From Acidobacteriota bacterium (lineage in GTDB: Bacteria > Acidobacteriota > Vicinamibacteria > Vicinamibacterales > UBA2999): a stretch of DNA of 64,000 bases. This document shows positions 1 to 64,000 of the stretch, piece after piece; within the stretch, counting starts at the first letter, position 1; every line of letters begins with the position of its first letter. Location: NCBI GenBank assembly GCA_016789705.1, contig JAEUQR010000005.1, positions 1 to 64,000 on the forward strand, in the 5' to 3' direction. The notes below the pieces were generated by a model. The model was not told the DNA's origin, did no database searches, and saw nothing but the letters and a program-made list of their open reading frames with translations. The position numbers were made by a program, and so were the translations under genes.

Positions 1-2615
1 GGCAGCGCCCCCGGGACGCCCGCGGGTCCCGGCTCGCCGCCCACGGCGCCGGGCGGCGGCACCGCCGCGTCCGCGGTGAGCATCGCGGCATCCTGCGGCT
101 GCGCGCGGCGGGCCCGTACGGCCTCGGGCGAAAAGAGCCGGGCCAGCGCCGCGTCGAGCGAGCGGTCCATCACGATCGAGTTCTGATACGCGACGATGAC
201 GCGCGTGAGTTCGGGAATCCTGCCCTGCTGCGCGCGCAGGTAGAGCGGCCGCACGTACAGCAGCGACTCCTCGATCGGAATCACCATCAGCGTGCCCTGG
301 ATCACTTCCGATCCCTGCTGGTTCCAGAGTGTGATCTGCGGCGAGATCACCTGGTCCTGATTGATGCGGGCGACCACCTGGCGCGGGCCGAAGATCAGCT
401 TCTGCTTCGGGAACTCGAAGGCCATGAGCTGCCCGTAGCGTTCTCCGTCGGAGCGCGCGACCAGCCACGAGGCGAGGTTGTCGCGGCGGCGCGGCGTGAA
501 GGGCAACATCTGGATGAACTCCGCCTTCGCCTCGCCGGGCAGCTTCATGATCGTGTAGTACGGCGACATGCGCACGGCCTGACCGCTGGCGTCGATGGCC
601 GGCACTTCCCATTGGTCTTCCTTGTTGTAGAAGACCGCGGCGCTTGTCATGTGATACGTGGAGTAGACCGACGCCTGCAGCCCGAAGATGCCTTCGGGAT
701 AGCGCACGTGCGCGCGCAGCCCGGGCGGCATCGTGTCGAGCGGCTTGAAGAGCGTGGGGAAGGCCTGCGCGTAGGCGCGGACGATCGGATCGTTCGGCTC
801 GGCCAGGTAGAAGTCGGTCGTGCCGTGGTAGGCGTCCACCACCACCTTGGCGGCGTTGCGGATGTAGCTGACGCCCGGCGCGCCTTCGGTGGCGTACGGG
901 TAGCGGCTCGTCACCGTGTAGGCGTCGAGCATCCAGAAGAGCCGGCCTTCGTGCACGACGAGGTACGGGTCGGCGTCGAAGGTCAGGAACGGCGCGATCT
1001 TCTCGGCCCGCAGCTTGATCTGGCGATCGAAGATGAGGCGGCTTTCGGCCGTGATGTCATCGCTCAGCAGGAGCTGGTAGTTGCGGAAGCGTGCCGCGAA
1101 CACCAGCTTCTTCCACAGGGAGTCGAGGGCGATGCCGCCGCGGCCCTCGTAGGTCGAGAAGACGTTGTCGTCACCCTTCGGGTAGTGGAACTCACGGGCC
1201 CGCGTGCGGACGATGGCGTATTCGTTGGCGAGCTCACCGAAGTACAGGCTGGGCTCGGTCACCGGCATGTTCACGGTGGAGACCGGCGGCAGGTCGCGGA
1301 TGAAGAGCACGGGCAGCCCTTCGGCCGTCACCTGGTTCACCGGGCCGAGCGTGAGGCCGTGGCCGTGGGTGAAGGTGAGGCGCTCGTTGACCCAGGTGCG
1401 GTTGGGCAGCGCCGTCGGGTTCAGCTCGCGCGCCGAGAGCATCACCTGGCGGAGCTGGCCATCGATGACATAGCGGTCGTTGTCCACCGCCGTGAAGTCG
1501 TAGTACGTGCGGATCTCCTGAATCTGTCCGAACGTCTCGAGCAGTGGCTGGTGGTCCCACAGCCGCACGTTGTCGAGCGTGGCGCGGTTGCGGTCGATGT
1601 CGGCCTTCGTCAGTTCGGCATCACCGGTGATCTCGCGCTGTTCGATGGTGTCGAGCGCGAAGGCCTTCCGCGTGGCGTCGATGTTGTGCTGGATGAACGG
1701 CGCTTCGCGCACCTGCTCGTTGGGGGTCACGACGAAGCGCAGGATGGCACCCGAGTAGAGCTGCCCGGCGAGCGCGGTGACCGCGTAGACCCCCACCGCA
1801 CCCACAGCGAAGGCCGTGCGGCCTCCCATCGCCCACGCGGCGGCGAGGCCCGCGCCGGCGATCGCCGCCGCGGCTTCGGCGAGCGCGAAGGGCATGCGCG
1901 CGTAGACATCGGTGTAGCCGGCGCCGCGGATGATGCCGGTCGGCGTGAGCAGCGTGTGCGGCCGTTCCAACCACGCGCCGGCGGCGAGCAGCACGAGGAA
2001 GGCGGCGGCGAGCAGGCCCAGATGGCGGCGCGCACGCCCGCCGAGGCGCACACCGAACGGCGTGATCGCCAACTGCCCGCCGAGCAGGTACAACGCGCCG
2101 GCGCCGGCGGCGGCGACGCCGACCTGGACCAGCCAGTACGAGCGCAGCAGATCCAGCATCGGCAGCGTGAAGACGTAGAACGCGACGTCGTAGCCCAGAA
2201 TGGGATCGGTCGAGCCGAACGGCTGGCCCTGCTGCCAGCCGAGGAACTCACGCCACGACGACGCGGCGTAGAGGGCGGCGAGCACCGCGGCGCCGGCCGC
2301 CACGATCGCGCCGAGGGTCTGCATCTCGCGGCGCGCCGGCAGCGCGAGGGTAATGCCTTCGGGCGTGGACACGACCTGCGACTCGACGGGCAGCGTGCGC
2401 GCGGCGATGCGCAGATGCACCGTGAGCCATGCAAGCGAGACGGCGAAGGCGAGGCCACCGAGCGTGGCCTGAGCGCCGAGGATCGTGGCGTAGGTGGCTT
2501 GATGGCCGAGTTCGTCGAACCACCACCAGTCGGTCACCACCTCGACGAGCGAGGGGAGCACGAAGGCCATGAGGGCCAGCGCGGCCAGGACGGTGACACG
2601 GAAGGGCGAACGCAT
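1..2615 (-). CDS. UPF0182 family membrane protein (partial, C-terminus off window)
   Basis: The reverse strand stays open from an ATG at 2615 to the left edge, giving at least 871 residues with no stop, so the C-terminus is missing. The N-terminal third has about seven hydrophobic segments, the first reading LAALALMAFVLP. A large soluble part follows, with UPF0182-type stretches such as YYDFTAVDNDRY, TFTHGHG and LVVHEGRLFWMLDAYT. Members of this family (COG1615) are about 900-1000 residues and have no established biochemical role. The gene starts 14 bp after the stop of the S4-domain gene, so the two are probably co-transcribed. The long open frames on the plus strand here are codon-bias shadows. 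Confidence 0.9.
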   Translation of the reverse strand, partial: MRSPFRVTVLAALALMAFVLPSLVEVVTDWWWFDELGHQATYATILGAQATLGGLAFAVSLAWLTVHLRIAARTLPVESQVVSTPEGITLALPARREMQTLGAIVAAGAAVLAALYAASSWREFLGWQQGQPFGSTDPILGYDVAFYVFTLPMLDLLRSYWLVQVGVAAAGAGALYLLGGQLAITPFGVRLGGRARRHLGLLAAAFLVLLAAGAWLERPHTLLTPTGIIRGAGYTDVYARMPFALAEAAAAIAGAGLAAAWAMGGRTAFAVGAVGVYAVTALAGQLYSGAILRFVVTPNEQVREAPFIQHNIDATRKAFALDTIEQREITGDAELTKADIDRNRATLDNVRLWDHQPLLETFGQIQEIRTYYDFTAVDNDRYVIDGQLRQVMLSARELNPTALPNRTWVNERLTFTHGHGLTLGPVNQVTAEGLPVLFIRDLPPVSTVNMPVTEPSLYFGELANEYAIVRTRAREFHYPKGDDNVFSTYEGRGGIALDSLWKKLVFAARFRNYQLLLSDDITAESRLIFDRQIKLRAEKIAPFLTFDADPYLVVHEGRLFWMLDAYTVTSRYPYATEGAPGVSYIRNAAKVVVDAYHGTTDFYLAEPNDPIVRAYAQAFPTLFKPLDTMPPGLRAHVRYPEGIFGLQASVYSTYHMTSAAVFYNKEDQWEVPAIDASGQAVRMSPYYTIMKLPGEAKAEFIQMLPFTPRRRDNLASWLVARSDGERYGQLMAFEFPKQKLIFGPRQVVARINQDQVISPQITLWNQQGSEVIQGTLMVIPIEESLLYVRPLYLRAQQGRIPELTRVIVAYQNSIVMDRSLDAALARLFSPEAVRARRAQPQDAAMLTADAAVPPPGAVGGEPGPAGVPGAL

Positions 2616-2629
2616 GGGGTCTCGTCAGT

Positions 2630-3010
2630 CTACGCGCCTTTGAGGCCGCGCAGCAGGCGGCGCTCGCGCTTATCGGGACGCACCTTCGGCGCCATCGTGG
2701 CGTGGAAGACGCGCTCGAGCCGGCGCATCGCCAGCTCCTCCGGCGTGGGCGCCGGGGTTTCGTCGTCGTAGAGCTGGCGAGCCTCCGCGCGGGCGATGCT
2801 CTTGTCGGCAAGGCCCTTCACCACGACGATCTGCGTGCGTCCGAGCGGCCGGCCGATGGTGAGACGGTCGCCGGGCCGGATATCGCGGTGCGGCTTGGCG
2901 GTCGTGCCGTTCACGTCGACCTTGCCGTTGCGGCAGGCGCGTTGCGCTTCCGACCGTGTGCGGAACAGGCAGGCGACGTCGAGCCACACGTCGAGGCGAA
3001 CGGTCTCCAT
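2630..3010 (-). CDS. S4-domain RNA-binding protein (Hsp15-like)
   Basis: This 126-residue protein carries an S4 RNA-binding domain at about residues 4-65, with the typical [19 protein letters not shown] start and VDVNG turn. The C-terminal tail is basic and charged ([14 protein letters not shown]). The size and architecture match Hsp15/HslR-type proteins, which in E. coli bind stalled 50S subunits carrying nascent chains. That role is transferred from the family, not seen here. It is divergent from ilvD with 38 bp between the start codons and lies directly upstream of the UPF0182 gene on the same strand. Confidence 0.8.
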
Positions 3011-3048
3011 ACGGATCAGGATATCTCGTAGTGATAAAGTCCCTCGCC

Positions 3049-4776
3049 ATGTCGTCGTCCCGCCGTCCGCAGCCGACCGCGCCGTCCACCCCGGTGCCAG
3101 CCGCCTCCCGCCGTTTCTCTTCCGCCGTGGTCGACGGTGCCGCCCGCGCCGCCGGCCGGGCCATGCTGCATGCGGTCGGGTTCTCGCGTGAGGATTTCGC
3201 CAAGCCGCAGATCGGGGTGTGCTCCACGTGGAGCCAGGTGACGCCCTGTAACATGCACATCGACCAGCTGGCGCGCGAGGCGGCCACGGGCGTCGATGCG
3301 GCCGGCGCGAAGGGCATCATCTTCAACACCATCACCGTCTCCGACGGCATTTCGATGGGCACCGAGGGGATGAAGTATTCGCTCGTGTCGCGCGAGGTCA
3401 TCGCCGACTCGATCGAAACGGTGGCTGGCGCCGAAGGTTTCGACGGGCTCGTGACGATCGGCGGCTGCGACAAGAACATGCCGGCCTGCGCGATGGCCAT
3501 CGCCCGGCTCGACCGGCCGGCCGTGTTCGTCTACGGCGGCACGATCATGCCGGGGATCTGGCGCGGCCAGCCGGTGGACATCGTCTCGGTGTTCGAGGCG
3601 GTAGGGAAACACGCCGCCGGCACGCTCGGCGACGCGGATCTGGCGGACCTCGAGCAGCACGCCTGCCCGGGCGCCGGCTCGTGCGGCGGGATGTACACGG
3701 CCAACACCATGGCCTCGGCCATCGAGGCGCTGGGGCTCAGCCTGCCGAACAGCTCCGCGCAGGCGGCGATCTCGCCCGAGAAGCGCGACGACTGCCGCCG
3801 TGCCGGCGAGGCCGTGGCCCGCCTGGTTCGCGAGGGCATCACGCCGCGCCGCATCCTCACGCGGCAGGCCTTCGAGAACGCCATCACCGTCGTCATCGCC
3901 CTGGGCGGCTCGACCAATGCCGTGCTGCACCTGCTCGCCATCGCGCGCGCCGCGCGCGTGAAGCTCACGCTCGACGACTTCACCCGCATCGGGAAGCGCG
4001 TGCCGGTTCTCGCCGACCTCAAGCCGAGCGGCAAGTACGTGATGGCCGAACTCGTCCGCATCGGCGGCCTCACGCCGCTCATGAAGCGCCTGCTCGACGC
4101 CGGCCTGCTGCACGGCGACGCCCTCACGGTCACCGGCCGCACCGTGGCCGAGAACCTGCGGGACGTGGCCGACTATCCGGCCGGCCAGGATGTGGTGTAC
4201 GACGTGGCCTCGCCGGTGAAGAAAGACAGCCATCTCGTGGTGCTGCGCGGCAACCTCGCGCCCGAAGGCGCCGTGGCGAAGATCAGCGGCAAGGAAGGGG
4301 AGCGTTTCACCGGGCGCGCCATCGTGTTCGAACGCGAGGAGGCGGCGCTCGCCGCGATTCTCGCCGGCCGCGTGAAGGCCGGGCACGTCGTGGTCATCCG
4401 CTACGAAGGACCGCAGGGCGGTCCCGGGATGCGCGAAATGCTGTCGCCGACGAGCGCGCTCATCGGGCGCGGGCTCGCAAACGGCGTGGCGCTCATCACC
4501 GATGGCCGCTTTTCCGGCGGCACGCACGGCTTCGTCGTGGGCCACGTCACCCCCGAGGCCGCCGTGGGCGGGCCACTCGCGCTCGTGAAGAACGGTGACG
4601 CCATCACGATCGACGCCCGCGCGCGCGCCATCGACGTGGCGCTGACGGCGCGCGAACTTTCGGCGCGTCGCAAGGCGTGGCGGCCGAAGAAGAGTGCCTA
4701 CGACCGCGGCGTGCTCGCCAAGTACCGGCGCCTGGTCGGGCCGGCGAGCGGCGGCGCCGTGACCGACGAGGTGTAG
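3049..4776 (+). CDS. ilvD: Dihydroxy-acid dehydratase
   Basis: The 575-residue protein converts 2,3-dihydroxy-isovalerate and -methylvalerate to the 2-keto acids of valine and isoleucine synthesis. It has the family's conserved cysteines: C67 in [11 protein letters not shown]140 in [10 protein letters not shown] and C212 in [12 protein letters not shown], which hold an Fe-S cluster. The C-terminal [15 protein letters not shown] signature is also present. I chose ATG 3049; the frame is open to 2956, but that would overlap the divergent gene and add a non-family extension. A TGATAA hexamer lies 11 nt upstream of the ATG and there is no clear Shine-Dalgarno. No other ilv gene is adjacent. Confidence 0.95.
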
Positions 4777-4799
4777 CGCGTCCCGGCGGTACCAACGCC

Positions 4800-4821
4800 A
4801 ATGCCGACGAAATCCGGCATT
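4800..4821 (+). terminator. Hairpin after ilvD
   Basis: A perfect 7-bp inverted repeat, AATGCCG / CGGCATT with an 8-nt loop, starts 24 bp after the ilvD stop and runs into a short TTTT. It is plausible as a weak intrinsic terminator. The T tract is short, so confidence is moderate. Confidence 0.45.
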
Positions 4822-4880
4822 TTGGAGACTTGCGCATGGTTGCATTGGATCCTCGTATGGACTCCATGCCCGTCTGTCAG

Positions 4881-4896
4881 GTAACGCTTGCGTTAC
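4881..4896. promoter_or_regulatory. Inverted repeat upstream of the TonB receptor gene
   Basis: GTAACGC-TT-GCGTTAC is a perfect 7+2+7 inverted repeat, 177 bp before the receptor start, in the 296-bp gap between ilvD and the receptor gene. The short centre favours a dimeric repressor or activator site over an RNA hairpin. Apart from this repeat and the ilvD hairpin, I see no gene or obvious promoter in the gap. Confidence 0.35.
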
Positions 4897-5072
4897 GCGG
4901 TGGATTCGCCCTACGATTCTGGCGCTTTCGTCCGGGTTGTCTCCTGGCTCCCTCCGCTTCCGATTGTTGGCATGAGTGGTGGATCTGCTCTCGGGACGTC
5001 CCGCGCGTAGCGCGCTCACGTGAACGGTTAGGGATGGCGTGAGTGTTTAGGGACTATTAACGAGAGGTGACC

Positions 5073-8000
5073 ATGAAGACCCTGCGGCAACTGCTGGTTA
5101 TCGGCCTGATGGTGGCCATGACCGGAAGCCTCGCGGCAGCCCAGACGTTCACGGGCGGCGTGCGTGGTGCGGTGAAGGACGCGAATGGCGTCATTCCCGG
5201 TGTGACGGTGGAGTTGATCAACGAGGGCACGAACACCTCGCGTGAGGTCGTGTCCAACGACTCGGGTGAGTACAACTTCGCCGCCGTGCCGCCTGGCACC
5301 TACACGGTGAAGGCGACCCTGACCGGGTTCAAGACCTACGAGAACAAGGGCATCCGCGTCGGCACCCAGCAGTTCATCACGCTCGACGTGACGCTCGAAG
5401 TCGGCGCGCTGCAGGAAACCATCACGGTCACGGGCGCCGCGCCGCTCATCGACACGTCGAACGCGTCGACGGGCGCGGTCATCGACGCGAAGCAGCTCGA
5501 GACGCTGCCGAGCGGCGGCCGTTCCGCGTTCCTCTTCGCGGTCACCGTCCCCACCGTCGTCGCCTCGGGTGACGCGCAGTTCAACCGCCAGCAGGACCAG
5601 ACCAACGCGTCGCTCCTGTCGATGGGCGGCGGCACCCGCCGCGGCAACAACTACCTGCTCGACGGCGTGCCGATCACCGACCTGCGCAACCGCGCCTCGG
5701 CCAACCCCTCGATCGAAGGCCTCGAAGGCGTCGCCGTCCAGGTGCACACCTACGACGCCGAAACCGGCCGTACCGGTGGCGGCATCTTCAACACCACCGC
5801 CAAGTCGGGCACGAACGAGTGGCACGCGAGCGGCTTCTACCAGAACCGTCCGCGCTGGGGCACCTCGAACAACTTCTTCGCCGAACGCGCCGGCCGTCCG
5901 CTGCCCGACACCTACTTCCACCTCGGTGGTGGCGGCTTCGGTGGCCCGCTTCTGAAGAACCGCACGTTCTTCTGGTTCGCGGCCGAAGGTTACGGCTCGA
6001 ACACCACGCGTAACGTGAGCGCGCGTTTCCCGACCTCGCGCGAACTCGCGGGCGACTTCTCGCAGAGCACGACCGGCGCCGGCGCCCTCGTGCCCATCTA
6101 CGACCCGCTCACGGGCGATGCCAACGGCAACGGCCGCACGCAGTTCCCGGGCAACATCATTCCCTCGAACCGCATCAACCCGGTGGCCCGTGCCATCGCG
6201 GCGTACTTCCCGACGCCTGACAGCAACGTCAGCAACGGCGCCGCCAACTTCGTGCGCGTCGCGCAGATCGAAGACCGCGCGCAGCTCTACAGCGTCAAGG
6301 GCGACCACCGCTTCAACGACAGGGTCTCGCTCTCGGGCTTCTACCTCTACAACAAGACCGACGAACCCTGCGCCAGCTTCTGGGGCCAGAACGCCTTCGC
6401 CGACACGAACGAGTACCTGCTCGCCCGCCGCGTGCACCTGCTCGCCGTGAACAACACGTGGCTGCCGAGCAACAACACGGTGCTCACGTTCCGCTACGGC
6501 CTGACCAGCTTCGACGACTCGGACTTCCTGACCGAGGAATTCGACCCGGCCACCCTGGGCTTCAACTCGGGCTTCATCGGTGCGATCCAGAAGAAGAAGT
6601 TCCCGCGCGGCAACATCTCGGAGTACGGCGACGGCGGCACGGCCTTCGGCGCCATCGACGCGACCGACCGCCTCTGGTACTCGTGGAGCGCCAACGCCAC
6701 GGCGTCGAAGCTCGTCGGCCGCCAGACCTTCAAGGCCGGCTTCGACTTCCGCCGCATCGGCACCGACACGCAGTCGTTCTCGGCGAGCTCGGGCCTCTTC
6801 AACTTCGACCGCCTGTGGACGTCGGGCAGCCCGACGGCGCTCAACGGCGGCAACGCCTTCGCGAGCTTCCTGCTCGGCCTGCCCTCGGGTGACCCGGGCA
6901 ACCTGAGCCGCATGGGCATCTCGTCGCCCCTGAACGCCTACGTGAACTACTACGGCGGCTACCTGCAGGACGACTTCCGCGTGAACTCGAAGCTCACCGT
7001 GAACCTCGGCGTGCGCGTGGAAGCTGAAACGGGTCTGCGTGAGAAGGAAAACCGCTTCACGGTGGCCTTCGACCGCACGCTCAACCCCGGCGGCGCACTT
7101 GGCGCCATCGTCGTGAACGGCCAGCCCGTGCGCGGCGGTCTCGTCTACGCCGGCCAGAACGGCGCGCCCACCGAACAGGGCAACCAGCCCTCGGCGAAGT
7201 TCTCGCCCCGTGTCGGCCTGGTCTACTCGATCGACCCGAAAACGGTCGTGCGTGCCGGCTACGGCGTCTACTGGGCGCCCTGGAACTATCAGGGTGTGGG
7301 TTCGCAGAACTACGGCCAGATTGGCTACAGCCGCGACACGTTCCTGTCGCAGGGCCAGTTCCAGCCCACCGTCACGCTGTCGAACGCGTTCTCGGGCGGC
7401 GCGCTCGCGCCGATCGGCAACAGCCTCGGCGCGCTCACGGGCGTGGGCAGCCAGATCGAGTTCATCGATCAGGACAAGAAGGCCCCCTACGTGCAGCAGT
7501 ACTCGCTCGACGTCAACCGCGAGCTGCCGGGTGGCGTCGCGATCGGCTTCGAATACGCCGGCGCCACGGGCCGCAACCTCGGCCTCGGCGGCTCGAATGA
7601 CGGCATCCTGAACATCAACCAGCTCGATCCGAGCCTGATGTCGCTTGGCGCCGCGCTGCTCGAACAGGTGCCCAACCCGTTCTTCGGCACGGGCACGGGC
7701 TTCTCGCCCGGCAGCGCGACCGTGCAGCGCCGTCAGCTCCTCCGTCCGTTCCCGCAGTTCGGCGACATCCTGATGCGCCAGAACACGCAGGGGCGCAACC
7801 AGTACCACGCCGCGATTCTCAAGCTCGAGAAGCGCGTGACGAACGGCTGGGGCGGCCGCATCAATTACACCTGGAGCCGTCTCGAGGACAACCAGTTCGC
7901 CGAGTCGAACTTCTTCTCGGCCGCGTCGACCGAGGCGCAGAACGCCTACGACATGGACGCGGAGTATGCGGTCAGCCTGCTCGACGTGCCGCACAAGCTC

Positions 8001-8540
8001 GTGCTCTCGCCCATCGTCGAACTGCCGTTCGGCGAAGGCAAGCGCTGGGCGAAGGAAGGCATCGCCAAGCACATCCTCGGCAACATCACGATGTCGTCGA
8101 TCATCTCGTTCGAGAGCGGCTTCCCGATTGCCGTGCGGACGCAGGCGAACACCACGAACATCTTCACGCGCACGCAGTGGGCCAACACCGCGTCGGGTGA
8201 CCCCGCGACGAGCGGCGACCGTGAAGAGCGCCTGCAGCCCGGTGTATGGCTGAACGCGGCCGGCTGGTCGACCCCGGCGCAGTACACCTTCGGCACGGGC
8301 GGCCGTACCGACACGCGCACCCGCACCCCGCACCGGAACAACTGGGACTTCGTGGCCACCAAGGAACTTCAGTTCCCCGGCACGGTCCGCGGTCAGCTGC
8401 GTTTCGAAGTGCTGAACATCACCAACACCGTGAAGGTGCGCGGCCCCGAGACCCGTCTCGGTAACTCGGCCTTCGGCATCATCAACTCGCAGTCGGGCTT
8501 CATGCGTCTCGTGCAGATGATGTTCCGCCTCTCGTTCTAG
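5073..8540 (+). CDS. Oar-like TonB-dependent outer-membrane receptor
   Basis: This 1155-residue protein has a signal peptide cleaved near A23 (SLAAAQTF). A carboxypeptidase-regulatory-like beta-sandwich follows at about residues 24-110 (GGVRGAVKDANGVIPGVTV). Next come a plug domain (about 110-240, including the NNYLLDGVPITD loop) and a large beta-barrel ending in phenylalanine (MMFRLSF), as outer-membrane insertion requires. The layout matches Oar-type proteins, which are expanded in Acidobacteriota and thought to take up glycans or peptides or export proteases; the substrate here cannot be read. A strong GAGAGGTGA ribosome site at 5062-5070 fixes ATG 5073; an in-frame GTG at 5067 lies inside it. 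A hairpin follows the gene. Confidence 0.92.
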   Translation: MKTLRQLLVIGLMVAMTGSLAAAQTFTGGVRGAVKDANGVIPGVTVELINEGTNTSREVVSNDSGEYNFAAVPPGTYTVKATLTGFKTYENKGIRVGTQQFITLDVTLEVGALQETITVTGAAPLIDTSNASTGAVIDAKQLETLPSGGRSAFLFAVTVPTVVASGDAQFNRQQDQTNASLLSMGGGTRRGNNYLLDGVPITDLRNRASANPSIEGLEGVAVQVHTYDAETGRTGGGIFNTTAKSGTNEWHASGFYQNRPRWGTSNNFFAERAGRPLPDTYFHLGGGGFGGPLLKNRTFFWFAAEGYGSNTTRNVSARFPTSRELAGDFSQSTTGAGALVPIYDPLTGDANGNGRTQFPGNIIPSNRINPVARAIAAYFPTPDSNVSNGAANFVRVAQIEDRAQLYSVKGDHRFNDRVSLSGFYLYNKTDEPCASFWGQNAFADTNEYLLARRVHLLAVNNTWLPSNNTVLTFRYGLTSFDDSDFLTEEFDPATLGFNSGFIGAIQKKKFPRGNISEYGDGGTAFGAIDATDRLWYSWSANATASKLVGRQTFKAGFDFRRIGTDTQSFSASSGLFNFDRLWTSGSPTALNGGNAFASFLLGLPSGDPGNLSRMGISSPLNAYVNYYGGYLQDDFRVNSKLTVNLGVRVEAETGLREKENRFTVAFDRTLNPGGALGAIVVNGQPVRGGLVYAGQNGAPTEQGNQPSAKFSPRVGLVYSIDPKTVVRAGYGVYWAPWNYQGVGSQNYGQIGYSRDTFLSQGQFQPTVTLSNAFSGGALAPIGNSLGALTGVGSQIEFIDQDKKAPYVQQYSLDVNRELPGGVAIGFEYAGATGRNLGLGGSNDGILNINQLDPSLMSLGAALLEQVPNPFFGTGTGFSPGSATVQRRQLLRPFPQFGDILMRQNTQGRNQYHAAILKLEKRVTNGWGGRINYTWSRLEDNQFAESNFFSAASTEAQNAYDMDAEYAVSLLDVPHKLVLSPIVELPFGEGKRWAKEGIAKHILGNITMSSIISFESGFPIAVRTQANTTNIFTRTQWANTASGDPATSGDREERLQPGVWLNAAGWSTPAQYTFGTGGRTDTRTRTPHRNNWDFVATKELQFPGTVRGQLRFEVLNITNTVKVRGPETRLGNSAFGIINSQSGFMRLVQMMFRLSF

Positions 8541-8571
8541 GGGCTGGGTGTCAGGGGCTGGGGGCCTGGGC
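8537..8571 (+). repeat. G-rich gene-end repeat, copy 1
   Basis: This run of GGGGCTGGG / GGGGGCCTGGG units begins inside the receptor stop codon (CTAGGGGCTGGG, 8537-8548). The same 12-mer occurs in reverse complement at 45383-45394, and similar units occur at 62083-62112. The runs of three to five G could form a quadruplex. No function is known. Confidence 0.6.
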
Positions 8572-8589
8572 TCCCGGCTTCGCCAAGTG

Positions 8590-8627
8590 CGAAGAGCGGC
8601 GTTCCCGTCCGGGGGCGCCGCTCTTCG
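8590..8627 (+). terminator. 12-bp stem-loop after the TonB receptor gene
   Basis: CGAAGAGCGGCG (8590-8601) pairs perfectly with CGCCGCTCTTCG (8616-8627) across a 14-nt loop. There is no T tract, so this is a stem-loop terminator or 3'-end stabiliser rather than a classic intrinsic terminator. Confidence 0.6.
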
Positions 8628-8641
8628 GCTGTACGGGCGGG

Positions 8642-8671
8642 TTGTCGAGCCGGCGCGCCCTCGGGTACGAT
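8642..8671 (+). promoter_or_regulatory. Candidate promoter of the TPR lipoprotein gene
   Basis: TTGTCG (8642-8647), an 18-nt spacer and TACGAT (8666-8671) resemble a sigma70 promoter. The start codon is only 9 nt after the -10, which implies a leader of a few bases. Confidence 0.45.
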
Positions 8672-8680
8672 CACCGCGAT

Positions 8681-10360
8681 ATGTGCTGGCGTCGTGGATC
8701 TGCAGTGCTGCTCGGTGCGGCGTTCCTTGCGGGATGTAGCGGAGCGGCGCCTTCGCCCGAACCGGCCGCCGCGGTCACGCCCGCGCCGGTCGTCGACACG
8801 ACGCAGCGCACCGGTGACCTTGGCGCGATCGCGTTTCCCGCCACCGGCGCCACCTCCGCGCAGGACGACTTCCGGCGCGGCGTGGCGTGGCTGCACAGCT
8901 TCGGCTACGAAGACGCCGTGGAGGCGTTCCAGGCCGCCCAGGCGAAGGATCCCGGGTTCGTCATGGCCTACTGGGGCGAGTCGCTCGCCTACAGCCAGCC
9001 GCTCTGGTTCCAGGAAGAGCCGGCCAAGGGACGGGCGGCGCTCGCAAAGCTCGGGCCCACGCCTGACGCGCGTATCGCCCTGGCGAAGACATCGCGCGAA
9101 CGCGGCTATCTGCGGGCGGTCGAGGCGCTGTGGGGCGAGGGGGAACGTCCGGCACGCGCCGCCGCCTATGCCGCGGCGATGGCTGAGGTGGCGGCGGCCA
9201 CTCCGGCCGACGACGAAGCGCAGGTGTTCTACGCGCTGGCGCTTCTGGCCACGATGCCGCGCGGCGATCTGTCACTGCCCATCCGTGAGAAGGCCGGCGC
9301 GATCGTGGAGGCGGTCTTCGCGCGCAACCCGAGACATCCCGGCGCCGCGCACCTCATTCTGCATGCCTACGATCACGGGGCCCTGGCGGCCCGCGGCCTG
9401 GCGGCGGCGCGCGCCTACGCGAGGGTGGCGCCGGCGGCGAGCCACGCGCGCCACATGCCCGCGCATTTCTTCGTGCAGCTCGGCTACTGGCAGGACGCGG
9501 CATCGAGTGACGCCGAGTCGTGGCAGGCCTCGGTGGACTGGGCGGCGCGGCGAAAGAAGACCATCACCCTGCGTGACTATCACAGCCTCGTCTGGTGGCA
9601 GTACGAATTGACGCAGCTCGGCCAGTTCCGGAAGGCGCAGCAGATCGCGAAGGAGGTGGATGCCGCGATGGCGGTCGCCACCGAGCAGGACGCCATCGGC
9701 GGCCATCAGTACGCCGACAGCGACATCGGCCGCGGCTCCGGTCCGCTGGCACTGCGCAACGACAAGGGCTCGATGCGCGCGCGCTACGTCCTCGAGAGCG
9801 AGCGCTGGGACGAGATGCGCGGGCAGAACGCCTTCGACAACATCGACGAGTTGTTCGCGCTGGGGGTGGCGGCGGCGAAACTCGACGACGTAGCCCGCGC
9901 GGTGGCCGCGCGCGAGGAACTCATCAAGGCATCGCACCCGTCGATGGACGCCGGGCTGCGCGAGCAGGCGGCCATCCTGAAGCTCGAGCTCGATGCGGTG
10001 GCGGCGGTGGAGGCCGGGGCGCTCGGTGTGGCCTGGTCTCGCATGGGTCAGGCGATCGCGCTCCAGAACCAGATGCCGAAGCCCATCGGCCGGCCGTACC
10101 CGGTGAAGGCCGCTGACGAACTCTATGGCGATCTGCTGCTGCAGGCCGGGAAGCCGGCGGAGGCCGTGGGCTGGTACGAGAAGGCCCTCGTGCGCACGCC
10201 GAACCGCTCGCGTGCGGTGCTTGGTCTCGCGCGGGCGGCGGGGAAGTCCGGCCAGGCGGAGAAGAGCCGGCGCGCCTGGGAGCAGTTCCTCGTGAACTGG
10301 GCCAACGCCGACCCGGACCTGCCCGAACTCGCCGAAGCCCGAGCCGCGCTCGGACGCTAG
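8681..10360 (+). CDS. TPR-repeat lipoprotein
   Basis: The 559-residue product starts MCWRRGSAVLLGAAFLAGC, a short lipoprotein signal with the lipid-anchored cysteine at residue 19. The rest is alanine-rich and helical, with tetratricopeptide-like pairs (for example FRRGVAWLHSFGYEDAVEAF, and AGKPAEAVGWYEKALVRTP near the C-terminus). Several His-containing helices (RHMPAHFFVQLGYW) recall the TPR proteins often annotated only as 'tetratricopeptide repeat protein' in Acidobacteriota. It probably sits on a membrane facing the periplasm and mediates protein contacts; no catalytic motif was recognised. I preferred ATG 8681 to the upstream GTG because it gives a clean lipobox. Confidence 0.8.
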   Translation: MCWRRGSAVLLGAAFLAGCSGAAPSPEPAAAVTPAPVVDTTQRTGDLGAIAFPATGATSAQDDFRRGVAWLHSFGYEDAVEAFQAAQAKDPGFVMAYWGESLAYSQPLWFQEEPAKGRAALAKLGPTPDARIALAKTSRERGYLRAVEALWGEGERPARAAAYAAAMAEVAAATPADDEAQVFYALALLATMPRGDLSLPIREKAGAIVEAVFARNPRHPGAAHLILHAYDHGALAARGLAAARAYARVAPAASHARHMPAHFFVQLGYWQDAASSDAESWQASVDWAARRKKTITLRDYHSLVWWQYELTQLGQFRKAQQIAKEVDAAMAVATEQDAIGGHQYADSDIGRGSGPLALRNDKGSMRARYVLESERWDEMRGQNAFDNIDELFALGVAAAKLDDVARAVAAREELIKASHPSMDAGLREQAAILKLELDAVAAVEAGALGVAWSRMGQAIALQNQMPKPIGRPYPVKAADELYGDLLLQAGKPAEAVGWYEKALVRTPNRSRAVLGLARAAGKSGQAEKSRRAWEQFLVNWANADPDLPELAEARAALGR

Positions 10361-10391
10361 CCGCGGGCGACGCCAGCCGCGCTGCGGCTAG
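10357..10391. terminator. Inverted repeat containing both convergent stop codons
   Basis: CTAGCCGC (10357-10364) and GCGGCTAG (10384-10391) form an 8-bp inverted repeat with a 19-nt loop. The TAG stop of the lipoprotein gene lies in the left arm and the TAG of the convergent oxidase gene in the right arm. It could act as a bidirectional terminator, although no T tract is present. Confidence 0.4.
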
Positions 10392-11611
10392 ACCTCGTCG
10401 ATGCGGACGCGGCGGATGTAGAACGACAGGTCGAGGCGGCGCGTGCGCACGTTCGTGTCGGCGGTGCGCAGGCTGATGTCGTACGGCCCGGGGTCTGTCG
10501 GTCGCCACCGGTGCGTCCAGAGCGCCCACGTGCGCGTCGTGGAAGGCGCGGGGCAGACGCGTACCGGCGTGCCGCGGTCGCGCGAGCCGAAGCGGATGAT
10601 CAGTCGATCGACCGGCGCGGTGCCGCCCCACACGATGCCGATGATGTGGTACTCCGTGCGGCCGTCGATGCGGCGCTGCTCCACGCGGATGGGCATGGCC
10701 GCGGTGTCGATCTCGGGCGCCTCGTAGTCACGGGCGAGGGCGGGCCGGCCGTCCTGATGGGTGCGTCCGGCGAACTCGATCATCTGGGACGTGGCGGGCT
10801 CGTCGGCGCCGGCCCACCGGATCTCGTTCACCCACTTGATCCACGCGCAGCCATACCAGCCGGGGACGACGAGGCGTATCGGGGCGCCGTGATCGGGTGT
10901 CATCGGCGCGCCGTTCATGCGCGTGGCGAGGAAGGCGCCGGTAGACGCAATCGCCGCGCGCGGCAGCACCCAGCTCGCGCCGGGCTGCGACCTGAGCGAC
11001 GCCCGCGTGGTGTCGTCGAGGCCCGACACGAGCACGCCGGTGGCAGCGGCCGGCGGCGGCATCCCGGCGAGCACGTCGGCAAGGGGCACGCCGTCCCATT
11101 CGACCGCGCTCATGAGCCCGAAATTCTGCGGGTTGCTGTTGCCGGCGCACTCGATGAGATGTGCCCCCTGCGGCCGCGCCCGGCCGGCGAGTGACGCGGC
11201 GCTCACGGACGTGACCGGTGTGGTGGCGTCGCGACGCAGCGCGATCTGCCAGCGCGCCGGGTCGTGGTCGAGCCCCGGCGGTACCGCCGTGCGCACGAAC
11301 ATGTCGCGCGCCTCGGTGACCAGGCGGCCGGGGGCCAGGGTGGTGAGATCGGTGAAGAGGCGGGCGTCGAGGCCCGAGCCGCCGAGCATCTGCCCGAGCG
11401 GCGTCTCGACCGCCCCTGGACCATACAGCGGCAGCGTGCGGACGAGCTCGCCGACCGGTCCGCCGTCGCACTCGGTCTGCGTGAGCCAGGCGGCCCAGGC
11501 CTCCTTCGGCACGAGGGCCGCTCCGGCCGCGCGGGCGGCGCCGGTCAGGAAGCGGCGGCGCGAGGGGGCCGTGCCACGGGGCAGAGGAGTGTGGCGCGCA
11601 GCGGAACGCAT
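10388..11611 (-). CDS. Tat-exported sulfite-oxidase-like molybdopterin enzyme
   Basis: The 407-residue protein has a twin-arginine signal (SRRRFLTGAARAAG, about residues 17-30). An oxidoreductase molybdopterin-binding fold follows, with the cofactor-binding cysteine C155 in LIECAGN. A C-terminal dimerisation-type domain (about 290-407) includes WGGTAPVDRLIIRF. Such enzymes oxidise sulfite or related substrates in the periplasm; the true substrate cannot be told. I set the start at ATG 11611 because the longer frame to 11734 would overlap the divergent gene. It is divergent from the VWFA gene with 38 bp between starts, and no haem or cytochrome subunit gene is adjacent. Confidence 0.85.
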   Translation of the reverse strand: MRSAARHTPLPRGTAPSRRRFLTGAARAAGAALVPKEAWAAWLTQTECDGGPVGELVRTLPLYGPGAVETPLGQMLGGSGLDARLFTDLTTLAPGRLVTEARDMFVRTAVPPGLDHDPARWQIALRRDATTPVTSVSAASLAGRARPQGAHLIECAGNSNPQNFGLMSAVEWDGVPLADVLAGMPPPAAATGVLVSGLDDTTRASLRSQPGASWVLPRAAIASTGAFLATRMNGAPMTPDHGAPIRLVVPGWYGCAWIKWVNEIRWAGADEPATSQMIEFAGRTHQDGRPALARDYEAPEIDTAAMPIRVEQRRIDGRTEYHIIGIVWGGTAPVDRLIIRFGSRDRGTPVRVCPAPSTTRTWALWTHRWRPTDPGPYDISLRTADTNVRTRRLDLSFYIRRVRIDEV

Positions 11612-11637
11612 GGGCCAAGTATTCCATACGCGCCCGA

Positions 11638-11643
11638 TATAAT
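11638..11643 (+). promoter_or_regulatory. Consensus -10 (TATAAT) directly before the VWFA gene
   Basis: A perfect TATAAT ends 6 nt before ATG 11650, so transcription should begin at or within a base or two of the start codon. No convincing -35 is visible. Confidence 0.55.
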
Positions 11644-11649
11644 TGGCGC

Positions 11650-12939
11650 ATGGCCTACCGCTCACCCGCGCGTTCCCTCGTGGCGGCGCTGTTCGTGGCC
11701 GGTGCCGTGCTGAGCCTGACCGCGCAGCAGGCACCGCCGCCGGCGCAGCCCACGTTCCGTTCGGGCGTCACCGCCGTGACGACCGACGTCATCACGCGCG
11801 ACAAGGACGGCCGCTTCGTCTCGAATCTCACGAAGGACGACTTCGTGGTGCTCGAAGACGACGTGCCGCAGACCATCACCTCGTTCTCGCTCGTGCACGG
11901 CGGCCGCACGTTCAACATGCTGTCGCCCGCCACGGCCGCGCCGGTGGCGGCGCCGGAAGGCATCGTGCTGCCGACCAAACGGGCCGTGCAGGACGTGGCC
12001 GGCCGGGTGCTCTTCATCTTCGTCGATGACGTGCACTTCGAGCCGGAATACACGCCGCACGTCCGCAAGCTCATTCAGGACATCTCCGAGAACCTGCTGC
12101 ACGACGGTGACCTGGTGGCGATGCTCTCGAGCGGCCCGTCGAGCATCCAGACGGGCCTCACCTACGACCGCAAGCTGGTGGTGGCGTCGGCCACCAAGAT
12201 CCGTGGCAGCGGCCTGAATGCTGCCGAGATCTTCCGCAACCTCGAGACGTCGCAGGGGCCCGCCGACGTGCGGAACCGCGCGCAGATGGCGTTCTACACT
12301 GCCTACAACCTGCTGGCGGACCTCGAGCAGGTGCCGAACAAGCGGAAGGCGCTGCTGTACATCAGCACCGGCTACGACTTCGATCCGTTCGCCGCCGGCC
12401 GCAACTCCGGCGACCGCATCATGGGCGGCCGCTTCTCGGATCCGCTGCGCTTCCTGCAGCAGGACAAGGACAATCCGTACTTCCGTCTGCCGGCCGCCAA
12501 CGCCGACATCGACCTGTATTCGTACATGAAGGAACTGGCGCTCACGGCCAACCGGGCCAACGTCAGCATCTACGCCATCGATCCGCGCGGTCTGGCCGGC
12601 GTGGTGGACGCCGGGCAGTACATCGACCAGAGCGAGTGGCGCACGTATCTCCAGAAGACGCAGAGCACGCTGCGCTTCATGTCAGAAGAAACCGGCGGCT
12701 TCGCCGTGGTGAACGTCAACGACTTCGCGAGCGAATTCAAGCGCATCGATGCCGAGACGAGCGATTACTACATCCTCGGCTACTCGTCGTCGAATCCCGA
12801 TCCGACGCGCCGCGTGCGCCGCATCGACGTGAAGGTGCAAAAGCCCGACATCACGGTGGCGTCGCGCCGCGCCTACTCGCTGAAGACGCCGGGCACGCCG
12901 GCCGCGCCGCCGCCGCCGACGCCGGCGAAGAAGAAGTAG
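11650..12939 (+). CDS. VWFA-related protein of the Acidobacterial type, secreted
   Basis: The 429-residue protein has a signal peptide (about residues 1-26, LVAALFVAGAVLSLTAQ). The characteristic N-terminal segment with TRDKDGRFVSNLTKDDFVVL follows, then a von Willebrand A fold (about 110-330) starting at RVLFIFVDDVH. The C-terminal region has YYILGYSSSNP and a proline tail ending in lysines. This composition fits the 'VWFA-related Acidobacterial domain' family (TIGR03436), whose function is unknown; VWA folds usually mediate metal-dependent protein binding. The DxSxS metal site is not intact: VDDVH stands in its place. Its stop codon abuts the stop of the convergent neighbour with no spacer. 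Confidence 0.88.
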   Translation: MAYRSPARSLVAALFVAGAVLSLTAQQAPPPAQPTFRSGVTAVTTDVITRDKDGRFVSNLTKDDFVVLEDDVPQTITSFSLVHGGRTFNMLSPATAAPVAAPEGIVLPTKRAVQDVAGRVLFIFVDDVHFEPEYTPHVRKLIQDISENLLHDGDLVAMLSSGPSSIQTGLTYDRKLVVASATKIRGSGLNAAEIFRNLETSQGPADVRNRAQMAFYTAYNLLADLEQVPNKRKALLYISTGYDFDPFAAGRNSGDRIMGGRFSDPLRFLQQDKDNPYFRLPAANADIDLYSYMKELALTANRANVSIYAIDPRGLAGVVDAGQYIDQSEWRTYLQKTQSTLRFMSEETGGFAVVNVNDFASEFKRIDAETSDYYILGYSSSNPDPTRRVRRIDVKVQKPDITVASRRAYSLKTPGTPAAPPPPTPAKKK

Positions 12940-15009
12940 TCAGCGCCCGGCGGACGCGGTGACGGCCAGCCACTCGCCGACGAGCTCGGCATGGCGGCCC
13001 TCTGCCTGCACGTAGCGCTGCGCGAGCGCCGCGAAGCGTTCCCGCGCCGCCGGTGCGGTCATGGCGGCATCCCCGGCCACGGCGCCGGCAAAGAGGGCGT
13101 GCATCACGAGGAAGTCGTGCTCCGGCCCCGCGGCCCCGGCCGGTGCGGCGTCGAGCACCCGCAGGGCATCGCCGGGCCGCCGTGTGGCGATGTAGGTGGC
13201 GGCGAGGGCGCGTCGGGCGGCGGCGTTCCCCGGCTGTGAGTCGAGGGCCGCGGTGGCCATCGCCGCGGCGCGGGCCACGTCCCCCTGGCGCATGTAGGCG
13301 TCGATGAGCAGCGTCGCCACGACGTCGTCGTCGATGCCGCCCTCGCGCGCCTGGTTCCAGGCGGTTACGGCCGCTTTGTCGTCGCCGCCGAGGGCGTAGG
13401 TGGCGCCGAGCATCAGCAGCACCGGCGCCGACGGCGCTCCGAGGCTCGCGGCCTGCGTGAGCTGCGAGGCGACCGACCGCGCCGAATCGCCGAGGCCGTA
13501 GAGCCCGAGACCGAGCAGCGCCTGCGCCACCGGCCGCTCGGCCGCGACCGTCGTGTCCACGCGCAGCAGATCGGAGAACCGGCCCGACTCCACCGCCGCG
13601 AGGGCCCGGGCGAGCGGCTCGGAGGGCGCCGGCGGCGCCAGCGCCCGGCTGATGGCGTGGAGCGTGGCCGGTGCGAGCACGCTGTCGCGGCGGAACGCCT
13701 GGCCCGGCGTGGGCGCCTCGCGCAGAAGACTCGCCGGCGTTCCGGTAATCTCGAACGTGGCGGTGCGCGAGGTCTGGCGGCCGCCCAGGCGGTCGGTCGC
13801 GATCACCTCGATCGTGTAGCGCCCGCGCGCGAAGGTCGTGAGCGGCATCTGCAGCGCCGCGAAGAGCGGGTGGCCGCTGGCCACGTCGAAGTCCACCGGC
13901 AGCGTGGCGGCGCTGTGGTGCTGCACTGGCAGCGAGCCGACGAGCTGCGGACGCCCAGCCACCTCGCGCGAGACGCGGAAGGCGACATCCACGTCGGGCT
14001 TGCCGGCGGGGCCGCCCGAGGGGTTGATGACCTGCACGACGACCGACAGCGGTTCATCGACGCGAAACCGCGTGTCGCGCGCCGGCGTCGTCTCGAGCGC
14101 GCCGATGGCGTACGGATGCGCGCCCTGTTGATCGACGGGGTACGGCGATTCGAGCGTACGCACGGCATCAGCCAGCACGACGTCGCTCAGCGCAAATTCG
14201 CTGCGGTTCGCGGCCGGCAGCGACAGGCGCCGCGTGATGACGCGGACGGCCGGCGCCTTCGCGCTGCCGGGTTCGGCCCAGCCGATGTAGACGTCGTAGT
14301 CGCCGGGGCCGGTCGTGATGCCGCGTTCGATGAGCAGGCCGCGGGCGGCGGGCCCGAGCACGCTCTTCACGTCGAAGTCCTCGAAGGCGTGCAGCGAGCT
14401 CACCGGACTGTTGGCGCGCGACTCGAGGTCGGCCCGCCGCTGCTTCTCGCGCGCCTCGCGGTCGCGCCGGGCCCGTTCGCGCTCCATGTCCTGGAGACGC
14501 AGCGCATTCGACGCGTCGTTGGCGGCCACTATCGCCTGGCTGCCGGCGAGCATCGCCGCTCCGCCAACCGGGATTTCGCCCTGCGGCACGCTCATCGACT
14601 TCATCGCCCGCATCGGCAGCGGATCGCCGCGCAGCCCCTGCAGCCAGTCCATGACCGCCGACCGCGGCGGCGCGAGCAGCGTCTCACCGCCGACGCGACG
14701 CAGGGCGAGGCGCACGTAGATCGTGGCAGGCGCGGTCGGCGCCGGCACCTCCGGGACCTCGGCCCGCAGGGCCACGTAGTGTGAGCCGTCCGAGGCGCGC
14801 AGCACGTGGGACAGCCACGTCGCCTCGACGCGCGGCGCCTCGGGGGCGCCGGCGGCCACGCGGTCGACGGCAGCCACGACCGCCTCGAGGAGGGTGCGCT
14901 GGGACTTGTTGAGGCGAGGGGCGGCAGACTGCGCCTGTACCGGCAACGCGCCGGCGAGAAGAACACTCAGCGCGGCCAGAGCAGCGGCGAGCCGATGGGG
15001 GGCGAACAT
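12940..15009 (-). CDS. Secreted protein with Ig-like and TPR regions, function unknown
   Basis: The 689-residue protein has a signal peptide (LAAALAALSVLLAGALPVQAQ). A charged coiled-coil patch of about 25 residues rich in Arg and Glu (MERERARRDREAREKQRR) lies near residue 190. Beta-sandwich-like repeats follow (about 210-440, including RYTIEVIATDRLGG). The C-terminal half has TPR-like helices (about 480-680, RPGDALRVLDAAPAG). I do not recognise a catalytic domain. It lies 63 bp downstream of the TolC-like gene on the same strand and may be the last gene of the export operon, which makes it a possible cargo or periplasmic accessory. ATG 15009 is preferred to a GTG at 15036 because it gives a normal signal peptide. 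Confidence 0.65.
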   Translation of the reverse strand: MFAPHRLAAALAALSVLLAGALPVQAQSAAPRLNKSQRTLLEAVVAAVDRVAAGAPEAPRVEATWLSHVLRASDGSHYVALRAEVPEVPAPTAPATIYVRLALRRVGGETLLAPPRSAVMDWLQGLRGDPLPMRAMKSMSVPQGEIPVGGAAMLAGSQAIVAANDASNALRLQDMERERARRDREAREKQRRADLESRANSPVSSLHAFEDFDVKSVLGPAARGLLIERGITTGPGDYDVYIGWAEPGSAKAPAVRVITRRLSLPAANRSEFALSDVVLADAVRTLESPYPVDQQGAHPYAIGALETTPARDTRFRVDEPLSVVVQVINPSGGPAGKPDVDVAFRVSREVAGRPQLVGSLPVQHHSAATLPVDFDVASGHPLFAALQMPLTTFARGRYTIEVIATDRLGGRQTSRTATFEITGTPASLLREAPTPGQAFRRDSVLAPATLHAISRALAPPAPSEPLARALAAVESGRFSDLLRVDTTVAAERPVAQALLGLGLYGLGDSARSVASQLTQAASLGAPSAPVLLMLGATYALGGDDKAAVTAWNQAREGGIDDDVVATLLIDAYMRQGDVARAAAMATAALDSQPGNAAARRALAATYIATRRPGDALRVLDAAPAGAAGPEHDFLVMHALFAGAVAGDAAMTAPAARERFAALAQRYVQAEGRHAELVGEWLAVTASAGR

Positions 15010-15072
15010 GTGGAACCTGCGGAGGCGCGAGTTCACGTTACCACGCGCGGCCGGGCTCCGGGGCGGTGGCGA

Positions 15073-16485
15073 TCAGGGCGGCGGCAGCCGGTCGAGCACG
15101 CGGCCCGTGGCCCGGTCGAGGCGCGCCAGGGCCTTCTCGTAGTCCGTGTGGGCGCGGACATCGCGCACGGCGGCATCCGCCGCCGCCAGCTCGCGCAGAT
15201 TGACGAGGAACTGCGTCGAGTCGCCGAGGTCGAACTTGTCGCGCTCCAGCCGTTCGAGTTCGCGCGCCACCGCCACTTCATCTGCCACGGCCTCGCGGAC
15301 CGTCGCCGCAGCCCGCACGGCGCTCAGCGCGTCCTGCACCTCGGCGCGCACCTGGTCTTCGGCCCAGCGCAGGTCGAGATCCGCGCGCGCCAGTGCCGCC
15401 TGCGCCTTGAGCGTCTGGCCGATGGCCTTGCGGCGCTGCACGGGCAGCTTGAAGGTGAGGCCGACCTCGAAGGACGTGCCGCCCTTGGTGGACTCGCGAC
15501 GCTCGCGGCCCACTTCCGAGAAGAAGTCGAGCGTCGGCAGCTGCGTGTTCTCGGCGAGGCGCACGTCGACCCGCTGCCGGTCGCGGGCGAGTCGGCGGGC
15601 CTGCACGTCGGGCCGTCGGGCCAGCGCGCCGGCGACTTCCTCCGCTTCATCGGGCTCGGCGCCGGCGGACGTCGCTGGCAGCGGCGGCAGCCGGTCGAGC
15701 GACGGGCGCAGTGGCGCGCCGTCCGCGCCGCGGTAGTAGAGCGACAGGTCGATGGCCGCCTGCTCGAAGAGCCGCTGCGCGCTGGCCAGCGCCGAGCGGC
15801 GCTGGAAGATCGCGCGCTGGTTGTCGGTGCGCTCGATCGCGGCAATCTGCCCGAGCGCCACGGCATCCGCCAGCTGCGTGTCGCGCACTTCGGCCAGCGT
15901 CAGCAGGGCGCGCGCCACCGACAACTGGCGGCCGGCCGCCACCCAGTCCCAGTAGGAGGCAAGTGCCGCTGTGAAGTGGCCCAGGCGCGCGGCGTCGAGT
16001 TGCCGCGCTGCCCGTTCCACGCCGATTTCGGCCGTGGCCGTGCCGGCGCGGCGTTCGTCGATGGCGCGCCCGCGCAGCAGCGGCACTTCGAGCCCGGCCA
16101 GCACCTCGCCGCTGCCAGTGGTCTCGGCCTTGCCGTCGTAGTCGGCGAACGTGCCGCTGCCGGCCCGGTAACCGCCGTAGGCAGTGGCGCCCCAGGTCGT
16201 GAGCGGCTGCTCGAACAGCGTCGACAGGCGCGTGTTGTCGTACTCGCCGTCGAGGCGGCTGCCTGATGCCTTCAGGTTGAGGTCGAACCCACCGCGCGCG
16301 CTCACGAGATCGGCGGCGGCGGCATCGACGTCGCGCCGCGCCTGCTCGATGAGCGGCAGCGCGCGATCGACGGCACGCAGCACGTCCTGCGGCGTCAGTG
16401 GCTCCTGCGCGTTCGCCGGCGGGGCCGGCGCGACGAGCGCCAGCACCAGGCCCGCCGCGATGACAAGGAGGCGGCGCGCCGTCAT
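15073..16485 (-). CDS. TolC-family outer-membrane efflux protein
   Basis: The 470-residue protein has a signal peptide (about residues 1-27, ending PPANAQE). The two alpha-helical barrel repeats of the outer-membrane efflux family follow: long Ala/Arg/Leu helices with a connecting beta strand (FDLNLKASGSRLDG) and a second copy after TLDFFSEVGRERR. It would form the outer-membrane channel of the tripartite exporter encoded by the two upstream genes. ATG 16485 overlaps the adaptor stop by 4 bp (ATGA), which indicates translational coupling; the longer frame to 16680 lacks a signal peptide and lies inside the adaptor gene. Confidence 0.9.
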   Translation of the reverse strand: MTARRLLVIAAGLVLALVAPAPPANAQEPLTPQDVLRAVDRALPLIEQARRDVDAAAADLVSARGGFDLNLKASGSRLDGEYDNTRLSTLFEQPLTTWGATAYGGYRAGSGTFADYDGKAETTGSGEVLAGLEVPLLRGRAIDERRAGTATAEIGVERAARQLDAARLGHFTAALASYWDWVAAGRQLSVARALLTLAEVRDTQLADAVALGQIAAIERTDNQRAIFQRRSALASAQRLFEQAAIDLSLYYRGADGAPLRPSLDRLPPLPATSAGAEPDEAEEVAGALARRPDVQARRLARDRQRVDVRLAENTQLPTLDFFSEVGRERRESTKGGTSFEVGLTFKLPVQRRKAIGQTLKAQAALARADLDLRWAEDQVRAEVQDALSAVRAAATVREAVADEVAVARELERLERDKFDLGDSTQFLVNLRELAAADAAVRDVRAHTDYEKALARLDRATGRVLDRLPPP

Positions 16486-17837
16486 GGCGTGTCCTTTTCT
16501 TCGCTGGAGCTGCTCTTGCTGTCGCTCCTGGCCTCGCCGCCCTTGGTCGGTTCGGTCATGCCGACGATCGGCGGGAAGCCGTTGAACTGCCGCCACAGCT
16601 CGTAGCCGACGGGCACGACGTTCAGGAGCACCCAGCCGTTGGCCCGCACGCCCTGGCGCAGGAAACGCGACGAGGGCCACGCCTCGTCGGCCGGATCCGG
16701 TTCGACCAGCACGCGGAAGCGCCCCTGGCCGTTGTCGGTCGCATCCACGTTCAGCACCTTGCCGCCGAAGGTGCCCACCGCAATCGACGGCCAGCCCGAG
16801 AACTGCAGCGCCGGCCAGCCTTCGAACTGCAGCCGCACCCGGCTGCCCGTCGACACCATCGGCATGTCGTTGCCGTCGATCCAGATCTCGACCACGTCCT
16901 TCGTGGAGGCGGGCACGATGACGGCCAGGGCTTCGCCGGCCTTCAACAACTCGCCGCTGCGGCGTCCCACCACGCGCAGCACGGTGCCGTCGATAGGGGC
17001 GGTGACGCGCTGCGTCTGCTGGCGCGACAGCCGCACGTCCATCTTGGCGAGTTCGGCGCGTGCCTTGGCGGCGTCGCTGCGGCCCGAGGCCATCTGCGCG
17101 CGCGCTTCGTCGACGCGGGCCCGCGCCTCGGCCAGGGTGCGCTGCAGCTCGGCGGCGAGCGACGCCGCCTCACTTCGTGCCGCGTTGAGCGTCGCCACGG
17201 CGCGCTCGACCTCGGCGGCGCGCGTGGCCATTTCCATCTGGGCGAGCTCGACGTTGCGGGTGGAGGTCAGCCCCTTGGCGATGAGCGCCTTCTGGCGATC
17301 GAGATTGAGCGTCGCGGCGGTGTTGGCGGCGTCGGCCGCCGTGACGGACCGTTCGGCCGCGGTGACGCGATCGCGCGCCATCTGCTCGCGCAGTTTCGCC
17401 GCCTCGACGCTCGTCTCCTGCGTGAGCTGCAGCTCGCGGATGCGGTCGCCGAGCGACGTCACGCGCATGTCGGCCTGTTCGATCGTGAGCTGCACCTGCG
17501 CGCGTTCGGCGGTCAGGCGGTCGAGAATCGCCGGGTCGTTGTCGACCAGATCCACGATCGGATCGCCGGCCTTGACCACCGACCCTTCCACCACGTGCCA
17601 GGTGGCGACCCGGCCGTCCACCAGGGCCTGCACCTCCTGCGGCCGCTCCTCGGGGCTGAAGGCGATGACGCGCCCCGTCCCGGGGATCGTCTGCTGCCAC
17701 GGCGTCACCACCAGGGCCACGGCCGTCAGCACGATGAGCACGACCAGCAGCCGCGCGAGCAGCCGGGCCGAGCGTGGAGCATGGATGCCATGCAGGGCCA
17801 GGCGGTGATCCATCTGCCAGCCGGAACCGGACGTCAT
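16482..17837 (-). CDS. HlyD-family membrane-fusion adaptor
   Basis: The 451-residue protein has one transmembrane segment (about residues 28-46) and a biotinyl-lipoyl half-motif (VDGRVATWHVVEGSVVKAGD). A long coiled-coil hairpin follows (about 110-275), then the second lipoyl half (APIDGTVLRVVGRRSGELLKAG) and beta-barrel domains. It bridges the inner-membrane ABC protein and the TolC channel. The C-terminus is an unusual Ser/Lys/Glu-rich tail (SDSKSSSSEEKDTP). It overlaps the ABC gene and the TolC gene by 4 bp each, so the three are surely co-transcribed. Confidence 0.9.
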   Translation of the reverse strand: MTSGSGWQMDHRLALHGIHAPRSARLLARLLVVLIVLTAVALVVTPWQQTIPGTGRVIAFSPEERPQEVQALVDGRVATWHVVEGSVVKAGDPIVDLVDNDPAILDRLTAERAQVQLTIEQADMRVTSLGDRIRELQLTQETSVEAAKLREQMARDRVTAAERSVTAADAANTAATLNLDRQKALIAKGLTSTRNVELAQMEMATRAAEVERAVATLNAARSEAASLAAELQRTLAEARARVDEARAQMASGRSDAAKARAELAKMDVRLSRQQTQRVTAPIDGTVLRVVGRRSGELLKAGEALAVIVPASTKDVVEIWIDGNDMPMVSTGSRVRLQFEGWPALQFSGWPSIAVGTFGGKVLNVDATDNGQGRFRVLVEPDPADEAWPSSRFLRQGVRANGWVLLNVVPVGYELWRQFNGFPPIVGMTEPTKGGEARSDSKSSSSEEKDTP

Positions 17838-19981
17838 CGCGTCACCTCCTCACGAATCTCGCCGTCGTGGAGTCGCACGACCCGGGAGCACTGCGCCAGC
17901 ACGTCAGGCCGTTCGGTGATGCAGACGACCGTCCACGGCGCGGAAGGGTCGAAGATGATGGCGTCGAGCCGGGCCCGCTCCTCGGGCTGATCGATGGTGT
18001 CGAGGGCGCCGTCGATGACGAGGAGCCGAGGCCGGGCGACCACGGCACGGGCGATCATCAGTCGGCACGCCTGGCGGTGCGACAGGGGACGGCCGTGTGG
18101 GGTGAGCACGGTGTCGAGGCCCTGCGGCAGGCGCAGCAGTTCGTCGAGCAGGCCGACGCCGGCGAGCGCCGCGGTGACGTCGCCATGGCTCACGCCTGGA
18201 CGCCCGAGCCGCACGTTGTCGAGCACGGTGCCGGGAAAGAGTTCGACGCCGCGCACGAGGCCGACGGCGGAGCGCAGTGTCGCAAGCGGCAGGTCGCGCA
18301 CGTCGACGCCGTCCACGCGCACGGCGCCGGCCGAGGTCGAGCGCAGTCCGAACAACACGTCGGCGAGCGTGCTCTTGCCCGAGCCATTCGGGCCGGTGAC
18401 GCCCACGTGTTCGCCCGGCGCGAGCGACCACTGCCGCACGCTGAGCGCCGCACGGGTACCATCCGGATACCGCACCTCGACATCGCGCATCTCGATGGCG
18501 AGCGCGCCGGTGCCGGGGAGCGTCGCCTCGCCGCCGGCGCGCTCGAGCGGCAGATCGATGAGGTCGCCGAGCTTGTCGATGGCCGCCGACAGGTCGTAGA
18601 AGACCTCGAGCTGTTTGCCGAACTTCGTGAAGGCGCTCATCATCAGCGTGACCACGAGTTCACTCGCCACCAGCTGCCCGAGCGTCAGCTGGCGGTCGAT
18701 GACCAGGAAGCCGCCGATGCCGAGCAGGGCGGAACTGGCGGTGGCCTGCAGCGCGAACGACCCGAGCACCTGCCGGATCAGGATCTTGAAGTGTTTGGTG
18801 CGGTAGTCGAGGTAGTCCTCGAGCAGGCGGCGCGAGCGCTCGGTGGCGAACGCCGGCGCGCCGGCCGACTTGAACGTGACCAAGTGCGCGGCGATCTGCT
18901 CGAGCCACGCCTCGAGCGCGTACTTGGCCTTCGATTCCTTGATGGCCGTGCTCACGGCGCCCCGGCCGAGCACGAAGACGATGAAGAGCATCGCGCTCAC
19001 GAGGAAGACGTCGAAGGCGAGCAGGAACGGGTGGTAGACGGCGAGCAGCACCATGCCGATCGAGGTCTGCATCAGGATGCTGAGGCCGTCGATGAGCAGC
19101 AGCGCCGCCGACTTCTGCACGGTCACCGTGTCGAAAAATCGGTTGACCAGTTCGGGGCCGTGATAACGGTCGAAGGCGTCGGCGCGGACGCGCAGCAGCC
19201 GCCAGGTGACGTCGGTGGCGACGCGCGCGAAGATGCTCTTCTGGATGATTTCGACGACGGCCGCGCGCAGCGCGTTGAGCGCCGTGGAGAAGCCGAGGGC
19301 GACGAAGACCACCAGCATCAGCACGGCCAGCGGCTGCAGCAGTGAGCCGAAGGCGATGGTGTTGACGAGCAGCTGCACGGCAATCGGCACGACCAGCGAC
19401 AGCAGTCCGATGACGGCCGAGTAGACCACCGCCACCCACAGCGTGCGGCGTTCGGCGCCGAGCAGCGCGCGGATACGCGAGAACGGTTCGCGGCGAGTGT
19501 CGGTCGAGGCCGAGCGCATGCCGGCGAGCGGCGCGGCGGGCTCGGCGAGCAGCCACTCGGTGACGTCGTGGTCGCCGGCGACGCCCAGCCACGCCCGCAG
19601 ACTGGCGAGCGACCAGCGGCCCGGCCGATCGTGGGCGCCGGGCACGGCCACCCGGGCGCCGCCGCGCTGGCGGTCGAGCACGGCAATGGCGTCGGTGTCG
19701 CCGGCCGCCGTCTGGCGCACGGCTACCCAGGGCATGGCCGGGTCGGCGTCGTCGACCACTTCCTTGAGCGAGCGGCGCACGCGGGCCACGGCCAGGCCCG
19801 CCTCGGCGGCGAAGATGTTGATGGCGCCGGTGACGTCTGGTGGCGGCGTCGAGGCGGCCAGGCGCCGGGCCGTGGCGTCGAGCGCGTCGTGGTCGTAGAC
19901 GACGCCATGGGCGCCGGCGAGCAGCTCGACGACGGCGCGTGCCTGGAGGAGCGATGGCGGCGTGGACGGTGGATGCGGCAT
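17834..19981 (-). CDS. PCAT/HlyB-like ABC exporter with degenerate ATPase motifs
   Basis: The 715-residue protein has an N-terminal region (about 1-125) like a C39-peptidase-like domain, without the catalytic Cys. A six-helix permease domain (about 165-450) and a nucleotide-binding domain follow. Walker A is intact (GPNGSGKST, about 526-534). Other ATPase motifs are not: the Q-loop position reads LVRGVELF with no Gln, the signature is LSHRQ instead of LSGGQ, Walker B is LLVIDGALD with Gly in place of the catalytic Glu, and the H-loop is CITERPD with Glu in place of His. Some exporter clades share the altered Q-loop and signature, but loss of both Glu and His is unusual. ATG 19981 is chosen because the upstream TTG at 20059 lies before the predicted transcription start. 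Confidence 0.85.
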   Translation of the reverse strand: MPHPPSTPPSLLQARAVVELLAGAHGVVYDHDALDATARRLAASTPPPDVTGAINIFAAEAGLAVARVRRSLKEVVDDADPAMPWVAVRQTAAGDTDAIAVLDRQRGGARVAVPGAHDRPGRWSLASLRAWLGVAGDHDVTEWLLAEPAAPLAGMRSASTDTRREPFSRIRALLGAERRTLWVAVVYSAVIGLLSLVVPIAVQLLVNTIAFGSLLQPLAVLMLVVFVALGFSTALNALRAAVVEIIQKSIFARVATDVTWRLLRVRADAFDRYHGPELVNRFFDTVTVQKSAALLLIDGLSILMQTSIGMVLLAVYHPFLLAFDVFLVSAMLFIVFVLGRGAVSTAIKESKAKYALEAWLEQIAAHLVTFKSAGAPAFATERSRRLLEDYLDYRTKHFKILIRQVLGSFALQATASSALLGIGGFLVIDRQLTLGQLVASELVVTLMMSAFTKFGKQLEVFYDLSAAIDKLGDLIDLPLERAGGEATLPGTGALAIEMRDVEVRYPDGTRAALSVRQWSLAPGEHVGVTGPNGSGKSTLADVLFGLRSTSAGAVRVDGVDVRDLPLATLRSAVGLVRGVELFPGTVLDNVRLGRPGVSHGDVTAALAGVGLLDELLRLPQGLDTVLTPHGRPLSHRQACRLMIARAVVARPRLLVIDGALDTIDQPEERARLDAIIFDPSAPWTVVCITERPDVLAQCSRVVRLHDGEIREEVTR

Positions 19982-20045
19982 GGGCAGATGCGTTCGCCGG
20001 CGCCGGCCGCCGGAACGGCGACGTGCGCTGCGTAAGACACGAACG

Positions 20046-20075
20046 AGTATACGCGACAAAAAAATCGTGAGTCAA
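20046..20075 (-). promoter_or_regulatory. Sigma70-type promoter of the export operon
   Basis: On the reverse strand, TTGACT (20070-20075), an 18-nt spacer containing seven consecutive T, and TATACT (20046-20051) form a near-consensus promoter. Transcription would start near 20039, leaving a leader of about 58 nt before ATG 19981. Confidence 0.7.
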
Positions 20076-20083
20076 TTGTCGCG
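20052..20083. promoter_or_regulatory. Inverted-repeat operator between export operon and regulator
   Basis: CGCGACAA (20052-20059) and TTGTCGCG (20076-20083) are perfect 8-bp arms separated by 16 bp, about two helical turns centre to centre. They straddle the -35 and spacer of the export promoter and lie 22 bp before the divergent wHTH gene. This is the expected place for autoregulation and repression by that protein. Confidence 0.6.
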
Positions 20084-20105
20084 AAACGGATGTAGGCTAT
20101 AGATT

Positions 20106-20459
20106 ATGGCGAAGCATTCCGGTGCGTCGAAGTGGACGTTCCTGACCAACCACGGCCATGTCCTGCTGTGTCTCGCCCAGAGCTCCGGCCTGCGGCTGCG
20201 CGATGTGGCGGCGCAGGTCGGCGTCACCGAGCGGGCCGTGCAGCGCATCGTGGCCGACCTCGAGAATGGCGGGTACCTCAGGCGGCGGCGCAGTGGACGC
20301 CAGAACGTCTACGAGATCGACTTCGAGCAGCCGCTGCGGCATCCCGTGGAGTCGCACCACCGGGTCGGCGAGCTCATTGCGTTGTCGGTCGAAGAGGAGC
20401 CGCGGGCGCCGCGCCGGCGGCCGGCGCGCGCCGGCGCGAAGCGAGCCACCGGTCGCTAG
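20106..20459 (+). CDS. Small winged-helix regulator (MarR-like)
   Basis: The 117-residue protein has a winged helix-turn-helix at about residues 10-75: helices LLCLAQSSGLRLRDVAAQVG and TERAVQRIVADLENGGYL, then a wing RRRRSGRQNVYEID. The tail is basic and Arg/Pro-rich. Proteins of this size and sequence type occur as stand-alone HTH regulators in bacteria and archaea. It is divergent from the export operon and is the obvious candidate to bind the inverted repeat between them. A TAGGCT hexamer 7 nt before the ATG and the lack of a Shine-Dalgarno suggest a leaderless mRNA. The next 105 bp to the tRNA gene show nothing recognisable. Confidence 0.85.
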   Translation: MAKHSGASKWTFLTNHGHVLLCLAQSSGLRLRDVAAQVGVTERAVQRIVADLENGGYLRRRRSGRQNVYEIDFEQPLRHPVESHHRVGELIALSVEEEPRAPRRRPARAGAKRATGR

Positions 20460-20564
20460 CCGCGTGACGCAGGTGCGCCGGCGGTGATTAGGGAGTGAGC
20501 GCGGATGACTGCCGGATGCGGCGAGGAGCCGCCCCGCGCCGTGCGAAATCAGCGGAAGGGAAGT

Positions 20565-20640
20565 TGGTGGCCAGGGACGGGATCGAACCGCCGACACTGC
20601 GATTTTCAGTCGCATGCTCTACCAACTGAGCTACCTGGCC
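20565..20640 (-). tRNA. tRNA-Phe (GAA)
   Basis: The reverse strand folds as a complete 76-nt tRNA. The acceptor stem is GGCCAGG/CCTGGCC and the D arm is GCTC/GAGC. The anticodon arm is GCGAC-TGAAAAT-CGC with anticodon GAA. The T arm contains GGTTCGATCC, and the terminal CCA is encoded (20565-20567). Confidence 0.97.
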
Positions 20641-20675
20641 ACGGCCCGTGCCCGCAGGGCAGGCACAGAAAAGTG

Positions 20676-20681
20676 ACTATA
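20676..20681 (-). promoter_or_regulatory. Candidate -10 for tRNA-Phe
   Basis: TATAGT on the reverse strand lies 35 bp upstream of the mature tRNA 5' end, giving a leader of about 29 nt. The -35 is weak. A short CCACC/GGTGG hairpin sits between this element and the upstream PAP2 stop. Confidence 0.4.
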
Positions 20682-20722
20682 ACACAGGGTAATCGGAACG
20701 ATCCATGCCCACCTGTTGGTGG

Positions 20723-21280
20723 TCAGGGGCGCCGCCGCCGCGGCTGGCCGCCCTCGGGGGACGGCCAGGGGCGGGCCGACGCGTGACGGCCGCCCAGCAC
20801 GAGGTACGTGCACAGCAGGCCCAGCAGGGCCCCGGCCGCGACGTCTGAGGGGTAGTGCACACCCACGTAGATGCGCGACACGGCCATCAGGCTCGCAAGA
20901 CCCCACAGCACCGGCGCGGCGGCGGGCATGAGGCGAGCGCCCGACAACGCCCCGGCCACCGCCGTGGCCGCATGACCTGAGGGGAACGAGTAGCCGGTGG
21001 CCGGCGACGGCTCCACCGTGCGCGCCGCGACGAACCCCGTCTGATACGGGCGGATCCGGCCGACCAGCGGCTTCACGATGCCGCTCGCCATCACGTAGGT
21101 GAGCGACACCGCGAGGCAGGCGCGGAAAGCGGACGCCCTGAGGCGGGGCGACAGCAACGCCGCCGCCCCGGAGAGGAACCACACGCCGGGGAAGTAGCCA
21201 AGCCAGCTCACCCCCGTCATGACCGTGTCGAGCCACGGTGCGTGCGCACCGTTGATGGCCGAGAAGAGCGCCGCGTCCAC
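20723..21280 (-). CDS. PAP2-family membrane phosphatase
   Basis: The 185-residue membrane protein has all three type-2 phosphatidic acid phosphatase motifs: KPLVGRIRP, PSGH (in YSFPSGHAA) and SRIYVGVHYPSD. About five hydrophobic helices carry them. Family members dephosphorylate undecaprenyl pyrophosphate, phosphatidate or related lipid phosphates on the outer face of the inner membrane; the substrate is not decided by sequence. It begins 3 bp after the recA stop, so it is probably expressed from the recA promoter, which is an unusual partner. Confidence 0.88.
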   Translation of the reverse strand: MDAALFSAINGAHAPWLDTVMTGVSWLGYFPGVWFLSGAAALLSPRLRASAFRACLAVSLTYVMASGIVKPLVGRIRPYQTGFVAARTVEPSPATGYSFPSGHAATAVAGALSGARLMPAAAPVLWGLASLMAVSRIYVGVHYPSDVAAGALLGLLCTYLVLGGRHASARPWPSPEGGQPRRRRP

Positions 21281-21283
21281 GCG

Positions 21284-22312
21284 CTAGACCGTGGCGGGTT
21301 CCGTGTCGCGCATCAGGCCGAGTTCGCGGCGCACGCGATCCTCGATCGTCTGGCGGATGTCCTTGTGTTCCTTGAGGAACGTCTTGACGTTTTCGCGACC
21401 CTGGCCGAGCCGCTCGCCGCCGTACGAGAACCAGGCGCCGCTCTTGTCGATGATCTTGCGCTCGACCGCCAGGTCGATGAGGTCGCCTTCGCGCGAGACG
21501 CCTTCGCCGTACATGATGTCGAACTCCGCTTCGCGGAAGGGCGGCGCCATCTTGTTCTTGACGATCTTGACGCGCGTGCGCCCGCCAACCACGGCTTCGC
21601 CGTCCTTGATGGCGCCGATGCGGCGGATGTCGACGCGCACCGACGAGTAGAACTTCAGCGCGCGGCCGCCGGTGGTCGTTTCGGGGCTGCCGAACATCAC
21701 GCCGATCTTCTCGCGGAGCTGGTTGATGAAGATGAGCGTGGTCTTCGACTTGGCCACCACGGCCGTGAGCTTGCGCAGCGCCTGCGACATGAGGCGCGCC
21801 TGCAGGCCCACCTGCGCGTCGCCCATCTCGCCTTCGATTTCGGCACGGGGAACGAGGGCCGCCACCGAGTCGACCACGACCACGTCGACCGAGTTCGAGC
21901 GCACGAGCACTTCGACGATTTCGAGCGCCTGCTCGCCGTTGTCCGGCTGCGAGACCAGCAGGTTCTCGATGTCCACGCCCAGCTTGCGGGCGTATTCGGC
22001 ATCGAGCGCGTGTTCCGCGTCGACGAAGGCCGCCATGCCGCCGGCGCGCTGCGCCTCGGCAATGACCTGCAGGGTGAGGGTGGTCTTGCCCGACGACTCG
22101 GGGCCGAACACCTCGACGACGCGGCCACGCGGGAACCCGCCGATGCCGAGTGCGTAATCGATGCTGATCGAGCCCGTGGAGATCGCCTCATGCGGCGCCA
22201 CCGCGCCCTTCGACCCGAGGCGCATGATGGCGCCCTTGCCGAACTGCTTCTCGATCTGGCCCACCGCCATCTCGATGGCTTTGAGGCGCTCCTTCACATC
22301 ATCCACTGCCAT
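21284..22312 (-). CDS. recA: Recombinase RecA
   Basis: The 342-residue protein is full length and uninterrupted, with no intein. Walker [10 protein letters not shown] is at residues 70-78, the MAW-type core includes FVDAEHALD, Walker B is [10 protein letters not shown] and loop L2 includes [15 protein letters not shown]. It promotes strand exchange and LexA self-cleavage in the SOS response. A GGAGA ribosome site precedes ATG 22312. A promoter with a direct repeat over its -35 lies about 65-90 bp upstream. Confidence 0.98.
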
Positions 22313-22374
22313 GGCTTGAATCTCCGTTGACGTAGGGCCGCTCCCCAGTCGGAGCCGCCCGTCAACCGAAGTCG

Positions 22375-22403
22375 ATGCTAATGACAGGCCAAGCGAAAGT
22401 CAA
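22375..22403 (-). promoter_or_regulatory. recA promoter
   Basis: Reverse strand: TTGACT (22398-22403), 17-nt spacer, TAGCAT (22375-22380). The predicted start near 22368 leaves a leader of about 56 nt with a Shine-Dalgarno. Confidence 0.6.
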
Positions 22404-22409
22404 GCGAAA
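22390..22409. promoter_or_regulatory. Direct repeat overlapping the recA -35
   Basis: Two identical CAAGCGAAA units (22390-22398 and 22401-22409) have an 11-bp period. Read from the recA strand they are TTTCGCTTG-AC-TTTCGCTTG, the first including the start of the TTGACT -35. An 11-bp direct repeat is the geometry of the GTTC-N7-GTTC LexA boxes of Alphaproteobacteria. Neither the E. coli CTGT-N8-ACAG nor the Gram-positive GAAC-N4-GTTC box is seen. Confidence 0.45.
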
Positions 22410-22522
22410 TGCCGTGTAGCTCACAGAATGTGGCCCTTCATTATCAGTGGTTTACGGGGACCAGTGACTTTCGCCCCACGGAGCCGATCGCCCCGGGGGC
22501 GCAGACTTCGCAGCGTGCGGGT

Positions 22523-22552
22523 TTGACCGAACGCGCATGAGTTGCGTACGGT
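22523..22552 (+). promoter_or_regulatory. Candidate promoter of the DUF457-type gene
   Basis: TTGACC (22523-22528), 18-nt spacer and TACGGT (22547-22552). The ATG follows 7 nt later, so the transcript would be leaderless. Confidence 0.4.
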
Positions 22553-22559
22553 TGGGCGG

Positions 22560-23105
22560 ATGCCGAGCCCCGTGGGACATGCCCTTGGCGGGGCCATCGT
22601 GGGTCTCGTCTGCGAGGCGCGCCGTGCCGGCGGAGGGCGGGGCCTGAGGGCGGCGCGCGCCGCGCTGGCCTCACCGCTCGTCGTGGCCGGCGCGGTCGCC
22701 GGCGTGCTGCCCGACATCGACTTCCTGTGGGGGCGCCACAACATGGAGACGCACAGCCTCGGTGCAGCCGTTCTGGCCGCCGTGGTGGCGTGGTCGTGGC
22801 AGCGGGGGCAGACGCGTCTCGCGCTCACGGTCGGGCTCGCGTGGGCGTCGCACGTACTCTTCGACTGGCTGGGGTCGGACGACACGGCGCCGCTCGGCGT
22901 GATGGCGCTCTGGCCGGTCACGTCCACGTTCTACTTCGCGCACGCCTACGTGTTCGAAGCGATCTCGCGCCGCTATTGGCTCGACGGCTTCGTCACCCAC
23001 AACCTCTGGGCGGTGACGACCGAAGCCCTGGTGCTCGGGCCGGTGCTCGCCGTCACCGCCTGGTGGCGGTCGCATGCCGCGGCTCCGCCGGTCGCGCGTT
23101 CGTAA
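22560..23105 (+). CDS. Metal-dependent membrane hydrolase (DUF457/YdjM-like)
   Basis: The 181-residue protein has four to five hydrophobic segments and the conserved polar motifs of the family: GHALGGA near the N-terminus, LPDIDFLWGRH, the ETHS motif and HVLFDWLG. The His and Asp residues probably bind a metal at the membrane surface. YdjM-like relatives are described as membrane-bound putative hydrolases, and in E. coli ydjM is LexA-regulated. That is notable because this gene is divergent from recA and shares its upstream region. ATG 22560 is chosen because the six-codon upstream extension would precede the predicted transcription start. Confidence 0.8.
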   Translation: MPSPVGHALGGAIVGLVCEARRAGGGRGLRAARAALASPLVVAGAVAGVLPDIDFLWGRHNMETHSLGAAVLAAVVAWSWQRGQTRLALTVGLAWASHVLFDWLGSDDTAPLGVMALWPVTSTFYFAHAYVFEAISRRYWLDGFVTHNLWAVTTEALVLGPVLAVTAWWRSHAAAPPVARS

Positions 23106-23129
23106 CGGCGGGGCGGGCCGGCAGGGCGG

Positions 23130-23951
23130 TTACGGACGCGCCGCGCCTGGCGCAGGACGCGCCGATGGCGTGGCCCGCCGGGCGCCGGCGTCGTAGAGGC
23201 CGACCGCGCTGTGGTCGGTGAGCATCTGCCCCTCGTACTTCCACGTGCGCCGGTATTCGATCGGTGCCGTGAGCGAGGCCCCGGCGGCGATCTTCACCGG
23301 CGCCGCCAGCACGACCGCCGTGGTGCGTCCCGGCATCCACGTGCCCAGGTCGCGGGTGTCGCCGTCGGCCGTCTTCAGCTTCAACACGGCGCTGCGTACG
23401 ATGGCCGGATTCCCCGGCAGCAGATCGACCGCGCCGATGGTGCGTCCGGCCGCGGCGGTGAGCGGCAGCACGACCTCGTGCGAGGCCTCGTTGGCCGTCG
23501 CCTCGAGCGTGAAGGGCGCCGGCAGTCGCAGCGGCACGTCAGGCGCGCCCTGGGCCCACTCGTTCACCAGCTTCACCGGCGGCGGTGGCTTCGAGGCATC
23601 GCCGCGCGGCGTGCCGCCGTTGGCCCACACGAGCATCATGTCGAGCTCGCGCGGCGTCAGCGTCATCTGGTGCCACGGCGGCGCCGGCTCTTCGCTGAGG
23701 AATTCGAGCCGCAGCGATTCGGCCCAGGGCGACGCATCTTCGTGCGTCAACAGCGACATCGGGGCGACGCCGCCATCCACGTGACAGCGCCCGCAGCGAT
23801 CGCGAAAGAGCGGGAACATGTCTTCGTTGAAGAGGTACTTCGAGGTGATGGCCTTGTGGGCCTCGCCGGGTGTCTGGGCGGCAAGGGCGAGCCCGAGCGC
23901 CAGTGCAGCGGCCGCAAGCAGGCGGACGACGGACGCGGTCGGGCGGATCAT
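23130..23951 (-). CDS. Periplasmic c-type haem protein
   Basis: The 273-residue protein has a signal peptide (LLAAAALALGLALAAQ) and one haem c site CGRCH at about residues 53-57, in MFPLFRDRCGRCHVDGG. The sequence after it, through PPWHQMTLTPRELDMMLVW, resembles the cytochrome-like segment of copper/haem oxidase-associated proteins. A beta-sandwich region (about 140-250) follows, and the tail is Pro/Ala-rich. Maturation would depend on the ccm operon at 31405-38766. Its ATG overlaps the stop of the heavy-metal-binding gene by 4 bp (ATGA), so the two work together. Electron partner unknown. Confidence 0.75.
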   Translation of the reverse strand: MIRPTASVVRLLAAAALALGLALAAQTPGEAHKAITSKYLFNEDMFPLFRDRCGRCHVDGGVAPMSLLTHEDASPWAESLRLEFLSEEPAPPWHQMTLTPRELDMMLVWANGGTPRGDASKPPPPVKLVNEWAQGAPDVPLRLPAPFTLEATANEASHEVVLPLTAAAGRTIGAVDLLPGNPAIVRSAVLKLKTADGDTRDLGTWMPGRTTAVVLAAPVKIAAGASLTAPIEYRRTWKYEGQMLTDHSAVGLYDAGARRATPSARPAPGAARP

Positions 23952-25087
23952 CGCGAGCCTCCGAAGCTGGCTTCCATCGTCCTGACGGCCGTGGCGAATT
24001 CAGCGGCGGCACGCTCGACCACGTCGCGTTCGCCGCGGTCGCCGGCCGAGTCGAGACGGAACGCCGCCAGCACGATCGCGCGGCTGGCACGCTCGACCTC
24101 GGCCCGTTTCGCCTCGGGGAACTCGCGCGCGTGCAGCTCGAGGGCGAGGGCGAGTTCCTTGCCCTGCAGCGCCGGCACCCATACTTCGCTCAGGCCGCCG
24201 CGGCCGACCACCGCGGTCAGCTCATCACGACGCTCGACGAGCATCTTCAGGAGGTCGCGCGGGTTGTCGGGAATGTCCATCATGAGCCGTGTGGCCACGT
24301 CCATGGCCGGCGGCATCGAATCGGTCGAGAACTCACCGAACGCGAAATCGAAGCGCTGTTCCTTGCCTCCGGGCTCGAACACCGCCTGCATCGTCAGGTT
24401 CGCTGGCAGCGCCAGCGGATCGATCGCCGCTTCGAGGTAGGCGCCATCGCCGGCCACGGCGAGCGGCACCGACGCCACTTCCTTCGTGACGAACGTCTTC
24501 GGATCGGTCTCTTCCTTCGTGACGAGCCGCGCCTTCACGGCCTTGACCTTCGCGGCGGCGAGCGGCTTGGTGTAGTCGTCGTAGAGATACAGACGGAAGA
24601 CGCCGGGCGAGGGGTAGACGCCCTCGACGTGGTGCCAGTAGTCCTGCGCCATGAAGAACTGGCCGCCATGCTGCGGGTTGTGGTTGCCGTGGGCCGCGGC
24701 CTTGTTCACGCGCACCGCCTGCGTGCCGTCCTTGCAGCGTTGCGGTTCCATCAGGTCCTTGTCGACGCCGCCGCAGCGCCACGCCACCGACACGGTGATC
24801 TCGCCGAGCGTGCGGCCACAGATCGGACACTTGCCCGGCTTCTTTTCGGCCACGACCGAGTGCACCGGACAGGTGTGGACGCTGTCGAGCCGCATGGGCT
24901 CGAGGCCCATCTTGCAGATCGGACACTCGCCGTCTTCGTGCGCCACCTGGTCCGAATGCATCGGGCAGACGTAGACGAGCGGCGGCAGATCCTGCTCCTG
25001 CGCGTGCGGATGGAAGGACGTGGCCGACCAGGCCACGAGCCAGCCGATGACGAGGGCGATACGGGCGGCGCGGTCGGGACGCGGCAT
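23948..25087 (-). CDS. Secreted protein with two heavy-metal-binding motifs
   Basis: The 379-residue protein has an N-terminal export signal (about residues 1-30). Two consecutive Cys-rich metal-binding modules follow: VYVCPMHSDQ...CPICKMGLEPM at about 38-68 and TCPVHS...CPICGRTL at about 75-100. They resemble the heavy-metal-binding domain found next to CusB and copper ATPases. A His-rich section (HGNHNPQHGGQFFMAQDYWHH) and a beta-rich region with a Tyr-rich strand (FRLYLYDDYTKPL) follow. It probably handles copper or a similar soft metal in the periplasm with the haem protein encoded downstream. The start is ATG 25087, since the open frame to 25492 overlaps the divergent gene. Confidence 0.78.
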   Translation of the reverse strand: MPRPDRAARIALVIGWLVAWSATSFHPHAQEQDLPPLVYVCPMHSDQVAHEDGECPICKMGLEPMRLDSVHTCPVHSVVAEKKPGKCPICGRTLGEITVSVAWRCGGVDKDLMEPQRCKDGTQAVRVNKAAAHGNHNPQHGGQFFMAQDYWHHVEGVYPSPGVFRLYLYDDYTKPLAAAKVKAVKARLVTKEETDPKTFVTKEVASVPLAVAGDGAYLEAAIDPLALPANLTMQAVFEPGGKEQRFDFAFGEFSTDSMPPAMDVATRLMMDIPDNPRDLLKMLVERRDELTAVVGRGGLSEVWVPALQGKELALALELHAREFPEAKRAEVERASRAIVLAAFRLDSAGDRGERDVVERAAAEFATAVRTMEASFGGSR

Positions 25088-25093
25088 GGGCCG

Positions 25094-25099
25094 ATGATA
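25094..25099 (-). promoter_or_regulatory. -10-like TATCAT before the metal-binding gene
   Basis: Reverse-strand TATCAT ends 6 nt before ATG 25087, consistent with a leaderless transcript. No clear -35. Confidence 0.4.
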
Positions 25100-25146
25100 A
25101 CGCGCCCGGGGGGGCCATGGCGCGCCGCGACGTCCGGACGCCGGCG

Positions 25147-25152
25147 TAAGAT
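25147..25152 (+). promoter_or_regulatory. -10-like TAAGAT before the phosphotriesterase-like gene
   Basis: TAAGAT ends 8 nt before ATG 25161. No convincing -35 lies in the GC-rich sequence upstream. Confidence 0.4.
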
Positions 25153-25160
25153 ACCGGCCG

Positions 25161-26195
25161 ATGCCCGAGATGACCCGCCGCACCGCGCTCGCCCTGCTCG
25201 GCACGGCCTCCGCGGCCTGGTGGCCCGCTGGTCCGCGGGCCGCGGCCCAGCCCTCGCGCCTGGTCATCCGGACGCTGGCCGGGGACCTGCGGCCGGCCGA
25301 CGTCCGCGGCTCCGTGCTGTTCCACGAGCACCTGTCGATGCGCTTCCCGCTCGACGCCACCTCACATTTCACCGACGACGTGGCGCTCATGGTGGCGGAG
25401 GCCCGGGCGGCGAAGGCCGACGGCCTCGGGCTCATCGTCGACGGCGGCCACCCCGACATGCACCGCCGGCTCGACGCGCTCGTCCGCATCACCCGGGAGA
25501 GCGGGCTGCCGCTCGTGGCGAGCGGCGGCTACTACATGCAGCGCACCTATCCGCCGGCCCTCGAGACGCAGTCGGCCGAGACGATTGCGGATGCGCTCGT
25601 GGCCGAGGCCGCGCGCGACCGTCTGGGCGCGTTCGGCGAGATTGGTCAGCAGGGCGGCGTGTTGACCGCCACGGAGACGAAGGTGCTGCAGGCGGTGGCG
25701 AAGGCCTCGGTGCGCAGCGGGCTGCCGGTGTTCACCCACAATCCGTATCTCGGCACGCGGCCGGGCGCGGCCGACATTCCGCACGACGCCGCGCTGCGGC
25801 AGCTCGACGTGCTCGAGCAGGCCGGGGCGCGGCCGGCGTCGCTGGCGATCGGCCACGTGTGCTGTCTGCACGATCCGAAGGCCGAGATCGCCATCGCCGT
25901 GGCGAAGCGCGGCGCGTTCGTCGGGTTCGACCGCGTCACGCTCGCGCTCGTGCCCGATGCCGACAAGGTGGTCGCGGCGATGGCGCTCATCGAGGCAGGA
26001 TTCGCCGATCGCCTGCTGCTGTCGTCCGACTTCGCGTCGGCGCGGTCGCTCAGGCAGAACGGCGGCGCCGGTCTCGCCCAGACGGCGACCGTATTCGCCC
26101 CGTTGCTGCTCAAGGCCGGGCTGCCGCAGGCCACACTCACGGGCATCCTCACCGGGAATCCGAAGCGGTTCCTGGCCTGTACGCCGCGCGTCTGA
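25161..26195 (+). CDS. Phosphotriesterase-family metal hydrolase, exported
   Basis: The 344-residue protein has a twin-arginine-like signal (MTRRTALALLGTASAA). The TIM-barrel amidohydrolase signature follows: FHEHL (first metal-binding His pair, H55/H57), GEIGQQGGVL, FTHNPYLGT, IGHVCCLHD and the catalytic Asp in LLSSDFAS. The residue usually occupied by a carboxylated Lys appears to be Glu (GEIG), as in E. coli Php-type homologues. Phosphotriesterase-like enzymes are mostly lactonases or amidases; the substrate is open. It is divergent from the metal-binding gene, 73 bp away. Confidence 0.82.
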   Translation: MPEMTRRTALALLGTASAAWWPAGPRAAAQPSRLVIRTLAGDLRPADVRGSVLFHEHLSMRFPLDATSHFTDDVALMVAEARAAKADGLGLIVDGGHPDMHRRLDALVRITRESGLPLVASGGYYMQRTYPPALETQSAETIADALVAEAARDRLGAFGEIGQQGGVLTATETKVLQAVAKASVRSGLPVFTHNPYLGTRPGAADIPHDAALRQLDVLEQAGARPASLAIGHVCCLHDPKAEIAIAVAKRGAFVGFDRVTLALVPDADKVVAAMALIEAGFADRLLLSSDFASARSLRQNGGAGLAQTATVFAPLLLKAGLPQATLTGILTGNPKRFLACTPRV

Positions 26196-26209
26196 GCCCC
26201 CGTTCGCGG

Positions 26210-26237
26210 TTGACATTCCGGCGGCGGCAGCCATAAT
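26210..26237 (+). promoter_or_regulatory. Promoter of the aminotransferase gene
   Basis: A consensus -35 TTGACA (26210-26215), 16-nt spacer and CATAAT (26232-26237). The start near 26244 gives a leader of about 46 nt ending in a strong GGGGAGG ribosome site. Confidence 0.7.
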
Positions 26238-26290
26238 CCGCCCACATGCCGGCAATGCGGCAGGCGCATCAGCCCGGCGGGGAGGCGTGC

Positions 26291-27637
26291 ATGAGCGGTG
26301 TGCGGGTGTCTCGGCGTCGGTTCCTCGGCGGCTCGGCCGCCGCGTTCGGCGGACTCACCACGGGGCTCTTCGGCGCGTCGCTCGCCGCGCAGCCGAAGGC
26401 GCCGCCGCTCGCGCGGCCGCTGTCGACGCTCGTGCCGTCTGGCCCGCTCGACGAGGCCTACTGGTGGAAGGTGCGCGGCCAGTTCAACGTCGTCGACGGC
26501 CTGACCTTCATGAACAACGGCACCTACGGGCCGACGCCGCGCGTCGTCACCGAAGCGCTGGCGCGCTACGAGCGCGAACTCGCCGAAGACCCCACCGACA
26601 ACTACCGCAACGAAGGGCGCGATGCCGTGCGGGCGCGCATGGCGGCGTTCGTCGGGGCGCAGGCCGACGAGATCGCGCTCACCCGCAGCACGAGCGAAGG
26701 CATGAACATCTTCATCAGGGGCCTCGACTGGAAGGCCGGCGACGAAGTGGTCTACTGCTCGCACGAACACGGCGGCGGGATCCAGCCGCTGCAGCAGGTC
26801 GAGGCGCGGTACGGGGTGAAGCTGGTGAAGGTGGAGGTGCCGTCCCCGCCCGAGAGCGTCGATCAGATCGTGAAGATCTACGAACGGGCGATGACAGGGA
26901 AGACGCGCCTGCTGATGGTGAGCCACATGACCTACGTCACGGGCCTCATCACGCCGATCGCCGCACTCTGCGGTCTCGCGCACAGCAAAGGCGCGCTCAT
27001 CTCGGTGGACGGCGCCCACCCGCTCGGCATGCTGGATCTGAACCTGAATGCGACCGGCGTCGATCACTACGCGGCGGCGGGGCAGAAGTGGCTGCTCGCC
27101 GGCACGGGCACCGGTGTCTGCTACATCCGGCGCGACCTGCAGGACCGCATCTGGCCCCTCATGGGGTACGCGGATCAAAAAGCCGTGCACGACCCGAAGT
27201 CAACGTCGTTCGGCGCCAAGCGTTACGAACTCGGCGGGCAGCGCAACGTGCCGAGTTTCATGGCGATGGCCGAGGCGATCGACTTCCACGAGGCGATCGG
27301 GAAGAAGAACGTCGAGGCGCGTGTGCGGCAGCTGAGCACGAAGCTCCGCGGCGGGCTGAAGGGCATTCCCGGCGTGAAGATGTGGACCTCGGAGGACCCG
27401 CAGTTCGCGGCCGGGCTCACGCTCTTCTCGGTGCACCAGATTCCGATGGAGAACGTGGTGAAGGCGATCTACGACTACAACCGCGTGTGGATCCGCACGA
27501 TGACCACGGGCAACCTGAACGGTGTCCGTGCCGCCACGCACGTCTACAACATGCCGGACGAGGTGGACCGCCTGCTCGACGCCGTCACGCACGTGGCGAA
27601 GAACGCCTCGCGCTACATGACGACGACCACCGGCTGA
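26291..27637 (+). CDS. Tat-exported class V aminotransferase-fold PLP enzyme
   Basis: The 448-residue protein has a twin-arginine signal (VSRRRFLGGSAAAFGG) and a fold-type I PLP enzyme of the class V / isopenicillin N epimerase-like group. Visible motifs are FMNNGTYGPTP, TRSTSEGMNIF, SVDGAHPLGM (PLP-binding Asp) and AAAGQKWLLAGTGTG with the Schiff-base Lys near residue 266. Export of a PLP enzyme implies folding with cofactor before Tat transport. Possible activities include epimerase, lyase or desulfurase; the substrate is unknown. ATG 26291 follows a GGGGAGG ribosome site by 6 nt; an upstream in-frame ATG at 26246 would put 15 extra residues before the RR motif. Confidence 0.85.
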   Translation: MSGVRVSRRRFLGGSAAAFGGLTTGLFGASLAAQPKAPPLARPLSTLVPSGPLDEAYWWKVRGQFNVVDGLTFMNNGTYGPTPRVVTEALARYERELAEDPTDNYRNEGRDAVRARMAAFVGAQADEIALTRSTSEGMNIFIRGLDWKAGDEVVYCSHEHGGGIQPLQQVEARYGVKLVKVEVPSPPESVDQIVKIYERAMTGKTRLLMVSHMTYVTGLITPIAALCGLAHSKGALISVDGAHPLGMLDLNLNATGVDHYAAAGQKWLLAGTGTGVCYIRRDLQDRIWPLMGYADQKAVHDPKSTSFGAKRYELGGQRNVPSFMAMAEAIDFHEAIGKKNVEARVRQLSTKLRGGLKGIPGVKMWTSEDPQFAAGLTLFSVHQIPMENVVKAIYDYNRVWIRTMTTGNLNGVRAATHVYNMPDEVDRLLDAVTHVAKNASRYMTTTTG

Positions 27638-27640
27638 AGT

Positions 27641-27715
27641 GAAGTGTAACGGGGTCTGTCACGGTCACGGGCATGGGGAGACGTCTCGTGACCGTGACAG
27701 ACCCCGTTACACTTC
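27641..27715. repeat. Perfect 29-bp inverted repeat between convergent genes
   Basis: The arm 27641-27669 is the exact reverse complement of 27687-27715, with a 17-nt loop that itself contains the palindrome GAGACGTCTC. Each arm reads from its outer end GAAGTGTAACGGGGTCTGTC and continues to CACG. The hairpin fills the gap between the aminotransferase and thiolase stops. It has no T tract, so it may serve as a bidirectional terminator, but its length and perfection are more like a REP/MITE-type element. Confidence 0.9.
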
Positions 27716-27719
27716 GCCG

Positions 27720-28901
27720 TCAGACCAGTTCGACGGCGAGTGCCACGCCGTTGCCGCCGCCGAGGCACAACGTGGCGATGCCGCGCCTGCCGCCGCGATC
27801 CCTGAGGGCGTAGAGCAGCGTCGTCAGCACGCGCGCGCCGGAGGCGCCGATGGCGTGTCCGAGCGCCACGGCGCCGCCGTTGACGTTGACCCTCGCGGCG
27901 TCGATGCCGAGTTCGCGGATGACGGCCACGGCCTGCACGGCGAAGGCCTCGTTCAGTTCGAAGAGGTCCACGTCCTGCAGGTTCCAGCCGGCCTTCTTCG
28001 CCGCCTTCCGCGATGCCTCGACCGGCGTCATGAGCAGCATCTTCGGCTCGAGGCCGGTGGTGGCCTGGGCCACGATGCGGGCGAGCGGCGTGAGGCCGAG
28101 CGCCTGCGCGCGGGCCGCCGACATGACGACGAGCGCGGCGGCGCCGTCGTTCACGGGCGGCGCGTTGCCGGCCGTGACGCTGCCGTCCTTCTTGAAGGCC
28201 GGCTTCAGCCTGCCGAGGGTCTCGGGCGTGGTGTCGGCGCGCACGGACTCATCGGCGCTGAACATCACCGGGTCGCCCTTCTTCTGCGGAATCGCCACCG
28301 GCAGGATCTCGGCGGCGAACTTGCCGGCGGCCTGCGCGGCGGCGGCCTTCCGGTGGCTGTCGGCGGCAAACGCGTCCTGTTCCTCGCGCGTCACCTTGAA
28401 GGCGGCGGCCACGGTTTCACCGGCGTTGCCCATGTGCCAGTTCTCGAACGGACACCACAGGCCGTCGTGAATCATTGAGTCGACCATCTGGGCGTGGCCC
28501 ATGCGCAGGCCTTCGCGTGCCTTGGCGAGCAGGTAGGGCGCGTTGCTCATCGACTCCATGCCGCCGGCCACCGCGATCTCGATGTCGCCGGTCTGGATGC
28601 CCTGCTGCGCCAGCATCACGGCCTTGAGGCCCGAGCCGCACACCTTGTTGATCGTGAGCGCGGCGACCGCGTGGGGCAGGCCGCCCTTGAGGGCCGCCTG
28701 ACGGGCCGGCGCCTGGCCGGCGCCGGCCGACACCACGTTGCCCATGATGCATTCGTCGACCGCCGCCGGATCGACGCCGGCGCGCGCCACGGCTTCGCGC
28801 ACGGCGAGGGCGCCCAGATCGGTGGCGGACATGTCCTTCAGCGTGCCGAGGAACCTGCCGGTGGGAACACGAACGGCGCTGACGATGACGGCTTCCTGCA
28901 T
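27720..28901 (-). CDS. Acetyl-CoA acetyltransferase (thiolase)
   Basis: The 393-residue protein has the thiolase catalytic set: nucleophilic C88 in [14 protein letters not shown], His in [14 protein letters not shown] and the acid/base C379 in TLCLGGGNG. The usual GHPIG is GHAIG here. It condenses or cleaves acetyl-CoA/acetoacetyl-CoA in fatty acid, ketone body or polyhydroxyalkanoate metabolism. GGAGAGAG before ATG 28901 supports this start; the frame extends further to 29162 but covers the DciA-like gene. The upstream neighbours on this strand are unrelated in function. Confidence 0.93.
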
Positions 28902-28924
28902 GACGGCTCTCTCCACTCTCTGCG

Positions 28925-29248
28925 TTATGACGAGGCGCCGGGGCTCGTGCGGCCCGGCCGCCTGGCAGCGCCTCCGGCGATTTCGATCTTCGCGACCACA
29001 CCGCTGCCGAGCCATGGCTCGAGCTGGCGGACGAGGTCGTGGCGCAGGCGATGGACTTCCTTCGCCCACTGCGGATCCTGCGCCTGCACCTTCAGCACGC
29101 CGCCGTCGGCGAGCGTCACCTCGGTGACCCGCGCAATCGCGGCGCCGCCAGCGGCCCGCCACGCGAAGGCGACCTTTTCGGGCGTGAGCGGCGCCTGGCG
29201 GATGGCCGTGGCGAGCACCGCCGGCAGCACGCGGCTGGCATGATCCAT
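28925..29248 (-). CDS. DUF721/DciA-like protein
   Basis: This 107-residue protein has the DUF721 pattern: a helix with [12 protein letters not shown], then a strand [21 protein letters not shown] and a short domain ending in VVAKIEIAG. Proteins with this domain include DciA, the ancestral loader of the replicative DnaB helicase. The match is by pattern and size only. It lies 23 bp upstream of thiolase and 22 bp downstream of the peptidase gene, all on the minus strand. Confidence 0.7.
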
Positions 29249-29270
29249 CCCTCGCAGGATAACATCCGGG

Positions 29271-30620
29271 TCAGCGGACGAGGTACCACGCCTCCTGGCG
29301 CGGCCGGAAGAACTCCCACCCGCCCTCGGTGAGGTGCGCGTCGTCTTCCATCATCACGAAGACCTTCTGTCCGGCCCACTCCGGCACGGCCGTCGCGGTG
29401 TTGAGTTCGATCGAGATGTACGACCCGAGGCGCAGGCGCTTCTGCGCCTGCTGGCCGATGTCGGCACGCTGCGTGGCGCGGAAGTCGATGGAGGCGCCAA
29501 GCCCGTGCCCGTGCAGGCCGATCGGGTGCGAGTAGATCATCGCCTCGATTCCGGCGGTCTTCATCTCGGCCATCGTGTCGGTGTAGACATCGGCGGCGAG
29601 CCGGCCCGGGCGCGAATGCCGGCGCATGACCGCGTCCTGAAGCGCGTTCGTATTCCGCATCGCCGCCTTGAGGCCGGCCGGCACGTCGGTCTCGCCGTCG
29701 CGCAGCACGTAGGCCATCTTCTGCCAGTCGGTGTCGAAGCCCATGTAGCTCAGGCCGAAGTCGAGGTGCACGACGTCGCCGCGTTCGATGACGGTGGCTT
29801 CCGGTGCCACGGCGAGGAACCCGCGTGAGGTCGCGCCGGGTGTGCCGCGCCGCTGCACGCGCAGGTCGGGCTGGAACCACGTCCGCACGCCGTGCGCCCA
29901 GAGCGCGTCGTAGAGCCAGCGGCGCACGTCGCCCACGGTGGTCGTGCCGGGACGGATCACCTCGCTCGAGAGCGCGCGCCGCGTCAGCGCCTCGGTGAGC
30001 TGCACGGCCGTGCGGTAGTGCGGCATCTCGCTGGCAAGGCGCGTGTCGGCGTATTCCTCGATGAGGTCCTGCGCGCTCACGATCGACACACCGGCCGGCG
30101 TGCCGATGGCGCCCGTGATCATCCGATACGTGTCGTAGGTGAGCGAGCGCGTCATGCCGCGCGTGCCGCCGATGGCCAGGCCGATCGTCTTCGGCTTGTA
30201 CTGATCCACGAGCTGTCCGAGGCGGACCTCAGCCGGCACCGGCTCGCCGGTCTCGAAGAACTGGCGCAGGTTGTCCTCGGTGTAGCCGGTGATGGCCACG
30301 CGCTTCAGCCCGGCGTCGCCCGTGTCGATGAAGACGAAGAAGTCTCGATTGCCCACATAGGGGCGCGGTGGCGCCACGTGCTGCACGAGGGGATCGTCGT
30401 GGAACTCCTCGGTGGCCACGATCCACATGCTGATGCCGTGCCGGCGCAGCATGGGCAGCAATGCCGCGTGGCGTTCCTGCACCCAGCCTTCCCGCACGGC
30501 GATCTGGCGCGACCAGGGCAGCAGCGGCGGGGAGGTGGCGTCGGGCGCTTGCGCGGACACCGGCGCGACGAACGCGATGAGGAGGAGCAGGGCAGCGGCA
30601 GGGCGCGTGAGCGGCAGCAT
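29271..30620 (-). CDS. Secreted M24-family metallopeptidase (Xaa-Pro aminopeptidase-like)
   Basis: The 449-residue protein has a signal peptide ([15 protein letters not shown]). An N-terminal creatinase-type domain (about 30-215) follows, then the pita-bread domain with its five metal ligands: two Asp in [14 protein letters not shown], His in HGHGLG, Glu in SIELNT and Glu in MMEDDAHL. It probably removes N-terminal residues before proline from peptides in the periplasm, perhaps those imported by the TonB receptors. ATG 30620 is chosen over the longer start at 30665 for its signal peptide and because a TACGAT hexamer lies 6 nt upstream. Confidence 0.87.
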
Positions 30621-30626
30621 GCCGGA

Positions 30627-30632
30627 ATCGTA
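30627..30632 (-). promoter_or_regulatory. -10-like TACGAT before the M24 peptidase gene
   Basis: Reverse-strand TACGAT ends 6 nt before ATG 30620. The -35 region is not recognisable. Confidence 0.4.
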
Positions 30633-30654
30633 GCTCACGTGCTTAAATCGGGCC

Positions 30655-31227
30655 GTGCGCTCCATGCCGTCCTTCGTGCTCGCCTCCGCGTCGCCGCGCC
30701 GCCAGGAACTGCTGGCCGCTGCCGGCTACACCTTCACCGTGCGCACGGCCGATGTCGATGAGACACCGGTGGGCGGCGAGACCGCCGAGGCCTACGTGGC
30801 GCGGCTGGCCGAGGCGAAGGCGCGCGCCGTGCTGGCGCGGCACCCGGACGCGCTCGTGCTCGGCGCCGACACGACGGTGGTTGTCGATGGCGACATCCTG
30901 GCCAAACCGGCCGACGCGGCCGACGCGGCGCGCATGCTCAGCCGGCTGCAGGGCCGCGCGCACGAGGTGCTGACCGGCGTGGCGCTAGTCTCGGCGACCT
31001 GGTCACGCGTGGCCGTGGCGGCGACGAGCGTCTGGTTCGCGCCGATGCGCGAGGCCGAAATCGCGGCGTATGTCGCCTCGGGCGAGCCGATGGACAAGGC
31101 CGGCGCCTACGGCATCCAGGGGCGGGCGGCCCGCTACGTGACCCGCATCGAGGGCTCGTACAGCAACGTCGTCGGCCTGCCGGTGGCGCTCGTGCACGCG
31201 CTCCTCGCGGAATATCAGGGGGCCTGA
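30655..31227 (+). CDS. maf: Maf-family nucleotide pyrophosphatase
   Basis: The 190-residue protein has the Maf signature [10 protein letters not shown] near its start, then [32 protein letters not shown] and the C-terminal [10 protein letters not shown] and [10 protein letters not shown]. Maf proteins hydrolyse non-canonical or UTP/dTTP-type nucleotides and have been linked to septum control. A TTAAAT hexamer (30643-30648) ends 6 nt before GTG 30655; ATG 30664, three codons later, is equally possible. It is divergent from the peptidase gene. Confidence 0.92.
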
Positions 31228-31331
31228 GGGAAGATCCCGCGCCGCGCCGGCCAGCCCGGCCGCAGCCGGGGCGGTGAATCCGAGTGGAATCGCCGCCCGT
31301 CCAAAAGGCATGATTCCTGCGTTCCTGTTGG

Positions 31332-31360
31332 TTGACCGGGTGCCGGGGCGGGGATACTCT
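31332..31360 (+). promoter_or_regulatory. Promoter of the cytochrome c maturation operon
   Basis: TTGACC (31332-31337), exactly 17 nt, TACTCT (31355-31360). The leader contains a small AGAGTC/GACTCT hairpin (6-nt loop). The rest of the 177-bp gap after maf shows nothing else. Confidence 0.6.
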
Positions 31361-31404
31361 AGGCAGAGAGTCCGGTTCGACTCTGTCTCCGGAAGTCATT
31401 GACC

Positions 31405-31851
31405 ATGAAGCACAAAGCCATCAAGGTCGGAATCACGGGTCTCGTGCTCACGCTCTCGTTCGCCGGGTTGTTGTACTCGACAATGGCCGAGAGCACCGAG
31501 TACTACAAACACGTCGAAGAAGTGATGAACGAGCCGCAGATCTGGTACGGCAAGCCGCTCCAGCTCCACGGATTCGTCAAGCCCGACTCCATCTTCCGGA
31601 AACGTGAGTCGCTCGAGTACCGCTTCGAGGTGCAGAGCCAGGGCCATGTGGTCAAGGCGACCTACACCGGCATCGTGCCCGACACGTTCCAGCCCGACGC
31701 GGAAGTGGTGCTGAAGGGGGTGCTCGGCCCCGACGGTTTCGTCGTGCAGCCGAACGGCGTCATGGCGAAGTGCCCGTCGAAGTACGAGGCGCAGGTCGAC
31801 ACCAAGGGCCGCGGGGCGGCCAAACAGGGCACCACGTCCGGCGGCGAGTAA
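31405..31851 (+). CDS. ccmE: Haem chaperone CcmE, Cys-type
   Basis: The 148-residue protein has one N-terminal membrane anchor (about residues 8-26) and the OB-like beta-barrel of CcmE (QLHGFVKP, YTGIVPDTF, VVLKGVLGPDGF). It carries haem from the CcmABCD complex to the CcmF/H ligase. The haem-binding motif is CPSKY (C123, Y127), that is CxxxY instead of the usual HxxxY. Cys-type CcmE is known from archaea and some Desulfovibrio. ATG 31405 is preferred; an in-frame TTG two codons earlier also exists. Confidence 0.93.
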   Translation: MKHKAIKVGITGLVLTLSFAGLLYSTMAESTEYYKHVEEVMNEPQIWYGKPLQLHGFVKPDSIFRKRESLEYRFEVQSQGHVVKATYTGIVPDTFQPDAEVVLKGVLGPDGFVVQPNGVMAKCPSKYEAQVDTKGRGAAKQGTTSGGE

Positions 31852-31867
31852 GTCTCCGCGAGCCCGG

Positions 31868-31886
31868 GGCGCGCGCGACGCGCGCC
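31868..31886 (+). other. GC hairpin between ccmE and ccmF-H
   Basis: GGCGCGCG-CGA-CGCGCGCC makes an 8-bp stem with a 3-nt loop in the 66-bp gap. It might reduce readthrough or stabilise the ccmE message; no T tract. Confidence 0.4.
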
Positions 31887-31917
31887 TGACGTCCCTTCGT
31901 TTTCGAGATCTGCCCAC

Positions 31918-34422
31918 ATGGCCACACTTGGCGCTGTCCTGCTCCTGTCGGCGTTCGTGATCTCCGCCTATGCGGCGGCCGCCTCGGTTGTCGGTGCCCG
32001 CCGCCGCAACACCCGCCTCGTCGAAAGCGGCGTCGGCGCGCTCTATCTCGTGGCCGCCGTGATGACGGTGGCCTCCGGCGTCATCGTCCACGCCTTCGTC
32101 GTCGGCAACTACAGCATCAAGTACGTGCAGCGCTACTCCGAGAGCGCGCAGCCGCTCGGCTACAAGCTGGCGTCCTACTGGGGCGGCCTCGACGGCTCGG
32201 TCATGTTCTGGGTGTTCCTGCTGTCGCTCTTCGGCGCGGCGGCCGTGCGGATCAACAAGGAGCGGCATCGGGAGCTCATCCCGTATGTCGTCGCGACGCT
32301 GAGCGTCGTGCAGATGTTCTTCCTGTTCCTGATGATCGCGCACAACAACCCGTTCGCGACCTATCTCACCGACGCGCCGCGCGCCGGCGCCGGCCTGAAT
32401 CCGCTGCTCCAGAACTTCTACATGGCCATCCACCCGCCCACGATGTATCTGGGCTTCGTCGGGATGACCATTCCGTTCGCCTTCTGCATCGCGGCGCTCG
32501 TCACCGGGCATCTCGACGACAGCTGGCTGCGCGCCGTGCGCCGCTGGACGATGGTGTCGTGGTTCTGCCTGTCGCTCGGCCTCACGCTCGGCATGATCTG
32601 GGCCTACGAGGAACTCGGCTGGGGCGGCTTCTGGGGTTGGGATCCGGTCGAGAACGCGGGCCTGCTGCCGTGGTTCACGGCCACCGCCTTCCTGCACTCG
32701 GTGATGGTGCAGGAGCGGCGCGGCATGCTGCGGGTGTGGAACGTCACGCTCGTCATCGTCACGTTCTTCCTCACGCTCTTCGGCACCTTCATGACGCGCT
32801 CGGGCGTCGTGCAGTCGGTGCACGCCTTCGGGGAAGACAAGCAGCTCGCCATGATGTTCATGGTGTTCATGAGCGTGCTGCTCATCTTCAGCTTTGGCTG
32901 GGTGATCTACCGGCTGCCGCTGCTCAAGGCGCGCAACGAGCTCGATTCCTGGGCCTCCAAGGAAGCGGCGTTCCTCGCCAACAACTGGGTGCTGCTGTTC
33001 TCGGCGCTCTTCGTGCTCTTCGCCACTATGTTCCCGACCATCACGGAGGCGATTACCGGTGAACGGCTCACGGTGGGGCCGCCGTTCTTCAACACCTGGA
33101 TGACGCCGGTGGGCCTCATCCTGCTGCTGCTCACCGGCATCGGCCCGCTGCTCGCGTGGCGGTCGTCGTCGCTGGCCGCGATGCTGCATCAGTTCCGCTG
33201 GCCGATTCTGTCCGGCATCGGCGCCGGCGCGCTGACCCTCGCGCTCGGCATCCGCGTGTGGAGTTCGGGCCTCTGCTTCGCGTTCAGTGGCTTCGTGCTC
33301 GGCACGATCGTGCAGGAGTTCGTACGCGGCGCCGCCGTGCGCCGGACCTCCACGGGCACCGACCTCCTCACGGCGATGATCGGCCTCGTCAGCCGCAACA
33401 AGCGGCGCTACGGCGGCTACATCGTGCACGTCGGCATCGTGCTCATGTTCATGGGCTTCGCCGGCGAGGGCTTCGGCCGCGACGAGCAGGCGCTGCTCAA
33501 GCCGGGACAGACGGTGCAGGTCGATCGCTACGTGCTGCGGCTCGACAGCATCCGCGCCACGGATGACGACCAGAAGCAGATGGTCACGGCGCACGTCACG
33601 GTGATGGACACGGCGGGGAAGACCCTGGGCACGATGTATCCGGCCAAGTGGTTCTACCGCAGCCGACCGCAGGAGCCCACGACGGAGGTGGCCATCCAGC
33701 GCTCGCTCGCCGAAGACCTCTATATCGTGATGGCGGCGTTCGAGCTGGGCGAGCAGTCGGCCAGCGTGGAAGTGCACGTCAACGAACTGGTCAACTGGAT
33801 CTGGATCGGCTTCGGTCTGATGGCGCTCGGCACGGGCATCGCGCTCCTGCCCGAGACGGTCTTCGCCATGGCCGGCGCCCGCGTGGGGGCCGAAGCCGCC
33901 GCCACGCTGCTGCTCATCGGCGTGCTGCTCACGCCGGCCGGCCTGCACGCGCACACGATGCAGGAGCCGGCGGCGTCCACCCCGGCACCCGCGAGCGGCA
34001 CGCTCGTGTTCCGCTCGGCGCTCGAACGTGAACTCGCCAACGAGGTCATGTGCACCTGCGGCTGCCGGCTGCCGGCCGGCACGTGCGGCATGACCAACTG
34101 CGAGGGCAAGGCGTCGCAGCTCGCGAAGATCAAGACGCTCGTCGACGAAGGCAAAGATCGCGACGCCGTGCTCGCCAGCTTCGTGCAGGAGTTCGGCGGC
34201 CAGCACATCCTGGCGCGCCCGCTCGACGAGGGCTACCACAAGCTGCTGTGGCTGCTCCCGTACACCCTGGCCGGTCTCTCTGCCCTGGGGCTCGCGTTCA
34301 TCGCGCGCCGCTGGGCGGCGGGCCGCAGCGACACCGCGCCGGTCGGGGCCTCGGCCGCCGTGGCCGGTGTGGACCCCAGCCTCCGGCAGCAACTCGACGA
34401 TGAACTCCGCGACCTCGACTGA
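31918..34422 (+). CDS. CcmF-CcmH fusion, cytochrome c haem lyase
   Basis: The 834-residue protein joins two normally separate components. Residues about 1-640 are CcmF, with many membrane helices and the haem-handling WWD-type motif WGGFWGWDPVENA. Then comes a signal-peptide-like helix (LLLIGVLLTPAGLHA, about 660-680). A CcmH domain follows (about 700-770) with the thiol motif as CTCGCRLPAGTCGMTNC, and a final membrane helix. The leftover signal-like helix suggests that two genes fused by loss of a stop. Together the parts would receive the apocytochrome and attach haem from CcmE. The CcmH cysteines are a CxCGC variant rather than LRCxxC. Confidence 0.9.
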   Translation: MATLGAVLLLSAFVISAYAAAASVVGARRRNTRLVESGVGALYLVAAVMTVASGVIVHAFVVGNYSIKYVQRYSESAQPLGYKLASYWGGLDGSVMFWVFLLSLFGAAAVRINKERHRELIPYVVATLSVVQMFFLFLMIAHNNPFATYLTDAPRAGAGLNPLLQNFYMAIHPPTMYLGFVGMTIPFAFCIAALVTGHLDDSWLRAVRRWTMVSWFCLSLGLTLGMIWAYEELGWGGFWGWDPVENAGLLPWFTATAFLHSVMVQERRGMLRVWNVTLVIVTFFLTLFGTFMTRSGVVQSVHAFGEDKQLAMMFMVFMSVLLIFSFGWVIYRLPLLKARNELDSWASKEAAFLANNWVLLFSALFVLFATMFPTITEAITGERLTVGPPFFNTWMTPVGLILLLLTGIGPLLAWRSSSLAAMLHQFRWPILSGIGAGALTLALGIRVWSSGLCFAFSGFVLGTIVQEFVRGAAVRRTSTGTDLLTAMIGLVSRNKRRYGGYIVHVGIVLMFMGFAGEGFGRDEQALLKPGQTVQVDRYVLRLDSIRATDDDQKQMVTAHVTVMDTAGKTLGTMYPAKWFYRSRPQEPTTEVAIQRSLAEDLYIVMAAFELGEQSASVEVHVNELVNWIWIGFGLMALGTGIALLPETVFAMAGARVGAEAAATLLLIGVLLTPAGLHAHTMQEPAASTPAPASGTLVFRSALERELANEVMCTCGCRLPAGTCGMTNCEGKASQLAKIKTLVDEGKDRDAVLASFVQEFGGQHILARPLDEGYHKLLWLLPYTLAGLSALGLAFIARRWAAGRSDTAPVGASAAVAGVDPSLRQQLDDELRDLD

Positions 34423-35044
34423 TCCCGGGCTCCGGCCCTGGCAGTTGTTCCTCCTGGCGGGCATGCTCGCCGCCACCGCCGTTGTGCTCGTGTCCTCGGG
34501 CCAGACGATGTCGAGCGTGGTCGTGCTGAGCGCGACCGTGGTGGCCTCCAGTCTCGTGGCCGTGGCCGGCTATCGCTCGCTCGCGCCGCTCTCCGCGGCG
34601 CCGGACGAAACCGCCGACGCGCCGGTGGCCGGCCGCGCGCGCGCCGCCCTCGAACGCGAGAAGGCGCTCGTGCTGCGCACGATCAAGGAGCTGGAGTTCG
34701 ATCACGCGATGGGGAAGACCGCCACCGCGGAGTTCGAAGACATGCGCGATCGCCTCAAGTTGCGCGCCGTCGGCCTGATGCGCCGTCTCGAGGGCAGCGA
34801 CTACCGCGCCGCGGTCGAACGCGAACTGGCCGCGCGCACCGCGCCGTCGGCGCGAGCGTCCGCACCCGCGCGAGCCATCGCACCCGCGGCGGCGCCCGAC
34901 GCCGACGTGACGGGGACCACCGCGCCCGTCACCGCGGTGCCCTCGACGCTGGCACGCGTCTGCGGCGGCTGCGGCGGGGTGAACGACGTGGACGCACGCT
35001 TCTGCAAACACTGCGGCGCCTCGATCGCCGGGGCGGCATCATGA
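34400..35044 (+). CDS. CcmI-like membrane protein with C-terminal zinc ribbon
   Basis: The 214-residue protein has two N-terminal membrane helices (about 14-30 and 35-53). A coiled coil with the CcmI-like signature RTIKELEFDHAMGKTATAEF follows at about 85-125, then an Ala/Pro linker and a zinc ribbon CGGCGG...CKHCGA at about 188-207. It overlaps the ccmF-H gene by 23 bp and the next gene by 4 bp, so it is translationally coupled. It may present apocytochrome or organise the ligase; a zinc ribbon is not part of classical CcmI. Confidence 0.75.
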   Translation: MNSATSTDPGLRPWQLFLLAGMLAATAVVLVSSGQTMSSVVVLSATVVASSLVAVAGYRSLAPLSAAPDETADAPVAGRARAALEREKALVLRTIKELEFDHAMGKTATAEFEDMRDRLKLRAVGLMRRLEGSDYRAAVERELAARTAPSARASAPARAIAPAAAPDADVTGTTAPVTAVPSTLARVCGGCGGVNDVDARFCKHCGASIAGAAS

Positions 35045-36261
35045 AACAGCGGTGTGTAGGCGGCCTCGTGGCCGCGTGCCTCCTGAGCCTCGCGTTCGGG
35101 CAGGTGGCGATGGCCCAGGTGGCGATGCCGGATGCCCGGCAGATGTCGGGCGTGCCGCTGCCGGCGACCGAACTCCCCGACGGCACCGTGACGGTGCGCG
35201 TCGTGCGCGAGCGGATGGGGAACAACGTTCCTGACCAGGACGTGCGCCTCACGACGCCCGACGGCACGGTCACCGCGGTGACCGACGCGCAGGGCCGCGC
35301 CGAGTTCACGAGCGTGACCGTCGGCAGCCAGGTGACGGCCGAGACGGTCATCGACGGCGAGACGCTCCGCTCGCAGCCATTCACGGTGCCTGCCAAGGGC
35401 GGCGTGCGCGTGGCGCTCGTCGGCGGCGCCGCCAGGGTGGCGGCGGCCGAGGCGCAGGCGAACGAGGCGGCTGCACAGGGGCCGGCGCGCACCGGCGCGG
35501 TCGTCTTCGGACCCGACACCCGCATCGTCCTCGAGTTCCAGGACGACGAGCCGACCTTCTTCTACATCTTCAGCATCGTCAACAACGCCCGCACGCCGGT
35601 GAACCCCGTGAAGCCGCTCGTGCTCACGCTGCCCGGCGACGCCGAGGCCGCCGCGCTCGTGTCGGGCCCGCCCGGCATCGCGCGGGTGGCCGACGGCGCG
35701 CTCACGCTGTCGGGGCCATTCCCCCCGGGGCAGACGGCCTTCCAGATCGCGTTCCGTCTGCCGCTGGCCTCCACGCTGCACATCGCACAGCGGTGGCCGG
35801 CGCCGGTCGAAGGGGTCCTCGTGGCCACCGAGAAGGCTGGCGCGCTCACGCTCTCAAGTCCGCAGCTCTCGGGTGTGCGCGAGGGGGATTCGAACGGCCA
35901 GGTATTCATCGTCGGCACCGGCGGCCGCCTGGCCGAAGATCAGGTGCTCGACATCACGTTCGCGAACGTGCCGGCGCCGCCGGCGTGGCCGTTCTGGACG
36001 GCCGTCGGCGTCATGGGCGCGGGGCTGCTGTGGGTGGGCTGGGCGCTGCTCGGTCCGGCGGCCGACCGCTCGCGCGATGCCCGGGCCCTGCTCGCCGAAC
36101 GGGAGCGGCTGCTCGGTGCCATCGCTGCGCTCGACGCAGAGGCGCGCGCGAAAGGCGACGACCCGAAACGCGATGCCAAGCGGGAGCGCCTCATGGCGGC
36201 CGTCGAACAGGTTTACGCGCAGCTCGACGACGCGGCCGGCGGCGCGGGAACCGCGGCGTGA
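35041..36261 (+). CDS. Membrane-anchored protein with regulatory-like beta domain and coiled coil
   Basis: The 406-residue protein has a signal peptide (LLSLAFGQVAMAQ). A carboxypeptidase-regulatory/Ig-like beta region follows at about 40-120 (GTVTVRVVRER, TDAQGRAEFTSV), then a second beta-rich domain. A single membrane helix (WPFWTAVGVMGAGLLWVGW, about 315-335) precedes a cytoplasmic coiled coil with RERLLGAIAALDAEA. It sits inside the ccm operon with 4-bp overlaps on both sides, so a role in cytochrome maturation is likely, but I know no named Ccm component of this shape. Function unknown. Confidence 0.7.
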   Translation: MKQRCVGGLVAACLLSLAFGQVAMAQVAMPDARQMSGVPLPATELPDGTVTVRVVRERMGNNVPDQDVRLTTPDGTVTAVTDAQGRAEFTSVTVGSQVTAETVIDGETLRSQPFTVPAKGGVRVALVGGAARVAAAEAQANEAAAQGPARTGAVVFGPDTRIVLEFQDDEPTFFYIFSIVNNARTPVNPVKPLVLTLPGDAEAAALVSGPPGIARVADGALTLSGPFPPGQTAFQIAFRLPLASTLHIAQRWPAPVEGVLVATEKAGALTLSSPQLSGVREGDSNGQVFIVGTGGRLAEDQVLDITFANVPAPPAWPFWTAVGVMGAGLLWVGWALLGPAADRSRDARALLAERERLLGAIAALDAEARAKGDDPKRDAKRERLMAAVEQVYAQLDDAAGGAGTAA

Positions 36262-36962
36262 GCGACTTCGACAGCGTGACCGCCGACGGCGTCGGCCGGC
36301 ACTACGGCCGCCGCCGCGCCCTGACGAACATCTCGTTCACGGCCCGCGCCGGTGACATCGTCGGGCTGCTCGGTCACAACGGCGCCGGCAAGAGCACGCT
36401 GCTCTCGATCCTCGGCACGCTGCTTGCGGCCTCGACCGGCACGGTGCGCTACGGCGGTGTGACGAGCGCGGCGGCCGGGGCGGCACTGCGGGCGCGCATC
36501 GGCATGCTGGGCCACGATCTCTTCCTCTATCCCGAACTCTCCGCGCGCGAGAATCTCGTGTTCTTCGGCCGCCTCTACGACATGCCCGACGCGGTGAGGG
36601 CGGCCGACGCCGCGCTCGAACGGGCCGGACTCGGCGCGCGTGCCGATGACCTGGTGTCGTCGTTCTCGCGCGGCATGCGGCAGCGCGTCGCACTCGAGCG
36701 CGCGCTCCTGCACGGGCCGCGGCTGCTGCTGCTCGACGAGCCCTTCACCGGGCTCGATCAGGCCTCCGCGGCCGCACTGGTCGGCCGGCTCCGCGAGGAG
36801 CAGGCGCGCGGTGTCGTCACGGTGCTCGCCACTCACGACCTCGACGTCGTGGACGGCCTGCTGAGCGAGGTCGTGTTCCTGCAGGGCGGAAAGCGCGTGG
36901 CGGCGCCGGCGTCGTCCGGTTCCCTCCGCGACCGTTACCGCGAGGCGATGCACGCGTCATGA
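36258..36962 (+). CDS. ccmA: CcmA, ATPase of the haem-handling ABC complex
   Basis: The 234-residue ABC ATPase has Walker A GHNGAGKST, signature FSRGMRQRVALERAL, Walker B LLLLDEPFTGLD and H-loop TVLATHDLD, all intact. With CcmB, C and D it drives release of haem-loaded CcmE. The start is GTG 36258, overlapping the previous stop (GTGA); the frame is open much further upstream but lies inside the preceding gene. Confidence 0.92.
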   Translation: MSDFDSVTADGVGRHYGRRRALTNISFTARAGDIVGLLGHNGAGKSTLLSILGTLLAASTGTVRYGGVTSAAAGAALRARIGMLGHDLFLYPELSARENLVFFGRLYDMPDAVRAADAALERAGLGARADDLVSSFSRGMRQRVALERALLHGPRLLLLDEPFTGLDQASAAALVGRLREEQARGVVTVLATHDLDVVDGLLSEVVFLQGGKRVAAPASSGSLRDRYREAMHAS

Positions 36963-37642
36963 AGGCGTTCCTCCGTGTCGCCGCCCTCGTCGTGCGCAAG
37001 GACCTGACGGTCGAGGTGCGCAGCCTCGAAGTGGTCTCGACCACGCTCTTCTTCGCCGTCACGGTCGTGCTCATCTTCGCGTTCGGGTTCGTGCGGGAAG
37101 GGGTGCCGACGGACGGCGTGGCGGCGGCGATCCTGTGGATCACGGTGGCCTTCTCCGGTACGCTCGCCCTCGGCCGCACCTTCGAGCGCGAACGCCAGGC
37201 CGATACCCTGCGCGCGCTGATGCTGGCGCCGGCCGACCGGCCGGCGCTCTATGCCGGCAAGCTGGTCGGGATGCTGCTCCTCATGGCGCTGGTCGAGCTC
37301 ATCCTGGTGCCGCTCGTCGGCCTGCTGTTCCAGGCGCCGATCTTCCGGGCGCCGCTCCGGCTCGCCGGTCTGCTCGCCGCCGGCACGCTCGGCTTTGCCG
37401 CCATCGGCACGCTCTTCGCGGCCATGCTCGTGCGCGCCAGGAGCCGCGACGTGCTGCTGCCGGTGCTGTTGTATCCGATGACGGTTCCGGTCATGATTGC
37501 CGGCGTGCGGGGGACGGCGGCGCTGTTCCAGCCGCAGCCCGATGCCGGCATGGCGCAGTTCTGGTTCGCGCTGCTGGTGTTCTTCGACGTGGTGTTCGTG
37601 ACGCTGGCGCTCTGGACGTTCGAACCCCTGATGACGGACTGA
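36959..37642 (+). CDS. ccmB: CcmB, permease of the haem-handling ABC complex
   Basis: The 227-residue protein has six membrane helices and the CcmB pattern: LVVRKDLTVEVRS at the N-terminus, SGTLALGRTFERERQ, and LLPVLLYPMTVPVMIAG. Its ATG overlaps the ccmA stop by 4 bp. Confidence 0.92.
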   Translation: MKAFLRVAALVVRKDLTVEVRSLEVVSTTLFFAVTVVLIFAFGFVREGVPTDGVAAAILWITVAFSGTLALGRTFERERQADTLRALMLAPADRPALYAGKLVGMLLLMALVELILVPLVGLLFQAPIFRAPLRLAGLLAAGTLGFAAIGTLFAAMLVRARSRDVLLPVLLYPMTVPVMIAGVRGTAALFQPQPDAGMAQFWFALLVFFDVVFVTLALWTFEPLMTD

Positions 37643-37677
37643 CCGGACGCGCCACCGCAGGAACGAAAGAGGACGAC

Positions 37678-38337
37678 GTGACCACCGCTGTCAAAGCGCA
37701 ACTCGGAATCGCGGCGCTGATGTTCGCGGCCTCGCCGTGGGTGATTAATGCCGCGCCGCACGAGGCCACGATGGGTCTCGTCTACAAGATCTACTTCTAC
37801 CACATGCCCTCGGCGTGGATGTTCATGCTGGCGGCCATCGTGGCCGGCGTCGCCAGCGCGCGCTTCCTCTTCACGAAGCGTCAGGCGTCGGATGCCACGG
37901 CGGTGGCGGCGGCGGAACTCGCCGTGGTCTTCGGGCTGCTGGCGCTCGTCACCGGGCCGCTCTGGGCACGCAAGGCGTGGGGCGTCTGGTGGGTGTGGGA
38001 CGCCCGCCTCACCTCAAGCCTGATGCTCTTTCTCATCTTCGTGGCCTATCTGCTGCTCAGGCAGTTCGGTGGCCCGGGCTCCGAGAAGCTGTCGGCCGGC
38101 CTCGCGCTCTTCGGGATGGCCAACGTGCCGTTCATCTACGTGTCGGTGAACTACTGGCGCACGCTGCATCCGAAGACGTCGGTCGTGCCCACGCTGCCGG
38201 TCGAGATGGGGCGGCCGTTGTGGTTCTGCGTCACGGCATTCCTGCTGCTGTTCCTGGCGCTGCTCTCGCTCCGCGCGACACTCGAAAGACACCGTACGCG
38301 GATCGACGCTCTCTATCTGTCCCACGACGAGGCGTGA
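37678..38337 (+). CDS. ccmC: CcmC, haem-delivery protein
   Basis: The 219-residue protein has six membrane helices and the haem-binding tryptophan motif GVWWVWDARLTSSLM. Conserved His residues lie in YFYHMPSAW and TLHPKTS. It loads haem onto CcmE. GTG 37678 follows AGAGGA at a good distance, 35 bp after the ccmB stop. Confidence 0.9.
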   Translation: MTTAVKAQLGIAALMFAASPWVINAAPHEATMGLVYKIYFYHMPSAWMFMLAAIVAGVASARFLFTKRQASDATAVAAAELAVVFGLLALVTGPLWARKAWGVWWVWDARLTSSLMLFLIFVAYLLLRQFGGPGSEKLSAGLALFGMANVPFIYVSVNYWRTLHPKTSVVPTLPVEMGRPLWFCVTAFLLLFLALLSLRATLERHRTRIDALYLSHDEA

Positions 38338-38594
38338 TGCGATACCTTCGACTGCTGTTCATCGTGACGCTGCTCGCCGTGCCCGTCGTGGGCGCGGCAC
38401 AGCAGACGCCGTCGCCCGACGAGTTCGTCCCGATTTCCGAGATCCCGGCCGAGGAGCAGATCCCGGCCATCAACCTCGTGGCTGCGGCCTATGCGTTCGT
38501 GTGGGTGGCGCTCTTCGGGTACGTGTGGTCGCTCGGGTCGCGGCTCGGAAAGGCCGAAGCGGATCTGACGCGTCTCGAACGGAAGGACTCCTGA
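38337..38594 (+). CDS. CcmD-like small membrane protein with signal peptide
   Basis: The 85-residue protein has an N-terminal hydrophobic segment (LLFIVTLLAVPVVGAAQ) and a second helix (NLVAAAYAFVWVALFGYVWSL) followed by SRLGKAEADLTRLE. That helix with a charged tail is the CcmD pattern. CcmD helps release holo-CcmE from CcmABC. The extra signal peptide makes it longer than the usual 50-70 residues. ATG overlaps the ccmC stop (TGATG). Confidence 0.75.
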   Translation: MRYLRLLFIVTLLAVPVVGAAQQTPSPDEFVPISEIPAEEQIPAINLVAAAYAFVWVALFGYVWSLGSRLGKAEADLTRLERKDS

Positions 38595-38595
38595 C

Positions 38596-38766
38596 GTGGA
38601 GTTCGGCACGCCGTCCGCCGGGCACTTCATCTACATTCCGGTGATTCTGCTCGTCGGCGTGGTCGTCGGCTGGGTGCTCGGCTCGCGCGCCGCGGCCGAT
38701 GCGATGGCGATGGAGCAGAAGAAGCGCGAGGAACGCGCGCAGCGCAAGGCGGCCGGCGGCGCCTGA
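38596..38766 (+). CDS. 56-residue membrane protein at the end of the ccm operon
   Basis: GTG 38596 starts one base after the ccmD-like stop and encodes 56 residues. These are a hydrophobic helix (IYIPVILLVGVVVGWVLGS, about residues 12-30) and a Lys/Arg/Glu/Ala tail (MEQKKREERAQRK). The tight coupling and clear membrane-plus-charged-tail design argue that it is real. It could be a second CcmD-type subunit; no homologue is recognised. Confidence 0.6.
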   Translation: MEFGTPSAGHFIYIPVILLVGVVVGWVLGSRAAADAMAMEQKKREERAQRKAAGGA

Positions 38767-38780
38767 GCGCGCCAGCGGCG

Positions 38781-39521
38781 CTACCGGCCGATGGCCAGGC
38801 GCTGCGCCAGCGCTTCCGGCAGCCCGGCGTCGCGGATCCGCGCCTGCGTCTGCTCGATCGGGTAGGGCGTGCGGTAGATTTCGACCACCTGACTGCCGGC
38901 GTCGTAGACGCCGAACCCGGCCCGCGGATCGCCGTCGCGCGGCTGCCCCACGGACCCCGGGTTGATGAGGTAGTGCCCCTGGCCGATCGCGATGTGCAGC
39001 GGACGCCGCACGTCGGCGGTGGCCAACGTCAGCGACTGATTGGCGAGCCGGTAGCCCACCTGCACGTGCGTGTGGCCGAAGAGCACGAGCCGCCGATCGG
39101 CCGCCTGCATCGAGCGCAGCACGTCGGCGTCATCGAACACGTACATGTCTTCGTCGAACGGCGTACCGTGGCAGATCTCGAGCAGGTCGTCGATGACGAG
39201 CGGGCCGGTGGGCAGTTCGGCCAGCCAGTCGCGGTTGTCGTCGCTCAGCGCCTCATAGGTCCAGCGGATGGCGGCGCGGGCGACGGTATTGAAGGCGTCC
39301 GAGGGTTCGAGGCCGGCGCCCACCTTGTCGTGATTGCCGCGGATGACCGCATGCGGCTGCAGACCGCGGATCCGATCGACGACGGCATTCGGGTCCGCCC
39401 CGTAGCCGACGAGATCGCCGAGCACCAGGAGGCGCTCGTAGGGGATCTCGCGGGCGGCGTCGAGCACCGCCTCGAGGGCCTCGAGATTCGCGTGGACGTC
39501 ACTCAGGACCAGGTAGCGCAT
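38781..39521 (-). CDS. Metallophosphoesterase (YfcE/MJ0936-like)
   Basis: The 246-residue calcineurin-like enzyme has all metal-binding motifs: SDVHAN, GDLVGYGADP, RGNHD, CHGTP, GHTH and NPGSVGQPRDGD. Relatives are phosphodiesterases of uncertain substrate. Its start codon shares a base with the aroK stop, so it is the third gene of an aroA-aroK operon. Confidence 0.88.
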   Translation of the reverse strand: MRYLVLSDVHANLEALEAVLDAAREIPYERLLVLGDLVGYGADPNAVVDRIRGLQPHAVIRGNHDKVGAGLEPSDAFNTVARAAIRWTYEALSDDNRDWLAELPTGPLVIDDLLEICHGTPFDEDMYVFDDADVLRSMQAADRRLVLFGHTHVQVGYRLANQSLTLATADVRRPLHIAIGQGHYLINPGSVGQPRDGDPRAGFGVYDAGSQVVEIYRTPYPIEQTQARIRDAGLPEALAQRLAIGR

Positions 39522-40021
39522 CAGTGTTCCAACCAGTCGGTGACGTGATCGACGATCTCGTCCACGCTCGCCCTCGACACGTCGAAGCGGGCGTGCGCCT
39601 GCGAATAGGCCGCGAGCCGCTCATTGTACAGCCGCTCCATCTCGACGCGGTTGGCGGCGAGCGGCCGCCGGCCGTCGGCCGGCACCCGCGTGGTGATGGT
39701 CGTGAACGGGGCGTCGAGCCAGGCGACGACGCCGTCGCGGGCCATCAGCGCGCGGTTGGCCGGATCCATCGGCGTGCCACCGCCCGTGGCCACGACGACC
39801 CCACGCGTCGGCAGCAGATCGGCGAGCGCCTGCCGCTCGAGGGCGCGGAAGTAGGGCTCGCCCGACTGCCGGAAGATCGCCGCGACGTCGCGGCCCTCGG
39901 CCTTTTCGATGCGCTCGTCGATGTCCTCGAACCGCCAGTCGAGCCGTTTGGCGAGGGCGCGACCCACGGTGGTCTTGCCGGCGCCCATGAAGCCCACGAG
40001 GTAAAGCTTGTCGGCCTTCAT
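39521..40021 (-). CDS. aroK: Shikimate kinase
   Basis: The 166-residue protein has the P-loop GFMGAGKTTVG, the DIDERIE shikimate-binding motif, RALERQAL, TGGGTP and the lid GRRPLA. It phosphorylates shikimate at the 3-OH, the step before AroA in chorismate synthesis. ATG overlaps the aroA stop by 4 bp. Confidence 0.95.
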   Translation of the reverse strand: MKADKLYLVGFMGAGKTTVGRALAKRLDWRFEDIDERIEKAEGRDVAAIFRQSGEPYFRALERQALADLLPTRGVVVATGGGTPMDPANRALMARDGVVAWLDAPFTTITTRVPADGRRPLAANRVEMERLYNERLAAYSQAHARFDVSRASVDEIVDHVTDWLEH

Positions 40022-41322
40022 GCGCGCAGGCCGTCGAGCACGGCGAAGAACCCGGGGAAGGACACGGCCGCCACCTCGGCCCCGTGGATCTCGGTGGGGT
40101 GGGTGGCGCCGAGCGCCGCCACGGCGAAGCTCATGGCCAGCCGGTGATCGTGCCGCGCGTCGACGACGCCGCCCGTCAGCCGGCGCGAGCCGCGCACGGC
40201 GAAGCCGTCGGGGAACTCGTCCACATCGGCGCCCATCGCGCGCAGGCCGGCGACGAGCGCGCTGATGCGGTCGCTTTCCTTGACCCGGAGTTCGGCCGCG
40301 CCGGTCACGACGATCGAGCCGCCGAAGGTGGCGAGGGCGGCGAGCGCCGGCAGTTCGTCGATGAGGAGCGGCACTTCAGCGGGCGCCACCACGACGTCGA
40401 GCCGTTCGCCGGTGGCAATCCGCACGCGGCCCACCGGCTCGCCGTGCCAGTCACCGGTGAGGTCCGTGGACACATCGGCCCCGGCACGGCGGAGCACGTC
40501 GAAGAGCGCCACGCGGGTGGGGTTGAGGCCGACGTCTTCGATGTCGATCTGGGAGCCGGGCAGGCCCGCCGCGGCGACGGCCAGGAAGGCCGTGGCGGAG
40601 GGATCGCCGGGAACGGCGAGCGAGAGGCCGCCGGTGAGCCGCGCGCCGCCCTCGACGCTGATGTCGCCGTCGGCCGTCCGCGTGACGGCGACGCCGAATG
40701 CGGTCAGGCCGCGTTCCGTGTGGTCGCGCGTCGGCGCCGGCTCGCGCACCGTGGTGGTGCCGCTCGCGCGCAGGCCGGCCAGCAGCACCGCGCTCTTGAT
40801 CTGCGCGCTCGGCACCTCCGGCGTGTGGGTGATGCCGTGCAGCGGCGCGCCGGTGACGTGGAGGGGGGGGCGCCCCCCGTCGCCGGCCGTGAGCTGCGCG
40901 CCCATGGCGGCGAGCGGTGTCATCACGCGGCGCATGGGCCGCGCACTGAGCGAGGCGTCGCCGATGAGCACGCTGCTGAAGGGCTGCGACGCGACGAGGC
41001 CCGACACGAGGCGCATTGTCGTCCCGGAGTTGCCGCAGTCGAGCGGGCCGGCGGGCGGGGCGAATCCGGCCGGCCGGCCGACGACCCGGACGTCCTGGCC
41101 GGTGGCGGTGGCCGTGCGGGTCACCGAGACGCCGAGCGCCTCGAGGACCCCGAGGGTCGACTGGCAGTCGGCGCCCGTGGAATAGGCGGTGATGGTCGTG
41201 GGGCCATCGGCCAGCGCCGCGAAGAGCGCGTAGCGGTGCGAGATGGACTTGTCGGGCGGGACGCGCAGGGCGCCGCGAACGGCCCGCGCGGGCCGCACGA
41301 GGGTCGCGCGGGAGACGGTCAT
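40018..41322 (-). CDS. aroA: 3-phosphoshikimate 1-carboxyvinyltransferase (EPSP synthase)
   Basis: The 434-residue protein has the two-domain inside-out barrel motifs: VPPDKSISHRYALF, LDCGNSGTTMRLVSGL, SLSARPMRRV, VPSAQIKSAVLLAGL, the catalytic region LLIDELPALA and RVKESDRI. It transfers enolpyruvate from PEP to shikimate 3-phosphate. It is first in the aroA-aroK-phosphoesterase operon, with a promoter so close that the mRNA should be nearly leaderless. Confidence 0.96.
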   Translation of the reverse strand: MTVSRATLVRPARAVRGALRVPPDKSISHRYALFAALADGPTTITAYSTGADCQSTLGVLEALGVSVTRTATATGQDVRVVGRPAGFAPPAGPLDCGNSGTTMRLVSGLVASQPFSSVLIGDASLSARPMRRVMTPLAAMGAQLTAGDGGRPPLHVTGAPLHGITHTPEVPSAQIKSAVLLAGLRASGTTTVREPAPTRDHTERGLTAFGVAVTRTADGDISVEGGARLTGGLSLAVPGDPSATAFLAVAAAGLPGSQIDIEDVGLNPTRVALFDVLRRAGADVSTDLTGDWHGEPVGRVRIATGERLDVVVAPAEVPLLIDELPALAALATFGGSIVVTGAAELRVKESDRISALVAGLRAMGADVDEFPDGFAVRGSRRLTGGVVDARHDHRLAMSFAVAALGATHPTEIHGAEVAAVSFPGFFAVLDGLRA

Positions 41323-41330
41323 GGGCCCTC

Positions 41331-41360
41331 ACTATAGCGACCCGCGGGTCGATGCGGCAA
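41331..41360 (-). promoter_or_regulatory. aroA promoter
   Basis: Reverse strand: TTGCCG (41355-41360), 18-nt spacer, TATAGT (41331-41336), which ends 8 nt before ATG 41322. The predicted transcription start is within about two bases of the ATG. Confidence 0.6.
41338..41351. promoter_or_regulatory. 14-bp palindrome in the aroA promoter spacer
   Basis: CGACCCGCGGGTCG is a perfect palindrome lying exactly between the -35 and -10 of aroA and upstream of the divergent RsbW-like gene. It is a good candidate operator for a dimeric repressor. Confidence 0.5.
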
Positions 41361-41377
41361 TGCGCACGCGCCCCGCG

Positions 41378-41383
41378 TATACT
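41378..41383 (+). promoter_or_regulatory. Candidate -10 of the RsbW-like gene
   Basis: TATACT lies 42 nt before ATG 41426; its -35 is weak (CGGCAA region, shared with the opposite-strand aroA -35). Confidence 0.4.
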
Positions 41384-41425
41384 GTTCGGGATGCCAGGGG
41401 CACTGGTGGCCCGACACGGGGCCGT

Positions 41426-41875
41426 ATGACACGCGCCAGCCATTCCGTCCGACTGGATATCGGCAGTGCGTTCGACATGCTCGACTTCGTCGAAGTCGTG
41501 GGCGGACACATGTCGCGCCTCGTCGGCTTCGACGACGACACGCTGCACTGGATCAGCATTGCCGTGCGCGAGTCGGTCGCCAATGCCATGAAACATGGCA
41601 ACAAGGGCGACGAAGCCAAGCGCGTCGCCGTCGAGTTCATCGCCTCGCCGGCCGAACAGCCCACCGAACTCGTGATCCTCGTGCGCGACCAGGGCGAGGG
41701 CTTCGACCCCGAGGAGGTGGCCGACCCGCTGGCCCCCGAGAACCTGCTGAAGTCGAGTGGCCGCGGCATCTTCCTCATCCGCAGTTTCATGGACGACCTG
41801 ACGCTGCGCCGCGTGCCCGAGGGCGGCATGGAAGTGCGGATGGTCAAGCGGCGGCCGGACGCGCCCGCGTCGTGA
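41426..41875 (+). CDS. RsbW-like histidine-kinase-fold ATPase
   Basis: The 149-residue protein is a single HATPase_c fold. The N-box is ESVANAMKHGNKGD, G1 is RDQGEGFDP and G2 is GRGIFLIRSFMDD. It has no phospho-acceptor or sensor domain. Such proteins are anti-sigma-factor serine kinases that bind a sigma factor or phosphorylate an anti-anti-sigma factor. No partner gene (STAS protein, sigma factor, PP2C phosphatase) is adjacent; instead it overlaps an inositol monophosphatase gene by 4 bp (GTGA). The start is ATG 41426, since the earlier frame would overlap the divergent aroA gene. Confidence 0.85.
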   Translation: MTRASHSVRLDIGSAFDMLDFVEVVGGHMSRLVGFDDDTLHWISIAVRESVANAMKHGNKGDEAKRVAVEFIASPAEQPTELVILVRDQGEGFDPEEVADPLAPENLLKSSGRGIFLIRSFMDDLTLRRVPEGGMEVRMVKRRPDAPAS

Positions 41876-42684
41876 CGGCTCCCGACCCCCGCTATCTCGC
41901 CACCGCGATCGAGGTCGTGACCACGGCCGGCGCCATCCAGCGCGCCCGCTTCGGCTCGGCCTTCCGTGTCGACAAGAAGGGCACGATCGACCTCGTGACC
42001 GAGGTGGACGTCGAAGTCGAGCAGGCGGCCCGCGCCCTGCTCCGCGCGCGGTTCCCCGAGCACGACATCATGGCCGAGGAGATGGGCGGCGGCGCCGCCG
42101 GCGCCTCGCACCGCTGGGTCTTCGACCCGCTCGACGGCACGACCAACTTCGCGCACGGTATCCCGATCTTCTGCTCGTCGCTCGCCCTCGAGATCGATGG
42201 CGAGGCGGTCGTGGGGGCGGTGTTCGATCCGATGCGTCAGGAGCTCTTCACGGCCGAACGCGGCGTCGGCGCGTGGCTGAACGGCGCGCCGCTGCGCGTG
42301 TCATCGGCCGAACGGCTCATCGACGCGGTGCTCGTCACCGGGTTCCCCTACGACGTTCACAGCACGCTCGACGACGTCATCGGGCTGTTCTCGGCCTACG
42401 TGGGCCAGGCGCGCGCCATCCGCCGCCTGGGATCGGCGGCCATCGATCTCTGCTGGGTGGCGGCGGGTCGCATGGACGGCTTCTGGGAGCGCGGCCTGCA
42501 GCCGTGGGACACTCGCGCCGGCGCCCTGCTCGTCGAAGAAGCCGGCGGACGCGTGAGCGGCCTCGACGGCGCGCCGTGGAATCCCGCCGGGCGGCATCTG
42601 CTGGCGTCGAACGGACACCTGCACGACCAGATGGTCCAGGTTGCCACGGACTTCTTCGAGCGTCGCCGAAACAAGACGCCCTGA
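41872..42684 (+). CDS. Inositol monophosphatase family protein
   Basis: The 270-residue protein has the lithium-sensitive phosphatase motifs: DLVTEVDVEVE, AEEMGG (metal-binding Glu pair), DPLDGTTNFAHGIP and WDTRAGALLVEEAGG. It dephosphorylates myo-inositol 1-phosphate or related sugar phosphates; SuhB-type homologues also act in antitermination, which cannot be judged here. GTG 41872 overlaps the RsbW-like stop. Confidence 0.92.
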   Translation: MTAPDPRYLATAIEVVTTAGAIQRARFGSAFRVDKKGTIDLVTEVDVEVEQAARALLRARFPEHDIMAEEMGGGAAGASHRWVFDPLDGTTNFAHGIPIFCSSLALEIDGEAVVGAVFDPMRQELFTAERGVGAWLNGAPLRVSSAERLIDAVLVTGFPYDVHSTLDDVIGLFSAYVGQARAIRRLGSAAIDLCWVAAGRMDGFWERGLQPWDTRAGALLVEEAGGRVSGLDGAPWNPAGRHLLASNGHLHDQMVQVATDFFERRRNKTP

Positions 42685-42693
42685 CCCTGCGGG

Positions 42694-42711
42694 TGCGCCG
42701 CCGTTGGCGCA
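42694..42711 (+). terminator. Short hairpin after the inositol monophosphatase gene
   Basis: TGCGCC / GGCGCA with a 6-nt loop, 10 bp after the stop; a T-containing stretch begins only 20 bp later. The rest of the 149-bp gap has a TCCCC/GGGGA inverted repeat but no clear promoter. Confidence 0.35.
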
Positions 42712-42833
42712 GAGTGCTCACAATTCCTCCTGTTTTCGTGGCCCGCCGATCTGGCATTCCCCGTGCTTGGGGGAGAGGTACACGCGCGGCGTGCCGCGGG
42801 ACTTCACCTGCGGGTTTCGAGTGGGAGAGTGCG

Positions 42834-43526
42834 ATGCGACTCGTACACATGACATGGGGCGTGCTGATGGCGGCGATGCTGCTGGCGCCGGCGCCGGCGC
42901 GCGCCCAGCAGGCCATCAGCCTGTCGCTCGGCGGCTTTGCCGTGACCGGCGAGGACGCGCGGGTCGACGGCGATGTCCTCTTCGAGAATCGCGACATCCT
43001 CGCCTTCGACATCAAGGACTTCAACACCGGCTCGGTGGGGCTCGACTGGCTGTTACCGGTGGGGGAGTTCTTCGAGGTTGGCGCCGGCGTGGGCTTCACG
43101 AGCCGCACGGTGCCGTCGGTCTACGCCGATTTCGTGAACCGCGACGGTTCGGAGATCGAGCAGGACCTGAAGCTGCGCATCGTGCCGATGTCGGTGACGG
43201 CGCGGGTGTTGCCCTTCGGCCGCTCGCGCGCCGTGCAGCCGTATCTGGGCGGCGGCCTCGGCATCTTCAGCTACCGCTACAGCGAGGTCGGAGAGTTCGT
43301 GGACTTCACCGACCGCAGTGTCTTCTCGGACCGCTTCGTCGCCAAGGGCACCGAAGTCGGACCAGTGGCGCTCGCCGGCATCCGCTTCCCCCTCGGTGAC
43401 ACCTGGTCGCTTGGCGGTGAAGTGCGCTACCAGAAGGCCGAGGCGGACCTGTCGGACGACTTCCTCGGACCCAAGCTGGATCTGGGCGGTTTTCACTACC
43501 TGATGACCGTCCACGTGAAGTTCTAG
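42834..43526 (+). CDS. Small outer-membrane beta-barrel protein
   Basis: The 230-residue protein has a signal peptide (MLLAPAPARAQQ). About eight amphipathic strands alternate Gly/aromatic residues, with a VQPYLGGGLGIFSYRY strand typical of OmpW/outer-membrane-protein-beta-barrel families, and it ends in phenylalanine (MTVHVKF). It probably forms a small pore or structural barrel. GGGAGAG before ATG 42834 supports the start. It resembles the barrel gene at 56519 only in general design. Confidence 0.8.
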   Translation: MRLVHMTWGVLMAAMLLAPAPARAQQAISLSLGGFAVTGEDARVDGDVLFENRDILAFDIKDFNTGSVGLDWLLPVGEFFEVGAGVGFTSRTVPSVYADFVNRDGSEIEQDLKLRIVPMSVTARVLPFGRSRAVQPYLGGGLGIFSYRYSEVGEFVDFTDRSVFSDRFVAKGTEVGPVALAGIRFPLGDTWSLGGEVRYQKAEADLSDDFLGPKLDLGGFHYLMTVHVKF

Positions 43527-43569
43527 CCGCCCGGGGCGGCCGGGGTGGGCGCACGGATCCGGCAAAGGG

Positions 43570-43575
43570 TATACT
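43570..43575 (+). promoter_or_regulatory. -10 (TATACT) before the GT2 gene
   Basis: TATACT ends 26 nt before ATG 43602; the -35 is poor (GC-rich). It probably starts the transcript for the three following genes. Confidence 0.45.
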
Positions 43576-43601
43576 TTGACGGATCTGGCCGCCCGCCCCG
43601 C

Positions 43602-44591
43602 ATGACTCCAGAGCTGTCCCTCGTCATCCCCATCCGCAACGAGTCGCCCAACATCCGGCCGTTGTACGACGAGCTGATGCAGGTGCTCGGCGCGACCGGC
43701 CGGCGGTTCGAGGTCCTCGTCATCGACGACGGCTCGACCGACGACTCGTTCGCGCAGCTGGCGGCGCTGCAGGCCGCCGACCCGCGGCTCCGCGTCATCC
43801 GCTTCCGCAAGAACTTCGGCCAGACGGCCGCCTTCGCCGCCGGCTTCGCCCATGCCCGCGGCCGCCTCGTCGTCACGAGCGACGGCGACCTGCAGAACGA
43901 TCCGAGCGACATCGAGGCGATGGTGCAGCTCCTCGATCGCGACGACCTCGACATCGTGGCCGGCTGGCGGAAGCTCCGGCAGGACACCTTCGTCAACCGC
44001 CGGCTGCCGTCGATCATCGCCAACTGGATCATCTCGAAGTCCACCGGCGTCTCGCTGCACGACTACGGCTGCTCGCTCAAGGTCTTCCGCGCCGAGGTCG
44101 TGAAGTCGATGCGGCTCTACGGCGAGATGCACCGCTTCCTGCCGGCGATTGCCAGCGAGCAGGGGGTGCGCATCGCCGAGGTGGCGGTGAATCACCGCGC
44201 CCGTCGCGCCGGCACGACGAAGTACGGCATCTCGCGCACGGTGCGCGTCATCCTCGATCTCGTCACGGTCAAGTTCCTGCTCAGCTACTCGACGCGGCCG
44301 CTCCAGATCTTCGGGCTCTTCGGCCTGTTGAGCGGCGGCCTCGGCGCGCTCATCACCGCGTACCTCGGCTGGGTGCGCCTCGTCGATCACCAGCCGATCG
44401 CCGACCGTCCGCTGCTGCTCCTCGGCGTGCTGCTGGTCTTCACGGGCGTGCAGCTCGTGACCTTCGGCCTGCTGGCCGAACTCATGGCGCGCACCTACTA
44501 CGAGTCGCAGGGCAAACCCACCTACGTCATCCGCGAGATCCGGGAAGGTGACCCCCCGGCCGAGCCGCCGGCGCTCGCGGCGGTGCGCTGA
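43602..44591 (+). CDS. GT2 polyprenyl-phosphate glycosyltransferase (GtrB/DPM-like)
   Basis: The 329-residue protein has a GT-A domain (about 1-225) with LSLVIPIRNE, VIDDGSTDDS and the DxD-type TSDGDLQNDP, then YGCSLKVFRAEV. Two C-terminal membrane helices follow (about 232-258 and 268-295). It transfers a sugar from a nucleotide donor to undecaprenyl phosphate at the inner membrane, as GtrB/ArnC do. It begins a GT2-acyltransferase-asnB run with a TGATG overlap to the next gene. Confidence 0.9.
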   Translation: MTPELSLVIPIRNESPNIRPLYDELMQVLGATGRRFEVLVIDDGSTDDSFAQLAALQAADPRLRVIRFRKNFGQTAAFAAGFAHARGRLVVTSDGDLQNDPSDIEAMVQLLDRDDLDIVAGWRKLRQDTFVNRRLPSIIANWIISKSTGVSLHDYGCSLKVFRAEVVKSMRLYGEMHRFLPAIASEQGVRIAEVAVNHRARRAGTTKYGISRTVRVILDLVTVKFLLSYSTRPLQIFGLFGLLSGGLGALITAYLGWVRLVDHQPIADRPLLLLGVLLVFTGVQLVTFGLLAELMARTYYESQGKPTYVIREIREGDPPAEPPALAAVR

Positions 44592-45394
44592 TGCCGCCCG
44601 GCGATCGTCCGCACGACCCGCGCATCACCGTCATCCAGCAGGAGCTCTTCGACGACAGGAAGTCGAAGGTCGCGAAATACCAGGACCTGGTCGTCGGCCG
44701 GTCCGGCCTCGGCGCGCTCATCGCCTACGAGCTCGTGATGCTCTGCGCCTCGTGGGTCCCCGGGGCACTCGGCCTCTTCCTGCGCGGCAAGCTCTATCCG
44801 CTCGTCCTCGGCGCAGTGGGCCGGAACGTGGTGTTCGGCGCCAACGTCACGCTGCGGCACCCGCACAAAATCACCATCGGCGACAACGTCGTCATCGATG
44901 ACCAGTGTTGCCTCGACGCCAAGGGCACCGACAATCGCGGCATTACGATCGGGAACGGCGTCTTCGTCGGGCGCAACACGATCCTGAGCTGCAAGAACGG
45001 CGACATCGTGATCGAGGACCGCGCCAACCTCGGCTTCAACTGTGAGATCTTCTCGGCCTCGACGGTGCGTGTGGGATCCGATGTGCTGATGGCGGCCTAC
45101 ACGTATCTCGTCGGCGGCGATCATCTCTACGACCGCGTGGACATCCCGGTGCTGCAGCAGGGACGCACGGCGCGCGGCATCGACGTGGGCGCCGGCGTGT
45201 GGCTCGGCACGCACGTCGTCGTCACCGACGGCTCGCGCGTGGGCAAGGACGCCATCATCGGCGCCGGCGCCGTCGTGGTGGGCGAGATTCCCGAGTTCGC
45301 CATCGCCGTCGGCACCCCTGCGAAGGTGCTGCGCGATCGTCGCGCCGAAGGCGCCGCGAGCGCCAGCCCCCAGCCCCCAGTCCCCAGCCCCTAG
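44591..45394 (+). CDS. Left-handed beta-helix acyltransferase
   Basis: The 267-residue protein has hexapeptide repeats (about 75-235: ITIGDNVVIDDQC, ITIGNGVFVGRNT, VWLGTHVVVTDG, AIIGAGAVVVGE) after a short helical region with a hydrophobic stretch. It ends the fold with GTPAKVLRDRR. It probably O- or N-acetylates a sugar of the polysaccharide made by this locus. The last nine residues (SPQPPVPSP) are encoded by the G-rich repeat and do not belong to the family. Confidence 0.88.
   Translation: MPPGDRPHDPRITVIQQELFDDRKSKVAKYQDLVVGRSGLGALIAYELVMLCASWVPGALGLFLRGKLYPLVLGAVGRNVVFGANVTLRHPHKITIGDNVVIDDQCCLDAKGTDNRGITIGNGVFVGRNTILSCKNGDIVIEDRANLGFNCEIFSASTVRVGSDVLMAAYTYLVGGDHLYDRVDIPVLQQGRTARGIDVGAGVWLGTHVVVTDGSRVGKDAIIGAGAVVVGEIPEFAIAVGTPAKVLRDRRAEGAASASPQPPVPSP
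45364..45394 (-). repeat. G-rich gene-end repeat, copy 2
   Basis: On the reverse strand this reads CTAGGGGCTGGGGACTGGG, then further GGGGGCTGG units. It is the same type as the copy after the TonB receptor, in opposite orientation, and again supplies the TAG stop. It overlaps the 3' end of the acyltransferase gene and ends 2 bp before asnB. Confidence 0.6.
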
Positions 45395-45396
45395 CC

Positions 45397-47283
45397 ATGT
45401 GTGGCATCGCCGCCATCGTCGAACGCGATCCCGCGAGGGTCACGCCGGACGCCGACATCGCCGGCATGGTGCAGGCGCTGCTGCACCGTGGCCCGGATGA
45501 GACGGGCCGCGTCTGCCTGCCCGGCGCCGCGCTCGGCATGCGCCGCCTGGCGATTGTCGATCTGGCCACGGGCCAGCAGCCGATTTCGAACGAGACCGGC
45601 GACGTGCACATCGTCGCCAACGGCGAGATCTACAACTTCCTCGAACTGCGGCACGACCTCGAAGCCCGTGGTCATCGTTTCAAGACGCGGTCGTCCGACA
45701 TCGAGTCGCTGCTGCATGCCTGGGAAGAGTGGGGCGAGGCGTTCCCGGCGAAGGTGCGCGGCATGTTCGCCGCCGTCATCTGGGACGCCCGCACGCGCAC
45801 GCTCTTCGCGGCGCGCGACCGCGCCGGCGAGAAGCCGCTCTACTGGGCCTCGACCGACCGCGGACTGCTGCTCGGCTCGGAGCTGAAGGCCCTGCTGACG
45901 CGGCCGGAACTGCCGCGCGCGCTCGACCTCGAGTCGCTGGATCAGTTCCTGACCTTTGAATACGTGATCGCGCCGCGCACGATGCTGCAGGGCGTGCACG
46001 CCCTGCCCGCCGGGTCGTGGCTGCGCTGGCGCGACGGCGCGGTCACCGTCGAACGCTACTGGGATCCCGCAACGACGCCGCTGCGCGCCTGGACCGACGA
46101 CGACGCGGCGGACGCGGTGCGCGACGCGCTGCAGCGCGCCGTCACGAGCCAGCTGATGTCGGAAGTGCCGCTCGGCGCGTTTCTGTCCGGCGGCATCGAC
46201 TCGAGCACGCTCGTCGCGCTCATGAGTCAGGGCGCGAGCCAGCCGGTGCGCACCTTCAGCATGGGGTTCGAGGACGGTTCCTACGACGAGCTGCCGTACG
46301 CGCGCGAAGTCGCCACGCTCTTCCGCACGACGCACACCGAGCAGCTCGTGACCGCCGATCTCGCCGACCTCTTCGAGCGTCTCGTGCCGCACTTCGACGA
46401 GCCGTTCGCCGACGTGTCGCTGTTTCCGACGTATCTCGTGTCGCAGGTGGCGCGCGCGCACGTGACCGTGGCGCTCAGCGGCGATGGCGGCGACGAACTC
46501 TTCGGCGGCTACGACACGTACGAGGCGCAGGCGCTGGCCGCACGCTTCCAGGCGGTGGGCGCGCCACTCGTGCCGGCGCTCGCGGCGGTCGGCGCCGCGC
46601 TGCCGCCCACCGGGCAGAAGAAGGGCCTCGTCAACAAGTTCAAGCGGTTCATCGGCGGCGTCTCGACGGCGCCGGCGGATCTCGAACACTACCGCTGGAT
46701 GGTGCACCTCGATGCCAGGCGGAAGGCGCGGCTCTACGGCGGCGCATTCCAGGCGGCGCTGCGGACGAGCGATGTGTACGCGCCGGTGCGCGAGGTGCTG
46801 GCGCACGCCGGCGGCAGCGACTCCCTCAACCGGCAGCTCTACGCGGACCTGATGATCTACCTCGCGAGCGACATCCTCGTGAAGGTGGACCGCATGGCCA
46901 TGGCGACCTCGCTCGAAACGCGGGCGCCCTTCCTCGACGTGGATGTGATGGAACTGGCGTTCTCGATGCCGGGGCACCTCAAGATCCGCGACGGCCAGCG
47001 GAAGTGGGTGCTCAAGCGCGCCATGCGCGGCCTGCTGCCCGAACGTATCCTGCACCGCAAGAAGCAGGGCTTCAGCATCCCGCTCAAGAACTGGCTGCGC
47101 GTGGAACTGCAGCCGCTGATGCGCGACCTGCTGTCACCGGAGCGGGTGGCGACGCGCGGTCTCTTCGCGCCCGCCGAAGTGCAGGCGCTCGTCGAGGCGC
47201 ACGTCGCCGGGCGCGAGAACCACGCCCATACGCTGTTCCCGCTGATGGTCTTCGAGCGCTGGGCCACGGCCCACCTGCCATAA
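45397..47283 (+). CDS. asnB: Glutamine-dependent asparagine synthase family protein
   Basis: The 628-residue protein begins MCGIAAI, with the glutaminase nucleophile Cys2 exposed after Met removal, and has LLHRGPDE and ANGEIYNF. The synthetase half has the PP-loop LSGGIDSSTLVALM, ALSGDGGDELFGGY and KVDRMAMATSLETRAPFLD. It could make asparagine. In polysaccharide loci such enzymes often amidate uronic acids or act on sugar substrates, so the substrate is open. The short gap to the acyltransferase suggests one operon. Confidence 0.9.
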   Translation: MCGIAAIVERDPARVTPDADIAGMVQALLHRGPDETGRVCLPGAALGMRRLAIVDLATGQQPISNETGDVHIVANGEIYNFLELRHDLEARGHRFKTRSSDIESLLHAWEEWGEAFPAKVRGMFAAVIWDARTRTLFAARDRAGEKPLYWASTDRGLLLGSELKALLTRPELPRALDLESLDQFLTFEYVIAPRTMLQGVHALPAGSWLRWRDGAVTVERYWDPATTPLRAWTDDDAADAVRDALQRAVTSQLMSEVPLGAFLSGGIDSSTLVALMSQGASQPVRTFSMGFEDGSYDELPYAREVATLFRTTHTEQLVTADLADLFERLVPHFDEPFADVSLFPTYLVSQVARAHVTVALSGDGGDELFGGYDTYEAQALAARFQAVGAPLVPALAAVGAALPPTGQKKGLVNKFKRFIGGVSTAPADLEHYRWMVHLDARRKARLYGGAFQAALRTSDVYAPVREVLAHAGGSDSLNRQLYADLMIYLASDILVKVDRMAMATSLETRAPFLDVDVMELAFSMPGHLKIRDGQRKWVLKRAMRGLLPERILHRKKQGFSIPLKNWLRVELQPLMRDLLSPERVATRGLFAPAEVQALVEAHVAGRENHAHTLFPLMVFERWATAHLP

Positions 47284-47301
47284 CCCGGCCACGCCGGCCG
47301 A

Positions 47302-48930
47302 TCAGACCGCCGGGTAGACCGCGTTGAACGCCGCCGTGTCGCGCGCGACCCGCGCGGTGTCCCAGCCGAGTTCCTGCGCGAGCACGTCGGCGGCGGCGGC
47401 GACGGCCTCGGGGCCGGGATGTCCTGCCGCGCCGGCCCCGGTGCGTCTGAGCAGGACATCGCCGAGCGACGCTCCGCATTCGTGCCGTGCCGCGTGCAGC
47501 ACCTCCGCGCGGGTCACCGGACAGGCGGCGGAAAGCGGCGCCGCGACGCCCTGATCGGCGGCGATGAGCGCGGCGACTTCCGTCCAGTGACTGCCGTAGG
47601 CGCGGGCGAGGCGCTCGCGTGTGTCAGCCGTGGTGCCGTCCAGATCGCGCCGGCGCGCGTCGGCCACGAGATCGCGCACCGAGCCGAAGGCCGCCGAGGT
47701 CATGCGGGCCGGCGCGGCCGCCGGCGGCGCCGTGTGCCCGAGGTAGTGACTGACCTGTGCCACGGCGGCCGCGGCCGTGTGGCGCGCGGTCGTGTACCGC
47801 ACGCTGAAGATCGAGACCAGGCCGGGATGCCCGTCGCGCGCGTGGTCGGCGACGGCACTCTCCTTGAGCAGCGCCACCGACGAGCCCGACGCCGACACCA
47901 TCGGCAGGAGGCCGCGGTGCACGAGGCGCACCGCGCCGGCCGTGAGCCCGGCACGCGGAAACGCCGTCTGCGCATCCCGCAGCAGGGCCGCCGCGTGCGC
48001 GGCCGTGCCGTGCGGCGCGTCGGCGTCCCCGTCGTGCGGATCGTGGCTCGTGCCGACGATCGAGACGTCGCGCCACGGCACGATGAACAGATAGCGGCCC
48101 TCGACCACACCGCCGCAGGCGTGAGTGCCGGTGCAGCGGGGCACGACCAGGTTCATCGCCCGCGACAGCTGCAGCGCCGGCGCGGTGGATCGTCCGCCGG
48201 TGAGCGTCGAGGCGAGGGCCCCGGCCCACGGCCCGGCGGCGTTCAACACGGCGCGCGTGGCGATGTGGAACGACGTGCCGGTGCGGCGATCGCGGACGTC
48301 GAGGCCGGCGACACGCCCGTCGCGCATCGTGAGCGCGAGGGCCTCGACGTCGTTGGCCACGCGCGCGCCGGCATCGGCGGCGGAGCGCACGGCCGACACC
48401 GTGATGCGTTCGGCCTGGCGCATCTGGTAGTCGTGCCAGACGGCGCCGCCGGTGACGCCGGCGGCGTCGACGAGCGGATTGAGGCGCAGGCACTCGGCGG
48501 CCGAGACCACGCGTCCGCCCGGCAGCCGCAGCTCGTCGTCATCGACGCCGTCGTTGCGGTCGTGGCCGACGGCGTCGGTGATGGCGAGGGCGACGCGCAG
48601 CGCTACGGCATTGCGCGTCGGGTGCCGGTAGGTGGGCACGCAGAAGGGCAGCGGGTCGACCAGGTGCGGCGCCATCCGCGCCATGGCGCGCCGCTCGCGG
48701 ATGAAGAGGCGCATCTGCGCCAGGTTGAGCGACTGCAGCGAGCGAAGTCCGCCGTGCAGGGTCTTCAGGCTGTTAAACGAGGTGGCGCCGCCGAAATCCC
48801 CGCGGTCGATGAGGGCGACGGCGAGACCGCGCCGTGCCGCCTCCCATGCCGCCAGCGCGCCGTAGATCCCGGCGCCGACCACGACCACGTCGACGGCCGT
48901 GTCGGCCAGGCCTGTCAGGTCGCGCTGCAT
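47302..48930 (-). CDS. FAD-dependent glycerol-3-phosphate dehydrogenase-like oxidoreductase
   Basis: The 542-residue protein has an N-terminal Rossmann site VVVVGAGIYGALAAWEAA, the GlpD-type SFNSLKTLHGGLRSLQ and a C-terminal alpha-helical domain (about 395-540). GlpD enzymes oxidise glycerol 3-phosphate at the membrane; placed among surface-polymer genes it may act on another hydroxy acid. ATG 48930 follows GGGGAG by a good distance; ATG 48945, five codons upstream, is the alternative. Confidence 0.82.
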   Translation of the reverse strand: MQRDLTGLADTAVDVVVVGAGIYGALAAWEAARRGLAVALIDRGDFGGATSFNSLKTLHGGLRSLQSLNLAQMRLFIRERRAMARMAPHLVDPLPFCVPTYRHPTRNAVALRVALAITDAVGHDRNDGVDDDELRLPGGRVVSAAECLRLNPLVDAAGVTGGAVWHDYQMRQAERITVSAVRSAADAGARVANDVEALALTMRDGRVAGLDVRDRRTGTSFHIATRAVLNAAGPWAGALASTLTGGRSTAPALQLSRAMNLVVPRCTGTHACGGVVEGRYLFIVPWRDVSIVGTSHDPHDGDADAPHGTAAHAAALLRDAQTAFPRAGLTAGAVRLVHRGLLPMVSASGSSVALLKESAVADHARDGHPGLVSIFSVRYTTARHTAAAAVAQVSHYLGHTAPPAAAPARMTSAAFGSVRDLVADARRRDLDGTTADTRERLARAYGSHWTEVAALIAADQGVAAPLSAACPVTRAEVLHAARHECGASLGDVLLRRTGAGAAGHPGPEAVAAAADVLAQELGWDTARVARDTAAFNAVYPAV

Positions 48931-48947
48931 CGGACTCCCCGGCATTG

Positions 48948-48953
48948 TACGAT
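48948..48953 (+). promoter_or_regulatory. -10-like TACGAT before the methyltransferase gene
   Basis: TACGAT ends 8 nt before GTG 48962 in the tight divergent gap with the oxidoreductase gene. No strong -35. Confidence 0.4.
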
Positions 48954-48961
48954 AGGGGGCT

Positions 48962-49741
48962 GTGACGACCGAGGCGATCCGCCGCTACTGGAACGAACGT
49001 ATCCACGATCTCGAGATGACGTCCCACCCGGTGGGCACGCGCGAGTTCTTCGCCGATCTCGACGACTATCGCTTCGACAAGCTCCGTTACCTGCCGGAAC
49101 TCGTCGACTTCGGCGGCTTCCGCGGGCAGCGCCTGCTCGAAATCGGCTGCGGCATCGGCACCGACCTGGCCCGCTTCGCGGCGGGCGGCGCCAATGTCAC
49201 GGGCATCGACCTTTCGCAGACGGCCATTGACCTGGCGGAGAAGAACTTCGCGGGGCTGGGCCTGACCGGCGATCTGCGCGTGGCCGACGGCGAGCAGCTG
49301 GACTTCCCGGACGCCTCCTTCGACGTCGTCTACGGCCACGGCGTGCTGCAGTACGCGGCGGCGCCGGAGCGCATCATCGCCGAGGCGCATCGGGTGCTCA
49401 AGCCGGGGGGGCGCGGCATCTTCATGGTCTACAACCGGATCTCGTGGCTGAACGCGCTCTCGAAGGTCATGAAGGTGGCCCTCGAGCACGAGGACGCGCC
49501 GGTGCTGAAGAAGTACTCGATTGGCGAGTTCCGGGCGCTCCTGGCGCCGTTTGCCGAGACCCGCGTCGTGCCGGAGCGTTTCCCGGTGAAATCCCGGCTC
49601 CATCACGGCTGGAAGGGAATGGCCTTCAACGGCCTCTTCGTCGGCACGTTCAACGCGTTGCCCCGGGCCTGGGTGCGGCCGCTCGGCTGGCACCTCATGG
49701 CGTTCTGCACGAAGGCGCCGGTGCCGCCGTCCCGTGGCTGA
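48962..49741 (+). CDS. SAM-dependent class I methyltransferase
   Basis: The 259-residue protein has motif I LLEIGCGIGTDLARFA, a post-I acidic residue in GIDLSQ and the Methyltransf_11-type DVVYGHGVLQYAAAPE and VLKPGGRGIFMV. The C-terminal part is basic and hydrophobic. A small molecule or lipid-linked sugar is the likely substrate. The radical SAM gene begins 46 bp after it. Confidence 0.88.
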   Translation: MTTEAIRRYWNERIHDLEMTSHPVGTREFFADLDDYRFDKLRYLPELVDFGGFRGQRLLEIGCGIGTDLARFAAGGANVTGIDLSQTAIDLAEKNFAGLGLTGDLRVADGEQLDFPDASFDVVYGHGVLQYAAAPERIIAEAHRVLKPGGRGIFMVYNRISWLNALSKVMKVALEHEDAPVLKKYSIGEFRALLAPFAETRVVPERFPVKSRLHHGWKGMAFNGLFVGTFNALPRAWVRPLGWHLMAFCTKAPVPPSRG

Positions 49742-49747
49742 GCTGGG

Positions 49748-49776
49748 TTGGCCTGCGGGTCAAAAGGGCGTAAGAT
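49748..49776 (+). promoter_or_regulatory. Promoter of the radical SAM gene
   Basis: TTGGCC (49748-49753), 17-nt spacer, TAAGAT (49771-49776). The ATG lies 11 nt after the -10, so the leader is about five bases. Confidence 0.55.
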
Positions 49777-49787
49777 CAGAGTCTTAG

Positions 49788-50960
49788 ATGGCACAGATTT
49801 ACGCAGCGAAGTATTTGGCCAAGGCCGCGCTCAGCGCGCCCAAGGACATGGTCAAGGCGGTGGTGGCCAAGTACACCCCGCTTCACCCGACCGTCTTCAT
49901 CTTCCACTGCACGTTCGTCTGCGACGCCCGCTGCGAGATGTGCAGCAACTGGACGCGCGGCAACCGCAAGGAAGACATGACGCTCGAGCAGATCGAGCGC
50001 GCCTTCAGCTCGCCGTTGTGGAGCGAGATCGAGAACGCCAGCCTCTCGGGCGGCGAGCCGACCACGCGCAACGACATGGTCGACATCTGCCGGCTGATGA
50101 TCGACAAGTTCCCCAAGCTCCGCAAGCTCACGATCAACACGACCGGGCTCACGCCCCAGCGCGGCATCCCGATGCTGACGAAGGTCGTCGAGATGTGCCA
50201 CGAGCGCAACGTGATCTTCTCGACGCGGGTGTCGATCGACGGCGTCGGTGACATGCACGGCGAGGTGCGCAACGTCCGCAAGGCCTTCGAAAAGGCCGGC
50301 AAGACGATTGCCGCCATGCAGGAACTGCAGAAGAAATACCGCTTCAACTTCGGCATTTCGTCGACGATCTTCTCGAAGAACCTCGAGGACGCCGACAACA
50401 TCCTGGCCTGGGCGAAGAAGGAGAAGCTCGACATCGTCTTCAACATGGTGCGGTTCACCGACGCCATGCTGGGCAACCAGGAGCTCGAGGGCACGCTGAA
50501 GCCGATGGGCGCGGAAGAACAGCGGATGCGGCAGTTCTTCATGGAACGCGTGCGACAGGATCCGCTGCTCGACGGCCAGAACTACATCTACATGCACTAC
50601 GCGGACATGATCGCCAACGGGTACCACCGTCTGACGCCGTGCCCGTTCCAGACGCAGGGCGTGATGCTCAACCCGAACGGCGACATGTTCTTCTGCGAGA
50701 ACAGCGACGTCGTGGGCAACGTCACACAGGAAGATCCGCACGCCATCTACTTCCGCGAGGCGTCGCAGCAGCACCGCAAGCACATCCGCGACGAGAAGTG
50801 CCCGAGCTGCCTGAGCCCGTGCCAGATGAACGTCGCCGCCATCAAGCAGGTGGTGCCGTATGCGAAGTTCCTCGTGCGCGCCTCGATGGAGAAGCGCCGG
50901 CCTTCGCCCGACGTGCCGGCGCCGCCGGCGGCGGCAGCCGCGCAGTCCACCAGCCTCTAG
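49788..50960 (+). CDS. Radical SAM protein with SPASM-like C-terminus
   Basis: The 390-residue protein has the 4Fe-4S site CDARCEMC (C45, C49, C52) and the SAM-binding SLSGGEPTTRNDM. A C-terminal Cys cluster (CPFQTQG, FFCENS, CPSCLSPCQMN) could hold auxiliary clusters as in SPASM proteins. The N-terminus (about 1-30) is an amphipathic helix and the tail is Pro/Ala-rich. The substrate is not a visible ribosomal peptide; no small precursor gene was found nearby. Given the context, it may modify a lipid or sugar intermediate. It is separate from the following gene by 117 bp. Confidence 0.88.
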   Translation: MAQIYAAKYLAKAALSAPKDMVKAVVAKYTPLHPTVFIFHCTFVCDARCEMCSNWTRGNRKEDMTLEQIERAFSSPLWSEIENASLSGGEPTTRNDMVDICRLMIDKFPKLRKLTINTTGLTPQRGIPMLTKVVEMCHERNVIFSTRVSIDGVGDMHGEVRNVRKAFEKAGKTIAAMQELQKKYRFNFGISSTIFSKNLEDADNILAWAKKEKLDIVFNMVRFTDAMLGNQELEGTLKPMGAEEQRMRQFFMERVRQDPLLDGQNYIYMHYADMIANGYHRLTPCPFQTQGVMLNPNGDMFFCENSDVVGNVTQEDPHAIYFREASQQHRKHIRDEKCPSCLSPCQMNVAAIKQVVPYAKFLVRASMEKRRPSPDVPAPPAAAAAQSTSL

Positions 50961-51027
50961 ACCGCACGTTCCGGTTCCGATTCCCACGGCTCAGCCTGCC
51001 GGCTGGGCCGTTGGTGCGTACGGCTGC

Positions 51028-51057
51028 TTAATTTAAATTTAATCGACGTTCAGTCGA
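51028..51057. promoter_or_regulatory. AT-rich island and inverted repeat before the 51078 gene
   Basis: TTAATTTAAATTTAAT (51028-51043) is 16 consecutive A/T bases in about 70 % GC DNA. It is followed directly by TCGAC-N5-GTCGA (51043-51057). Together they probably form a promoter/UP element with an operator. Confidence 0.45.
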
Positions 51058-51077
51058 GATAACGCTAGTAATGTGTC

Positions 51078-51608
51078 GTGAGCGCATCCGGAGCCAAACG
51101 CGGCCGGCCCCTGAAGTTCGGCCGCCCCACCCGTCCCCTGTCGGTGTCGCTGCCCGACGACGTCATCGAGTGGCTCGAGACCCTCGACCCCGACCCGGCC
51201 TGGGCCATCGTCAGCCTGTTCGAGAAGGCCCGGGCCCGTCAGGCAGGCGCCGCGCCGCGAGCGCCGGCCGAACTGGTCCAGTTGCCCGGCAGGCGCGCCC
51301 TCATCCTGGTGACGCCCGACGTGTTCGACGACCTGCCGGGGGTGTCCGTCATCCGTCTCTCCGACGGGCGCGGTTTCCTGGCCCTGCAGCCGGGCAAGGG
51401 GTACGCGGACCTCGAGCTCGCCGTCGTGGACATGATCGACGCCGTCAACATCTCGCCCGAGCGCCGCAAAGCGCTGGTCGAGATCCGCAAGCAGCTCCGC
51501 GAGTGGCGACAGGCGGGGCTGGTCTTCGAGGCGCGCTCGATCCTCGTGGTCGAACGCCAGGAAGTGGGTGAGAAGGCCCGCACGCTCTCAGGACTCGCCT
51601 CCGCATGA
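51078..51608 (+). CDS. Small protein of unknown function, possible DNA-binding N-terminus
   Basis: The 176-residue protein starts with a basic segment KRGRPLKFGRP. A strand-helix region PLSVSLPDDVIEWLETL follows, which looks like a ribbon-helix-helix motif. The remainder has beta strands (RRALILVTPDVFDDL, GFLALQPGKGYADL) and a helical C-terminus (ERRKALVEIRKQLREW). GTG 51078 is the only good start. It overlaps the GT-C-like gene by 4 bp (ATGA), so it may regulate that locus. I do not recognise the family. Confidence 0.65.
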   Translation: MSASGAKRGRPLKFGRPTRPLSVSLPDDVIEWLETLDPDPAWAIVSLFEKARARQAGAAPRAPAELVQLPGRRALILVTPDVFDDLPGVSVIRLSDGRGFLALQPGKGYADLELAVVDMIDAVNISPERRKALVEIRKQLREWRQAGLVFEARSILVVERQEVGEKARTLSGLASA

Positions 51609-53677
51609 GCCCCGCGGCCTGGCGCGGTGACCCGCTGACCGTCGGCCTGGCGGGGCTCGTGGTCGCGGCGTATGCGGCGGTGCTCGTCGCCGTGAGCACG
51701 CCGCAGGACGCCCTCATCGGGGTGATCGTGCAGGCGGCGTTCGTCGCTCCCGGCGTCGCGATACTGGAGCGGATGGTCCCGCGTGGCGGCCGGTGGCTGG
51801 CGCTCGTCACGCTCGGCCCGGTGATCGGACTGGCGGCGAGTACGCTCACCTTGCTGGCGCTCTGGGTGGCCGGCGCACGCGGGCCGTGGCTCTTCGTGGC
51901 GGCGCCGGCCCTGGCGGCCCTGCTCGCGTGGCCGGCCGGACGCCTGCGGGAGCGGTGGCGCCTCGTGGCCGCACGCCCCGGAGACGCACGCATGCTCTGT
52001 GTCGTGCTGCTCGTCGTGCCCCTCATCGTGGGCGTGCCGTTCGCGCGCGTGGGCGCCATCACGCCAGAGGGCCGCGCCTACCGCCAGTACTTCACCGCCG
52101 ACTACGTGTGGCGCCGCGCGGTGGTCGCCGAACTTGCCAAGGGCGATGTCCTGCCGGCCAATCCGTACTACATCCACGACCCGCTGCATTACTACTGGCT
52201 GCCGCATCTCCTGAGCGCCCTCGAACACCGCTCCTGGCCGGACGTGGACCTCGACGCCCTGCTGTTGACGCGCACCGTCCTCGTGGATGCGATGTTCGTT
52301 ACGGCTCTGTACGGAATCGCGCGCTTCGCCGTCGAGGCACCCTGGGCGGCGCTTGCCGGCGTCCTGTGCGGGTTCCTCGCGACCAGTGCCGAAGCGTTGG
52401 CCGCCGTGTACGTTTTGTGGCGTGATCAAGCGCCGCTCAGCCTCGTCCGGTATCTGAACATCGACGCGATTAGCCGCTGGAACTTCGGCGGGATGCCGAT
52501 TGACGGCCTGCAGCGCATCCTGTGGTATCAGCCGCACCATGCCGCGGGGTATCTGCTCGGCATCCTCGGTGTGATGGCGGTGGCCCGGCGAAGGCGCGAG
52601 CGGGATCCCGCGGTGTTCGCCGTGGCCGGCGCGCTGTTGGCCGTGAGCACGCTCATCAGTTCATTCGCCGGCTTGATGTACACGACCGTGGCCGCGGCGT
52701 ACGAGGCGGTGGCCACGATGCGCCGGCGCGCCTGGTGGTCGGGTGTGAGCAACGCGGCCTGGTCCGCCCTGCCGCTGGCGATCGGCGCCGCGACTGTGAC
52801 CGCCCTGCACTACGTGGACCAGCCGCCCGACCACGACGCCGGCATCGTGCAGTTCGGGGTGAATCCCCTCGCCCTGCACCGCGTGTGGCTGGTGACGGCC
52901 ATGAGCGCTGGCCCGGCGCTCCTCCTCGGCGCGGCTGGCGCGCTCGTGGGTTGGCGCCGGAGGACCGGCGAACTATGGCCGTTCCTGGCGGTCGTACCGG
53001 TGGCGATGGCCTTCTACTTCTTCGTGGATATCCGCGATCACCAGGACGTCTACGTCGGCTGGCGCGTGGGGCATCTCACATTCCTCGCGCTCGTGCCGTT
53101 CATGGGGCTGGCCTGGGCCGGTGCGGCGGCGCTGCGGGGAGGTCGTCGCGCCGCGGGGCTGGCGGGGCTGGCGCTCGTGGTCGTGGTGGCGCTGCCGACC
53201 GTGGCGATCGATGTCTTCAACACGCAGGACATCGTGCCGAACGGGATGGGGCGCGCCTGGAAGCGCACGGAGGTGCTGACGCCTGCGGAGCTCGAAGGCC
53301 TGACTTGGCTGCGCGAGCACACCGCGCCGCGCGCCATCGTGCAGGTGGACACGGCCGCCCGCGGCGAGGAGATGTGGGCCTGCATCCCTGCATTCGCCGA
53401 GCGCCGCATGGCGGTCGGTCTGCCGCTCTCCATGGTGCCGCTGCGTAAGTACCAGGCGGGGGCCGCCCGCGTGCAGTGGCTCTACCACGTTGAGAGTGCA
53501 CATGCGGCGCACGAACTCGCCGAACGGTTCGGCATCGACTACCTCGTCGTGGGCCCTCCCGAACGGGCGGCACATCCCGGTGTCGAGGCGCGCTGGAACG
53601 CGGCCGCCGACGAACTGCCTGTCGTCTTCCACAACGCGGCGTTGTCGATCTACCGCGTGCGCCACGCGGGCACGTAG
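51605..53677 (+). CDS. Multi-spanning membrane protein, GT-C-like
   Basis: The 690-residue protein has about 12-14 membrane helices and a C-terminal soluble domain (about 550-690). An extracytoplasmic loop (DPLHYYWLPHLLSALEH) and conserved charged residues (FTADYVWRRAVV) resemble GT-C fold glycosyltransferases, which use lipid-phosphate sugar donors. The C-terminal part (LTWLREHTAPRAIVQVDT; RFGIDYLVVGPPE) matches the end of such proteins. It probably adds a sugar on the periplasmic side. The convergent flippase-like gene begins 2 bp after its stop. Confidence 0.75.
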   Translation: MSPAAWRGDPLTVGLAGLVVAAYAAVLVAVSTPQDALIGVIVQAAFVAPGVAILERMVPRGGRWLALVTLGPVIGLAASTLTLLALWVAGARGPWLFVAAPALAALLAWPAGRLRERWRLVAARPGDARMLCVVLLVVPLIVGVPFARVGAITPEGRAYRQYFTADYVWRRAVVAELAKGDVLPANPYYIHDPLHYYWLPHLLSALEHRSWPDVDLDALLLTRTVLVDAMFVTALYGIARFAVEAPWAALAGVLCGFLATSAEALAAVYVLWRDQAPLSLVRYLNIDAISRWNFGGMPIDGLQRILWYQPHHAAGYLLGILGVMAVARRRRERDPAVFAVAGALLAVSTLISSFAGLMYTTVAAAYEAVATMRRRAWWSGVSNAAWSALPLAIGAATVTALHYVDQPPDHDAGIVQFGVNPLALHRVWLVTAMSAGPALLLGAAGALVGWRRRTGELWPFLAVVPVAMAFYFFVDIRDHQDVYVGWRVGHLTFLALVPFMGLAWAGAAALRGGRRAAGLAGLALVVVVALPTVAIDVFNTQDIVPNGMGRAWKRTEVLTPAELEGLTWLREHTAPRAIVQVDTAARGEEMWACIPAFAERRMAVGLPLSMVPLRKYQAGAARVQWLYHVESAHAAHELAERFGIDYLVVGPPERAAHPGVEARWNAAADELPVVFHNAALSIYRVRHAGT

Positions 53678-53679
53678 GA

Positions 53680-54636
53680 CTAGCGCGGCGGCACGGCCGT
53701 GGCGTGCGCCGGCGGCCGGCGCAGCCACAACACGAGGCCCGGCAGGTTGCCGGCGAGCCCCGTGAGCACGATGAGCGTCGAGAGCGCGAACGACGCCGCG
53801 TCGGGCACGCCCATCGGCCTCAGCAGCCACACGATGATTCCCTGCGGCACACCGAAGCCGCTCACGGAGATCGGCAACAGCAGCATCAGCAACCCGAGCG
53901 GCATCACGAGCAGGTAGTAGGCGAAGGGCACGGTGAGACCCAGGCCCAGGCCGAGCACGTAGGCCTGCACGATGCGCAGCACCTGCACGACGAGCGACCA
54001 GGCCATAACGTGCACGAGGGCGCCGCGGTGCCCCCGGTAGTGCGCCACGGCGTCGGCCAGGCGGAGCAGACGCCGCTCGACGGGGCCGGAATGGCGATGC
54101 GCCGGGAGCGCGGCGCGCAGCAGGGCGTCGCCCCAGAACGCCGCCACGCACGCCGCACCCACGCCCGCCACCGCCGCCACGAGGCGCAGCGGATCGAGGC
54201 CGTCGAGCGTCCACGCGGCCAGGCCTGCGGCACCCATCGCGGCGAGCGACAGGATGCCCAGCATGCGATCCACGACCACGGAGGCGAGGGCATCGCCGAG
54301 CCGCGCCGTGACCTGCGAGAGGCCCCACGCGCGGGCGGCATCGCCGCCGACGCCCGCCGGCAGGAAACTGCCCACGAACGAACTCATGAGGAAGAGCCGC
54401 GCCGCGTCGGTGGTTGCGATCCGGATGTTCGCCGCACGCAGCAGCAGCACCCAGCGCCAGATCATGACGGCGCGGTCGATGGCCACGAGGCCGAGTACCG
54501 CCGCGAGGTGCCACCGCGACACGCTGGCCACGGCGGCGACCGCCGCCCGCATGTCGATGCGCGTGGACATCCACGCCAGGATGCCGGCCGTGATGGCGGC
54601 GCGCAGCCACCAGGAGCCGGCCAGGCGCCCGAGCAA
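53680..54636 (-). CDS. Flippase-like LPG-synthase transmembrane domain protein
   Basis: The 318-residue protein has about eight membrane helices and the MprF/AglD-type signature: SSFVGSFLPAGVGGDAARAW and SVSGFGVPQGIIV. Such proteins without the catalytic synthase half are thought to move lipid-linked substrates across the membrane. TTG 54636 is the apparent start, 2 bp after the methyltransferase stop, so they are one operon. A second protein of this family lies at 58750-59712. Confidence 0.85.
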   Translation of the reverse strand: MLGRLAGSWWLRAAITAGILAWMSTRIDMRAAVAAVASVSRWHLAAVLGLVAIDRAVMIWRWVLLLRAANIRIATTDAARLFLMSSFVGSFLPAGVGGDAARAWGLSQVTARLGDALASVVVDRMLGILSLAAMGAAGLAAWTLDGLDPLRLVAAVAGVGAACVAAFWGDALLRAALPAHRHSGPVERRLLRLADAVAHYRGHRGALVHVMAWSLVVQVLRIVQAYVLGLGLGLTVPFAYYLLVMPLGLLMLLLPISVSGFGVPQGIIVWLLRPMGVPDAASFALSTLIVLTGLAGNLPGLVLWLRRPPAHATAVPPR

Positions 54637-54638
54637 GA

Positions 54639-55373
54639 CTAGCGGCCCCCTTGCGGTTTCCGCGCGACGAACGTGAGCGTCTCGAAGAGGTTCTTGCGGA
54701 TCTTGAAGACGAGCTCCGTCGTGCCCGTATGGCGCGACAGCGCGTCCACCCCGGGGATGTTCACGAGCAGCGCGGCGGCGGCCAGCGCGTCGCGGCCGAA
54801 GCCGGTGGCGAGGCCGATGGCCCGTTCGACGTGTTGCACCTCAAGGCCGCCGTCGTTGAAGAGCTGCCGCACGCGGCGTTCGGTCGTGACGAAATTGTGC
54901 GTGTAGTCGACGTCCCAGAAGAACGTGCGTTCCTTGAGGTAATCGGGCACCACCACGAAGAGCACGCCGCCGGGCCGCAGCACGCGCAGCGCTTCGGCGG
55001 TGAACTGCCGCGCCTGTTCGATGCCGTTCATGTGCTCGAGCACCTGGTCGGCGTAGACGACGTCCACGCTGGCGTCGGGCACCGGAATCGGCGGCGCCCA
55101 CGACTCGATGACGGCCAGGCCCTTGCTGCGCAGCACCTCGATGAGGATGCGGCTGGCTTCAATCGCCGTGTAGCGCCAGCCCGCGGCCACCGCCTGCTCG
55201 GCGAGCGTGCCGTGTCCGGGGCCGACCTCGACCATGTCGCCCGGCGCCGGCTTGTAGCGGTGGAGCAGCGCCAGCCGGTGCTGCTCGATGCGGCTGCGCC
55301 GCCCGCTCCCGTAGCCGGTGAGCTTCTTCTCCGAGAACGATTTGTAGAAGGTGTCCTGCTGCTCGTCGGCCAC
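54639..55373 (-). CDS. SAM-dependent methyltransferase
   Basis: The 244-residue protein has motif I VEVGPGHGTLAEQAV, the acidic TAIEAS and DVVYADQVLEHMNG, then VLRPGGVLFVVVPDY. It is Methyltransf_11/23-like. The N-terminal FYKSFSEKKLTGYGSG is typical of methyltransferases in polysaccharide loci. GTG 55373 follows GAGGG. It is upstream of, and coupled to, the flippase-like gene. Confidence 0.85.
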   Translation of the reverse strand: MADEQQDTFYKSFSEKKLTGYGSGRRSRIEQHRLALLHRYKPAPGDMVEVGPGHGTLAEQAVAAGWRYTAIEASRILIEVLRSKGLAVIESWAPPIPVPDASVDVVYADQVLEHMNGIEQARQFTAEALRVLRPGGVLFVVVPDYLKERTFFWDVDYTHNFVTTERRVRQLFNDGGLEVQHVERAIGLATGFGRDALAAAALLVNIPGVDALSRHTGTTELVFKIRKNLFETLTFVARKPQGGR

Positions 55374-55401
55374 GTGCCCTCGCCGTGAATGTACAAGAAA
55401 A

Positions 55402-55429
55402 CGGGCGACAGCGGCACCGCTGTCGCCCG
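55402..55429 (-). terminator. Intrinsic terminator of the first paired lipoprotein gene
   Basis: A perfect 13-bp stem (CGGGCGACAGCGG / CCGCTGTCGCCCG, minimal loop) is followed on the reverse strand by TTTTCTTG. It starts 25 bp after the stop at 55455 and is the clearest Rho-independent terminator in the window. Confidence 0.85.
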
Positions 55430-55454
55430 GGATGTGACGCGCCCTCGGAACGTG

Positions 55455-56315
55455 CTAGGGCAGGCGCGACAGCGTGCTGGCGCGCGGCGGATAGATCTGC
55501 TGGACGCTCGGCAGGCGGCCGATGTAGCTCGGCGACCACACGGGGTTGGAGCCGCCGATGCCGCCGATGAGGTCCCACGCATCGCGGGTGTCGCAGCGGG
55601 CGATGACGTCGTCCGACTGCGGACGGCCGGGGCCGCCGTTCTTGATGCACCAGCCGGCGTCGGGGCCGCGCGGGTTCCACTTGCCGTGGCCGTAATGGAG
55701 CGCCGCCACCGCGGTTTCGAGGTACAGGTTCAGCGTGTCGCGCGACGAGCGGCCGGTCAGATCCCAGCGGCCGGCCTGATAGATCGCGAACAGGATGTCG
55801 TACGCCTCGTTGAAGCTGATGTTGCGCGGCGGGCCGACGTTGTCGCCGGTGCCGAGCACGACGCGCTGCGGCGTCTTGAACGACCACACGGACGACCAGG
55901 GACCGGCTTCCCCCGAGAACTCGGCCCGGACGCGCCAGCGGTATTCCGTGTCGAAGGCCAGGTCAGCCTCGGCGGCGAGCGACGTCTGGCCGCTCCCATC
56001 CTGGGCCACCGCGAACTCGCCGATGACCGCGCCGGCGGCGTTGAATACCTGCACGCGGTACGACAGGGCGACACTGGTGAAGCGCCCCGTGGCGTTCCGG
56101 AAGGTCACCGTGGGACGCACCGAGTCGGCCACGGCGCCATCGGCGGGGCTCACGGGCACGGGGGCCGAGACCTTCAGGGTCGAGCCATCGGGGTTCGCAG
56201 CCGTCGAAGTCTCGGTCGCCGACGGCGACATCGGGCTTTCGGGATTCTGCGCGCAGGCGGCGGTGAAGACCACAAGGGCCAGGCCCGCTCCCAGGCGAAA
56301 CATTCGTCGATCCAT
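55455..56315 (-). CDS. Lipoprotein with Fn3-like domain and conserved C-terminal domain (paralogue A)
   Basis: The 286-residue protein has lipobox VVFTAAC (lipid Cys at 21) and a fibronectin-III-like beta-sandwich (about 45-150: PADGAVADSVRPTVTF, YRWRVRAEFSGEAGPWS). A C-terminal domain of about 95 residues follows. That domain shares with the protein at 57379-58569 the segments AVAALHYGH, GPDAGWCIKNGG, GRPQSDDVIARC, RDAWDLIGG and YIGRLP. Two Cys, several His/Asp and many Gly are conserved, so it could be a metal site, disulfide-bonded domain or catalytic domain; I do not recognise it. It probably faces the periplasm or cell surface. GAGGAG precedes ATG 56315. Confidence 0.8.
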   Translation of the reverse strand: MDRRMFRLGAGLALVVFTAACAQNPESPMSPSATETSTAANPDGSTLKVSAPVPVSPADGAVADSVRPTVTFRNATGRFTSVALSYRVQVFNAAGAVIGEFAVAQDGSGQTSLAAEADLAFDTEYRWRVRAEFSGEAGPWSSVWSFKTPQRVVLGTGDNVGPPRNISFNEAYDILFAIYQAGRWDLTGRSSRDTLNLYLETAVAALHYGHGKWNPRGPDAGWCIKNGGPGRPQSDDVIARCDTRDAWDLIGGIGGSNPVWSPSYIGRLPSVQQIYPPRASTLSRLP

Positions 56316-56518
56316 TGGTCAGTCACTCCTCGAACGATGGCGGACCGGACCCGGTCCAGAGACCCTTGATGATACCCCACGGGCCGGAACTTGTCTGTGC
56401 TATTTCGGCCAGTCCTGCGCGGCCGTGTTACCATCCGACGTCTGCCACACCAGACGAACATCCCCTGTGTGGTCAGAGTTCCGGCGCGAGGCGCCACTTC
56501 GTGGGAGCGGAGACGACG

Positions 56519-57271
56519 ATGCGATTGGTAACGGCTTTGGTGATGGCGGGCCTCCTGGCGGCGGCGAACGACGCGGCGGCGCAGAGTGATGAGTCGCGTT
56601 TCTTCCTGTCGGTGAGTGGCGCGTTCGAGCCGGGCACCCAGACCTTTGCCGACAACGGCACGTTCAGCCTCTACGACGAGACCGGACGGCTCAACGTGAG
56701 CAGCGACGACGTGTCGAGCGGCGCGGTGCTCGACTTCGGCGTCGGCGCGCGCGTGGCGGGCAATTTCACCCTCGGCGCCAATTTTCACCGCACCTCGGGC
56801 CTCGGCGAAGTCTCGGTCTCCGGCCAGGCGCCGCACCCGATCTTCTTCGACCGGCCGCGCTCGTTCTCGGCCACCGTGCCCGACATGAAGCGCACCGAGC
56901 AGGCGCTGCACCTGAGCGTCGGCTACCGCCTGGCGCTTGGTGAGAAGTTCGACGTGCACATCTACGCCGGTCCGTCGCAGTTCCGCTTCTCGCAGGACGT
57001 GGTGAACGCCGTGGTGATCACGGAAACCGGCGGCGCCTTCACAACCGTGAACGCCACCAACGAGACCACGACCCGCAAGGCCAACGCGTGGGGCGGCCAC
57101 GTGGGCGCCGACGTGTCCTATCCGCTCTACCAGTCGGGCAACACGAGCTTCCGCCTTGGCGGCTTCGTGCGGTACGCCGAGGCCTCGTCCGAGTTCCTCG
57201 TCGTCAGCGACACGGTGACGACGAAGGTGGGCGGCGTGCAGATCGGCGGCGGTCTCCGCGTGCGCTTCTGA
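56519..57271 (+). CDS. Outer-membrane beta-barrel protein
   Basis: The 250-residue protein has a signal peptide (VMAGLLAAANDAAAQS). Amphipathic strands follow (FFLSVSGAFEPGTQ, VLDFGVGARVAGNFTLGANF, HLSVGYRLALGEKFDVHIYAG), and it ends in phenylalanine (GGGLRVRF). It is about eight strands, like OmpA-N/OmpX-type barrels. Its position between the two paired lipoproteins, divergent from one and convergent with the other, suggests a functional link. GGAGCGGAG precedes the start. The 203-bp divergent gap (56316-56518) shows no sure promoter. Confidence 0.8.
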   Translation: MRLVTALVMAGLLAAANDAAAQSDESRFFLSVSGAFEPGTQTFADNGTFSLYDETGRLNVSSDDVSSGAVLDFGVGARVAGNFTLGANFHRTSGLGEVSVSGQAPHPIFFDRPRSFSATVPDMKRTEQALHLSVGYRLALGEKFDVHIYAGPSQFRFSQDVVNAVVITETGGAFTTVNATNETTTRKANAWGGHVGADVSYPLYQSGNTSFRLGGFVRYAEASSEFLVVSDTVTTKVGGVQIGGGLRVRF

Positions 57272-57301
57272 CACGTTCGCGGTTCACACGCGGTACACGA
57301 T

Positions 57302-57337
57302 TCGGGCCGGCCTGGTCAGGGTGACCAGCCGGCCCGA
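57302..57337. terminator. Bidirectional hairpin between barrel and lipoprotein B
   Basis: CGGGCCGG plus CTGGTCA pair with TGACCAG plus CCGGCCCG, a 15-bp stem with one bulged C and a 3-4 nt loop. It lies 30 bp after the barrel stop and 42 bp from the convergent lipoprotein stop. Confidence 0.65.
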
Positions 57338-57378
57338 GTCATGTACGGCGAGCCCGCAAGTGGGCGTCGATGCTGGCG

Positions 57379-58569
57379 CTACGGCAGGGCAGAGCGCGGT
57401 GGGGCGTAGACGTTCTGGTCGCCCGGCAGGCGCCCGATGTAGTCGACGTGGAACGAGTAGCCGTTGGCGCCGGCACCGCCGATGAGATCCCAGGCGTCGC
57501 GCGAGTTGCAGCGCACGATGACGTCGTCCGACTGGGGACGGCCTGAACCGCCGTCCTTGATGCACCAGTTCGCGTCCGGTCCCTTCGGGTTGTAGCGGCT
57601 GTGGCCGAAGTGCACCGCCGCGACAGCGCCGGCGAAGAACCGGTTGCGGCTGTCGCGCGAGGAACCCGAGCCGAGGTTCGCGCCCGTGCCGTCGTGCACC
57701 GCGCGGATAATGGCCGCCGCTTCGTTGATGTCGATGGAGCGGGCCGCGCCGACGGTGCCGCCACCGCCGCCGCCCGTGCCGCCGCCAGTCGGCGGGGCCG
57801 GCCCTGCGACGGGCGCATTCGGCGTGCGGAAGGCCGCCCAGTTGGAGCGCGGGCTCTCGATGGCGCCGTTCGTGGCGTAGGCGCGCCAGTAGAGGGTGGT
57901 GGCATACGGCGCCGCGCTGCCGGAGGCGATCGTGGTCGTCGACCCCGAGCCCACGCTCGTGCTGAGCACGGCGGCGACGGCGCCCGGGTCCGGCAGCGTG
58001 GCCACTTCGAAGCGGTAGATCACGGGGCCGGCCGGACCGGAGATGCGGCCGTTGCGCACGACGAACTGCGGCGTGGTGGTGTCGATCTGGCCGATCGGCG
58101 CAATGGGAAGCGGCGTTTCGATGATGACCGGCTCGGCCAGCGTGAAGCTCGCCGCCGCCGACCACGGGCCGGTATTGGCGCCGTCGAAACTCCGCGAGCG
58201 CCAGTAGTAGGTGCCGGCGGTCGTGAGCGCCAGGTTCATCGTGTAGCTTGTTCGGCCGTTCGGCCCCGGGTCGATGCGATCGGCGTTGTGCACGATCGTC
58301 TGGAAGCCGCTGTCGGAGGCCAGCTGGAACTGGAGATACAGCGGCCGCACGCCGGACGTGCTGGCGTTCTCGATGAGGAACCGGAAGGGCTGCTGGGTGG
58401 TTTCGAGCGTCTGGCCCACGGCCGGCTCGAGCGGCTTGGGCGCCGTGATCGACACGCCCGGGATCGGTCCGGCGATGTCAGGGCTGAGAGGGTTGGCGCT
58501 CTTCGATTGCTGGCAGCCGGCCGCAATCAGCGCGACCAGACCGATTCCCACGGCTCGTACGACACACAT
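57379..58569 (-). CDS. Lipoprotein with Ig-like domains and conserved C-terminal domain (paralogue B)
   Basis: The 396-residue protein starts MCVVRAVGIGLVALIAAGC (lipid Cys at 19). Two beta-sandwich domains follow (about 40-150 and 155-270: TYYWRSRSFDGANTGPWS, TTLYWRAYATNG) and a Gly-rich linker. The same C-terminal domain as paralogue A follows at about 300-396 (AVAAVHFGH, GPDANWCIKDGG, GRPQSDDVIVRC, RDAWDLIGG). GGGAGA before ATG 58569 fixes the start. The 180 bp upstream contain no gene. The domain is kept far more strictly than the rest of the protein, which points to a specific function. Confidence 0.8.
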   Translation of the reverse strand: MCVVRAVGIGLVALIAAGCQQSKSANPLSPDIAGPIPGVSITAPKPLEPAVGQTLETTQQPFRFLIENASTSGVRPLYLQFQLASDSGFQTIVHNADRIDPGPNGRTSYTMNLALTTAGTYYWRSRSFDGANTGPWSAAASFTLAEPVIIETPLPIAPIGQIDTTTPQFVVRNGRISGPAGPVIYRFEVATLPDPGAVAAVLSTSVGSGSTTTIASGSAAPYATTLYWRAYATNGAIESPRSNWAAFRTPNAPVAGPAPPTGGGTGGGGGGTVGAARSIDINEAAAIIRAVHDGTGANLGSGSSRDSRNRFFAGAVAAVHFGHSRYNPKGPDANWCIKDGGSGRPQSDDVIVRCNSRDAWDLIGGAGANGYSFHVDYIGRLPGDQNVYAPPRSALP

Positions 58570-58749
58570 GGCGATTCTCCCGAGAGACAGGCTGACCAGC
58601 AGGCGACGTCGGCGAGCCCCGTGGGAGGTGGAGGCCCGGCCAATCGACACAAGTCCGGCACCCCGTCTTATCGGCGGCACTGCACAGGACTTTACAGGGG
58701 CGGCGGCGGGCGCCCGATGCGCCGTACGGCTCAGGTGGAGGGGCCGCGG

Positions 58750-59712
58750 TCAGTGCCGTCGGAGCAGGAAGAGCGCGCCGCCACCGAGCGAGAACAGCAT
58801 GATGAGCGCGGCGCCGAGGAGCGACACGGCGACGGCGGCTTCGACGGTCATGCCGAAACGCACGAAGAAGAAACTGAAGACCGCCTCGCGCAGGCCGAAG
58901 CCGTTGATCGAGACCGGGGCCATCTGGATCACCATCGCCACCGGGACGAGCACGCCGGCCATCACGAAGGGCAGCGGGATCGCCAGGCTGCGCGCCGTGA
59001 GCGTGTAGAAGGCCACGATCACACCCTGCACGAGCACGGCACCGGCGAGCGCTCCGGCGAGCGCCGAGGGACGTGCGCGGAACCGCGCCAGCGTCTCCTG
59101 CAGGGTGACGAGTCGTTCAACCACCCAGGGATGGCCGAGGGCGCGCACCGGCGACAGCGCCAGGTCGACCACCGACGGGGCGAAGAACAGCAGCACGCAG
59201 AGCGCCAGCGTGGCCAGCGCGCCGATTTCGATCCAGAGGGTGCCGGGGATGTCGATGCCGACGGCCCGGGCCGAGAGGGCGCCGATGGCGCCGACGCTCG
59301 TGAGGGCGAAGAGGCCCAGCACGCGGTCCACGAAAATCACCATCGTCGCCAGGGTCTTCGAGCCTGCCTGTCGCGACGTGTCCGCGATGCGCACGACATC
59401 GCCGCCGATGTTGCTCGGCAGGAAGTTGTTGAAGAACAGGCCGACCCAGAACGACTCGGCGAGGGCCCTGACGGGCACGCGCACGTGCTGCGCGCCGAGC
59501 AGCACGTGCCAGCGCCACACGCTCACCGCGAGCACGAGCAGGTGCATCGACATGGCGGCGAGGATCCATGCGGGCTGCACCCGCCGGAACACGTTCCAGA
59601 GCGCCGCGAGACTGGTGTCGCGCAGGACGAATGCCATGAGGCCCACGCTCAGCACCAGCTTGGCCACGGCGGCGAGCAGGCGGCGGAGCGGATGGGGGGC
59701 GGCGTCTGACAT
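58750..59712 (-). CDS. Flippase-like LPG-synthase transmembrane domain protein (second copy)
   Basis: The 320-residue protein has eight or more membrane helices and the family motifs FFNNFLPSNIGGDVVRIADTS and MAPVSINGFGLREAVFSF. It is the same family as 53680-54636 but clearly diverged, and closer in motif to proteins encoded with polysaccharide genes. It probably moves lipid-linked intermediates or regulates their flipping. ATG 59712 is assumed; a GGAGG lies too far upstream to help. Confidence 0.85.
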   Translation of the reverse strand: MSDAAPHPLRRLLAAVAKLVLSVGLMAFVLRDTSLAALWNVFRRVQPAWILAAMSMHLLVLAVSVWRWHVLLGAQHVRVPVRALAESFWVGLFFNNFLPSNIGGDVVRIADTSRQAGSKTLATMVIFVDRVLGLFALTSVGAIGALSARAVGIDIPGTLWIEIGALATLALCVLLFFAPSVVDLALSPVRALGHPWVVERLVTLQETLARFRARPSALAGALAGAVLVQGVIVAFYTLTARSLAIPLPFVMAGVLVPVAMVIQMAPVSINGFGLREAVFSFFFVRFGMTVEAAVAVSLLGAALIMLFSLGGGALFLLRRH

Positions 59713-59809
59713 ACGGCGGGTGCTGACGGACCGACACCCGGCGTCTGGCCCAACCTCCGAGATATAGCATAAGTGTTGACAGGTCAGCAAGAAGCGGGAA
59801 CCGGGATGG

Positions 59810-59815
59810 TATGAT
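59810..59815 (+). promoter_or_regulatory. Extended -10 before the first GT4 gene
   Basis: TG-G-TATGAT (59807-59815) is an extended -10 whose end is 12 nt before GTG 59828. TTGACA lies 28 nt upstream, too far to be its -35. Confidence 0.5.
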
Positions 59816-59827
59816 TCCCTCTTCACC

Positions 59828-61087
59828 GTGTCCCCGCCGTCCCCTGTAACCGCCTCGTCGTCTGCCGCGCCCCAGGCCCTGCGTATCCTCATGCTCGCGC
59901 CGGAGCCGTTCTTCGAGCCGCGTGGCACGCCGTTCAGCGAATTCCACCGCATCAAGGCCCTCGGGGCGCTCGGCCACCACGTGGACCTCGTGACCTACCC
60001 GATCGGGCGCGACGTGGACCTGCCGAACCTGCGCATCTTCCGCGGCCCCCGTCCGCCGTTCGTCACCCGCGTGCCCATCGGTCCGTCGGCCGTGAAGGTC
60101 GTGCTCGACGTGCTGATGCTCGTCACGATCGCCCGGCGCGCCCTGGCTGGCGGCTACGACGCCATCCATTCACACGAGGAAATGGGGCTCATCGGCGTGT
60201 GGCTGGCAAAGCTGCTCGGTATCCCGCATCTCTACGACATGCACTCGAGCCTGCCGCAGCAGCTCAGCAACTTCAAGTTCAGCGGCTCGTCGGCCCTCCG
60301 GGCCATCTTCGACGCCGTCGAAACGCAGATGGTGGGGAAGTCGGACGTCGTCATCACCATCTGCCAGGAGCTGCAGGACACGGTCGTGGCGATGGGCCAC
60401 GGCGAGCGCGCGCTGCTCATCGAGAACGTCATGGGCGGCGACGTCGAAGAGCCGCCAACGCTGACCCCCGCGGCGATTCGCGAACGGTGGGGGATCGCGC
60501 CCGAGGCGCCGATCGTGCTCTACACGGGCACGTTCGAGGCGTATCAGGGCCTCGAGATGCTCATCGACGCGGCCGCGCGCCTGGCCACCACCCATCCAGC
60601 GGCGCGCGTGCTCATCGTGGGCGGCGATCCGGCGCAGGTCGCGGCGGCCCAGGCGCTCGCGGCGTCGCGCGGCGCGACAAGTGTCATCTTCACCGGCCAG
60701 CAGCCGGCGCGCGAGATTCCGGCGTTCGTCGCTTCGGCCGCCGTGCTGGCGTCGCCGCGAATCCGCGGCACGAACACGCCGCTCAAGATCTACTCGTACC
60801 TGCGCTCGGGCACGCCGATCGTAGCGACGAATCTGCTGACACACACGCAGGTACTGTCGCCGGCCGTGGCCCGGCTCACGCCGCCCGAGGCGGCGCCATT
60901 CGCGGCGGCGATTGCCGGGCTGCTCGACGATCCGGCCGCCGGCCTGGAACTCGCCGCCGCCGCCAGGGCGCTTTCGGACGCGCGCTACAGCCGCGAGGTC
61001 TACCTGGCGCGCACGGCTGAGGCCTGCCGCCGCCTGGCCGCGCGCGGGCCGGCCGGGCGGGCGGCCGCCGGAGCGGTGGCGCGGTGA
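59828..61087 (+). CDS. GT4-family glycosyltransferase
   Basis: The 419-residue protein has the GT-B fold: N-terminal half with ILMLAPEPFFEPRGTPFSEF and YDMHSSLPQQ, C-terminal half with LYTGTFEAYQGLEML, RVLIVGGDP and the donor-binding RIRGTNTPLKIYSYLRSGTP. It transfers a sugar from a nucleotide donor to a growing oligosaccharide or lipid acceptor. The start is GTG 59828. Its end overlaps the epimerase gene (GTGA), so the four genes to the right edge form one operon. Confidence 0.88.
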   Translation: MSPPSPVTASSSAAPQALRILMLAPEPFFEPRGTPFSEFHRIKALGALGHHVDLVTYPIGRDVDLPNLRIFRGPRPPFVTRVPIGPSAVKVVLDVLMLVTIARRALAGGYDAIHSHEEMGLIGVWLAKLLGIPHLYDMHSSLPQQLSNFKFSGSSALRAIFDAVETQMVGKSDVVITICQELQDTVVAMGHGERALLIENVMGGDVEEPPTLTPAAIRERWGIAPEAPIVLYTGTFEAYQGLEMLIDAAARLATTHPAARVLIVGGDPAQVAAAQALAASRGATSVIFTGQQPAREIPAFVASAAVLASPRIRGTNTPLKIYSYLRSGTPIVATNLLTHTQVLSPAVARLTPPEAAPFAAAIAGLLDDPAAGLELAAAARALSDARYSREVYLARTAEACRRLAARGPAGRAAAGAVAR

Positions 61088-62076
61088 GAGTGCTCGTCAC
61101 CGGGGCGACCGGCTTCACGGGCGGCCATCTGGCGGCGATGCTCGCGGCCCGCGGCCACGAGGTCCGCGCCCTCGTGCGCTCGAAGAGCCTGGCGCGTTTT
61201 GCCGCCTCGCCCCTGCCGGCCGCGGGTGTCGTCGCGGTCGAAGGCGACCTGCTCACGCCCGAAGCGCTCGCCGGCGCCTGTGCCGGCGTCGAGGTGGTGT
61301 ACCACATCGCCGCGACCTATCGCGAGGCCGGACAGCCTGATTCCGCCTACCGCGCCATCAACGTGGACGGCACGCGCCACCTGCTCGAGGCGGCCCTCGC
61401 GGCCGGTGTCTCGCGGGTGGTGCACTGTTCGACCGGCGGCGTGCACGGCCACATCGCGCATCCGCCAGCGAACGAGGACGCGCCGTTCAACCCGGGCGAC
61501 GTCTACCAGGACACGAAGCTCGAGGCCGAGCAACTGGCCCGCCGCTTCGGCACCGACCGCGGGCTCGACGTCGTCGTGGCGCGCCCGATCGGCATCCACG
61601 GTCCCGGCGACACGCGGTTCCTCAAGATGTTCAAGGGGCTGGCGAAGGGCCGCTTCCCGATGCTCGGTCCGTGCACGGCCTTCTATCACCTCACCTACAT
61701 CGACGACCTGTGCGAGGGTTTCCGCCTGTGCGGCGAAGTGCCGGCCGCGAAGGGCCGCACCTACATCCTGGCCGGTGAGCGGTACACCACGCTCAAGGAC
61801 CTCGTCGCGCTCGTCGCCGAGGAACTCGGCGTCCCGCCGCCACGACTGCACCTGCCGGTGTGGCCGGTGTGGACGGCGGGACTGCTCTGCGAACTCGTCT
61901 GCGTGCCGCTCAGAATCGAGCCGCCGCTCTACCGGCGCCGGGTAGACTTCTACACGAAGAGCCGCGCGTTCGACATCACGCGCGCGAAGACCGAACTGGG
62001 CTATGCACCGCGGGTCGATCTCCGCACCGGCATCCGGAAGACGATCGCGTGGTACCGGGAGCAGGGATGGCTGTGA
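61084..62076 (+). CDS. NAD-dependent epimerase/dehydratase (extended SDR)
   Basis: The 330-residue protein has the NAD-binding GATGFTGGHL, the catalytic YxxxK as YQDTK (with Ser in STGG), HCSTGGVHG and a C-terminal substrate-binding part. It probably makes or modifies a nucleotide sugar (epimerase, dehydratase or reductase). The GTG start overlaps the preceding stop. Confidence 0.88.
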   Translation: MRVLVTGATGFTGGHLAAMLAARGHEVRALVRSKSLARFAASPLPAAGVVAVEGDLLTPEALAGACAGVEVVYHIAATYREAGQPDSAYRAINVDGTRHLLEAALAAGVSRVVHCSTGGVHGHIAHPPANEDAPFNPGDVYQDTKLEAEQLARRFGTDRGLDVVVARPIGIHGPGDTRFLKMFKGLAKGRFPMLGPCTAFYHLTYIDDLCEGFRLCGEVPAAKGRTYILAGERYTTLKDLVALVAEELGVPPPRLHLPVWPVWTAGLLCELVCVPLRIEPPLYRRRVDFYTKSRAFDITRAKTELGYAPRVDLRTGIRKTIAWYREQGWL

Positions 62077-62082
62077 GGCGTA

Positions 62083-62112
62083 CCCTGGGGGCGGGGGGCT
62101 GGGGGCTGGGGC
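62083..62112 (+). repeat. G-rich gene-end repeat, copy 3
   Basis: GGGGGCTGGGGGCTGGGGCT follows CCCTGGGGGCGG, just after the epimerase stop. It is the same composition and unit as the copies at 8537 and 45364 but lacks the CTAG. Confidence 0.55.
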
Positions 62113-62158
62113 TCACGGACGTCAACCGGGCGCGGCCGGTGTGCGCGAGGGGCGAGTC

Positions 62159-63355
62159 ATGCGGAAGCTGAATATCGTTCACGTGTGCGACCACCTCGGG
62201 TGGGCCGGGTCGCGCATGCACGGCGTCAAGCGCCTGTTCGCGTGGATGATGCCGCGCTTCGATCGCACGCGCTTCACCGCCTCGCTCGTCAGCCTGCGCC
62301 GGAAAGACCTGTCGGACGGCACCCTCGAAGCGCTGGGTATCGACGTCTCGTACCTGGGGCGGCACAAGTTCGATCCGGCCACTTTCACACACCTGCTGAA
62401 GGTGCTGCAGGACAAGCAGGCCGACGTCGTGCACCTGCACGGGTATGGCGCCACCACGTTCGGCCGTCTGTGCGCCGCCTGGATGGGGATTCCGGCCATC
62501 CTGCACGAACACGCGAATCACACCAACACGCCCTGGTTCCAGAAGATCGCCGACAGGGCGCTTGCGCCGTACACCGACGTCGCGATTGCCGTCTCGGCCT
62601 CGACGGCCGAGTTCACGACGCGCGCGCGGCTCATCCCGGCGGCGCGCACGCACGTCGTCTACCTCGGCGCGCCGCTCGACGAGTTCGCGCGGCCGCGTTC
62701 GGCCGCTGAGGTCGCCGCGGCGCGACAGGCCCTCGGCATTCCCGACGGCGCTATCGCCGTGGGCTGTGTCACGCGCCTGATGCCGTCGAAGGGCAACGAA
62801 TTCCTCGTCGGTGCGGCGCCGGCCGTCATCGCCGCGCATCCCGCCGTGCGGTTCTATCTCGTCGGCGAGGGCGAACTCGAGGCGCCGCTCAAGGCTCAGG
62901 CCGCGAGCCTCGGCCTCGGCGGTCGCTTCGTGTTCGCCGGCTTCCAGAGTGACGTCGCGGCGGTGCTGAGCGCCTTCGACATCGTCGCCTTCCCGTCGCT
63001 CTGGGAGGGCACGCCGCTCACGGCGTTCGAGGCCCTGGCGATGGGGAAGCCGATTGTCTCGACCGACGCCGACGGGCTGCTCGACGTGCTGGCCGACGGC
63101 CGCGACGCGCTCGTCGTGCCGAAGCGCGACAGCGCGGCGCTCGCGGCCGCCATCGGGCGGCTCATCGACGAACCGGCGCTTGCGGCCCGGCTCGCCGCCG
63201 GCGCCCGCGCGACCGGCGCGCGCTATGACATCGCGGCGTTCGTGCGCAAGATGGAGCGGCTCTACGAGCTGCTGCACGAGTCGTCGCGGCGCACGAAGCG
63301 GCAGAGCGCTCTCACGCTCGACCTGTCGTTTCTGCACGACGGGGCGCGCCCGTGA
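62159..63355 (+). CDS. GT4-family glycosyltransferase
   Basis: The 398-residue GT-B protein has an N-terminal half LNIVHVCDHLGWAGSRMHGV (Gly-rich acceptor loop) and a C-terminal half with GCVTRLMPSKGNEFLV, YLVGEGELEAPL and the E-x7-E type FPSLWEGTPLTAFEALAMG. It probably adds a later sugar than the GT4 encoded upstream. ATG 62159 follows GGCGAG. The end overlaps the next gene by GTGA. Confidence 0.9.
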   Translation: MRKLNIVHVCDHLGWAGSRMHGVKRLFAWMMPRFDRTRFTASLVSLRRKDLSDGTLEALGIDVSYLGRHKFDPATFTHLLKVLQDKQADVVHLHGYGATTFGRLCAAWMGIPAILHEHANHTNTPWFQKIADRALAPYTDVAIAVSASTAEFTTRARLIPAARTHVVYLGAPLDEFARPRSAAEVAAARQALGIPDGAIAVGCVTRLMPSKGNEFLVGAAPAVIAAHPAVRFYLVGEGELEAPLKAQAASLGLGGRFVFAGFQSDVAAVLSAFDIVAFPSLWEGTPLTAFEALAMGKPIVSTDADGLLDVLADGRDALVVPKRDSAALAAAIGRLIDEPALAARLAAGARATGARYDIAAFVRKMERLYELLHESSRRTKRQSALTLDLSFLHDGARP

Positions 63356-64000
63356 GTCAGGGCTGGAGCGCCCGCTCGGACGCCTGGCGCCTCGGTGCCA
63401 TCGCCACGGCCATGCTGGCGGCGGTGCTCCTCGCGTGGGCGCTCTCGGTCAACTATCCGAAGGCGTCCTACGGATTCTTCTCCGACGCCTCCACCTACTA
63501 CGGGCTGGGGCACAGTCTGGCCGACGACGGGGATTTCGAATTCCGCCGCGAAGACCTGGTGCGCGTGTGGCGCGAGTTCCCGAGCGGGCCGGAAGGCATC
63601 TTCCTGAAGCGCGGCAGCGATCCGGATCTGCGGATCGACGGCGCCGCGCCGTTCGTGCACGTGGACGTCAGGCCCGATGCCGATCCGTCGCGGCTCTACT
63701 TCGCGAAGTCGTTCATCTATCCGCTCTTCGCCGCGCCGTTCATCAGGCTCTTTGGCACGAACGGCTTCCTCGTGCTGCACGTGCTCGTGCTGCTCACGAC
63801 CTTCGTGTGCGCGTACGCGTTCCTCGTGGCCCGAAGCCACCCGGCGGCGGCGCTGGTCTTCGCGCTGGCCTTCGTGTTCGTGTCGGTGGCGCCCGTCTAC
63901 CTCGTGTGGCTGACGCCTGACCTCTTCAACCTGGGGCTGGTCACGCTCGGCTACTTCTTCTGGCTCTACAAGGAAGTGGCGGCGCCGGTCACGCCCGGCG
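63352..64000 (+). CDS. Membrane protein, GT-C-like (partial, runs off right edge)
   Basis: GTG 63352 opens a frame that is still open at the window end (216 codons seen). It has a first membrane helix (about 15-33), a periplasmic loop with SYGFFSDASTYYGLGHSLADD and then at least three more helices. The Asp-containing first loop and hydrophobic pattern fit a GT-C glycosyltransferase or polymerase. It is coupled to the preceding GT4 gene, so it probably acts on the same polymer at the periplasmic side. Confidence 0.75.
   Translation, partial: MSQGWSARSDAWRLGAIATAMLAAVLLAWALSVNYPKASYGFFSDASTYYGLGHSLADDGDFEFRREDLVRVWREFPSGPEGIFLKRGSDPDLRIDGAAPFVHVDVRPDADPSRLYFAKSFIYPLFAAPFIRLFGTNGFLVLHVLVLLTTFVCAYAFLVARSHPAAALVFALAFVFVSVAPVYLVWLTPDLFNLGLVTLGYFFWLYKEVAAPVTPG

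Follow-up and report, generated by a model that had tools for sequence, protein, structure and literature searches.

Type I secretion exporters (HlyB, LssB and PrtD; TIGR03375, TIGR01846 and TIGR01842) are built from an N-terminal domain, a transmembrane domain (TMD) and a nucleotide-binding domain (NBD), and are encoded in an operon with a HlyD-type adaptor and a TolC-type channel. MacAB-TolC and EmrAB-TolC also combine an inner-membrane transporter with an adaptor and an outer-membrane channel. EmrB is an MFS protein. MacB is described as an active ATPase of a different fold (PMC5985334). Unlike the family that we report here, neither of them is an ABC exporter with a lost engine.

Replaced catalytic residues are found in TAP, CFTR and other exporters with one degenerate site, in which the Walker B Glu and further catalytic letters are changed and the other site is kept consensus through an intact partner NBD (review PMC7756269). 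The membrane domain of an ABC exporter without any NBD has been studied in LmrA-MD and MsbA-MD (PMC2704374, PMC4979069), which are artificial truncations of single-component pumps. LmrA without its NBD performs ethidium-proton and ion-coupled transport, and the E314A substitution in TM6 abolishes its pH-gradient dependence (PMC2704374). MsbA without its NBD shows pH-gradient-dependent ethidium export (PMC4979069).

A three-gene export operon in an acidobacterial genome

We analysed a stretch of 64,000 nucleotides (the window) from an Acidobacteriota bacterium (contig JAEUQR010000005.1). On the minus strand, an open reading frame of 716 codons including the stop (17834-19981, ATG at 19981) encodes an ABC-type exporter subunit of 715 aa. 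Pfam profiles recognise both folds of the ABC exporter superfamily in this protein, the NBD through PF00005 ABC_tran (E 1.7e-18, 68 bits, cut-off 25) and the TMD through PF00664 ABC_membrane (E 3.2e-9, 37.3 bits, cut-off 28). Downstream on the same strand lie intact genes for a HlyD-type periplasmic adaptor of 451 aa (16482-17837) and a TolC/OEP-type outer-membrane channel (15073-16485). The start of the adaptor gene overlaps the stop of the exporter gene, and the start of the channel gene that of the adaptor gene, each time as ATGA, which makes translational coupling of the three genes probable, as an earlier reading of the sequence alone had noted. ABC protein, adaptor and channel are encoded together as in type I secretion systems, and the exporter shares with the type I exporters its domain order and a collinear TMD of equal length. 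However, its best match among the type I secretion NCBIfam models, at 209.5 bits, falls far below the cut-off of 693.1 (TIGR03375).

Upstream of the operon is a promoter-like TTGACT-18-TATACT element (20046-20075, minus strand), a consensus match made by eye only, and a gene for a small winged-helix (MarR-like) regulator is divergent from the operon (20106-20459, plus strand). An ArsR-type HTH gene adjoins the operon in related genomes, identified by Pfam in G012, G038, G199 and G210 and by similarity in G090 and G139. The presence of HTH regulator genes at these operons suggests that their expression is ligand-regulated.

Just downstream of the channel gene is a gene for a TPR-containing protein (12940-15036, minus strand), followed by one for a VWA-domain protein of the Acidobacteria-specific family TIGR03436 (11650-12939, plus strand, 168 bits). 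Further away, a cluster on the plus strand (31918-38594) looks like a cytochrome c maturation locus, with CcmF-like, CcmA-like ABC ATPase and CcmC-like genes. An open frame of 523 aa antisense to the exporter gene (17774-19345, plus strand) is most likely a by-product of high G+C.

Lost catalytic residues in a maintained NBD

The pseudo-NBD occupies residues 495-715 of the exporter (17837-18499; all coordinates in this section are on the minus strand). Its Walker A motif, GPNGSGKST, is intact (18368-18394; the Lys is K536). The Q-loop region LVRGVE, within GLVRGVELF, has no Gln (18242-18259), and the signature reads LSHRQ in place of LSGGQ (18071-18085). The Walker B motif LLVIDG, within LLVIDGALD, keeps its Asp but has Gly for the catalytic Glu (18008-18025), and in the H-loop region CITERPD the His is replaced by Glu (17903-17923). 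The sequence-only reading had reported each of these motifs correctly, and the frame lies at the coordinates that it gave. A domain that has lost its general base, H-loop switch, Q-loop Gln and signature glycines would not be expected to hydrolyse ATP at any useful rate.

These changes are common to a whole clade. The exporter gene is present in 7 of 149 genomes sampled from the class, the window's own included, in one copy each and in four genera counting that of the window. The six orthologues are 64-92% identical to the window protein: two belong to the same genus (92%), one to another genus of the family (66%) and three to other parts of the order. The orthologue of G038, at 64% identity, lies on a single-contig genome; several members of the wider family described below, including that of the window, come from assemblies of more than one contig. 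In all seven clade proteins the Walker B Glu is replaced by Gly, the H-loop His by Glu or Asp, and no Gln is found in the Q-loop; all of them (7/7) retain Walker A and the Walker B Asp. The signature varies between LSHRQ, LSYRQ, LSFRQ, LSQGQ and LSSRQ.

Within the genus, dN/dS is lowest in the TMD (0.04-0.05), intermediate in the NBD (0.09-0.13) and highest in the N-terminal domain (0.16-0.23). This shows that the NBD is under purifying selection and is maintained despite the loss of its catalytic residues. Taken together with the clade-wide distribution of the changes, it rules out recent decay, a pseudogene or a sequencing error, in agreement with the earlier view that the gene is not decaying. 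It had been asked of the homologues whether only this strain is changed; the Glu/Gly and His/acidic replacements are instead found throughout the clade. A non-hydrolysing or very slow ATPase, also proposed earlier, is the best reading of such conserved losses. Of these two, a slow but real ATPase would rely on its preserved Walker A and Walker B Asp and on some other residue in place of the general base, and its cycle would pace or gate export. The conservation of Walker A and of the Asp in 7/7 clade members and the selection on the NBD speak for it; the joint absence of Glu, His, Gln and the signature glycines speaks against it, and so do the more distant relatives described below.

The other two domains evolve at different paces. 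The TMD (residues 168-482; 18536-19480) is the most conserved part of the protein, with 80-81% identity to G012 and G038, and the N-terminal cytosolic domain (residues 1-163; 19493-19981) is the fastest-evolving part. The latter is related to the same domain of Bacteroidota and spirochaete family members (hhalign E 6.8e-6). The sequence-only reading had pointed to PCAT-like clades, some of which are known to have altered Q-loop and signature motifs; however, in a comparison with four canonical exporters hhalign detected no resemblance of the N-terminal domain to C39-type domains (E 0.25, with small profiles that leave room for a distant similarity), and Pfam gave no match, so that a C39/PCAT identity is without support. 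AlphaFold models based on three near-identical alignment rows, one for the whole protein and one for its N-terminal domain, had too low a confidence to be used (mean pLDDT 36.8 and 52.1).

A wider family with and without an NBD

A tblastn search of plasmid records returned a group of Persicobacter and sphingomonad sequences that scored above the mass of ordinary exporters, and in annotated sphingomonad plasmid records the exporter lies in the same ABC-HlyD-TolC operon. A cultured relative with the three genes is Novosphingobium aromaticivorans DSM 12444 (SARO_RS19820 to SARO_RS19810). We defined the family by its membrane domain and found further members by searching with a TMD profile. This identified members in other Acidobacteriota classes (5/149 genomes of the phylum, besides the window's own), in Pseudomonadota (5/299 genomes) and in Spirochaetota (5/100); the Bacteroidota members come from plasmid records only. 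Altogether, the family spans at least four phyla. One Riemerella "plasmid" record, L060 (NZ_CP081938.1, 16409-29989), carries rplU, murB and rsmI and is probably a piece of chromosome.

Most family members share a distinctive first intracellular loop, ELxNRFFDxxxxQKS. In a TMD tree a long branch with 100/100 support carries the whole family as a single clade, apart from type I secretion, NHLM, PCAT and MsbA-like exporters; this separate position, the loss of catalytic NBD residues and the absence of detectable C39 similarity set it off from the type I exporters. In the literature that we searched, which was limited to open-licence papers, we found no description of the family, and it is apparently undescribed. 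Exporter, adaptor and channel occur together in the 31 loci surveyed, with the exporter and adaptor as a single gene in G642 and the contig of G003 ending before the channel gene. The adaptor is highly conserved (profile E values down to 1e-183). These loci have no other conserved neighbour, substrate or accessory gene, with the exception of HTH genes, ArsR-type or MarR-like, close to some of the operons in Acidobacteriota.

We then compared the catalytic residues across the family. Among 35 members with a readable NBD, the H-loop His is lost in 31, and in 26 of these the catalytic Glu as well; roughly half have no Walker A. Read from motif columns that depend on the alignment where the NBD has strongly diverged, the 31 non-intact members have the His in 0/31, the Glu in 5/31, all three catalytic letters in 0/31 and a Lys in the Walker A Lys column in 16/31, several of the latter without the rest of the P-loop. 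By comparison, all three letters are found in 8/9 canonical control exporters, the ninth sequence being cut. Sphingomonad members have no recognisable P-loop, and many spirochaete members lack a usable one.

Walker A, Glu and His are all kept in 4 of the 35 members (G199, G210, G240 and G265, from one Acidobacteriota family), which have the signature LSRGQ and no Q-loop Gln. These relatives, whose operon is the same, may still work as ATPases, and some descendants may keep a slow ATP cycle. In the TMD tree a well-supported grouping inside the family joins the four intact members to the Bacteroidota members; with this nesting, the ATPase has probably been lost at least twice. No bootstrap tree placed all catalytically lost members in a single clade, but the AU test did not reject such a clade (p 0.173). 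The bootstrap trees favour two or more losses, which in view of the AU test we do not claim as proven.

The end point of this series is found in five genomes of one spirochaete lineage, which encode a direct fusion of membrane domain and adaptor that has no NBD at all. In G642, a single contig of 4.38 Mb, a frame of 765 aa comprises the TMD (residues 31-330) and then the adaptor (351-757, E 1e-171), and is followed by the channel gene; an NBD profile finds nothing above noise at this locus. Four further genomes of the class carry the fusion, 68-87% identical to that of G642 and in one case cut by the contig end, and their fusion loci have no NBD match either. The fused TMD has a dN/dS of about 0.04 between the two closest fusions, with dS near saturation, and is under strong constraint. 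ICL1 and ICL2, the cytosolic loops that carry the coupling helices, are each exactly 33 residues long in 36/36 other members compared, whether or not their NBD is a pseudo-NBD. In the four complete fusions ICL1 measures 24-28 residues and ICL2 26-29, and the transmembrane segments keep the same length. Such shortening is expected if no domain docks at these loops, be it in cis or in trans; the normal length elsewhere is expected if the pseudo-NBD of the window protein still docks. With the NBD absent or devoid of a P-loop in these relatives, the common function of the family needs no hydrolysis. The membrane domain, adaptor and channel are kept in every member, and the ATPase is dispensable in the family. 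The P-loop-free members and the five genomes without an NBD make a slow ATPase in the window exporter unlikely.

The same comparison bears on whether catalysis could be supplied by a partner ABC ATPase acting in trans, as a heterodimer subunit or a borrowed NBD. Degenerate sites of the TAP and CFTR kind have an intact partner, whereas here both sites would be degenerate in a homodimer, and some relatives have no NBD at all. The genome does contain dozens of other ABC_tran matches, one of them in the window near 36.3 kb. This last one is a CcmA-like gene among the cytochrome c maturation-looking genes, and we rejected it as a partner. Moreover, no second ABC gene is conserved beside the operon, in the window or among the 31 loci compared, and given the altered signature a heterodimer would still be without a canonical site. 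The coupling loops shortened in the NBD-less fusions are the opposite of what an NBD in trans would need. We consider such a partner very unlikely, and the second ATPase subunit that the sequence-only reading offered as one option is not borne out. That reading holds for the absence of decay and for a non-hydrolysing or very slow ATPase, and lacks support for the second subunit and the PCAT likeness; the scale of the family and its NBD-less members had escaped it.

Energy source and role of the pseudo-NBD

We think it quite likely that the operon specifies a tripartite exporter of ABC descent in which canonical ATP hydrolysis has been lost, and that the pseudo-NBD here would be a docked structural or nucleotide-sensing part. 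An inner-membrane ABC-fold protein, presumably a homodimer, would work with the HlyD-type adaptor and the TolC-type channel, within a family that appears to be losing, or to have lost, ATP hydrolysis as its power source. The pseudo-NBD would dock on the membrane domain through the coupling loops of normal length, and may bind ATP through its Walker A and Walker B Asp. Judging from the motifs, it would not hydrolyse ATP, although some residual hydrolysis may persist with these two elements in place. It would more likely serve as a structural clamp or a nucleotide-sensitive gate than as an engine.

The force behind export through the TMD would in that case be the substrate gradient or the proton-motive force, as with NBD-deleted LmrA and MsbA. 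The analogy makes a proton-motive drive plausible, and passive, gradient-driven export is equally open. Like the engineered proteins, the spirochaete fusions have the membrane domain of an ABC exporter without an NBD, but they are natural and belong to a tripartite system. A candidate proton-coupling residue is Glu441, at the start of TM6 (codon at 18659-18661, minus strand). A Glu occupies this position in 40/40 family rows, and none of 9 canonical exporters has an acidic residue there. The four members with intact NBDs have this Glu too, and so it did not arise with the loss of the ATPase. Counted from the Walker A Lys (K388 in LmrA, K536 here), Glu441 lies about 20 residues further N-terminal than LmrA E314; a correspondence between the two and a role of Glu441 in coupling are both speculative.

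The invariant Glu also bears on a non-transport role, in which the membrane domain would merely anchor or assemble the adaptor-channel complex, or act as a sensor. The direct fusion of TMD and adaptor and the strong conservation of the adaptor would fit such a role. However, the TMD is the most conserved part of the exporter, including predicted membrane residues and the TM6 Glu, none of which a mere anchor would need, and we give this explanation hardly any credence.

Returning to an exporter freed from canonical ATP hydrolysis, a bolder proposal, which we hold tentatively and at somewhat less than even chances, is that ABC-fold tripartite exporters include a natural lineage whose transport, once ATP-driven, is now ion-coupled (secondary-active) or driven by a gradient, with the invariant TM6 Glu in the coupling site. 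Several of the genes carry only the annotation "ABC transporter ATP-binding protein", a misleading label for this family. The ability of an ABC exporter TMD to do ion-coupled work without its ATPase has so far been argued mainly from engineered LmrA and MsbA. Here, a natural family is graded from an intact NBD to a pseudo-NBD, a P-loop-free NBD and no NBD, all in one three-gene setting. NBD-free ion coupling is thereby open to direct test, and the family illustrates how a primary pump could come to run on another source of energy.
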